Shown in pieces: positions 1-36,085 of a stretch of 36,085 bases of DNA (the stretch's first letter is position 1; every line of letters starts with the position of its first letter). The stretch is from NCBI GenBank assembly GCA_016125215.1, contig WGMF01000047.1:1-36085 (forward strand), read 5' to 3'. Source of the stretch: Phycisphaera sp. (GTDB lineage Bacteria > Planctomycetota > Phycisphaerae > Phycisphaerales > Phycisphaeraceae). Position numbers and translations under genes: made by a program. The notes beneath the pieces are model-generated. The model ran no database searches, was not told where the DNA came from, and was given only the letters and a program-made list of their open reading frames with translations.

Positions 1-1
1 C

Positions 2-85
2 CGTTGCGCACCACAACCGACGACTGCGTTCCGTCAGCGCCGAGGACAGGGCCTCATACTTCACTCGAATCCGTTCGAGTTCCAT
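2..85 (-). mobile_element. ISAzo13-like transposase, N-terminal fragment at window edge
   Basis: Reading leftwards from an ATG at 85-83, 28 codons stay open to the window edge. They begin MELERIRVKYEAL and continue to a SRRLW motif. Known family: ISAzo13-type transposases start with a short helical segment of the form IRxKYExLxxxLxERxRRLW, which this matches closely. The rest of the gene lies outside the window. The frame overlaps the last codons of the secreted-protein ORF on the same strand, which therefore runs into foreign DNA. The exact end of the element cannot be fixed; by reading, it lies somewhere around 85-140. The family call rests on a short stretch but a characteristic one. Confidence 0.7.
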
Positions 86-624
86 GCTCCCGTATATCGA
101 CCAACACAGGAAATTACATCAGTTATTCTTGCACGGCCACTAAGGCCGTAGACGCGAAAAGCAACAGGCGTTCCGTTGCCGGTTGAGGTGTCTGTGAAGT
201 CGGCGGATTTACCCGTCTGGAAAGTGCTGTTTTGAGCGGTCGCAGCCGAGAAGGTCTGCGTGTAGCTGTCAAGGCTGAAACGGACCTGAGCGGTAGCGGG
301 CCCTGTGCTGGTGGCACGCACGTCATACACGATTTTGTCAACAAGCAGCGTGTAGCCCGAAGCCGGCGTCACGGTGAACTCGACATACTCCGTGAGATCG
401 GGCGTTGCGGTGGTGTTCCAGGCGCTGCTGTTGAACGCACCACTGAGGGTGCTTGAGGTCACGTTGGTCCGCGAGAGCTGACCGAACGTGAGATTGGTCG
501 CGGTGGGCACTTCAGTCGGACCCGACGTGAACGTGTAGGTCGCCAAAAGTGCCGCCTGCGCGTAATGAGACATCACCGCACTCATAACTACGGCAAGAAC
601 GATAGAAGTAATTCTGCGATTCAT
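61..624 (-). pseudogene. secreted protein, 3' end truncated by an IS element
   Basis: The 187-codon ORF starts at ATG 624 with a strong Shine-Dalgarno (AGGAGG at about 632-637). Residues 1-24 form a Sec signal peptide (MNRR, then a hydrophobic core, then AQA before ALLATYTF). The mature part is Ser/Thr-rich and beta-strand-like, with the pattern seen in exported planctomycete and verrucomicrobial proteins that normally end in a PEP-CTERM sorting tag. Up to about residue 158 (VAFRVYG) the sequence fits that type. The last ~25 residues do not, and their DNA overlaps the start of an ISAzo13-like transposase. I infer that the original C-terminus, probably including any sorting motif, was lost to the insertion. 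Function unknown; surface or extracellular location likely. Confidence 0.7.
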
Positions 625-769
625 CGAAACCCTCCTGTTGTGTAGGATTCACCCTCGCGTGACCAAATCCAAACGTGGCCACTTCGTCTCCCCTCGGAGA
701 TGGTTGCGAACCTGATCGGCGTGAGCCACGTGATTCGAGGACAACACCGTACCGGGTTCACGCCCGAAT

Positions 770-800
770 AATATAGACGTTCTTTACTAAGACGTGTCTA
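770..800 (-). promoter_or_regulatory. possible promoter of the truncated secreted-protein gene
   Basis: On the minus strand TAGACA (800-795) is followed after 19 bases by TATATT (775-770), in the only AT-rich part of the 625-927 gap. The 19-base spacer is long, so this is a weak call. The rest of the gap holds a short hairpin (TAAAGCC 833-839 / GGCTTTA 847-853) 75 bases past the serA stop, which could help end serA transcription. I see nothing else in the gap. Confidence 0.3.
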
Positions 801-927
801 GGGATGTGCTAGAAAATGGTTAATTCTTTGTATAAAGCCTTAAATGGGCTTTAGATGGAATAGTCATACCCGGATGGCTGCGATGCGGCTTGCCATTGAC
901 AAGGTATGAAATGAACCGGGTTTATAC

Positions 928-2571
928 CTATTCTTCAGGCAGCTTTACGGTGGCAACCTTCAGTATCCCCGGCCGGGCGGTCAGGCGATTGGTCAGGGCC
1001 TGGGGCAATTCAGTGTCGCACTTGAGGACCATGAGTGCGGTGACGCGGCCGTCGATGTCCCGTCGGGAGATGGCCATGTCGGCGATGTTGACGCCGGCCG
1101 TGCCGAACTCGCTGCCGATCAAGCCGATCATCCCGGGGCGGTCTTCGTTCTGGACCAGCGCCATCGCGCCGGCGGGGACCATGTCCATGTGGTAGCCGTT
1201 GATCTCGACGATGCGGGGTCGCATGTCCCGGTAGACGCGGCCGACGATTCGGCGGGTGGTGTCGCCGGACTCGACAGTGATGGCCAGTTGTTCGCCCGCG
1301 AGTTTGTCTTCCTCGATGGTGATGGTGCGCAGGCCGATGCCGCGTTCCTTGGCGACGTGCGCGACGTTGACGATGTTCAGTGGCGTGTCGAGGTGGCTTT
1401 GCAGGAGGCCGATGAGCACGGTGCGTTCGATCGTGCCCGCGGCGGGGAAGAGGGGCTTGCCCGTGAGTTCGATGGCAACCGAGCCGAGGCCTTTTTCGAG
1501 CATGGGGGTGATGAGCGTGGCCATGCGGCGCGAGAGGTCGACGAAGGCGCTTTGGATCGGGTCGAGGTCGACGCGCAGGCCGCCGGCGTTGATCGCGCCG
1601 CGCACGCCCTGTCCGCGCAGGAACTCGATGAGTTGCTCAGCCGCCGAGACGCTCACGGCTTTCTGTGCTTCGACCGTGCTCGCGCCAAGATGCGGGGTGG
1701 TGAGGATCTTCGGGTGGTTACGCAGCGGCGAATCCGCGGCCGGGGGTTCTTCGTCGTACACGTCGAGCGCTGCGCCGCCGCACTGTCCGGCGTTGACCGC
1801 TTCGAGCAGGGCTTTTTCATCGACCACGCCGCCGCGCGAGGCGTTGACCACCATGACGCCCTTTTTGCAGACCTTGAACGTGTCTGTGCCCAACATGCCG
1901 CGCGTCTGCTCGGTGAGCGGGACGTGGAAGGTCAGCGCGTCGCACTCGGGGAGGATGGCGGTGAACTCCTTGCTCATGCGGACCTGCCCGTCGAGCGCGG
2001 TGGGGGCGTTGTAGATCGGGTCGTAGGCGACGACCTTCATGCCGAAGGCCAGCGCGCGTTCCGCCACGGTGCGTCCGATGCGGCCGAAGCCGACGACGCC
2101 AAGTGTCAGACCGTGCAGTTGCCTGCCCATGAACTTGGAACGGTCCCACTTGCCTTCGCACATGGTTTTGTACGCCGGCCCGACCTGGCGTGCGAGGGCC
2201 ATGAGCAGCGTGAAGGCGTGCTCGGCGGTGGAGATCGTCGAGGCCTCAGCCGAGTTCATCACGAGGATGCCCTTGGCGGTGGCGGCTTCGACGTCGATGT
2301 TGTCCACGCCGACGCCCGCGCGGGCCACGGCCTTGAGCCGACCGGGGTTGGCAAGAATTTTGGCCGTCACCTGCACGCCCGAGCGCACGATCATGCCATC
2401 GTGTTCACCGGCGATCTTCGCCAGTTCGTCCTCGGAAAGTCCGGGCTTGTTGACCAGCTCGGCGTCGGGCTGGGCCTTGATGTAATCCAGCCCCTCGCTG
2501 GCGAGCTTGTCCGCCGCGAGGATGCGGAACGTGCGGGCGGAGGTCGAAGACATCGTTTGGGTCGCGGTCAT
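928..2571 (-). CDS. serA: D-3-phosphoglycerate dehydrogenase
   Basis: It oxidises 3-phosphoglycerate to 3-phosphohydroxypyruvate with NAD, the first step of serine synthesis, in the cytoplasm. The 547-residue length matches the long SerA type: substrate/NAD domains (about 15-325), an intervening domain (about 330-455) and a C-terminal ACT domain (about 460-547). Visible motifs are the NAD-binding GFGRIG (161-166), the catalytic arginine in NASRGG (R246), the glutamate in DVYDEEPP (about E275) and the histidine in TPHLGAS (H294). The ACT domain keeps the NEDRPGMIG strand-turn typical of serine-binding regulatory modules, so feedback by serine is plausible (inference). The start is ATG 2571; the next ATG (MSSTS) six codons on is an alternative. 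It follows hemL on the same strand across a repeat-filled gap. Confidence 0.95.
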   Translation of the reverse strand: MTATQTMSSTSARTFRILAADKLASEGLDYIKAQPDAELVNKPGLSEDELAKIAGEHDGMIVRSGVQVTAKILANPGRLKAVARAGVGVDNIDVEAATAKGILVMNSAEASTISTAEHAFTLLMALARQVGPAYKTMCEGKWDRSKFMGRQLHGLTLGVVGFGRIGRTVAERALAFGMKVVAYDPIYNAPTALDGQVRMSKEFTAILPECDALTFHVPLTEQTRGMLGTDTFKVCKKGVMVVNASRGGVVDEKALLEAVNAGQCGGAALDVYDEEPPAADSPLRNHPKILTTPHLGASTVEAQKAVSVSAAEQLIEFLRGQGVRGAINAGGLRVDLDPIQSAFVDLSRRMATLITPMLEKGLGSVAIELTGKPLFPAAGTIERTVLIGLLQSHLDTPLNIVNVAHVAKERGIGLRTITIEEDKLAGEQLAITVESGDTTRRIVGRVYRDMRPRIVEINGYHMDMVPAGAMALVQNEDRPGMIGLIGSEFGTAGVNIADMAISRRDIDGRVTALMVLKCDTELPQALTNRLTARPGILKVATVKLPEE

Positions 2572-2595
2572 GGTGAAGACATCCGATCCGGGGGA

Positions 2596-2629
2596 TTAAC
2601 CACAGAGACACAGAGGCACAGAGAGAAAA
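2596..2629. repeat. CACAGAG-type intergenic repeat
   Basis: The stretch carries AACCACAGAGACACAGAGGC followed by another ACAGAG, a core that recurs at 4203-4235, 4383-4416 (inverted), 13152-13188 and 13321-13349 (inverted). It lies upstream of serA, between serA and hemL. No coding potential is seen. Confidence 0.75.
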
Positions 2630-2637
2630 CCAGAGTG

Positions 2638-2726
2638 GACAGGATAACAGGATTAGCGGGATGGACGGGATCAGGTCCGGGCCACGGAATTGATCCCGTT
2701 AATCCTGCCGATCCTGTTATCCCGTC
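2638..2726. repeat. imperfect 36-bp inverted repeat between serA and hemL
   Basis: Arms 2638-2673 and 2691-2726 pair at 30 of 36 positions. The left arm contains GGATAACAGGATTAGCGGGA and the right arm its near complement, separated by 17 bases. It ends seven bases before the hemL stop codon (2733-2735). It could fold as a long hairpin in the transcript; whether it terminates transcription or is a mobile palindrome is not decidable from one copy. Confidence 0.75.
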
Positions 2727-2732
2727 AACGTT

Positions 2733-4130
2733 TTAGCTCGCCACCGCCTCGAAGGCGGTCTTCGCCGCGGCGAGGGTTTGGTCGATCGCCTGAGCGTCGT
2801 GGACGTTGCTGACGAACCAGGCTTCGAACTGGCTCGGCGGCAGGACGACGCCGTGGTCGAGCATCCCCCGAAAGAAGGTGGCAAACTTTTGCGTGTCGCA
2901 CTGGGTGGCCTGTTCGTAGTTCTCGATCGGATGGTCACCGAAGAAAACAGTCATCATCGAACCCACACGCGCCAGTTGCACCGCGACGCCGGCCCGTGCG
3001 GCGGCGTCTTTGAGGCCCACCGCCAATGTCGCCGCGTGTTTCTCAAGGGTTTCGTAGACCTTGGCCTCCGGGTCGCTGATCGCTTCGAGCATCGCAATGC
3101 CCGCCGCCATCGCAAGGGGGTTGCCGCTGAGCGTGCCCGCCTGGTACATCGCGCCGTCGGGCGCAACGAGCCGCATGAGGTCTTCGCGCCCGCCGTATGC
3201 CGCGCAGGGCAAACCCCCGCCGATGATCTTGCCCAGACACGTGATGTCGGGCTTGACGTTGTAGAGGCCCTGGGCACAACCGGGGTGGACGCGGAAGCCG
3301 GTCATCACTTCGTCGAAGAGCAGCAATACGCCGTGCTTGTCGCATAACTCCCGAAGACCCTCCAGGTAACCCTTCTTCGGCGGGACACATCCCATGTTGC
3401 CCGCGATGGGTTCGACCGCCATGCACGCGATCTGCCCCCGGAAGTTTTCCATGGCGCGGGCCACGGCTTGGAGGTCGTTGTACGGCACGAGCACCGTGTG
3501 AGAGGTGATCGACTCGGGCACGCCCGGCGAACTGGGTGAACCGAGCGTCGTCGCGCCGCTGCCGGCTTGCACGAGCAGCGCATCGCTGTGGCCGTGGTAG
3601 CACCCGGTGCACTTGATGATCTTCGGCCGACCCGTTGCGGCGCGGGCGAGTCGGATCGCGCTCATGGCCGCCTCGGTGCCGCTGTTGACGAAGCGCACGA
3701 CCTCGATGGAGGGCACGAGTTGCGTCACGAGTTCTGCCAGGCGTGTCTCGGCCTCGGTGGGCATGCCGAAGCTTGTGCCCTTGGCAATGGCCTTGTTGAG
3801 CGCGATGGCCACGGCCTGCGGCGCATGACCCAGCAGCAGCGGGCCGTACGACATGACGTAGTCGATGTAGGTGTTGCCGTCGATGTCGGTGACGGTGCAG
3901 CCCTTGCCCTCGCGGATGAAGACAGGCGTTCGGCCGACCGCCTTGTAGGCGCGCACGGGTGAGTTGACGCCGCCGGGCAGGAGCCTGCGCGCTTTCTCGA
4001 AAGCCTCGGCGCTCCTGGCGTAGCGGTCTTTGCCCGGCGATGATCCGGACACGGAGGCGTCCTTCACCACAGCCACACTCGGAGCAACGGTTTCATCCGC
4101 GGATTTTGATTTTGAACTCTTGGCGCTCAT
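2733..4130 (-). CDS. hemL: glutamate-1-semialdehyde 2,1-aminomutase
   Basis: A PLP enzyme that converts glutamate-1-semialdehyde to 5-aminolevulinate, the C5-pathway entry to haem and other tetrapyrroles, in the cytoplasm. From the chosen ATG (4130, MSAKSSKSKS) it has 465 residues, with a ~35-residue Ser/Lys-rich leader before the family core begins at ARRLLPGGVNSPVRA. Visible motifs are NSGTEA (149-154), the YHGH loop, LLFDEVMTGFR (the PLP-binding aspartate) and the Schiff-base lysine in LGKIIGGGLP (about K301). An in-frame start 48 bases upstream (4178) is possible. I prefer 4130 because a TAAACT box lies seven bases before it, as seen for other genes here. The unusual N-terminal leader is probably not part of the catalytic fold. 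Confidence 0.94.
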   Translation of the reverse strand: MSAKSSKSKSADETVAPSVAVVKDASVSGSSPGKDRYARSAEAFEKARRLLPGGVNSPVRAYKAVGRTPVFIREGKGCTVTDIDGNTYIDYVMSYGPLLLGHAPQAVAIALNKAIAKGTSFGMPTEAETRLAELVTQLVPSIEVVRFVNSGTEAAMSAIRLARAATGRPKIIKCTGCYHGHSDALLVQAGSGATTLGSPSSPGVPESITSHTVLVPYNDLQAVARAMENFRGQIACMAVEPIAGNMGCVPPKKGYLEGLRELCDKHGVLLLFDEVMTGFRVHPGCAQGLYNVKPDITCLGKIIGGGLPCAAYGGREDLMRLVAPDGAMYQAGTLSGNPLAMAAGIAMLEAISDPEAKVYETLEKHAATLAVGLKDAAARAGVAVQLARVGSMMTVFFGDHPIENYEQATQCDTQKFATFFRGMLDHGVVLPPSQFEAWFVSNVHDAQAIDQTLAAAKTAFEAVAS

Positions 4131-4137
4131 GACGAAC

Positions 4138-4143
4138 AGTTTA
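4138..4143 (-). promoter_or_regulatory. TANNNT -10 box for a possibly leaderless hemL transcript
   Basis: Minus-strand TAAACT ends seven bases before the hemL ATG, and no Shine-Dalgarno is visible between them. The same arrangement is seen before mutM and lpdA. No convincing -35 element is present. Confidence 0.4.
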
Positions 4144-4202
4144 GCAGGATGTATTGCGGGATCGGTAACGCGGGCCAATTCGAAGATTCGATCCGATCCA
4201 TA

Positions 4203-4416
4203 TTCAACACAGAGGGCACAGAGAACACAGAGAAGAGAGGAGTTGGGAGTTGGGAGTTGGGAGTAAAGAGTAGATATCGTCTATTGCCTCCATTTAGCCC
4301 GGTCGCTTGCGACCGGAGGACTCACAGCCCTCCGAGATCAACAATCATGAATAGCTCCATCCGACATCAAACATCATGCTCCCTCCCCCTCTGTGCTCTC
4401 TGTGTCCTCTGTGGTG
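4203..4416. repeat. intergenic block flanked by inverted CACAGAG arms
   Basis: The 465-base gap between hemL and the next gene (4131-4595) is mostly this block. The left arm (4203-4235) and right arm (4383-4416) are reverse complements over about 30 bases with roughly three mismatches, both built of the CACAGAG core. Between them are a 7-base tandem (GAGTTGG three times, 4240-4260) and a perfect hairpin at 4299-4316. No ORF with coding character is present. The inverted layout suggests a mobile palindromic cassette, but no terminal duplication is evident. Confidence 0.75.
4290..4316. repeat. CCATTTAGCCC-tagged REP-like hairpin, copy 1
   Basis: The tag CCATTTAGCCC (4290-4300) runs into the perfect palindrome CCGGTCGC-TT-GCGACCGG (4299-4316). 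A second copy at 28877-28903 has the same 11-base tag but a stem with different, still fully paired, bases. This is the pattern of a REP-type palindrome under structural constraint. Confidence 0.7.
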
Positions 4417-4519
4417 AATAATCTGTTTCGGATTGCATCGGGATCGAATCTGCGAAATCTGAGTAATCTGCGGATCATCTTTCCCCCTTGAGGATTTTCC
4501 CGATCACCCTTTTCCTGCC

Positions 4520-4547
4520 TTGGCTCGTCGGCAGAAAATGGTAAAAT
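4520..4547 (+). promoter_or_regulatory. possible promoter of the 158-residue unknown
   Basis: TTGGCT (4520-4525), a 16-base spacer and TAAAAT (4542-4547) stand about 50 bases before the ATG at 4599. The match to the housekeeping consensus is moderate. Confidence 0.4.
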
Positions 4548-4598
4548 ACTCTTTTGAGATACGTGATTTCAATGAACTGAACCGAACCGAGGCGGGTG

Positions 4599-5075
4599 AT
4601 GATCTGCGACGAATGCCAGGCTCTGTACGAAGAAGTGGGCGACCGCGTGCGCGAGGGCAAGGTCTTTGCCAAGGTCAGGCGGACCGACGACCGCCTCGCC
4701 TGCCGGGCGCGGGATGTCGAGTCCGAGGCGTATTACGTCGCGCGCGTCGACGATTCGCACAAGAAAGTCTGGGTCGGCCTGTTCACGCCCGACCGCTGGC
4801 TGAGCGAATCGATCGAAGCCGACCTCATGTTCCGCGGCGACAAGATCGAAGAACTGCTCGAAGAAGAACTGACGGACCAGGGGCTGGAGGTGCAACTGCC
4901 CATCGAACACTTCCGCGACGACAAAAAGTATTACGTCTTCCGCTCACCCCTGGTGCTTCCTCCCAATGAAGTGCTCGACGGCGAGAAGATGATCGACCGG
5001 GTGACACGCACACTCCTGGCCTACGAAGCGACCTTCCGCGAGCTGGGAGACATGTCGCCCAAGGACGCGGTTTAA
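4599..5075 (+). CDS. unrecognised 158-residue cytoplasmic protein
   Basis: I do not recognise this family with confidence. ATG 4599 is chosen; a GTG directly before it (4596) would add one residue. The protein is acidic and soluble, with no signal peptide or membrane segment. Near the N-terminus CDEC gives a CxxC pair. The middle is strand-rich (AYYVARVDDSHKKVWVGLF), then comes a glutamate-rich helix (KIEELLEEELTDQG) and a conserved-looking YYVFRSPLVLPP strand leading into a C-terminal helix. The strand-then-long-helix ending is faintly like YbjN or type III secretion chaperone folds, but this is only a weak impression. It stands alone, convergent with nothing, between a repeat block and the polysaccharide region. 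Codon use is like that of its neighbours, which supports a real gene. Confidence 0.75.
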   Translation: MICDECQALYEEVGDRVREGKVFAKVRRTDDRLACRARDVESEAYYVARVDDSHKKVWVGLFTPDRWLSESIEADLMFRGDKIEELLEEELTDQGLEVQLPIEHFRDDKKYYVFRSPLVLPPNEVLDGEKMIDRVTRTLLAYEATFRELGDMSPKDAV

Positions 5076-5294
5076 GCCACGAGCACCCGGGGTGATCGTG
5101 CGGATCAGGGCTGCAAAAAAAACATTCGGACCCCGCCGTGCGGAGATGGCCGCAGCGCGTTATCGTGTCTGAACAGGACCGTCGAACTTGCGTATAACCC
5201 AAGACGGGAAAACATCCGGGGTCAGAATGACTTTAGGGGATTCCGGGGGCGGGATGGCTTGCGGGGGTGAGGGGGCGGTGGAAGTGAGGTTCAC

Positions 5295-6683
5295 ATGCGC
5301 GTCTTCATGCTCGGTTGGGAGTTCCCGCCTTTCATCAGCGGCGGCCTGGGTACCGCGTGCTTCGGCCTGACTAAGGCCCTGGCCAAACAGGCGACACAGA
5401 TCACCTTCGTCCTCCCCAAAGCCGTCGAGGGCTCGACCGTCTCGCACCTCAGACTCCTCCCCCAAGGCCCCTCCGCAAGACACGGCGACTCGCCCATCGA
5501 CAACGATAACCCAAAGATGTTGGAGAGTGAGTTTGCCACAACGCAGCCCGGCATCCCCGGGGTGAGCTTCCGAACCGTCAAGTCGCGTATCGTCAGCCCC
5601 TATCAATCCGTGGGCGGTCAGGTCCACGAAGCCAGCCAGACCCATACCCCCAGCACGTCACGCAAAGTCTCCTTCCTACGATCCGCCGCGTTTGTCCCCG
5701 CCGCCACGGTCCACGCCTCCGCCGCCTTCCCCCCCGGCCACAACCCCATGTACTGCGGCGATATGATCGGCGAAGCCCGGCGCTACGCCGAGCAGTGTGT
5801 TCAACTGGCCTCACGCGAAACCTTCGACGTCATCCACGCACACGACTGGATGACCTTCCCCGCGGGCCTGGCCGTCGCGGGACTCACCGGCAAACCCCTG
5901 GTCGTACACGTCCACTCCACCGAGTTCGACCGCGCAGGCGAAAGCATCCACCAGCAGGTCTACGACATCGAACGCCGCGGCGTACACGGCGCCATGCGCG
6001 TCGTCTGCGTCTCGCACCTCACCGCCTCCATCATCCAGCACCGCTACGGCGTGGACCCATCGAAAATCGACGTCGTCTACAACGGCATCGACACCAACGG
6101 CCACACGCCCCCCACGCTCTTCTCCCGATCCGTTATCCGCAAGGGCGACAAGATCGTCCTCTTCCTCGGCCGAATCACCATGCAGAAAGGCCCGGAGTAT
6201 TTCATCTCCGCCGCCGAGAAAGTCCTGGCCAAGTTCGACAAGGTCAAGTTCGTCATGGCCGGCTCGGGCGACCGGATCACGCAGATCATCGAGCTTGCCG
6301 CCGAGCGGAACATCGGCCAAAAGATCGTCTTCACCGGCTTCCTCTCCGGCAAAGACGTCGAACGTGTCTTCCGCATGGCCGACGTCTATGTCATGCCCTC
6401 CGTCAGCGAACCGTTCGGCATCGCGCCCCTCGAAGCCATCAGCCACGACGTGCCGGTCATCATCTCCAAACAATCCGGCGTGTCGGAAGTGTTGACCCAT
6501 GCCCTCAAGGTCGATTTCTGGGACGTGGAAGAGATGGCCAACAAGATCATCGCCGTCCTCAAACACCCGCCCCTCTCCTCCACCCTGCGCGAACAAGCCG
6601 ACATCGAAGTCCGCCGCCTGACCTGGGAAGACGCCGCCACCAAGTGCCGCAACATCTACCAGCGCGCGATGCAGGGGATGTAA
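5295..6683 (+). CDS. GT4 glycosyltransferase, glycogen-synthase-like
   Basis: A retaining GT-B glycosyltransferase that uses a nucleotide sugar in the cytoplasm. The N-terminus MRVFMLGWEFPPFISGGLGT is the acceptor/donor loop typical of GT4/GT5 glycogen-synthase-like enzymes. The C-terminal domain carries the NGIDT loop, the KGPEYFI segment and the E-x7-E motif EPFGIAPLEA near residue 375. Between the first strands and the GGDM-like segment (CGDMIGEARRYAE) lies an insert of roughly 90 residues (about 45-145), rich in Ser/Thr/Pro and without clear structure. Whether it makes storage glucan or a surface polysaccharide cannot be told. It is alone on its strand, with a weak GTGAGG ribosome site, and ends convergent with dacB 33 bases away. 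The 219-base gap before it holds nothing I recognise. Confidence 0.85.
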   Translation: MRVFMLGWEFPPFISGGLGTACFGLTKALAKQATQITFVLPKAVEGSTVSHLRLLPQGPSARHGDSPIDNDNPKMLESEFATTQPGIPGVSFRTVKSRIVSPYQSVGGQVHEASQTHTPSTSRKVSFLRSAAFVPAATVHASAAFPPGHNPMYCGDMIGEARRYAEQCVQLASRETFDVIHAHDWMTFPAGLAVAGLTGKPLVVHVHSTEFDRAGESIHQQVYDIERRGVHGAMRVVCVSHLTASIIQHRYGVDPSKIDVVYNGIDTNGHTPPTLFSRSVIRKGDKIVLFLGRITMQKGPEYFISAAEKVLAKFDKVKFVMAGSGDRITQIIELAAERNIGQKIVFTGFLSGKDVERVFRMADVYVMPSVSEPFGIAPLEAISHDVPVIISKQSGVSEVLTHALKVDFWDVEEMANKIIAVLKHPPLSSTLREQADIEVRRLTWEDAATKCRNIYQRAMQGM

Positions 6684-6716
6684 AGGCCTCACCGACAACA
6701 TTCCCGCGAGTGGGTT

Positions 6717-8285
6717 TCACCCGCCGAGTTGCGGGGTGGCGGCGCGTTGGGAGAGGTCGCGGTCGAGGAGTTTGACGACCTGGTCCTGGAGGGACTTGAT
6801 GCGGTAGAGGGGGACCTTGTTGTCGATGTTGTTAAAGAGCAGGCTGAATGCGATGGTGCGGGCGTGGTCGCCCTCGCCGAGGACGAGGTAGCCCGAGAGC
6901 GTGCTGACGCCGGCGATGTAGCCGCTCTTGCCGTAGACGGTCGAGGCCATGTTGGGGTCGAAGCGTTTGTCGAGCGTGCCGTCTTCCCCGCCGATCGAGA
7001 GCGAGTTGAGGTAAACCTCGCCGGTCCTGTTTTGCGATTGCATGTAATCGAGCAGGTCGACGATGGCACGTGCGGTGACACGGTTGTCGCGTGAGAGGCC
7101 CGAGCCGTCGGCGATCTGGATGATGGAGCTGTCCGCGCCCAGGGCCTTGTTGAGGAAGACGCGCTCGGCGGCGGCACCGCTCTCGAACGAACCGGGCGAA
7201 CCGGTCAGAGCCTTGCCCATGCGTTTGAGCAGCGACTCGGCGTAGAGGTTTTGCGAATCCTTGTTGCACCGCGCAAGCGCCGTGAGGATCGGCGTCTGGA
7301 CAATGTGGAGCGTCTTGCCGTCGGGCAGGCGCAGGTCGTCGTCGGGCCGACCCATGCGGTCGATGGTGACGCCCTCTTTGGCAAGGCGGTAGACGAGAAG
7401 TTGCCCGAAGTAGATGGGCGGGTCGTGGATGGTGACGTTGATGGCCACGCGCCGCCGACTCTTGATCTGCCCACGGTAGGACAGGTCGTTTGAGCCGATC
7501 TTCCGTGCGACCCAGAAGGTGTCGTTGTTGCCGGTGACAGCCTGGTTGGAGGTGTTGATGAATGGGCTTTCGGGGTAGAGGCTCACGCGCGGGCTTTGGC
7601 CGGGGGAGGTCGGCTCGGGGTAGACATCGAAGCAGTTGGTGTTGAAGTTGAGTCCCGCGACCTGGGCGGCGTACCACCGGTTGAGCTGGTCGGCGGGCCA
7701 GGTGGGGTGGGTGAACTGCCTGTCGAAGACGCGGTCGTCCACGAGCAGCCTATCAAAATGTTTGATGCCGGTGGCCTTGATGGCGTTGATCCAGATGTCC
7801 AGGAGTTTGTCGAGGTCGTTGATGTCGCCGCCGAACTGCGCCAGGGTGGTGTTGTCGCAGAACGCGGGGTCGCCGTCGCCGATGACCGCGAGGCTCGGCC
7901 CGGGCGGGGGGAGGATTTTGCCGTCGGGGGTTTGGGTGGGCGGCCAGGCCTCGCCGGGGATGAGGCGCAGCTCGGTCTTGAACATGAAGTCCGGGCCGAG
8001 CGTGCTGACCGCCGCGGCGGTGGTGAGCAGCTTCATGTTGCTCGCGGGCATCTTGGGTTCGTCGGGGTCGAGTTGCACGAGCACGTCGTTCGTGCCCAGG
8101 TCCTTGGCGTAGAGGCTGACCTTCGTGGAACGGATGTCGGCGTTGCGGACCAGCGCCGCGACCTGCGAATCGACCCCCGCGCGAGCGATGGGTAAGCCAG
8201 TCGTGACGGCCGCCAGAACCAGCGCCGGCACCAACCAACGCGCGGTGCGTGATGGAGCGTGTGAGGATGGATTGCGTGGATTCAT
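6717..8285 (-). CDS. dacB: D-alanyl-D-alanine carboxypeptidase/endopeptidase (PBP4, peptidase S13)
   Basis: A class C penicillin-binding protein that trims or cleaves peptidoglycan cross-links in the periplasm. The first ~36 residues form a signal peptide (RTAR, a hydrophobic core, then PIARA). The three active-site motifs are visible: SNMK (S82, K85), SQN (344-346) and KSG in place of the usual KTG (453-455). The S13 hallmark DGSGLSRDN is at 393-401. The 522-residue length and the large insert between motifs 1 and 2 are normal for PBP4. Its presence supports a peptidoglycan wall, as now accepted for planctomycetes. It lies between glycosyltransferases but need not share their role. A GGGGGTC stretch precedes the ATG as a possible ribosome site. 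Confidence 0.92.
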   Translation of the reverse strand: MNPRNPSSHAPSRTARWLVPALVLAAVTTGLPIARAGVDSQVAALVRNADIRSTKVSLYAKDLGTNDVLVQLDPDEPKMPASNMKLLTTAAAVSTLGPDFMFKTELRLIPGEAWPPTQTPDGKILPPPGPSLAVIGDGDPAFCDNTTLAQFGGDINDLDKLLDIWINAIKATGIKHFDRLLVDDRVFDRQFTHPTWPADQLNRWYAAQVAGLNFNTNCFDVYPEPTSPGQSPRVSLYPESPFINTSNQAVTGNNDTFWVARKIGSNDLSYRGQIKSRRRVAINVTIHDPPIYFGQLLVYRLAKEGVTIDRMGRPDDDLRLPDGKTLHIVQTPILTALARCNKDSQNLYAESLLKRMGKALTGSPGSFESGAAAERVFLNKALGADSSIIQIADGSGLSRDNRVTARAIVDLLDYMQSQNRTGEVYLNSLSIGGEDGTLDKRFDPNMASTVYGKSGYIAGVSTLSGYLVLGEGDHARTIAFSLLFNNIDNKVPLYRIKSLQDQVVKLLDRDLSQRAATPQLGG

Positions 8286-8392
8286 CTGACCCCCATGACC
8301 TTTGTAACGCTGTTCACCCGCGGCAACTCGTCCGCATCTCGTTTATCGACCGCCGGGGCGGCAGGGGTTGAAGGAACAGCGGACGTTGGGGT

Positions 8393-9544
8393 TTACCGGT
8401 CGAGCATGGCCGCGTAAATCCCGGCATAGGCCTCATGATTGCGCTGCTGGGTGAATTGGTCAAGCAGCCGCTGGCGTGCGGCGGCACCCATCCGGCTGCG
8501 CAACGCGGGCTGACGCAGGAGTGTGACGAGGTGCTCACCGAGGCCTTCGTGGTCGCCGCGTGGCGCGAGCAGGCCGGTCACGTTGTTCTCGACGACCTCG
8601 CCGTTGCCGCCGACGTCTGTGGCCACAATCGGCAAACCACAACCCATTGCTTCGAGCAGCGTCACACTGATGCCCTCGCTCACGCTGGATAATAAAAACA
8701 CGTCGGCGGCGGCCATGATGCGCGGGACATCGCTCCGCACGCCGAGGAACCGCACGCGCTCGCGCACGCCCAACTCCAGCGCCTGGCGTTCGATGTGGGC
8801 ACGTTCTTCACCCTCGCCCACGAGCAGGAGCAGCGCCCCCGGAATTGACCGCACCACCATGGCGTGCGCCCGCAGCGCGGTGGCGTGGTCTTTTACAGGA
8901 TGGAACCTTGCCACCTGCAGGATCACGGGCTGGTCGGGCGCGATGTCGAGCTCCCGCCGAACCTCCTGACGCAAGGCCGCGCTGGGTACGGCGAACCGTT
9001 CGGGGTCGATGCCGTTGAGGATCACCTCGATGCGTTCGGGGCGGATACCCTCGTTGTCGACAAGGGCGCGTTTGACCCATGTGGCCACGGCGGTGACGCG
9101 GTCGTGCTGACGCATGAGAAACTTGTTGGCAATCACACGCTTGGGTCTGCGGTAGTCGGGGTAGTGTCTGCCGTGCTCGGTGAAGAGGATCGGCGGCCTG
9201 CCCAGGACACCGCGCGAGAGCGAGGCGTAAAAGAACGGCGTGTACTGGTGTGCGTGGTAGAGGTCGATGCCCAATCGTCCCTGGTATCGCCTGATGCGCT
9301 TGGCGACGCGCAGGTCGACGCCGGGCTTGCGACGCAGGTCGATAACGGTGTGCCCCTCGTCAGCGAGCTTCTGGCCGAGCGGGCCGATCTCGTCCAGACA
9401 CAGAAAAACGAACCGGTAGGGTGAAGCGGGGTTACGCGGGTCGCCGAGCCTGCGGGCGAGGTCCGCGGCAAGCACCTCCGCCCCCGCGAGGTAAAGGCGG
9501 TGGAGCACATGGGCGATAACAGGCGTGCGGTTGCGTGTAATCAT
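8393..9544 (-). CDS. GT4 family glycosyltransferase
   Basis: A 383-residue GT-B glycosyltransferase (group 1). The N-terminal half has HVLHRLYLAGAEVLAADLAR, the GGAE-type acceptor loop of surface-glycan enzymes (here LAGAE). The C-terminal half has the VILNGIDPERF linker, VARFHPVKDH, and the donor-binding E-x7-E in SEGISVTLLEAMGCGLP (about 297-313). Donor and acceptor are unknown. It is divergent from the GT2 gene at 9620, with 75 bases between the starts that would hold both promoters. No clear Shine-Dalgarno is visible. Confidence 0.9.
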   Translation of the reverse strand: MITRNRTPVIAHVLHRLYLAGAEVLAADLARRLGDPRNPASPYRFVFLCLDEIGPLGQKLADEGHTVIDLRRKPGVDLRVAKRIRRYQGRLGIDLYHAHQYTPFFYASLSRGVLGRPPILFTEHGRHYPDYRRPKRVIANKFLMRQHDRVTAVATWVKRALVDNEGIRPERIEVILNGIDPERFAVPSAALRQEVRRELDIAPDQPVILQVARFHPVKDHATALRAHAMVVRSIPGALLLLVGEGEERAHIERQALELGVRERVRFLGVRSDVPRIMAAADVFLLSSVSEGISVTLLEAMGCGLPIVATDVGGNGEVVENNVTGLLAPRGDHEGLGEHLVTLLRQPALRSRMGAAARQRLLDQFTQQRNHEAYAGIYAAMLDR

Positions 9545-9619
9545 AAAACAGGTGGGCAGTGATTAAGATGGACCAAATCGTGCGGTGCGTCAATTGACCC
9601 CCCCAACCCGGCAGGCCCC

Positions 9620-10597
9620 GTGAGCGACAACCCCTCGATCAAAGTCTCGGTCATCGTGGCCACACGCAACCGCAGCGACCTTCTGCCGCGATGCCTGGCC
9701 GCCATCGAGAAACAGACCCTGCGCCAGTGGGAGTGCGTGGTCGTGGACGACGGTTCGTCCGCGGAGCACCTGGCACAATACGAATCCATCTTCAGTCAGC
9801 TCGACGGCCGCTTCCGTTGGCTGCGTCCCCCCGGGCCGGCCTGCCCCGGCACGTCGCCCGCCGCCGGTCGAAACCGGGGTATCCGCGCCACGACCGCACC
9901 GATCGTCGCCTTCTGCGATGACGACGACTGGTGGATCGCCGACGACCACCTCGAACAAGCCGTCCGCTGCATGGAGAAAACCGGTGCGGACCTCTACATC
10001 GGCAACATGCGCGGCGAGGGCGACGGCAAGGTCAAAATCCCCGAGTGGTTCCCCGATTCCCCCTGGCTCCGCGCCGGGCCGTTCATCGAAGGCTCTGACG
10101 GAGTCCGGAGCGTCACGCCCGAAGCGCTGGCGCGTACCATGCGTCACCATTACCCGCACCCCAACTGCATCGTGGCCAAACGGTCGCTTGTCGAGGGCGC
10201 GGGGATGTTCTGGGAAAAACAACGGCACGGTGAAGACATGGAGTTCTCTCTGCGCATGGGCGACGCCGCCGAGTCGATTCTCTTCCGTGACAAACCGGTC
10301 GTGGCGTTCGGCCTGCCAACAGGCAAGAAATCGAGCTTCCACGATTCCACTCGCATCGACCACCGGCTGGTTGTGGCCATGGGGATGCTTCACGTGGCCT
10401 CGCTGGCGCGTCGGCGGTGCTTCCGCAAGACCGCGCTGTCGATCCACGCGCACCTGAACCAGGAGCTGGCCAACTTGGTGTCGAAAGAGGGCCGACGCAA
10501 AACCGCCGCGGGCTTTGCCTTCCGGGGATGGGTGAGCTACCCGACAGCGGGTGGCTTTGTGAGGTGGATCAAACACGCGGCGGCCGCCGTGCGCTGA
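9620..10597 (+). CDS. GT2 family glycosyltransferase
   Basis: An inverting GT-A glycosyltransferase of 325 residues. It starts with GTG 9620, the only start placing the first strand (KVSVIVATRNR) at the expected distance. The nucleotide-binding VVDDGSS is at 42-47 and the metal-binding DxD region is CDDDDWW at 99-105. A second half with HGEDMEFSLRMGDA supplies the catalytic-base region typical of the family. There is no membrane segment. It stands alone between a divergent GT4 and a convergent glycosyltransferase-like gene. The substrate cannot be told. Confidence 0.9.
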   Translation: MSDNPSIKVSVIVATRNRSDLLPRCLAAIEKQTLRQWECVVVDDGSSAEHLAQYESIFSQLDGRFRWLRPPGPACPGTSPAAGRNRGIRATTAPIVAFCDDDDWWIADDHLEQAVRCMEKTGADLYIGNMRGEGDGKVKIPEWFPDSPWLRAGPFIEGSDGVRSVTPEALARTMRHHYPHPNCIVAKRSLVEGAGMFWEKQRHGEDMEFSLRMGDAAESILFRDKPVVAFGLPTGKKSSFHDSTRIDHRLVVAMGMLHVASLARRRCFRKTALSIHAHLNQELANLVSKEGRRKTAAGFAFRGWVSYPTAGGFVRWIKHAAAAVR

Positions 10598-10625
10598 CCC
10601 GGGGTTGAAAATATCTGGGACTGTT

Positions 10626-10643
10626 GGCACACGGACATGTGCC
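10626..10643. terminator. small hairpin between convergent genes
   Basis: GGCACA-CGGACA-TGTGCC forms a 6-bp stem in the 57-base gap between two convergent genes. There is no T-run, so a role as terminator is only a possibility. Confidence 0.25.
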
Positions 10644-10654
10644 CTGACACTCTG

Positions 10655-11623
10655 TTACCTGGCTATCTCCCGGACCAGCGCGTGCAGCCTGCGCAGCGAG
10701 GGGGTCTGCACGAGGTAGTGTCTCAGGAAGTGATTGAAGACGTGGCCGTCGCCGCCGCCGAGCCAGTAGTCGTCCCCCAGGGGTTGCGCGGGTTCTTCGC
10801 TGAGCGCGAACATCACGTGGTAGCACGTCTGCTCCGGCGTCCACCTGCCGAACCAGATGTCGCCCATGCCCGCGTTGATCGAATCGGGCATCGTGGTGCG
10901 CCATTCGAGGTAGTGCTCAGCCAGGGCCAGGCCCATGCGGTCGGGCCGGTAGACGAGCAGGCCCGAGTTGAAAAACCGGTACGCCAGCCGCCACGCGCAG
11001 CCGGTCGGCGTCAGGTCGTGTTCAAGCTTGGCAAAGACCTCCTGGCACGCGGCGGGCACGTCCCTGGCTTCGTTGCGGTGGTCGTGCATGTAGAGCGGCG
11101 CCGCGTCGTCGCCCCCGCAGAATCGCGCGATGCGCTGCGGGTGTTCAAAAAACGCGGTGTCCGGGTCGAGCACGATCACGCGCTCACACCGAGCGCCGGC
11201 CATCGGGTAGAGCAGTTTGCCGATGGGTTTGTAGTTGCTTTTGCGATAAAGCTCGCCCAGTCTCGGGAACTTTTCGAGCGTGGGCTTGAGCCAGGTCGGC
11301 TCCTCCCGCCATCGGCACCACCTTGCCCCCGGGAATTGGCGGTCAACAAGACCGCGGTCTTCATCGTTCAACGACCCGTCGTCCGCGACGGTGAGCGCCA
11401 GCCGTGTGTCTTGTTGAAAAAATCGCAGCAGTGATCGGATGGCCACCAGTCCGATGAGCAGGTCGCGTTTGCAGAGCAGGACAAAGACCTCGGCCGAGGC
11501 GTCACCGGGTTCAGCGGGGGGCATGGGCGTGGCGGACGTGATGGCGCGCACCGCGCTCTCGATGCGCCGCTGGTCGATGCGGGCGCGCAGGCGGTAGGGG
11601 AGCCATGTCGGTGCCTGGGGCAT
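10655..11623 (-). CDS. glycosyltransferase-like protein (GT-A type DxD)
   Basis: A 322-residue protein from ATG 11623 (MPQAPTWLPYRLRAR). A longer in-frame start at 11728 would place its first 35 codons inside a nested inverted-repeat element, so I reject it. The strand EVFVLLCKRDLLIGLVAIRS resembles the first strand of GT-A enzymes, TVADDGSLND is a DDGS-like nucleotide loop, and ERVIVLDPDTAFFEHP is a DxD metal site after a hydrophobic strand, as in GT8-like families. A late FNSGLLVYR segment is also typical of such folds. The exact family is not recognised. It lies downstream of the ligase-like gene on the same strand, across the repeat. Confidence 0.7.
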   Translation of the reverse strand: MPQAPTWLPYRLRARIDQRRIESAVRAITSATPMPPAEPGDASAEVFVLLCKRDLLIGLVAIRSLLRFFQQDTRLALTVADDGSLNDEDRGLVDRQFPGARWCRWREEPTWLKPTLEKFPRLGELYRKSNYKPIGKLLYPMAGARCERVIVLDPDTAFFEHPQRIARFCGGDDAAPLYMHDHRNEARDVPAACQEVFAKLEHDLTPTGCAWRLAYRFFNSGLLVYRPDRMGLALAEHYLEWRTTMPDSINAGMGDIWFGRWTPEQTCYHVMFALSEEPAQPLGDDYWLGGGDGHVFNHFLRHYLVQTPSLRRLHALVREIAR

Positions 11624-11630
11624 GGGTCTT

Positions 11631-11776
11631 AGAAAGCGTGTGAGAAGCTTAGGGGTGCCACTGGCGGCTTGTCCGCCAGTGCTGTCAACGAACGGCTTTT
11701 TCACTGGCGGACAAGCCGCCAGTGGCACCCAAATACATTCCGTCGCGATTACAGTCTAGCTTCTCACACGCTTTCT
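11631..11776. mobile_element. nested palindromic element (MITE- or BIME-like), 146 bp
   Basis: Outer arms AGAAAGCGTGTGAGAAGCT (11631-11649) and its perfect complement (11758-11776) enclose a second perfect 29-bp inverted repeat (11653-11681 / 11702-11730) with a 20-base centre. Each inner arm is itself a hairpin: CACTGGCGG-CTTGT-CCGCCAGTG (11659-11681 and 11702-11724). TTA borders GAAAGC on the left, and TTA also follows GCTTTC on the right, a possible 3-base target duplication. It fills the whole gap between two same-strand genes, and its right arm touches the upstream gene's stop codon (11776-11778). It has no coding capacity. Confidence 0.8.
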
Positions 11777-13128
11777 TACATCGCGGGTAAGTAGTTTTCG
11801 AGTTCTTTTTCGTCGGGGACCTGTTCGAGTTCGGGGAGGACGCCGGTCTCGGTGACCTGCTCGGACGCCGCGACGTGGTAGACGTACCCCGCCGTGGCCA
11901 GGCCTAGGATCGCCACGAGGTATCCCGATTCGACCGACTCCATACCCACGAACTGGCTCGACGTGCAGAAGCTGATGAGGCTGATGATGCACATGTGACC
12001 GAAGTAGACGGGCCAGACCATGCGCTTGGCGGTGCGTGTGAGCGTGCTGCGCCAGACCTTCCACATGGTGCCGGTGTAGAAAAGGATCAAGCCGAACAGC
12101 CCGAGGAAGCCCGAGTCGGCCCCGGTCTGGAGGAAGAGGTTGTGGACGCTCTTGCCCAGCCCAAGGCCGTAGCGCGGCGCGAGGATGTTGAACCCTCGAG
12201 GCCCGACGCCCAGCGGGTAGTCCTTCATGCAGCGCCACGCGGCCCCCCAGGTGATGAACCGGCTGGCGGCGGATTTATCGAGGTTGTTCTCCCCGACGAA
12301 TATCGTCATGAACTCGGCCCGGACCCCCTCGCCCGCCAGGCGCAGCGCCACGATGACGCCGAGGATCGCCAGGAACAGCGTCAGGAGCTTGTTGGGCAGC
12401 GAGACCATGGCCACAATGAACAGGATGATGGCGACCATGATGAGCCCGAGCATCCCGCCACGCGAGAAGGAGAAGAGCACGACGTGGACCATGCACGCTG
12501 CGCCGACGAAGCAGCCGACCTTGATGAGGATGCCCCACCACTTGGTCGGCGCGTTGAGTCCCATGAAGAAGCACAGGGGCACGGACATGGCCATGACCAT
12601 GGCCACGCCGTTGTTGTCGATCCCGCCGAAGCCGCGGAATAACAGGTAGTAAGGGTTGTCGAGGTACTGGACGTTGAAGTTCCACGCGAGGTAGCCCAGG
12701 CCCGCGGTGAGCACCCAGGCAAAGGCCTGGATGCGTTTGGGCGTGGTGATGAGCGTGATCGCCACGAAGGCCATGACGACAATCTTGTACTGGACGGTGA
12801 AGTGCTCCGAGGCGCGTGAGTTGAAGACGGGGCTGAGCGACCAGCCGATGGCGGTGCCCGCGAGGTAGAGGAGCAGGCCGACCATCGGCAGCCAGACGTA
12901 ACGGAAGATCGACCACGTCCCGGTGCCCTTGAATATCCAGCCCACGAGCGTGGCCAGGCCAACGTAGAGGCTGAATCGCGTGTCGTTCTGGCTGAACGCC
13001 CAGAACCAGAGCGACTGCGGGCGGATCACCGCGAAGAGGTAATAGACCATCAGCCCGAAGAACGGGTTGAGCCAGCCATACCCCAGGCCGAGCAACGCAA
13101 CGAAATAGGTGAAGTAATATCCGAGCAT
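11776..13128 (-). CDS. O-antigen ligase/polymerase-like membrane protein
   Basis: A 450-residue polytopic inner-membrane protein with about ten to twelve hydrophobic segments and a large loop before the last group. It starts MLGYYFTYFVALLGLGYGWL. The opening (LNPFFGLMVYYLFAVIRPQSLWFWAF) and the loop motifs SRFITWGAAWRCMKDYPLGVG and SVHNLFLQTGADSGFLGL fit the Wzy_C/WaaL superfamily. They recall the putative O-glycosylation ligases found beside exosortase systems (recognised by reading, not by search). Such enzymes transfer lipid-linked glycan to an acceptor, or polymerise it, on the periplasmic face. The C-terminal ~35 residues are acidic and soluble. The stop codon abuts the nested palindromic element. 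The gene sits in a minus-strand run with two glycosyltransferase genes. Confidence 0.8.
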   Translation of the reverse strand: MLGYYFTYFVALLGLGYGWLNPFFGLMVYYLFAVIRPQSLWFWAFSQNDTRFSLYVGLATLVGWIFKGTGTWSIFRYVWLPMVGLLLYLAGTAIGWSLSPVFNSRASEHFTVQYKIVVMAFVAITLITTPKRIQAFAWVLTAGLGYLAWNFNVQYLDNPYYLLFRGFGGIDNNGVAMVMAMSVPLCFFMGLNAPTKWWGILIKVGCFVGAACMVHVVLFSFSRGGMLGLIMVAIILFIVAMVSLPNKLLTLFLAILGVIVALRLAGEGVRAEFMTIFVGENNLDKSAASRFITWGAAWRCMKDYPLGVGPRGFNILAPRYGLGLGKSVHNLFLQTGADSGFLGLFGLILFYTGTMWKVWRSTLTRTAKRMVWPVYFGHMCIISLISFCTSSQFVGMESVESGYLVAILGLATAGYVYHVAASEQVTETGVLPELEQVPDEKELENYLPAM

Positions 13129-13151
13129 GGGTCAGCGTATCGATCCGGGGC

Positions 13152-13349
13152 TTGAACCACAGAGGCACAGAGGCACAGAGTGCAGAGGGAGAGAGAAAAC
13201 CTTTGATGATTGATGATTGATGATTGATGATCTCAGAAAAAGGGTGCTTGGTCGTGATATGCACGCCCTTGTGTTTTTCCCGGTAACACGAATCATTTGC
13301 GGACTCCGTGGCTCTGGCTCTTTCTTTACTCTGTGCCTCTGCGGTTAGA
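13152..13349. repeat. intergenic block flanked by inverted CACAGAG arms, second copy
   Basis: The left arm (13152-13188, with AACCACAGAGGCACAGAGGC) and an inverted arm (13321-13349) enclose this block, as in the hemL-side block. Inside is a perfect 7-base tandem, TTGATGA four times (13203-13230). The right arm overlaps the stop codon of the glycosyltransferase gene ending at 13345. No coding sequence is seen in the gap. Confidence 0.75.
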
Positions 13350-14601
13350 TCTCTTTCCTTCCCAAACCTTCGACCAGTTCGTGGATGTTCTCAAACACGC
13401 GTTGCCAATCGAGTTCACGGGCGCGGTCGAGGGCCTGCTTGCCCAGGCGTTGTCGTTCGTCTGCGTCCGTTAACATTTTAAGCAGCGCCGCGTCGACCGC
13501 CGACTGGTCGTGGCCGTCGACGATCAGGCCGGTCTGGTTGTTGAGCACCGCTTCGGGCATCCCGCCAACCTTGCCCGCGACGCTGGGTTTGCCGCAGGCC
13601 GCCGCCTCGATGTAAACGATGCCGAAGCCCTCGACGTCGGTGCCGTCATACACGCCGGGCATGGCAAAGACTTCGCACGCCCCGTAGACCCCTGATTTTT
13701 CTTCCGCCGAGATCGGCCCGACGAAGCGGACGTGCTGCGCGACGCCCAGTTCGCTTGCGAGCTTTGCCAGTTCTTTCTGTGCCCTGCCGACGCCCGCCAC
13801 GACATACACGATCGGCCCCGTGACATTGTTGAGAAGCGTGGGCATCGCTCGGATCACCGCGGCGTGGTTCTTGCGCGGGTCGATTCGGCCTACGGTGAGC
13901 AGGACCCGCGTATCGTCCGTGATCCCCTTGGCCCCGCGCCACGCCCGCCCCGCAGCCTCCGAACCCTCGAACGCTTTGACCTCCACGCCGGGATGTTGGA
14001 TGCGCACCTTCCGGGGATCGATCAGGCCATCGAGTTTCTTCCGTGTGAATTCGCTGTTGGCAATCATCAGGTCGACGCGCCGGTGCGCCTGGGTCATGAG
14101 CATGCGGAGCTGCCTGCTCGACAGACACGCCGTCACCTCTTCGCCGTGCGCGTAACAGACGATGCGCAGACGCTTGCCATACTTCCACTTGAGCGGGATC
14201 AGACCCACGACCTCCGGCACCGCGTGGACACAGTGGACCACGATCCCCCCGGAAGCCTGTCCGCTGTGATCTCGGATCACGCGCTTGACCGCTTTGGTGA
14301 TGCGGGCGTACCGCTTCCACTGGTCGAGCGATTGCAAGCCCCAGTCCTTGAGGAAAAAATCGACGCGGTGCATTTCAAGGTTGGCGTCGGTGACGTGGTC
14401 GCGCCCGGGGTTATCGGGCTGGATGAACGGCTCGGGGCACTCGGGCAGCAACAGCGGGGCCCGATAATGGTCGTGCGTGATGACGTGGACCCTGCCCGGC
14501 CACCGTCGGTAAACCTCGTGCATCCACAGGATCGACCCGCCCATTTCGGGGACGAAGCGTTGTGCCAGCAGGATATGGAGGTCTTCGTTCTTGCCGGGCA
14601 C
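13345..14601 (-). CDS. GT4 family glycosyltransferase
   Basis: A 418-residue GT-B enzyme read from GTG 14601. The N-terminal domain has LAQRFVPEMGGSILWMHEVYRRW (GGS acceptor loop) and HGEEVTACLSSRQLR, as in PimB/WcaL-type group 1 transferases. The C-terminal domain has LLTVGRIDPRKNHAAVI and the donor-site motif DGTDVEGFGIVYIEAAACGKP, where the E-x7-E pair is E-GFGIVYI-E. It is likely to add a sugar to the lipid-linked glycan. It is first in the minus-strand run with the ligase-like gene and divergent from the ABC exporter operon. The 235-base divergent gap (14602-14836) must hold both promoters; TATACT at 14634-14639 is the only box-like sequence seen and lacks a -35. Confidence 0.9.
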   Translation of the reverse strand: MPGKNEDLHILLAQRFVPEMGGSILWMHEVYRRWPGRVHVITHDHYRAPLLLPECPEPFIQPDNPGRDHVTDANLEMHRVDFFLKDWGLQSLDQWKRYARITKAVKRVIRDHSGQASGGIVVHCVHAVPEVVGLIPLKWKYGKRLRIVCYAHGEEVTACLSSRQLRMLMTQAHRRVDLMIANSEFTRKKLDGLIDPRKVRIQHPGVEVKAFEGSEAAGRAWRGAKGITDDTRVLLTVGRIDPRKNHAAVIRAMPTLLNNVTGPIVYVVAGVGRAQKELAKLASELGVAQHVRFVGPISAEEKSGVYGACEVFAMPGVYDGTDVEGFGIVYIEAAACGKPSVAGKVGGMPEAVLNNQTGLIVDGHDQSAVDAALLKMLTDADERQRLGKQALDRARELDWQRVFENIHELVEGLGRKEI

Positions 14602-14836
14602 CTGGAAAGTCCGATCAATATCCGGGGAGTGTCTATACTATCGGCTGGGTTCCACGAACAATCGACTTATCGATCAGGGCCAAGAGCCTCGACAATTCCA
14701 TTAAAGACCCCGCTCGGGTGTCTCGATAATTCACGGGGCATCAAGGGATTCCGGATGCTCCCGAAGGCGACGCGGTCGCACGGTTATCGGGCTGGGTATC
14801 GCCGGCTAAGGGACGACCCCGAACGAGGACGACACT

Positions 14837-15826
14837 ATGGGCAGCGCCCCCATGTCATTGACACCTTCCATCCCATCTGGCCCGGGAGAGCCCGACGAAA
14901 CGCAGCCGGCCGTGAATGATTCCGATTCAACCACTCCGCCCGCCGCCGAACGGGAATGCGAACAACGCCCAACTTACACGGTCCCCACGCGCAAGCCCAG
15001 TTGCGTCATCAAGCCCCGCCGCGGCTTTGCCATCGACCTCTCCGAAATCTGGCGCTTCCGCGACCTCATGGGCATCCTCGTCACACGGAATATCAAAGTC
15101 CGTTACAAGCAGACCGTGCTCGGGTCGGCCTGGGCCATCATCCAGCCCGTTACCGAGATGGTCGTCTTCACCGTCTTCTTTGGCATGTTCATGGGCCTGA
15201 GCCAGAAGATGCCCGAGGTCAACGGCCGCGCCGTGCCCTATGCCGTCTTCGTCTTTGCGGGCTCGCTCGTGTGGACGCTCTTTCAATCCAGCGTCAACGC
15301 CTCATCAATGAGCCTGATCTCCGAGTCCAACGTCTTACGCAAGGTCTACCTGCCACGCATCCTCCTGCCCGTCTCGGCGGTGGGCACACCACTGGTCGAC
15401 TTCGCCGTCGCGTTCGCGGTGCTCATCGTCCTGATGATCGGTTACAGCCAACCCTTCCACGCCTCGATGCTCCTGATGCCCCTGGTCATGGTCGGCACCG
15501 CGGTCTCGGCGCTGTCGATCGGCCTGCTCTTTGCGGCGGTCATGGTGCGCTACCGCGACGTGCGCTACATCGTCCCCGTGGTCATCCGCCTGTGGTTCTT
15601 TGTCACGCCCGTGCTCTACCCCGTCTCGGCGGTGCCACGCCATTACGAACACCTGCTCTACCTCAACCCGATGGTCGGCCCGGTCGAGGCCGCCCGCGCC
15701 ATGGTCCTGGGCACACCGATCAACACCGCCGGCTGGATGGTCTCCACCCTCGTCGGCCTGATCTTCACCGTCATGGCCATCGCCTACTTCGGCAACGTCG
15801 AACGCGAGTTCGCTGACATCGCGTAA
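14837..15826 (+). CDS. ABC-2 type polysaccharide export permease (Wzm-like)
   Basis: The membrane half of an ABC exporter for finished, lipid-linked polysaccharide across the inner membrane. The 329 residues include a ~65-residue hydrophilic Pro/Thr-rich N-terminus, then the family signature LVTRNIKVRYKQTVLGSAWA and about six membrane segments. The late stretch FFVTPVLYPVSAVP followed by YLNPMVG is a hallmark of O-antigen/teichoic acid exporters. The start is ATG 14837 with GAGGA upstream; MSLTPS five codons on is an alternative. It is followed 11 bases later by its ATPase. It opens the plus-strand operon that runs to 24.2 kb. Confidence 0.93.
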   Translation: MGSAPMSLTPSIPSGPGEPDETQPAVNDSDSTTPPAAERECEQRPTYTVPTRKPSCVIKPRRGFAIDLSEIWRFRDLMGILVTRNIKVRYKQTVLGSAWAIIQPVTEMVVFTVFFGMFMGLSQKMPEVNGRAVPYAVFVFAGSLVWTLFQSSVNASSMSLISESNVLRKVYLPRILLPVSAVGTPLVDFAVAFAVLIVLMIGYSQPFHASMLLMPLVMVGTAVSALSIGLLFAAVMVRYRDVRYIVPVVIRLWFFVTPVLYPVSAVPRHYEHLLYLNPMVGPVEAARAMVLGTPINTAGWMVSTLVGLIFTVMAIAYFGNVEREFADIA

Positions 15827-15837
15827 AGGAATTTGAA

Positions 15838-17118
15838 GTGACCGAAGTCGCCATCCAAGCCCGTGGACTCTCCAAACGCTACATGCTCGGCCAGGGCGTG
15901 CATAGGGCCGAGCACGCGCGCCCGACGCTCGGCGACATGCTCTCGAGCACCGCCCGAAAACTCACCCGCGGCACAGCCGACATCGTGAGCGGGAAAAAAT
16001 CCGAAAACCAAAACGCCCCACGCGAGTTCTGGGCCCTGCGCGGCGTCGATTTCACCATCGGCCAGGGCGAGGTCGTCGGGATCATCGGCCGAAACGGCGC
16101 GGGCAAGTCCACGCTGCTCAAACTCCTCTCCCGCATCACCGACCCCACCGACGGGCAGGCGGACCTTTACGGCCGCGTCGGCTCGCTGCTCGAAGTCGGC
16201 ACCGGATTCCACCCCGAACTCACCGGACGCGAAAACGTCTACCTCAACGGATCGATCCTCGGCATGACCCGCTCGGAGATCAAGAAAAACTTCGACGAGA
16301 TCGTCGCCTTCAGCGAGGTCGAAAAATTCCTCGACACCCCGGTCAAACGCTACTCCTCGGGCATGTACGTCCGCCTCGCCTTCGCCGTCGCGGCGCACCT
16401 CGAACCGGAAATCCTGATCGTCGACGAAGTCCTCGCGGTCGGCGACGCCAAGTTCCAGGCCAAGTGCCTGGCCAAGATGAAAGACGTGGCCAACCGAGGC
16501 CAGACCGTGCTCTTCGTCAGCCACAACATGGGCGCGGTCGAGGCGCTGTGCGGGCGCGGTATCGTGCTCGAATCCGGCAAGGTCGTCTGCGACTCCACCG
16601 CCGAGCAGGCCATCCAGCACTACCTGCGCGGACTCGAAGACAACACCTCGATCGACCTCTCCCAACGCACCGACCGCCGCGGCTCGGGCGGCAACCGCGT
16701 CACCAGCGTCCAGATCAGCGGCGACAGCACGCTCGACGGTATCGGCCTGCGCACCGGCCACACCGCGCGCTTCACCATCAAGATGACCAAACCCATCAAG
16801 GACGCGCTGTGCGTGCTGACTTTCGTGGACAACTACGGCCAATCGCTGATCGACCTGCGTTCCAAGCCCACGTCGGAAGAGGACACGCGGTTGACCGAGC
16901 CCACCGACACGCTCGAGTGTGTTGTGGATGAGTGGCCCACCGTTCCCGGACGCTACCGACTCGACATCGAAGTGTGGGAGGGCAGCCGAATCCGGCACGA
17001 CACGATCGAGGGCGCGGTCTTCTTCAACGTCGCGCCCGGCCACATGCGCGGACGCTCCATTGCCGAGCCGATCCGACTGGCCAAAATCACGCTCCCGCAC
17101 CGTTGGACCTTGCCGTGA
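15838..17118 (+). CDS. ABC polysaccharide exporter ATPase with Wzt C-terminal domain
   Basis: The ATP-hydrolysing partner of the upstream permease. It starts with GTG 15838 after AAAGGA. Walker A GRNGAGKST is at 84-92, the signature YSSGM at 172-176 and Walker B ILIVDE at 192-197, followed by the H-loop SHNM. Beyond the ATPase core (about 1-250) lie ~175 residues of beta-sandwich character (SVQISGDSTLDGIGLRTGHTA onward). This matches the Wzt C-terminal domain, which in O9a/O8-type systems binds the capped end of the glycan. I infer that the exporter recognises a specific terminal structure here too, perhaps made by a downstream gene. An insert between the first strand and the lid (about 20-62) is usual in this family. 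Confidence 0.94.
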   Translation: MTEVAIQARGLSKRYMLGQGVHRAEHARPTLGDMLSSTARKLTRGTADIVSGKKSENQNAPREFWALRGVDFTIGQGEVVGIIGRNGAGKSTLLKLLSRITDPTDGQADLYGRVGSLLEVGTGFHPELTGRENVYLNGSILGMTRSEIKKNFDEIVAFSEVEKFLDTPVKRYSSGMYVRLAFAVAAHLEPEILIVDEVLAVGDAKFQAKCLAKMKDVANRGQTVLFVSHNMGAVEALCGRGIVLESGKVVCDSTAEQAIQHYLRGLEDNTSIDLSQRTDRRGSGGNRVTSVQISGDSTLDGIGLRTGHTARFTIKMTKPIKDALCVLTFVDNYGQSLIDLRSKPTSEEDTRLTEPTDTLECVVDEWPTVPGRYRLDIEVWEGSRIRHDTIEGAVFFNVAPGHMRGRSIAEPIRLAKITLPHRWTLP

Positions 17119-17157
17119 CTGTTTCACGCGCCACGTGACCGAAAACGCCGAGGCCCC

Positions 17158-18432
17158 ATGCTCCGTCAAACCGCTCGATCCCTCGTCTCACGCTACCGCA
17201 TCGGTTCGGCCGGCGGCAGACGCTCACGATCCAAACCCCACGGACTCGTGGTGGGCCTCTCCCCCACCGCCACCGGCAACCGTGGCGACCAGGCCCTCAA
17301 CACCGCCGTCATCGAAGCCCTGCTCACACACAACAACGAGCACATCCTGGCCATGATGACCGGCACGGACAGGCCCGACTACCTCCCGCTCGGGGATCGG
17401 TTGACCCTGACAGATGACTGCATCCCGCTCTTCACCACGCGACGCGCCTTCAGTGAAGAGGGCACGTTCCTGCGGCACATCGAATCCAGCAGGGCGCTGG
17501 CCGTTCACGGCGCCGACGTGGTGGACGAGAGCTACGGCTCTGAACGCAGCGCCGGCACGTTCCGTGCACTCGAACTCGCGGGCAGGCTCGGGCTGGATTG
17601 CCGACTGCTGGGCTTCTCCGTCAGCAACGAACCCTCCGAAAGTTTCCGTGACCGGTTGCTGACGTTGCCGGAAAATGTGCGATTGATGCTGCGCGACCCG
17701 GTTTCATTCCGCAGGCTGCGCGACGCGGGTGTTGAAAGGGCGGAGCTTGTGGCCGACACCGCTTTCACGCTCGTGCCTGCGAAGGTCGCGGAAATCGACG
17801 ACTCGATCCGTCAATTCTTCGACGACGCCCACGGTCTGTCATCCGGGGGGGGGGTTGTGGGCGTCAACCTGACCAACGCGATCCTCGGCAAGAACAAAGA
17901 GAACTTCGAGCAGACGGTCACGCTCTTTGCCCAGGCGCTGACACGGTTGCTCAAGGAGCGCAACGAGCGGGTGATGCTGCTTGCCCACACACTGCGTGGC
18001 GTCGATGAATTGCGGCCGGTGTATGAACGCATCGATGCGTCGCTGCGTGATCGCGTGATGCTCGTCGACCCGCTGCCGCACGCGCGGGTGCTCAAGCGCC
18101 TGGCGGGGATGTGCCGGCACGTGTTCAGTTGTCGGATGCACCTGGCCATTGCGACGCTGGGCATGGCGCGCCCGGTGAGCTGCTTCCCGTACCAGGGCAA
18201 GTTCGAGGGGCTTTTCGAGCACTTCGGGCTGGACCGCGGCGGGTTGTTGAGTCGGGACCAATTGCCCAAGAGTTCGGCAGAGCTTGCGCATTGGATGTCG
18301 GGCCGACTGGACCAGACCGACGCCCTCGCGGCGCAGGTGGCCGCGAAGCTCCCCGAGATCAAGAGGCTTGCGTGGAAGAATTACGGGGGCTTGATCCCAC
18401 AGGCTGCGCTGGCCAAACTCGGTGTGGCGTAA
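17158..18432 (+). CDS. polysaccharide pyruvyl transferase family protein, copy 1
   Basis: A 424-residue member of the CsaB/WcaK/AmsJ family, which transfers pyruvate from phosphoenolpyruvate to sugars as a ketal (some members have other roles). After a basic leader (MLRQTARSLVSRYR) comes GLSPTATGNRGDQALNTAV, the family's N-terminal GNxGDxAL motif. The C-terminal half carries FSCRMHLAIATLGMARPVSC with the conserved Arg-x-His, then YQGKFEGLFEHFGL. It is paralogous to the next gene. It follows the exporter ATPase by 39 bases in the same operon, so decoration or capping of the exported glycan is a reasonable inference. Confidence 0.85.
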   Translation: MLRQTARSLVSRYRIGSAGGRRSRSKPHGLVVGLSPTATGNRGDQALNTAVIEALLTHNNEHILAMMTGTDRPDYLPLGDRLTLTDDCIPLFTTRRAFSEEGTFLRHIESSRALAVHGADVVDESYGSERSAGTFRALELAGRLGLDCRLLGFSVSNEPSESFRDRLLTLPENVRLMLRDPVSFRRLRDAGVERAELVADTAFTLVPAKVAEIDDSIRQFFDDAHGLSSGGGVVGVNLTNAILGKNKENFEQTVTLFAQALTRLLKERNERVMLLAHTLRGVDELRPVYERIDASLRDRVMLVDPLPHARVLKRLAGMCRHVFSCRMHLAIATLGMARPVSCFPYQGKFEGLFEHFGLDRGGLLSRDQLPKSSAELAHWMSGRLDQTDALAAQVAAKLPEIKRLAWKNYGGLIPQAALAKLGVA

Positions 18433-18467
18433 CCCGGCAACAATCGCAACCCCTTCAGGACCCGACC

Positions 18468-19694
18468 TTGCGCGAAACGATCCGCTCCATCACGCTCTAT
18501 CTTGCCGCCAGACTGGCGCGGGTTGTGCGCGTGATGAAGAAACCCGCCGGCGTGGTGGTCTGCTGCGCGCCCGTGCCCGAGGCCAACCGCGGCGACCAGG
18601 CGCTGCTCATGGGCGTCGTCAAGACGCTGCGTGAAAAAGGCCTGACGCCGATCCACCTCGTCGAAACCAGCCTGCACCCGATTGAATCGATCACCCCCGG
18701 AAGTGACCTCTCCATCCACCGGGAGTTTGCACAGGTCTTCAACACGCGCTCGTGCCTGCCCGACCAGCTCGCGTTCCTTCGGTTTCTGCGTGACAAGAAG
18801 AACCTCATCCTCATCGGGGCCGACGTGCTCGACGAGGGTTACGCCCCCGACCGAAGCGAGGGTTCACTGCTCGCGGTACACCTCGCACGTTTGGCCGGTG
18901 TTGCGGCGCGCGTCGTGGGATTCAGCATCAACACCGTCCCCACCGGAAACCTGCTCCGCCGATTCGCCCGGCTCAAAGGCAAGGTCCCCCTGTGCGTGCG
19001 CGACGAGGTCTCGCTCAAACGCCTGCAAGACGCGGGCATCGAAAACACCCGGCTCGTCGGCGACCTCGCCCTGCTCATGCCCCCCTCTCCCCCGGAAGTT
19101 CTGTCCACGGAAGTCAAAGAATTCTTCAACAAGAATCCGGACAAGGTCGTCGGCATCAACCTCACGCCCGTCGTGATGGGCAAAGCCGAATCGAGCGCCC
19201 CCATCCTCGATCGCTTTGCCAAGGCGTGCGCCCTGCTGGCCGGGGAACACGGCTACCGCTTCATGCTCATCCCCCACGACGACCAGGGTGGCATCGAATA
19301 CCTCCGCGACCTGCACAAGCGCATCCAAGCCCAAGCGCCCGGCATCGCCATGATCGCCGACCCGATGCCCTCCGCGCCGATGCTCAAGCGCATCGCAGGC
19401 TCGTGCGTCCACGTCTTCACCTGCCGACTGCACCTGGGCCTGGCCACGCTCGGCATGGCGCGGCCCGTCACCGGCTTCCCCTATCAAGGCAAGTTCGAGG
19501 GCCAGTTTGCCCACTTCGGCCTCAACGGCGACAGCCTCATGCCCACCGCCCGTCTCCCCGATTCGCCAGAAGCCCTCGCCATGTGGATGCGCAACCGCAC
19601 CGAAAAAAGCCCCGAAATCGCCCGTGTAATCGAATCCCACCTCCCGGGGGTCCTCCGACAATCCCTGGCCAACTTCGAGGACATCACCCCGTAA
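18468..19694 (+). CDS. polysaccharide pyruvyl transferase family protein, copy 2
   Basis: A 408-residue protein read from TTG 18468, preceded by AGGA. The frame is open further upstream, but that part overlaps the previous gene. From the TTG the leader (LRETIRSITLYLAARL) lines up with the start of copy 1 (LRQTARSLVSRYR). ATG 18534 is the alternative. It shares with copy 1 the motifs PEANRGDQALLMGVV, GADVLDEGYAPDRSEGS, FTCRLHLGLATLGMARPV and YQGKFEGQFAHFGL. The two are diverged tandem duplicates. Function as for the family: probable pyruvylation of a sugar in the exported polysaccharide. Thirty-five bases separate it from copy 1. Confidence 0.85.
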   Translation: MRETIRSITLYLAARLARVVRVMKKPAGVVVCCAPVPEANRGDQALLMGVVKTLREKGLTPIHLVETSLHPIESITPGSDLSIHREFAQVFNTRSCLPDQLAFLRFLRDKKNLILIGADVLDEGYAPDRSEGSLLAVHLARLAGVAARVVGFSINTVPTGNLLRRFARLKGKVPLCVRDEVSLKRLQDAGIENTRLVGDLALLMPPSPPEVLSTEVKEFFNKNPDKVVGINLTPVVMGKAESSAPILDRFAKACALLAGEHGYRFMLIPHDDQGGIEYLRDLHKRIQAQAPGIAMIADPMPSAPMLKRIAGSCVHVFTCRLHLGLATLGMARPVTGFPYQGKFEGQFAHFGLNGDSLMPTARLPDSPEALAMWMRNRTEKSPEIARVIESHLPGVLRQSLANFEDITP

Positions 19695-19718
19695 ACCCAA
19701 GACCCCGTAAGTGCCTCC

Positions 19719-20792
19719 ATGCCCCGCGTCAGCATCATCCTGCCCACCTACAACCGAGCCGGCTTTATGCCCGGCGCGTTGCAATCGATCCGCGCACAGA
19801 CGTTCAAAGACTGGGAACTCATCGTCATCGACGACGGCTCGACGGACGAGACTCAACAAGTGTTAGGGCCCCTCACCGCCGACCTCGGTGAAAGATTCCG
19901 ATACCTTCGCCAGACCAACGCCGGCCCGGCCGCGGCCCGCAACGCCGGCATCGATTGGGCGCACGGCCAATACCTGGCCTTCTTCGACAGCGACGACCTC
20001 TGGGTCGAACACCACCTGGAGCGGTGTGTCGCGGCGCTCGACGCCAACGCCGACGTGGGCTGGGTCTTCGGCGCGGGGAAACGCATCGACCGTCAGACCG
20101 GGCGCGTTCTCGTCGAGCACTCCTACATCCGCAAGGGTCAGCCGCGCGCGTTCATGTCGCTCAAGACCAGACAGGTCGGCGACCTGCGCATCGTGATCGA
20201 CGACGACCTCGTACCGTGCGTCATCAACCGCGACCACTGCGGGGGGTTGCAGGCCTCGGTCGTCCGTGCCGCAGCGCTCGGCTCGCTTCGCATCCCGCTC
20301 TTCCGTGTCGGGGAGGATTGGGCGCTGGCGGTGCGCTTCTACGCGGCCGGCGGCGTGGTCGGCTATTTGCCGGATGTCCACGTCATCTATCAAGTCCACG
20401 AAGAACAAAGCTCCGCATCCAGCGCCGAGAGTTGGCCGCTTGATAAACGCCTCTCCGTGCAGCGCGAATACCTCGCCGCCGCGGGCAGCGTTGAAGACGC
20501 CATTCAGGACAATCCCGCCGCGATCAAAGCCCTGCACACCAGGCTCTCGCGCGAGTGGTTCTGGCGGCTGGGTTACGCCTTGCTCTGGCGGCACGGCAGG
20601 CGCACCGAAGCGCTCGGCGCGATGCGCAACGGCCTGCGCTACGCGCCCCTGAACTTGTCCATGTGGAAGACCTACCTCGCCTGCAGCGCCCGTTCACGGT
20701 TTGGCAAGGGCCGGGCCGACAAAATATCTGACAAAATAAATAACGCCCCCACAAACCGCGCCGCCCGGCCCGCGAAAGGTCAATCGTCGTGA
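19719..20792 (+). CDS. GT2 family glycosyltransferase, paralogue A
   Basis: A 357-residue GT-A enzyme. The first strand is VSIILPTYNRAGFMPGALQS, then VIDDGSTDETQQ (nucleotide binding) and FFDSDDLWVEHH (the DxD metal site, about D90-D93). Beyond the ~230-residue core is a C-terminal helical region with SREWFWRLGYALLWRHGRR. That region is shared with the GT2 at the operon's end, so the two are paralogues. The last ~25 residues come from a locally AT-rich stretch and look unstructured. The stop overlaps the next gene's GTG (GTGA), showing translational coupling. Confidence 0.92.
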   Translation: MPRVSIILPTYNRAGFMPGALQSIRAQTFKDWELIVIDDGSTDETQQVLGPLTADLGERFRYLRQTNAGPAAARNAGIDWAHGQYLAFFDSDDLWVEHHLERCVAALDANADVGWVFGAGKRIDRQTGRVLVEHSYIRKGQPRAFMSLKTRQVGDLRIVIDDDLVPCVINRDHCGGLQASVVRAAALGSLRIPLFRVGEDWALAVRFYAAGGVVGYLPDVHVIYQVHEEQSSASSAESWPLDKRLSVQREYLAAAGSVEDAIQDNPAAIKALHTRLSREWFWRLGYALLWRHGRRTEALGAMRNGLRYAPLNLSMWKTYLACSARSRFGKGRADKISDKINNAPTNRAARPAKGQSS

Positions 20793-21913
20793 ACGTGCTC
20801 TACCTCACCATCAACCGCAAGACCTTCGGCACGGCGAGGATCCTCTGCAACTGGATCGAGCTTGGCCCGTCGCTGGCGGTCACGCCGATCCTGGGCGTCG
20901 TGGCGGAGGACGACCTGGCTAGGTGGGCACGCGAACACCACGTTCCCACACGCATCACCCCGATGCCGAGGATGAGCTTCAAGACGCTCTTTGCCTCGTG
21001 GCGCGAAGCGCGTGCCACCGCGCGGTTTGCGCTGCAGCACAAAGCCCGCATCATCCACTGCAACGAGCACGCCTGTTACCCCTTTGCCCTCTCGCTGCGA
21101 CGGTTAACAAAACTCCCGGTCGTCTGCCACGTGCGTTACCGACCCGACCGCGCGTGGACGCAGTGGGCCTTCGGCGGCAAACGCAAGCCCGACGCCGTGC
21201 TCTGGACCTCGTATCAACAACAACAAGACTCCGAGCCCTCGATGGACGGCCTGGTGGAAAAATCGATCCAGCACGTCATCCCGCTGGGCATCGACATCCC
21301 CAGCTTCACCGCGAATCTCGAGCCGCGCGCCGCTACACGCGCCCGGTGGGGTGTGAGTGACGACGCCATCGTGCTGGGTTACTCCGCGGTGCTCCAGCCA
21401 CGCAAACGTGTGACGGAGTATGTCGACTTGATCGAAAGACTGGTCAAGGAGGGGCACAACGTCGTGGGCGTGCTCGCGGCGCACACACGCCCAGAGTTCG
21501 AGAAGTACCGGTTGGAGCTGGCGGGTTACATCGAAAAGAAAAACCTCGGCAAGCGCTTCCTCGACCTCGGCCGCGTCGATCCGATCCAGCCTTTTCTTAA
21601 CGCGCTGGATATTTTCATCAGCACGAGCGAGTACGAGACGTTCGGCATGAGCGTGTGCGAGGCGATGGCGATGGGCAAGCCGGTCGTGGTTTACCGCGGC
21701 GGGTCGGTCGAGGAGATCGTCGCCGACGCAGGGCTGGTCGTGGACAACGCGGACACCGGCGCGCTCTATGAAAAAACACTGCCGCTCGTCAAAGACGCGG
21801 CGCTGCGGGGCGAGTGGGGTCGGCGTGGCCGCGACCGGGTCACCGAGCACTACTCGCCGCGAGTGAGCATCGAGAAGCTTGTCGGTGTTTATCGGGGGCT
21901 GGCGTCGGGTTGA
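20789..21913 (+). CDS. GT4 family glycosyltransferase
   Basis: A 374-residue GT-B enzyme starting at GTG 20789, which overlaps the preceding stop by four bases. The N-terminal domain is MNVLYLTINRKTFGTARI, with HCNEHACYPFALSL as the acceptor-side segment. The C-terminal domain has VLGYSAVLQPRKRVTEYV, RFLDLGRVDPIQPFLNALDIFI and the donor-binding E-x7-E motif STSEYETFGMSVCEAMAMGKP. Donor and linkage are unknown. Its position in the exporter operon argues for a role in the same glycan. Confidence 0.9.
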   Translation: MNVLYLTINRKTFGTARILCNWIELGPSLAVTPILGVVAEDDLARWAREHHVPTRITPMPRMSFKTLFASWREARATARFALQHKARIIHCNEHACYPFALSLRRLTKLPVVCHVRYRPDRAWTQWAFGGKRKPDAVLWTSYQQQQDSEPSMDGLVEKSIQHVIPLGIDIPSFTANLEPRAATRARWGVSDDAIVLGYSAVLQPRKRVTEYVDLIERLVKEGHNVVGVLAAHTRPEFEKYRLELAGYIEKKNLGKRFLDLGRVDPIQPFLNALDIFISTSEYETFGMSVCEAMAMGKPVVVYRGGSVEEIVADAGLVVDNADTGALYEKTLPLVKDAALRGEWGRRGRDRVTEHYSPRVSIEKLVGVYRGLASG

Positions 21914-21937
21914 TCGGCTGTGTTGCTGTGGGGTTTC

Positions 21938-23131
21938 ATGGCAAAGAAGCGTGTGACATTCCTGACGGTCAACCTCGCGTCCAACGCGGTGGGTCGGACG
22001 TACCTGCTTGCCAGGATGCTCGCGCCTGAGTTTGATGTCACGATCGTCGGCCCGGGCGATGTGGCCCAGCGTTGGACGCCGTTGCGTCACGACACCGCTT
22101 TCGAGTGGCGCGGGTTCAAGGTCAGCGGCGCGTGGGGGCTCAGGCGGGAGCGAAAGAAAATTATCCGCAGCCTGATCGACGGCGACGTGATTTACGCCTG
22201 CAAGCCGATCAACGCGTCGTTCGGTCTGGGCCTGTCCGCAAGAAAATGGCTCAACAAGCCGCTACTCCTCGACAACGACGACTGGGAGTTGGGTTTTATT
22301 TCCGACTCGCTTTACTGGGAGGTTCGTCTGTTCAAGCAGCGCTGGCTGACGGACCTGAACAGCCCGCTCTACACACGGCTGCTCGACCGGCGCATGGGTG
22401 AGGCCGACGCGATGACGGTGAGTAGTTCGTTTTTACAGAAGCGCTACGGGGGCCACTGGGTCCCGCACAGCCGACCGGTGTTGGAAATCACACGCCAGCC
22501 TTTAGAGGGCGACGGCCCACCGACGGTGGCCTTTGCCGGCAGCCCGCGTCAGAACAAGGGATTGGATATTCTGCTCAAGGCCTGGGCAAAGTTGAAACAC
22601 CCCAGCGCCCGCCTGCGTATCCTCGGTCTGACCGCTGATTCGGAGCTGGCACGCAACACGCCGGCGGAGGTCCGTGCGCGGGTCGATTTTCTCGACCCGA
22701 TCCCCTACGAAAAACTGCCCGGGTTCCTGATGAGCACCGACGTGATCGTGATCCCGCAGAAGGCGACCAACGCGAGCATCGGCCAGTTGCCGATGAAGCT
22801 GATGGATGCCATGTCCGCCGGCAGGGCGATCGTGAGTACGGAGGTCAGCGACATCCCGCGGTGGCTTGCGGACGGCGCGGGCGTGGTGATCGAGCCGGAG
22901 AATGTGGAAGCGCTGACGCATGCGTTGGATAAATTGCTCGCGGACCCCGCGCGATCACAGAAGATGGGGGCCCTGGCCCGGGCAAGATATGACATATTCG
23001 GGGCTGACCGCGTCGTCGGGTCGCGGCTGTGCGAGCTGGTCGGTTCACTGGCCGAGGGCAAGGCCCCGCCCAAACCGCTGCCCGCTTTCGACCCGGCATT
23101 GGCGGCGTCCCCCGCGGTGGAGGTCGGCTGA
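21938..23131 (+). CDS. GT4 family glycosyltransferase
   Basis: A 397-residue GT-B enzyme. ATG 21938 (MAKKRVTFLTVNLASNAVGR) is chosen over an in-frame GTG six codons upstream because the first strand then begins at the usual place and GGGG precedes the ATG. It has IYACKPINASFGLGL and LLDNDDWELGF in the N-terminal domain. In the C-terminal domain are TVAFAGSPRQNKGLDILLKAW, FLDPIPYEKLPGFLMSTDVIVIP and a donor site without the usual strong E-x7-E (QKATNASIGQLPMKLMDAMSAG). The stop (23129-23131) shares a base with the next ATG, again indicating coupling. Confidence 0.88.
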   Translation: MAKKRVTFLTVNLASNAVGRTYLLARMLAPEFDVTIVGPGDVAQRWTPLRHDTAFEWRGFKVSGAWGLRRERKKIIRSLIDGDVIYACKPINASFGLGLSARKWLNKPLLLDNDDWELGFISDSLYWEVRLFKQRWLTDLNSPLYTRLLDRRMGEADAMTVSSSFLQKRYGGHWVPHSRPVLEITRQPLEGDGPPTVAFAGSPRQNKGLDILLKAWAKLKHPSARLRILGLTADSELARNTPAEVRARVDFLDPIPYEKLPGFLMSTDVIVIPQKATNASIGQLPMKLMDAMSAGRAIVSTEVSDIPRWLADGAGVVIEPENVEALTHALDKLLADPARSQKMGALARARYDIFGADRVVGSRLCELVGSLAEGKAPPKPLPAFDPALAASPAVEVG

Positions 23132-24174
23132 TGGGTGATGGGGATCACAACAAAACAAAGCCCGGCCTGGTCAGCGTGGTGATGCCGTGCTACAACCGCG
23201 CCAAGTTCCTGCCCGAGGCGGTCGGCGCGATCCGGGGGCAGACCTACACCGACTGGGAACTGGTCGTGGTCGACGACGGCTCGACCGACGAAACTAAGCA
23301 AGTGTTAGACTCACTGACGCGGGACCTCGCCGACCGTGTGCGGTATGTGAAACAGGACAACGGCGGGGCCTACGCGGCGCGGAACACCGGCATCGACCAC
23401 GCGAGGGGAGAGTATCTTGCCCTCTACGACAGCGACGACCTCTGGCTGCCGCATCACTTGGAAGATTGTGTCAAGGTGTTAGTCGATGACCCGGCGGTGA
23501 GCTGGGTCTACGCCGCGGCGAGGAAGGTCGACATGGAGAGCGGGCGCGAGTGGTGCGACAACCACTTCCGTGAGGGAGGCAGGCCACACCCGATGCTCGC
23601 GCTGCACACGCGGCAGTCCGGCAAGGCGAGGGTGTTCGATGATGCGGACACCGTGCGCTGCGGCATCGAGCACAACCTGTGCTGCCTCCTGCAGACCGGC
23701 GTGATCCGGGCTAGCGTTTTTGCTGGCCGACGCTTTGTCGCGCACTACCGCAACGAGGGCGAAGACGAGCTTTTCCCGCTGCGTGTGATGAAGGCCGGCC
23801 ACAGGATCGGCTACATCGACGAGGTCCACCTGGTCTACCGCGCCCACGCGGAGAACGCCTCGTCGGTCGCGGTGGGCATCTCGGTGGAGAAGCGGTTGCG
23901 CATCACGGCGGCGGCGGCGCGGGGTTATGAGGAACTTGCGGGCGACATCGGACTGACGCCCGAGGAGAGAAACGCGCTGCGTCGCCGACTCGCCAACGAG
24001 TATTTCTGGAAACGGGGTTACGCGACGCTTTGGCCCAGCGGCAGACGGTGCGAAGCGATGAGCGAGATGACGCGTGGCCTGGGCAAGTGGCCGTGGTCGC
24101 TGAGGATGTGGAAGACCTGGGCGGTCTGTGCGGTGAAACGGCTCATCCGACCGCGACCGGCCGTTTGCCAATGA
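23131..24174 (+). CDS. GT2 family glycosyltransferase, paralogue B
   Basis: A 347-residue GT-A enzyme from ATG 23131 (MGDGDHNKTKPG). The frame is open further upstream but overlaps the previous gene. It shares VVMPCYNRAKFLPEAV, VVDDGSTDETKQVLDSL, YDSDDLWLPHHLEDCV (DxD at D100-D103) and a C-terminal FWKRGYATLWPSGRR...MWKTW segment with the GT2 at 19719, so the two arose by duplication. It probably uses a related donor on another acceptor position. It ends the operon, and its last 32 bases overlap the end of the convergent DoxX-like gene. Confidence 0.92.
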   Translation: MGDGDHNKTKPGLVSVVMPCYNRAKFLPEAVGAIRGQTYTDWELVVVDDGSTDETKQVLDSLTRDLADRVRYVKQDNGGAYAARNTGIDHARGEYLALYDSDDLWLPHHLEDCVKVLVDDPAVSWVYAAARKVDMESGREWCDNHFREGGRPHPMLALHTRQSGKARVFDDADTVRCGIEHNLCCLLQTGVIRASVFAGRRFVAHYRNEGEDELFPLRVMKAGHRIGYIDEVHLVYRAHAENASSVAVGISVEKRLRITAAAARGYEELAGDIGLTPEERNALRRRLANEYFWKRGYATLWPSGRRCEAMSEMTRGLGKWPWSLRMWKTWAVCAVKRLIRPRPAVCQ

Positions 24175-24553
24175 TTGGCAGTTGTCCCCGACGGATCACA
24201 AGGATCGCTGCGCTGCCGACGAACACGACGCACGCCAGGATAAAAAGCAACCCCCCATCGTCCTGAACCACGATGCCAAGTTTGGTGAGGTGGCTGACGA
24301 TCGCGCCGCTGATGACGCCCAGCGCCACGATCGCCCCGATGGGCACGGTCTTCGGATATAGCAAGAGGATTACGGCAACAAGCTCCGCCACACCCGAGCC
24401 GAGGCGTCCCCACGGTTCCATGCCCAGCGTGCGGAAGATGTATCTCGACTCCTCCGCGCCGGTGAACTTGAAGAAGAGCGTCTGAAAGAGGATCAGCGCG
24501 ACGATGGTCTGCAGAACCCAGCTTACGGTTATCAAAAGTTTGGTGGGGGCCAT
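24143..24553 (-). CDS. DoxX-like four-helix membrane protein
   Basis: A 136-residue inner-membrane protein with four hydrophobic segments (about 8-28, 52-70, 72-92 and 102-122). The motif FQTLFFKFTGAEESRYIFRTLGMEPWGRLGSGVAEL resembles the DoxX/DoxD-like family: a Lys-Phe-Thr stretch after helix 1, then a Gly-x-Glu/Ala-Glu turn into helix 2. The biochemical role of most members is unknown. The gene runs opposite to the polysaccharide operon and overlaps its last gene by 32 bases tail to tail. Its start at 24553 faces the mutM start. Confidence 0.75.
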   Translation of the reverse strand: MAPTKLLITVSWVLQTIVALILFQTLFFKFTGAEESRYIFRTLGMEPWGRLGSGVAELVAVILLLYPKTVPIGAIVALGVISGAIVSHLTKLGIVVQDDGGLLFILACVVFVGSAAILVIRRGQLPIIGKRPVAVG

Positions 24554-24618
24554 GTTTAAAACTCCGGTTGAATCGGGGGCACGGTTCGTTCTTAAGATGC
24601 CCCCCGCGGCCGGTGGGT

Positions 24619-24624
24619 TACACT
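24619..24624 (+). promoter_or_regulatory. TANNNT -10 box for a possibly leaderless mutM transcript
   Basis: TACACT ends six bases before the mutM ATG, and there is no room for a ribosome-binding site. No -35 is evident. The arrangement matches those before hemL and lpdA. Confidence 0.4.
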
Positions 24625-24630
24625 CAATTC

Positions 24631-25449
24631 ATGCCCGAGCTGCCCGAGGTCGAGTGTGTGAGGCGGTCGCTGTCGTGGGTGATCGGTGAGCGGATCACTT
24701 CGGTGGATATCCGCAGGCCCGACGTGGTCACGGGGGATTGTTCGCCCAACGGTTTGCTTCGGGGGCAATGCGTGGTCGGCCTCCGTCGTCACGGGAAACA
24801 ACTCGCGCTGGTGAGTGAAAAGGGAACCGTTGTGGTTCACCTGGGCATGACGGGGACACTGTTGACGGTCCAACATGGCCATGAGGGGTGGCAGCAAGAT
24901 CGACACGTCCACTTGCGGTGGAGAACGGGCAAGGGGGCTTGTGTCATCTTCCGTGACCCGCGACGCTTCGGGGGGGTGTGGGCACTCAAGGACGAGTCCG
25001 CTCTGTCGGATCACTGGCGTTTACTCGGGCCCGATGCGTTGACCATCACGACCGGGCAACTGATCCCCCGCCTGGGGGCCACCCGTCAGCCGATCAAGTC
25101 CGCGCTGCTCGACCAGCGTGTCCTGGCCGGCGTGGGGAATATCTACGCGGTCGAAGCCCTGCACCGCGCGGGGATTCATCCGATGAGCGTTTCGCGCCAC
25201 CTCGATGCACGGGATGTTCAGAGGTTGGCCAGGATACTGCATCACATCCTTCGTGAGGCGATCCGCGCGGGGGGCACCACGTTGCGGGACTACACCGACA
25301 GCCTCGGCGTAAAGGGGGGGTACGCCCTGCGTCACCGGGTCTACGGGCGGGGCGGCCTGCCGTGTAAAAAATGTAAGACACCTCTGGCTGACATCAGGCT
25401 TGCGGGCAGGAGCACGGTATATTGTGGGTCCTGTCAGGTCTTACTCTGA
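24631..25449 (+). CDS. mutM: formamidopyrimidine-DNA glycosylase
   Basis: It removes oxidised purines such as 8-oxoguanine from DNA and nicks the abasic site (base excision repair). ATG 24631 is fixed by the mature N-terminus PELPEVE, where proline is the catalytic nucleophile and Glu-2 the acid; the open frame upstream of it must be untranslated. The 272 residues include the conserved HGKQL lysine (K56), VHLGMTG, the H2TH region with QRVLAGVGNIYAVEAL, and a C-terminal zinc finger with C245, C248, C265 and C268. All key residues are intact. It is divergent from the DoxX-like gene and convergent with dnaA. Confidence 0.95.
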   Translation: MPELPEVECVRRSLSWVIGERITSVDIRRPDVVTGDCSPNGLLRGQCVVGLRRHGKQLALVSEKGTVVVHLGMTGTLLTVQHGHEGWQQDRHVHLRWRTGKGACVIFRDPRRFGGVWALKDESALSDHWRLLGPDALTITTGQLIPRLGATRQPIKSALLDQRVLAGVGNIYAVEALHRAGIHPMSVSRHLDARDVQRLARILHHILREAIRAGGTTLRDYTDSLGVKGGYALRHRVYGRGGLPCKKCKTPLADIRLAGRSTVYCGSCQVLL

Positions 25450-25803
25450 TAAGAGATAAGAAAGAAATACTCTTCGTCTTAGTCATAAGCCCTGTCACGT
25501 TGTGGACCAAGGCTGGCTGTTGAAACGTAAAACCAAACTGAATATAGATATATAACACAAATCCCCGGCGTGGAAAACCTGTCGAAACAAAGATTCGAGT
25601 TGTGCCGTGCTGTTGGCCCGAGTGGGTGTCCGACCGATTCCTGGTTGGCCCGGGCACGCGGGCTGTCGAAAAGTCGGGTTCACCCCTGCTGGCTTCGGAC
25701 ATCAACAGTCTGTTTTCCCACAGCCGACCCACACTCTTTTCGACAGGGGGTTGGATGGGATAGCCGTCGCGTGGTGTGTCGGTGTTTGGAAATCTGGGCG
25801 AGG
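25450..25803. other. mutM-dnaA intergenic region, tentative origin candidate
   Basis: This 354-base gap has no credible gene. It holds an AT-rich patch (25528-25562) and the 9-mer CTGTCGAAA twice direct (25579, 25663) and once inverted (to 25746). The last two copies pair as CTGTCGAAAAG/CTTTTCGACAG. Three sites match the DnaA box TTATCCACA at 7 of 9: 25501-25509 and 25569-25577 on the minus strand, and 25714-25722 on the plus strand. Together with the adjacent dnaA this fits an origin, but the boxes are weak. The inverted pair could equally serve as a bidirectional terminator for the convergent genes. Confidence 0.35.
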
Positions 25804-27336
25804 TCAGCGCACGTTGTCGATGCGCTGGGTCATCATTTCGACCTGTTGGCGGAAGTGTTCGTCCTGGGTGTTGCGGTCTTCGACGCTGCGGATCGAGTGC
25901 ATGACGGTGGTGTGGTCGCGGCCGCCGAAGTACCCGCCGATCTCCTCGAGTGAGAAGCGCGTGCGTTTTCGTGCCAGCCACATGCAGACCTGTCGGGGTT
26001 CGGTGATGGACTTGTGCCTGCGTTTGGATTGGAGGTCGGCGAGGCGCACGTTGTAGTGCGCGGTGACGACGTCGATGATCTGTTGGAGGGTGACCTGGGC
26101 GTTTCGTGCCTGGATCACCGGGTCGCCCAGGGCCTGCTGCGCAAGGGCAAGGTCGATCTGGCGTTCGGTGAGCAGCGCGTGGCCCTGGATGTTGTTCAAA
26201 GCGCCCTCGAGTTCGCGGGCGTTGGAGTCGACCTTGTTGGCAATGTAGTGTGCCACGTCGTCGGGGATCGCCACGTCGCGGAGCTTGCTCTTGGCACGCA
26301 CGATGGCCAGCCTCGTCTCGAAATCCGGCTTGGTGATCGGCGCAACCAGGCCCCAGCCGAATCGGCTGACCAGACGCTCTTCGAGCTGCGGGATCTCGCT
26401 CGGCGGTGAGTCGCTTGAAAGGACAATCTGCTTGTTGTGCTGATAAAGCTCGTTGAAGGTGTGGAAAAACTCTTCCTGCGTGCGTTCGCGGTTGGCCAGG
26501 AAGTGGATGTCGTCGATCACGAGCACGTCCACGTGGCGGTAGTGGTGCTTGAACTGGCTCATCTTGCCGTTCTGAACGCAGTCGAGGAACTGATTCATGA
26601 ACGCGTCGCAGGAGAGGTAGCAGATGCGCATCGACGGGTTGGTCTGCAAGAGTGTCTGGCAGATCGCCTGCAACAGGTGCGTCTTACCCAGGCCGACGCC
26701 CCCGTGGATGAACAGCGGGTTGTACGCCGTGCCCGGCTGGTTGGCGACGGCGACGGCGGCGGCGTACGCCAGGCGGTTGGTCGGGCCGGTGACGAACTGG
26801 TCGAACGAACAGTCGGGGCTGATGACGATCTCGTCTTCGTAGGCCAGCATCGTTTCGTCGGATTGACCGTTGCTGGCTGGGCCTGCCGTGACGGTGCGGA
26901 TGGTTTGGACCTCGGTGCGGGGCTTGGGTGTCGCGGGCTTGTCGAGGCTGCTGCCGATCGAGGGTGCGGATTGGTCGTGTCCGTTGCCGTGGCCGTGACC
27001 TCCGGAGAGGGTTTGACTTCCGGGACTTCCGGGACTTCCGGGGGTGTGGTCGGGTTCGTGGAGTGTGCCCGCGAGGACGGAGCCGGCGTCCTGTTTGTTG
27101 ACGAACTGGACGGCCAGGAGTTTGCCGGTTGTGGCCTGGGCGGCCTCGGTGAACTGATCGAGGCAGCGTCTTTGGAGGTAATTCTGCTGGACGGTGTTGC
27201 TTGCGTGGACCTTGAGCAGGCCCGAGTCCAGGCCTGTGGGCCTGAGGTCCTCGAACCACGCGCGGCAGATGGGCGCGTGTTTCTTCCGGAGATACGCGAG
27301 CATGTCTCGCCACAGCGTAGCGTCTACTTTCGCCAT
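25804..27336 (-). CDS. dnaA: chromosomal replication initiator protein DnaA
   Basis: An AAA+ ATPase that binds DnaA boxes and opens the replication origin. The 510 residues divide into domain I (about 1-85, MAKVDATLWRDMLAYL), an unusually long flexible domain II (about 90-160) with GSP tandem repeats and a His/Gly stretch, the AAA+ domain III, and the DNA-binding domain IV. Walker A GGVGLGKT is at 212-219 and Walker B VLVIDD at 271-276. The domain IV signature is GGRDHTTVMHSI near the C-terminus. No dnaN follows. Instead mutM lies convergent downstream and a GlmU-like gene is divergent upstream. The 285-base gap upstream (27337-27621) shows no clear DnaA box or promoter to my eye. Confidence 0.97.
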   Translation of the reverse strand: MAKVDATLWRDMLAYLRKKHAPICRAWFEDLRPTGLDSGLLKVHASNTVQQNYLQRRCLDQFTEAAQATTGKLLAVQFVNKQDAGSVLAGTLHEPDHTPGSPGSPGSQTLSGGHGHGNGHDQSAPSIGSSLDKPATPKPRTEVQTIRTVTAGPASNGQSDETMLAYEDEIVISPDCSFDQFVTGPTNRLAYAAAVAVANQPGTAYNPLFIHGGVGLGKTHLLQAICQTLLQTNPSMRICYLSCDAFMNQFLDCVQNGKMSQFKHHYRHVDVLVIDDIHFLANRERTQEEFFHTFNELYQHNKQIVLSSDSPPSEIPQLEERLVSRFGWGLVAPITKPDFETRLAIVRAKSKLRDVAIPDDVAHYIANKVDSNARELEGALNNIQGHALLTERQIDLALAQQALGDPVIQARNAQVTLQQIIDVVTAHYNVRLADLQSKRRHKSITEPRQVCMWLARKRTRFSLEEIGGYFGGRDHTTVMHSIRSVEDRNTQDEHFRQQVEMMTQRIDNVR

Positions 27337-27621
27337 GCTGAAAGGTCTTTCGTCGTAAAGTTATCGCCGTGTCACGGGTTGTTGACGGTGGGTGTCTGGG
27401 GGTGTCCGCACAAACCACGCGGGCCACACACCGTTCCACCTTGCCGTCGCGCCCACCAGCGCCAATCCCGTCACCTCGGCGGTTAAATGTCCAACACGCA
27501 AAACTAAACCCACACGCGCTCCGTGTCAATCCTCAAGTGCGCGTCATTGAAAAAATCTCAACGCTTGGCGCTTGACAAATCGGCCTGCACCCCGACACAA
27601 AACGGTAAGATGGGGGCTGCG

Positions 27622-28872
27622 ATGGTGGACACCTCACACGCCCAACCCGCGTTGGTTCTCTTTGAAGACGCCCGCGGCCGTTGGGGGCCGATGACGGATT
27701 TGCGCTGCGTCTTCGAGTTTCGCACCGGCGCACTGACGACACGCCAGCGCATCGAGCGCGTGCTCGAGACCTCGGCCCTCGGGGCCTTTGTGCCCGACAC
27801 ACACCGCAAACTCATCGCCGAGCGCCACCCGCAGTGGTCGGTCAACGCACGGGACTTCAACGACGATTCGATGGTCTGGCTGGTGAACAGCCGATGGGTC
27901 GGCGTGGAGTATGCCACGCGCATCCACGCGCTCGAACCGGGCGGCGCGGTCGTCCAGCACGACGGGGCGCTGGTCGCGGCGCGCGTGCGACTGAACCAGA
28001 CACCCTCTTTCCACGAAGCAGGCTATCAAGTCACCCCCGAGGCTTTCCCCGGTCTGCGCATCGAGCGCGTCGACGATCGTCCGCTCATCGACCGACCCTG
28101 GCACATCCAGGACGCGCTGCCCCACACCCTCCGCGACGACCTGGCACACACCACCGTCCCCAGCGACAACGTCCCCACCCAGGCCGCGCACTTCGGCGAC
28201 CACCCTTTGCACATCTCCCCTCACGCCACCGTCCAGCCCTCATCGGTCTTCAACACCACACAGGGGCCGATCGTCGTGGATTACGACGCGGTCATCGGTG
28301 CGCTGTGCGTGATCGAGGGGCCTTGCTACGTCGGACCGGGCAGTGAAATAGCCTCCCACGCGCACATCCGACCTAACACCGTGATAGGTCCGATGTGCAA
28401 GGTCGGCGGCGAGGTCAACCACACCGTGATCTTCGGCCACTCCAACAAGGCCCACGCCGGCTACCTCGGCAACGCCATCGTCGGCGAGTGGGTCAACCTC
28501 GGCGCCGACACCAACGTCTCGAACCTCAAGAACACCTACGGCAAGGTCTCAATGCAAATCGAAGAAGACACGCCGGCCGAGAACACCGGTCGGACCAACA
28601 TGGGCCCGCTCATCGGCGACTTCGTCCGCACCGCCATCTCCACCAGGCTGCTCACCGGCTCGTGTGTGGCCACCGGGTCGATGGTCGCGCTGTCGGGTTA
28701 CGCCCCGAAATACCTCCGGCGCTTTGCCTTCCTCACCGACGACGCCCCGCTGCGCGGCCAGGACTACGACGTGGACAAGTTCCTGGACACAGCCCAAAAA
28801 ATGATGGCCCGCCGCAGCCTCGCCCCCAGCGACGCCGAGACCGCCCGCCTCCGCGAATTGGCCGGACAATAA
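27622..28872 (+). CDS. GlmU-like sugar nucleotidyltransferase with left-handed beta-helix
   Basis: A 416-residue protein from ATG 27622 (MVDTSHAQPAL), with GGGGG ten bases before; ATG 27610 is the alternative. The N-terminal part (LVLFEDARGRWGPMTDLR, then FRTGALTTRQRIERVL) matches the alternative GlmU type known from Bacteroidetes and others (putative sugar nucleotidyltransferase domain). The C-terminal part is a hexapeptide-repeat beta-helix: VIEGPCYVGPGSEIASHAHI, NTVIGPMCKVGG, then the LGADTNVSNLKN loop. The likely role is supplying UDP-N-acetylglucosamine, or a related nucleotide sugar, for peptidoglycan or surface glycan (inference). The usual GlmU L-x-x-G-x-G-T-R-M loop is not present in its standard form. 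Confidence 0.8.
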   Translation: MVDTSHAQPALVLFEDARGRWGPMTDLRCVFEFRTGALTTRQRIERVLETSALGAFVPDTHRKLIAERHPQWSVNARDFNDDSMVWLVNSRWVGVEYATRIHALEPGGAVVQHDGALVAARVRLNQTPSFHEAGYQVTPEAFPGLRIERVDDRPLIDRPWHIQDALPHTLRDDLAHTTVPSDNVPTQAAHFGDHPLHISPHATVQPSSVFNTTQGPIVVDYDAVIGALCVIEGPCYVGPGSEIASHAHIRPNTVIGPMCKVGGEVNHTVIFGHSNKAHAGYLGNAIVGEWVNLGADTNVSNLKNTYGKVSMQIEEDTPAENTGRTNMGPLIGDFVRTAISTRLLTGSCVATGSMVALSGYAPKYLRRFAFLTDDAPLRGQDYDVDKFLDTAQKMMARRSLAPSDAETARLRELAGQ

Positions 28873-28876
28873 TCTC

Positions 28877-28903
28877 CCATTTAGCCCCGCCACTTGTGGC
28901 GGG
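28877..28903. repeat. CCATTTAGCCC-tagged REP-like hairpin, copy 2
   Basis: The same tag as at 4290 (28877-28887) runs into CCCGCCAC-TT-GTGGCGGG (28886-28903). It lies five bases after the GlmU-like stop codon, so it may also shape that transcript's 3' end. A T-run follows 12 bases later (28914-28919). Confidence 0.7.
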
Positions 28904-28941
28904 TGGGCACGCATTTTTTCAACACCACTTTTCATTTTCAC

Positions 28942-28970
28942 AGGGTGACTGTCACCCTACGGGGTATAAT
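28942..28970 (+). promoter_or_regulatory. promoter with a perfect palindrome over the -35 position
   Basis: TATAAT (28965-28970) is a perfect -10 box about 30 bases before the cytidylate-kinase-like gene's start. Where a -35 should be lies the perfect 17-base palindrome AGGGTGAC-T-GTCACCCT (28942-28958) and no TTGACA. The layout suggests a regulator-binding operator; the regulator is unknown. Confidence 0.55.
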
Positions 28971-29002
28971 TGTTGTGGGCGACCTTGCGAAAGGAGCCTG
29001 TC

Positions 29003-29740
29003 ATGTCCACCTCTTTCCCACCCATCCACTCGGCGGTCCGGTCGGAGCAGTTCAAGAAAACCGGGGTCACGCGGCCGACAATGTCGCCGGTTGTGTCCAC
29101 GGCTTTTGTCACCCTCAGTCGGCAGGCCGGCGCCGGCGCGGGGACGATCGCATTGGCGCTGGCTGAGCACCTGACCCGCATCGACCCCGGCCCGCGACCG
29201 TGGCAGGCCTTCGACCGTGAACTGGTCGAAAAAATCGCCGACGAACACCGCATCCCCGCGACACTCCTGCACCGTTTTGAGGATGTCAGCCGAACGTGGC
29301 TGACCGATCTGGTCGAGGGCATGAGCTTTTCGACCAACGACCCGAGCGACCTGGCGCTCTACCACCGCGTGTGCGACACAGTCAGGGCGCTGGCGACAAG
29401 CGGGCGCGTGGTGCTCGTGGGGCGCGGTGGCGTCTTCATCACGCGGAGCATCCCCAACGGCGTGCATGTTTTTCTCGTGGCACCCCTGGAGTACCGCGTC
29501 GAAGCGTTGGCCAAAGGGCAGGGCCTGCCGGTCGAGGTCGCACGCAAGCGCGTCCACGAGATCGACGCCAACCGCCAGGCGTTTTATCACAAGTTCTGGC
29601 CCGACCACCCGCACACGCCCGACGCCTTCTCCCTCACGCTCAACGTCGCCCACCTGAGCGAGAAACAAGTCGTCGGCTTGATCGCGCCGCTGGTCGTTGA
29701 AAAACTCCATGCCCTCCAAACGAACACCCACGTTCTCTGA
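29003..29740 (+). CDS. cytidylate kinase-like family protein
   Basis: A 245-residue protein. ATG 29003 is set by AAAGGAG seven bases upstream; an in-frame TTG (28970) would overlap the -10 box and is rejected. After a ~35-residue leader comes VTLSRQAGAGAGTIALALAEHL, the glycine-rich loop of the cytidylate-kinase-like family. This family keeps the fold but replaces the P-loop Lys-Ser/Thr. It is followed by FDRELVEKIADEH, GRVVLVGRGGVFITR and VEVARKRVHEIDANRQAFYHKFW, all typical of that family. Members are widespread and their substrates mostly unproven. It is monocistronic, convergent with the membrane-anchored unknown eight bases away. Confidence 0.8.
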   Translation: MSTSFPPIHSAVRSEQFKKTGVTRPTMSPVVSTAFVTLSRQAGAGAGTIALALAEHLTRIDPGPRPWQAFDRELVEKIADEHRIPATLLHRFEDVSRTWLTDLVEGMSFSTNDPSDLALYHRVCDTVRALATSGRVVLVGRGGVFITRSIPNGVHVFLVAPLEYRVEALAKGQGLPVEVARKRVHEIDANRQAFYHKFWPDHPHTPDAFSLTLNVAHLSEKQVVGLIAPLVVEKLHALQTNTHVL

Positions 29741-29748
29741 ACGCGGGG

Positions 29749-30444
29749 TCAGGGATTCGCCGTCGCCTTGTCGATCGCCTTGCCCAGTTCGTCGGCGATG
29801 TCCACCGTGAAATCCTCGTCGGGGATGTTGACGGCGTCGGCTTTTTCCTTGGCACGTTTGGCAAACTCACGGACCTCGTCGTCGGTCGGGTTGGGCTTGA
29901 GCTGTTGCTCACCGTTGGCGTCGACAATCATGATCGGGTCGGCGATGTAGTTCATGTCCGCTTCGACCAGCTTCTTTTCATACAGGCCCCTGGCCACACG
30001 CTGCGCGGAGCGGTCGGCTTCTTTCTTCTCATCCGCGCTCAGGCCCGAGGGCTGGATGATCGCGCCGCGCACGTGGTAGACCGCCCCGACGTAGAGCAGC
30101 GGCGACTCGCTCACCGTTTCCAGCACCTTGCCGAGTTGTTCGAGCGTGATCTTGCCCGACTTGAATTCCGCCGTGACCCGGTCGATGTGGCTGATGACGC
30201 CCTTCTTCTGGTCGTCGGGCAGTTGCGATTGATTGATGGCCTGCACCGCGACGACCTTGACCCCCTCGGCCGCGATGTTTTTGACGTTACTCATCACGTA
30301 CCACGCCACACCACCGCACACGATCACACACACGACAAACGCGCCGAGGCAGCCGAAGAGCACGACCATCCACGTGTTGCTCTTGGCCGGCGGCGTGGGG
30401 GGCGGTTGCATCCCGGGGAAGTTGTTGGCGGGGGCCTGGGTCAT
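29749..30444 (-). CDS. membrane-anchored protein of unknown function
   Basis: A 231-residue protein with AAGGAG before ATG 30444. Residues 1-23 are Pro/Gln-rich and cytoplasmic. Residues 25-51 form one membrane helix (WMVVLFGCLGAFVVCVIVCG). The remainder is a charged, helical domain probably on the outer face of the inner membrane. It contains AEGVKVVAVQAINQSQLPDD, a KGVISHIDRV helix and a C-terminal ELGKAIDKA. No family is recognised. It starts six bases after the purU stop and is probably co-transcribed with it, though no functional link is obvious. Confidence 0.7.
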   Translation of the reverse strand: MTQAPANNFPGMQPPPTPPAKSNTWMVVLFGCLGAFVVCVIVCGGVAWYVMSNVKNIAAEGVKVVAVQAINQSQLPDDQKKGVISHIDRVTAEFKSGKITLEQLGKVLETVSESPLLYVGAVYHVRGAIIQPSGLSADEKKEADRSAQRVARGLYEKKLVEADMNYIADPIMIVDANGEQQLKPNPTDDEVREFAKRAKEKADAVNIPDEDFTVDIADELGKAIDKATANP

Positions 30445-30450
30445 GGTGGG

Positions 30451-31365
30451 TTACTCCTTGTTGGAGGGTTCGGGGTCGCTGTTGTGGTCGAGGAACGTGC
30501 TCAGCCCGGGGCGGAAGACGACCTTGTCGTCCACCACCACGAGTTTTTCATCGAGGAACATCTGCACCGCGCGTCCGAGCACTTGGGCCTCGAGCGTCTG
30601 CCCCTTGCGGCGCACGTCTTCAGCCGTGTCGCGCCCGACGTCGATATGAAAAACATCCTGCAAGATGATCGGCCCCTCGTCGAGTGACTCGGTGACGAAG
30701 TGCGCGGTGCAACCGGTGACGCGCACGCCGCTGGCCCACGCCTGGTGGTAGGGCTTGGCGCCCGGGAAGTAGGGCAGCAGCGAGGGGTGGATATTGACGA
30801 TCTTGTGACGGAACGCCTCGACCACCTCGGGCGTGACGATCTGCATGTACCGCGCGAGCACCGCGAGGTCGGCGTTGTAGTGCTTGAGGCGTTCGAGCAG
30901 CCAGGCCATGTGTCTGGGCTTGTCCGTCGAGGGCACAAACTCGAAGGGGATATTGGCCTTGGCCGCGACCGGTTCGAGGTCCGGGTGGTTGCCCAATACG
31001 CAGACGATCTTGCCGCGACCCCGGTAGTCGCCGTTGCGTTCGTCTTCGATGAGTCGGTCCAGGCAGTGCGATTCCTTGCTCACGAGCACCGCGACGCGCT
31101 TGAGGCGTTTCTGGTCGTGCAGCGCCACACGCACCTGCATGTCGATCTTCTTGCCCAGGTCGATCGCCCCGGTGACCAGCTCGTCGAGCGAGAGCGTCAT
31201 GTCCGCCAGGTCCACGAGCATGTCCATGATGAACCGCCCGTGGACGACCTGCTGCTCGATGTCGAGGATGTTGATGCCGTGCTCAGCCAGGAAGGTGGCA
31301 AACCGCGCGACGACCCCCTTCTGGTCCTTGCCGATGACACTGACGACAGCCTTGATAGTGGGCAT
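30451..31365 (-). CDS. purU: formyltetrahydrofolate deformylase
   Basis: It hydrolyses 10-formyltetrahydrofolate to formate and tetrahydrofolate, supplying formate to PurT and balancing one-carbon pools. The 304 residues comprise an N-terminal ACT domain (about 5-85, VVSVIGKDQKGVVARFATFL) and a formyltransferase domain. That domain carries VNIHPSLLPYFPGAKPYHQA (catalytic Asn and His) and TESLDEGPII (catalytic Asp). AAAGGATC precedes ATG 31365. The C-terminus runs about 15 residues past the usual end, with a Ser/Asp/Glu-rich tail. It lies between the restriction-modification genes and the membrane-anchored unknown on the same strand. Confidence 0.94.
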   Translation of the reverse strand: MPTIKAVVSVIGKDQKGVVARFATFLAEHGINILDIEQQVVHGRFIMDMLVDLADMTLSLDELVTGAIDLGKKIDMQVRVALHDQKRLKRVAVLVSKESHCLDRLIEDERNGDYRGRGKIVCVLGNHPDLEPVAAKANIPFEFVPSTDKPRHMAWLLERLKHYNADLAVLARYMQIVTPEVVEAFRHKIVNIHPSLLPYFPGAKPYHQAWASGVRVTGCTAHFVTESLDEGPIILQDVFHIDVGRDTAEDVRRKGQTLEAQVLGRAVQMFLDEKLVVVDDKVVFRPGLSTFLDHNSDPEPSNKE

Positions 31366-31377
31366 TGCGATCCTTTT

Positions 31378-32442
31378 CTACATGGAGGCCAAGCGGGATT
31401 GCCATTGTTCGCGGTCGGCCAATTCGCCATATTCGTCAAGTGATTGGCCAATCCGTTCCAGTAACAGCCGCCGACCGTCTTCGCCAAAAAGCGTCAAAGT
31501 GATATCAAGCAGGTTTTCAAACTCACACACGTAGATATTGTGTCCGCTGACAAACTGGTGTTCAACGAGTTTTCCCATGGCCTCCTCTTCATCCTTCTCT
31601 AAACCGCCACGCACCACATAAAGTAATTCACCGATTCCCTGTGCTCTTGTGGCGGGCAATTTATCTTGCACTTCGCGGATAGCCAATTGGCGGTCTTTCA
31701 CCTCGACCGCCATAACAACGGTACCGTTGGAATCCGTACAAATAAGGTCTGCCGCATGCCCCGTGCGCGAATCTGCGGCGTTCACGTGGCCGGCCACGAC
31801 AGATTGGAAGAGCTTAAACCGTTCGCCGATGCATTGGAATAAGGCCACCGCAACGGCTTGCATCCGCCTGCCACCCGTCCGTGCCGCCAAGAAGGACAGG
31901 ATCGTTGACTGGCTGGCTCCCTTGGCGACACGGTTGGGTGTCGGATAGGTGATAGCCACCCGCGTCAAACGAACGCGGATACATAGAATCACCGCCAACA
32001 TCATCGGTCGTACGAGACGAGGTTGTTCCTGCGCCGCGCCGAGCACACGACACAGGGCGTCAAAACCCTTTCGATCCCGTTGTGGCCCAGAGTGCTCGTT
32101 GAGAATGGCGGGAATCCGAAGTGGGTTGCTGACATAGGGATCGCCCGAGCCACCCAATACCGCGTGGTGCCCACGGTCAAACGGCACGATCACGGCACGA
32201 CAAAATGATCGAGCATCAAAAGACCGTTCCAAGCCCGAACTCTCTTGAACCGCCCGACAATCCAGCGAAGAATCCGCCAGCTTGGCCAAAAGATGAGTCG
32301 GGAGCACATAGCGATAGCTCTTTGTTCGTGAATTGATGCAAGCCTTGATGTCATCGAAGAGATCCCCCGGCAGGTCCACAGTTTGAGTCGCGAGCGACGC
32401 TTCCCATAGTTGTGACAGAATCACTCGGGCCTTATCTATCAC
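31378..32442 (-). CDS. type II restriction endonuclease, SacI-family-like
   Basis: A 354-residue protein read from GTG 32442, which overlaps the methylase stop as GTGA; AAGGGG lies upstream inside the methylase. The frame is open further upstream, but that part overlaps the methylase. The segment SFCRAVIVPFDRGHHAVLGG followed by GDPYVSNPLRIP is what I associate with the SacI endonuclease family (by reading only). A PD-(D/E)xK nuclease core is visible as D232 (HAADLI) and E247-x-K249 (MAVEVKD). The GC content looks lower than in the neighbouring genes, suggesting acquisition. Pairing with a DNA methylase strongly supports restriction. The recognition site is not known. Confidence 0.72.
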   Translation of the reverse strand: MIDKARVILSQLWEASLATQTVDLPGDLFDDIKACINSRTKSYRYVLPTHLLAKLADSSLDCRAVQESSGLERSFDARSFCRAVIVPFDRGHHAVLGGSGDPYVSNPLRIPAILNEHSGPQRDRKGFDALCRVLGAAQEQPRLVRPMMLAVILCIRVRLTRVAITYPTPNRVAKGASQSTILSFLAARTGGRRMQAVAVALFQCIGERFKLFQSVVAGHVNAADSRTGHAADLICTDSNGTVVMAVEVKDRQLAIREVQDKLPATRAQGIGELLYVVRGGLEKDEEEAMGKLVEHQFVSGHNIYVCEFENLLDITLTLFGEDGRRLLLERIGQSLDEYGELADREQWQSRLASM

Positions 32443-33293
32443 CGTCCGTTCCCCTTGTTCGAGACCGAGGGGTTGTAATTCACCCACAGCAGCTCTTGCC
32501 GGGCTTGCTTGACCGAGTGGCAATTTTTCTCGGGGGCCTCGATACGCAGCCAATCGGCGTACAACTCGTCATAGAGCGCACTGCGGTATCCCGAGATGGC
32601 CACCTTGCCCTTGACCCGTCTGAGGGCTTTGGCGAGGGAGCGGTGCTGCTCGTCGGTCATCTCATAGCCGTAGGCTTTTGCATCGCCCCGACTCTCGTGG
32701 ACATAAGGCGGATCGCAATAAAAAAGCGTTTTAGGATCGTCATAAAGATCGATGACTTCAAGCGCGGGCCGATTCTCGATCTGAACGCGCAAGAGTCTCT
32801 CAGCTATTTCAGGCAACGCTTCAACCCCCCCCAGCCATCGCGATACCACGCCGCTCATACCGGCCCGGCTTGTGCGCTTACAGTTTGCCCATCGCCCAAG
32901 GCTGGCGGTCTGCGCCAGACCTGTACGGACTTGCCTCGCACGGACGTAAAAACGCCTCGCCCTCTCGAGGTTTGAAATCCCGGGTTCGGGGCCTTGACAG
33001 GCTATGGAGAACTCTTCGCGGGAAAAAGGCGTCAGCCCAATGGCTTCCACCAGGTCAGCCTTGTGCTCGCGCAAAGTCCTAAAGAAGTTGGCTACCTCAC
33101 CATCGAGATCGTTGTAGGTTTCCACCGGCGAGGGCGATCTGTTAATTAATACTGCCGCCGATCCGCCAAAGGGTTCGCAATACTGGTGCGTTTGAGGTAA
33201 TAAAGGCAGCAACCATTCAAGATGGCTATATTTACCGCCGTACCAACCGAACGCAATTTTTTTCTTGCCGCGCTTGCGGGTTGTTGATCCCAT
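32439..33293 (-). CDS. DNA adenine methylase, D12 (Dam) class, of a restriction-modification pair
   Basis: A 284-residue N6-adenine methyltransferase that would protect host DNA from the adjacent endonuclease. From ATG 33293 (MGSTTRKRGKKK) the class motifs follow in Dam order: AFGWYGGKYSHLEWL, the S-adenosylmethionine motif CEPFGGSAAVL (39-49), YNDLDGEVANFF, and the catalytic DPPY (194-197). A GTG at 33389 gives a longer alternative, but the added residues look non-conserved. Codon and base composition resemble the endonuclease gene and differ from lpdA and purU, so the pair probably arrived together. The last four bases overlap the endonuclease start. Confidence 0.88.
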   Translation of the reverse strand: MGSTTRKRGKKKIAFGWYGGKYSHLEWLLPLLPQTHQYCEPFGGSAAVLINRSPSPVETYNDLDGEVANFFRTLREHKADLVEAIGLTPFSREEFSIACQGPEPGISNLERARRFYVRARQVRTGLAQTASLGRWANCKRTSRAGMSGVVSRWLGGVEALPEIAERLLRVQIENRPALEVIDLYDDPKTLFYCDPPYVHESRGDAKAYGYEMTDEQHRSLAKALRRVKGKVAISGYRSALYDELYADWLRIEAPEKNCHSVKQARQELLWVNYNPSVSNKGNGR

Positions 33294-33399
33294 TATCGAA
33301 GAGCGCTCAATAAGCAGCGACACATCTTGGTTCCCATCATCGTGGAACAAAGAAGATAGATCACGTATTGGCGAGGGAGATCGCGGCACTTAATCGGTA

Positions 33400-33430
33400 T
33401 TGTAAACAACTGGCCGCGATCCGCTACAAT
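33400..33430 (+). promoter_or_regulatory. probable lpdA promoter, leaderless
   Basis: TTGTAA (33400-33405), a 19-base spacer and TACAAT (33425-33430) end eight bases before the lpdA ATG. The intervening CCCCCGTT cannot pair with 16S rRNA as a ribosome site. Transcription would start at or next to the ATG. Confidence 0.45.
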
Positions 33431-33438
33431 CCCCCGTT

Positions 33439-34869
33439 ATGAGTGAGAATACCTATGACATGATCGTGATTGGTGGCGGGCCGGCGGGGTATGTGGGGGC
33501 GATCCGCGCAGCTCAATTGGGCATGAAGACCGCGTGCGTCGAGCGCGACCTGCTCGGGGGCGTCTGCCTCAACTGGGGCTGCATCCCGACCAAGGCGTTG
33601 CTCGCCGGGGCCGAGTTCTATTCCAGACTCAAGAACGAGGCCTCCGAGTGGGGCATCCTGGCAGACAACGTGCGTCACGACTGGTCGAAGGTCATCGCGC
33701 GGTCGCGCGGCGTGGCGGGCACGCTCAACCGCGGCATCGGTTCGCTCTTCAAGAAGAACAAAGTTGCCCACATTGCCGGCAGCGCGAAGATTGTTGCCGC
33801 TGGAAAGGTCGAAGTCACCGACAAGGACGGCAAGACAGAAACGTTGACTTGTAAACACATCGTCATCGCCACCGGGGCCGGCCCGCGCGCGCTTCCGGGG
33901 GCGGGGTTCGATGGTGAGCGGATTATCAACTACAAGGAAGCGATGTCGCTGCCCGCGCAGCCGAAGGAACTGATCGTCATCGGTGCCGGGCCGATCGGGA
34001 TGGAGTTTGCCTATTTCTACAACGCCTTCGGCACGAAGGTCACGGTCATCGAGATGCTCGACAACGTCCTGCCCAACGAGGACCAGGATGTGTCGAAAGT
34101 TGTTGCGCGGTCGTTCAAGAAACAGGGCGTCGAGTGTATGACATCCACCAAGACACTTGCCGTCCGGAAAACTTCCGGGGGGGGCGTGGAGGTGGATATC
34201 GCACCCGTCAGCGACGAATCGAAAAAGACCACGCTCAAGGCCGACAAGGTGCTCGTGGCCATCGGTGTTGCGGGCAAGTTCGACGGCCTGTTCGATGAGA
34301 AACAGTTGCCCATTGCCATCGAAAAGCACCACATCAAGGTCGACAAGTCGAACTATCAGACAAGCGTCAAAGGGGTCTACGCCGTAGGCGACGTGATCGG
34401 CCCGCCGTGGCTGGCGCACGTGGCCAGCGAGGAAGCGATCGTTTGCGTTGAAAAGATCGCCGGCCTCCACACGCACCCGGTCGATTATTCCTCGATCCCC
34501 GGCTGCACGTATTGCCTCCCGCAGGTCGCGTCGCTGGGCATGACCGAGCAGATGTGCAAGGCTCAGGGCCTGCAGCCGGGTGTCGGCTACAAGGTCGGCA
34601 AGTTCCCCTTCCAGGCCTCCGGCAAGGCGCAGGCGCTCGGCTCGACCGAGGGCTTTATCAAGATCATCTCCGACCCCAAGCACGGCGAGATCCTGGGCGT
34701 CCACATGGTCGGCGAGAGCGTGACGGAACTCCTGGCTGAGATGGGTCTGGCCAAACGCCTCGAAGCGACGACCGACGAACTCATTGCCACGATGCACGCC
34801 CACCCGACGCTGAGTGAAGCGGTGCACGAAGCGGCGCTCGGCGCCGAGGGCCGCATGATCCACGCGTGA
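33439..34869 (+). CDS. lpdA: dihydrolipoyl dehydrogenase
   Basis: The FAD-dependent E3 subunit of pyruvate/2-oxoglutarate dehydrogenase and glycine-cleavage complexes; it reoxidises dihydrolipoyl groups with NAD in the cytoplasm. The 476-residue length is standard. Motifs: FAD-binding GGGPAGYVGA (12-21), the redox disulfide GVCLNWGCIP (C43, C48), NAD-binding VIGAGPIGMEFA, the second FAD motif GVYAVGDVIG, and the C-terminal catalytic dyad in HAHPTLSE (about H455, E460). No other complex subunits are in the window, so it cannot be assigned to one complex. It is divergent from the methylase gene. Confidence 0.95.
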   Translation: MSENTYDMIVIGGGPAGYVGAIRAAQLGMKTACVERDLLGGVCLNWGCIPTKALLAGAEFYSRLKNEASEWGILADNVRHDWSKVIARSRGVAGTLNRGIGSLFKKNKVAHIAGSAKIVAAGKVEVTDKDGKTETLTCKHIVIATGAGPRALPGAGFDGERIINYKEAMSLPAQPKELIVIGAGPIGMEFAYFYNAFGTKVTVIEMLDNVLPNEDQDVSKVVARSFKKQGVECMTSTKTLAVRKTSGGGVEVDIAPVSDESKKTTLKADKVLVAIGVAGKFDGLFDEKQLPIAIEKHHIKVDKSNYQTSVKGVYAVGDVIGPPWLAHVASEEAIVCVEKIAGLHTHPVDYSSIPGCTYCLPQVASLGMTEQMCKAQGLQPGVGYKVGKFPFQASGKAQALGSTEGFIKIISDPKHGEILGVHMVGESVTELLAEMGLAKRLEATTDELIATMHAHPTLSEAVHEAALGAEGRMIHA

Positions 34870-34873
34870 GGCT

Positions 34874-34907
34874 CGGGGTGTTGATTGCTTTAAGGCGCTC
34901 AACCCCG
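34874..34907. terminator. weak hairpin between lpdA and the PEP-CTERM gene
   Basis: CGGGG...TTGA pairs with TCAACCCCG across a ~14-base loop, with a two-base bulge, and TTT follows on the plus strand. It lies between two convergent genes, so it may end lpdA transcription. Confidence 0.3.
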
Positions 34908-34953
34908 TTTGCAACGCGCGTCAGACCATGCGGCCTCGGGCAACCGGATTTTT

Positions 34954-35931
34954 TCAGCGACTACGCCGACGGGCCATTGTCACACAGCCCATCAATGCGC
35001 CCAGCAACACGCATGTGGCCGGTTCGGGGATCGCCGCGGCGAAATTAAACGCCACGTTTTGATTGCCCAGGTAATCGCCCACCAGGCTGGGATCGTATGC
35101 GTCGCTCAGAGCCTCGTGGTTTTCCGGGTCGTATTCCCCGATGTAATTGTAAAACTCGTAACAGCGGGTGATCGATTCATTGCCCGCGGCGACGTCACCC
35201 TCATCCATCTTCTCCTGGCGGTCGGGGTTGGCCGGGTCGTCCTGGAGCAGGATCCATTCGATCTCGGTTTCTGTTTCGGGGGGCACGACGGCATTGCCCA
35301 GCACCAGATCATCCAGTTCAACCGGCCCGGCGTTTTCCACCACCGTGATGAACACCTTTGCCCAGATCGCGTCGGCAAGCTGTTGACCCACTTCGGGGGG
35401 CGGGGCTTGAATCACAGCCTGCACCGCCAGCGGGTTCACGGGGTTGGCCGCGGCGACTTGCTTCAGCACAGGCGCGGGGATTTTCACGCTGGACCCGGCT
35501 TTGACCAGCGTACCGCCGCCACCGTCGAGCAACCAGGTATAGACCGTGTTACTGGGGTTGATGCTCAGGGCCACACCGAAGTGGTCGCCGGGGATGTTTC
35601 CCGGATAGCCCGGCGTAGCGCCGTTGAACAGTGAGTGGCCGCCCGTCGGTGAGTACGTGCCCGAGACGGTGCCCGCGGCCCACGCCCCGTTGTTGTATGT
35701 GCTTTCATACCGCACAAAGGTGTTGGTGCCGTCGGTCGTGATCGTGGGCGTGCCATACCGGTTGTAGGGTGCGCCGAATGTGGAATACACATCAGAAGGC
35801 GAGCAGTTGTCCAGCTCGATCTCAAAACCGTGTGCTTCCTGGCCCGTATCGTTGATGCAGTCAAAGTTACTCAGAGACCCATACATGAGCGTAGCCCACG
35901 CCGTATGGCAGCACACCACCGACAGCGTCAC
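34954..35931 (-). CDS. PEP-CTERM sorted surface protein, 5' end cut by an IS element
   Basis: An exported protein with the C-terminal exosortase signal: AAIPEPATCVLL (PEP at about residues 302-304), a hydrophobic stretch, then MARRRSR. The exosortase would cleave here and anchor or release the protein at the cell surface. The body is beta-rich, with DVYSTFGAPYNRYGTPTI and a possible choice-of-anchor-like region; its function is unknown. The only start in frame is GTG 35931, which leaves a signal peptide with no basic N-region. The hydrophobic coding continues upstream (SIIALV) to the stop codon of an IS630-like transposase in the same frame. I infer that the true start and N-region were removed by the insertion, so expression is doubtful. 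Confidence 0.8.
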   Translation of the reverse strand: MTLSVVCCHTAWATLMYGSLSNFDCINDTGQEAHGFEIELDNCSPSDVYSTFGAPYNRYGTPTITTDGTNTFVRYESTYNNGAWAAGTVSGTYSPTGGHSLFNGATPGYPGNIPGDHFGVALSINPSNTVYTWLLDGGGGTLVKAGSSVKIPAPVLKQVAAANPVNPLAVQAVIQAPPPEVGQQLADAIWAKVFITVVENAGPVELDDLVLGNAVVPPETETEIEWILLQDDPANPDRQEKMDEGDVAAGNESITRCYEFYNYIGEYDPENHEALSDAYDPSLVGDYLGNQNVAFNFAAAIPEPATCVLLGALMGCVTMARRRSR

Positions 35932-35955
35932 GACAAGCGCGATGATAGAGCAAAC

Positions 35956-36084
35956 CTATTCCGTTTGTAGCGTGTACCCACAGTGTCGGTAGCAGTGTGC
36001 GGCGTCGTTGGAGGTCACTTGATCGAGCACGGATTGCATTGCTTCCCACAAGGCCTGTCGGGTGCGGCAGGCCAACGACCGCAG
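35956..36084 (-). mobile_element. IS630-like transposase, C-terminal fragment at window edge
   Basis: Forty-two codons are open from the window edge to TAG (35956-35958). They read LRSLACRTRQALWEAM, then a helix, and end in DAAHCYRHCGYTLQTE. Known family: IS630 (DDE) transposases end with a helix of the form K-x-x-LR-x-x-x-x-R-T-x-x-x-L and a terminal hydrophobic-x-x-x-GY element, which this fits. The catalytic residues lie outside the window. Its stop is in frame with the signal-peptide codons of the PEP-CTERM gene downstream. The terminal inverted repeat cannot be defined from one end. Confidence 0.72.
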
Positions 36085-36085
36085 C

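Follow-up and report, generated by a model that had tools for sequence, protein, structure and literature searches.

The nested double palindrome that fills an intergenic gap in the window (the whole stretch of 36,085 nucleotides of Phycisphaera sp. DNA analysed here) is very probably (about 88%) an IS5-family MITE that carries a complete REPIN, as judged from sequence comparison within its own genome and across related genomes.

Results

Structure and borders of the element

The original prediction, made from the letters of the window, had described a perfect 19-bp inverted repeat enclosing a perfect 29-bp inverted repeat. Both were recovered, the outer one at 11631-11649 and 11758-11776 and the inner one at the positions of the two REP units in Table 1. 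Each inner arm is itself a hairpin with the CTTGT loop that had been noticed, CACTGGCGG-CTTGT-CCGCCAGTG. At up to three mismatches, the 19-base outer arm has two matches in the window (shuffle mean 0.02), as does the 23-base hairpin (shuffle mean 0.00). Folding gave z = -14.66 and -14.95 on the two strands, with none of 200 shuffles equally stable.

Aligned copies from the same genome are alike from GAAAG to CTTTC and unlike beyond, so the outermost A/T pair is part of a 3-bp duplication and the element proper spans 11632-11775. As the end of the element, 18 bp of the 19-bp repeat therefore hold, while the 19th pair belongs to the TTA duplication, and the length of 146 bp first given for the unit is corrected to 144 bp.

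Table 1. Coordinates of the predicted composite element and of the adjacent genes in the window
Feature	Position	Strand	Remarks
Predicted IS5-type MITE, 144 bp	11632..11775	+	17 own-genome copies, 143-145 bp, ends at ≤4 mismatches
Target duplication, left (TTA)	11629..11631	.	identical 3-bp flanks in 14/17 copies
Target duplication, right (TTA)	11776..11778	.	also stop codon TAA of gene 11776-13128 (-)
Left terminal inverted repeat, 18 bp	11632..11649	+	perfect complement of 11758-11775
Right terminal inverted repeat, 18 bp	11758..11775	-	pairs with left end 11632-11649
Predicted REPIN, 78 bp: two inverted REP units and 20-bp spacer	11653..11730	+	76-78 bp core at 18 further places
REP unit 1	11653..11681	+	hairpin 11659-11681, loop CTTGT
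REP unit 2	11702..11730	-	hairpin 11702-11724
Upstream gene, O-antigen ligase family (Wzy_C)	11776..13128	-	Pfam PF04932, 62.4 bits, cut-off 31.7
Downstream gene, 322 aa	10655..11623	-	start ATG at 11623

Copies and target duplications

The genome assembly comprises 4.04 Mb in 58 contigs, the window being contig C32. With the 146-base query, this genome yielded at least 17 near-full-length copies (at least 141 of 146 bases aligned, 85-100% identity), copy counts being lower bounds because 40 of the 99 first-look candidates were scored. A single genomic copy, which had been named as evidence against a mobile element, is thus not what the genome holds. Besides the full copies, there are shortened ones and many places that match the inner part alone, approximately bases 20-104. 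Among the 40 relatives drawn for comparison, none belonged to the same genus, and a site lacking the element was not encountered.

The TTA on both borders had been proposed as a target duplication, and the copies bear this out. Of the 17 copies, 14 have the same 3 bp on both sides (TCA in six, TAA in five, TTA in two and ACA in one, 13 of these 14 being TNA) and three do not; the middle flank base agrees in 15 of 17, and the left flank reads TNA in 15 of 17. This count covers copies with both ends at no more than 4/17 mismatches and omits five truncated or degenerate copies (L018, L019, L021, L022 and L023). When the flanks were re-paired at random 10,000 times, a mean of 4.3 and a maximum of 12 identical pairs were obtained, compared with the 14 observed. 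Duplication of a 3-bp TNA target is a trait of IS5 subgroups (IS1031-type). No title or abstract beginning in our literature search states this rule, and TNA does not occur as a word in the accessible part of PMC5756416.

An IS5-family partner for the outer layer

We searched 400 genomes of the order, evenly drawn from a larger group, for TNA followed by the element end with up to two mismatches. Matches occurred in 28 of the 400 genomes, with at least two matches in 12 of these; a reversed control pattern gave at most one match per genome among the matches listed. In ZRK34 (Planctomycetales bacterium, G046), which belongs to the same order, two ends face each other across a total of 849 bp, flanked by TAA on both sides. 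The ends of this IS agree with those of our element at 17/17 and 15/17 bases, the first 17 bases of the left terminal repeat being identical to the left IS end. Its transposase is encoded in two overlapping frames, with DUF4096 in one and DDE domains in the other; against the NCBIfam model transpos_IS5_3, the first frame scored 119.7 bits (cut-off 110) and the second 91.4 bits, which is below the cut-off.

A MAG labelled Verrucomicrobia contains a second IS (L132:391-1286), which is 890 bp long, has perfect ends and a transposase in two frames, and shows 66% identity over 64 residues to the 849-bp IS. Its flanks differ (TCA and TAA), perhaps through recombination or an assembly effect. In G160, a third IS is cut by the contig edge, with a matching end beside the start of the same transposase. 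Overall, such ends were present at two of ten scanned transposase loci, namely ZRK34 and the contig-edge copy of G160; a 56% identical transposase copy in G141 is without them. As an observation on the enzyme itself, the transposase is split over two frames in three separate copies (L112:525-1317, L132:433-1261 and L148:1501-2294), an arrangement that would be more in keeping with programmed frameshifting than with decay.

In the own genome, nothing matched the protein encoded by the first frame of the ZRK34 transposase at a threshold of E 1e-4. The four PF01609 transposase loci have no outer end within four mismatches, one five-mismatch match lying in L081 and L078 being located at a contig edge, and the end pattern gave six solitary matches besides the composites, compared with 10 for the reversed control pattern. 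Since no IS with matching ends was found in this assembly, the mover is either absent or lies in an assembly gap. A full-length IS with matching ends, of the kind that the original prediction called for, was located in ZRK34 and not in the own assembly.

The absence of such an IS from the own assembly is also what could speak for a mover from an unrelated IS family that shares ends and TNA duplication by chance. We consider this very unlikely, given that both full-length elements with such ends (849 and 890 bp) are IS5-family or close to it and that, in the copy of G160 cut by the contig end, part of the same transposase adjoins such an end. The mover is thus assigned to the IS5 family and, within the scope of our searches, is not part of the own assembly. 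Together, the copies, the target duplications and the ends of the ZRK34 IS support the proposal of a small non-autonomous mobile element that would be moved by a transposase encoded elsewhere.

The inner layer as a separate element

Eighteen other places that we examined in the own genome carry this core of 76-78 bp, and at 15 of these both outer ends are clearly absent: the two sides of the 15 core-only places show 6-9/17 mismatches to the outer end, compared with 0-4 in the 17 composites. The other three places (L030, L269 and L272) have a five-mismatch end match on one side, with alignments extending towards the end at two of them, and may be decayed composites. As a control, 400 random stretches were taken from element-bearing loci; 373 had at least six mismatches, four had five, and 23 had 0-2, the last presumably having fallen on real ends.

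Two inverted REPs are described as a mark of RAYT genes in the accessible part of PMC2817692, and one RAYT of the own genome is associated with the core. At L064, on contig C53, a frame at 928-1611 (-) matches NF047646 with 89 bits (cut-off 80) and is accompanied by REP units in inverted orientation at 880-906 and 1523-1549, one identical to ours and the other with a single difference. The 27 bases at 11655-11681 of the window are identical to L064:880-906, which adjoins the RAYT gene. A RAYT flanked by such units accounts for one of five NF047646 matches and one of seven PF01797 matches in the genome. The four bases at the hairpin foot are GTGC and deviate from the canonical GT[AG]G given in the consulted part of PMC6006769; the unit is therefore REP-like by its RAYT association and not a canonical GTAG REP. 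Based on these findings, the inner palindrome is an element apart from the outer one, namely a REPIN for which the genome encodes a RAYT of its own, and this layer was not contained in the original prediction.

One could also regard the whole 146-bp unit as a single REP/BIME-type element spread by RAYT, the outer arms being merely an extra palindrome, in keeping with the REPIN structure of the core and the REP-flanked RAYT in the genome. This is very unlikely in view of the identical flanks at the outer ends (14/17), the match of these ends to those of an IS5-family IS and the 15 of 18 core-only copies that clearly lack them. Moreover, the RAYT locus has REP units and no outer end within five mismatches.

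Returning to a REPIN inside a MITE, we compared free and composite cores (43 cores recovered; four of 47 loci gave no pair). Both have the same length of 76-78 bp, and spacer similarity is 0.83 among composite cores versus 0.55 among free cores. Composite cores cluster on the tree, requiring 8 changes versus 13.8 after shuffling of the labels (a count as low as 8 in 1 of 500), on a weak tree of 78 columns with few firm forks. The likeness of the spacers and the clustering would fit a single capture, after which the composite spread as a whole.

Separately, the REPIN core (window 11649-11734) matches the microRNA family mir-9186 (RF04226) on both strands with 41.7 bits (E ~8e-7), which is below the gathering score of 73.

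Effect on the neighbouring genes

The element had been said to touch the stop codon of the upstream gene, and indeed the right TTA, read on the minus strand, is the TAA stop of that gene (Table 1). The upstream protein also scores 105 bits against TIGR03097 (exosortase-associated O-glycosylation ligase), below the cut-off of 188. The downstream protein of 322 aa is without a Pfam or NCBIfam match at E 0.01. A false 35-codon extension of the downstream gene had likewise been foreseen: the open reading frame 10655-11728 (-) of 357 aa begins within the element, and the ATG at 11623 gives 322 aa. This makes the locus an example of nested mobile elements producing false gene starts. Open reading frames of at least 80 aa that touch the element are this extension, the upstream gene with its stop at the edge and a frame that overlaps and starts at 11756; among the frames of this size, no transposase gene lies inside the 144 bp.

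Removal of the element and one TTA joins the flanks to GCG ATG TAA GACCC ATG on the minus strand, i.e., the stop of the ligase-type gene, five bases and the start of the next gene. Because the TTA target is the upstream stop codon and was kept, neither gene was broken. We infer that two genes formerly 5 bp apart are now separated by a very stable hairpin.

A conserved regulatory hairpin, fixed at this position as a terminator, attenuator or structured RNA, could likewise account for a very stable fold on both strands between two same-strand genes. A terminator-like site is present at 11681-11696 (two such sites in the region versus a shuffle mean of 0.6), but it lies on the + strand, opposite to both genes. 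Such a fixed hairpin is extremely unlikely, as many copies lie at unrelated sites and no Rfam family reached the gathering score. The eight sub-threshold Rfam matches up to E = 1, mainly microRNA hairpins, were regarded as chance. A by-product effect of the mobile element on the neighbouring genes could nevertheless occur.

Recurrence of the nesting in related genomes

Short elements with paired ends were found in ten genomes (G000, G006, G012, G033, G042, G058, G099, G102, G141 and G144), two of which, G006 (Phycisphaeraceae bacterium SJ399) and G012 (Phycisphaeraceae bacterium OFTM12), belong to the family of the window. Among 28 such elements listed from outside the own genome, 19 have identical 3-bp flanks. 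Seven of the ten genomes, the own included, have at least one element with inner inverted arms of 27-31 bases (up to five mismatches), each folding as a hairpin; shorter arms occur in G006, G058 and G141 as well as in single elements of G012, G042 and G144. The arms fall into four unlike sequences, A (own genome and G012), B (G033 and G042), C (G099 and G144) and D (G102).

For family B, 12 core-only places were examined in G033; 11 have the arm pair, all without ends (at least six mismatches), and the twelfth has one arm. Family C is represented by 15 places, six with no end, five with both ends and four unresolved. Family D has 36 places in G102, with both ends at nine, one end at 15 and none at 12, and the flanks are identical in three of the nine places with both ends. 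Several end-less D places look like decayed composites, and this likely decay, together with the 3/9 identical flanks, makes G102 weak evidence. A count in G102 with a 40-bp flank (both ends 2, one 21, none 13) was discarded as misleading, the right end lying about 25 bp beyond the REPIN in several copies.

RAYT association differs between the families. Units of family B flank or adjoin a RAYT match in two of 14 G033 loci and lie beside one of seven matches in G042, and no RAYT with REP on both sides was found for C or D (6/6 matches in G099, 3/3 in G144 and 3/3 in G102). In G006, a D-like unit (3/25 mismatches) lies about 430 bp from a RAYT match (seven of nine matches read). In G012, REP A or B stands beside none of five RAYT matches, despite the family A composites; its two composite cores group apart (98/94), on a tree of few columns. 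These comparisons give good support for a recurrence of the nesting in families A, B and C and less support in D; a link to a RAYT is shown for A and suggested for B.

Two further loci deserve description. At L250:924-1226 (G033:C7:111423-111725), a weak RAYT match with REP B units to either side lies in a 1283-aa open frame, which looks as though a RAYT unit had turned into part of a larger gene. G141 contains, at L197-L218, IS5-type MITEs of 159, 82, 63 and 54 bp with common sequence and several TNA duplications, a size set that is a deletion or insertion series. We considered the 54-63-bp and 82-bp variants as empty MITEs and rejected them, as they may equally be internal deletions of the 159-bp element. 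They are not used as evidence for the direction of nesting, and the insert of the 159-bp element may or may not be a REPIN.

Discussion

We propose that the element was inserted at a TNA, here the TTA of a stop codon, with duplication of the 3 bp, by a transposase of the IS5 family (IS5_3 type) that worked in trans and recognised its 18-bp ends. Most likely, a resident RAYT had earlier placed the REPIN into an older, smaller MITE; alternatively, the MITE may have formed around a REPIN. The outer transposase would then have spread the composite as a single unit. This order of the nesting steps is inferred. No empty MITE, i.e., ends without the REPIN, was found in the own genome with the end pattern at up to two mismatches. 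The presence there of the composite rather than an empty MITE may be due to chance, to an advantage of the long hairpin or to a RAYT preference for palindromes.

The occurrence of at least four unlike REPIN-like families within such elements in the order, and the spread of the composite in the own genome, raise the somewhat doubtful possibility that IS5-type MITEs have acquired REPINs as their interior on repeated occasions. If so, the advantage could come from the long inner hairpin or from being moved by two enzymes, one of them acting on double strands (the IS5 transposase) and the other on single strands (the RAYT), and the same explanation may hold for the REPs within palindromes of A. 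variabilis and H. neapolitanus. The question thereby becomes testable: either REPINs are in MITEs by chance, or they are retained as the hairpin helps the MITE.

Comparison with known systems

Like other IS5-family MITEs, the element is short, non-coding and multicopy, with IS5-like terminal repeats and 3-bp duplications that are mostly TNA; unlike them, more than half of its interior is a complete REPIN that also occurs alone. It shares with the REPINs and RAYTs described in the accessible parts of PMC3116915 and PMC2817692 the two inverted REP units with a spacer and the copies elsewhere in the genome. It differs from them in the foot, GTGC here versus the GT[AG]G stated in the same part of PMC6006769, and in that some copies ride inside a MITE.

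The closest parallel is found in PMC3733652 (2013), which, in the sections available, reports REP dimers regularly within a palindrome in A. variabilis, T. roseum and H. neapolitanus; in two of these three species, the palindrome without REPs was not found. Those palindromes are described there as targets, and their source is not named in section 7. In contrast, the outer palindrome here would be an IS5-type MITE with target duplications, for which an IS with matching ends exists. By analogy, this suggests that the palindromes of that study are candidates for MITEs. No title or abstract beginning in our literature search states MITE-REPIN chimaeras. Here, the palindrome-in-palindrome pattern is connected with two transposition systems that can be named, and several genera show this nesting with inserts that differ. 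Each layer is of a known kind; the novelty lies in the connection with both enzyme families, in the duplications and in the recurrence in other genera.
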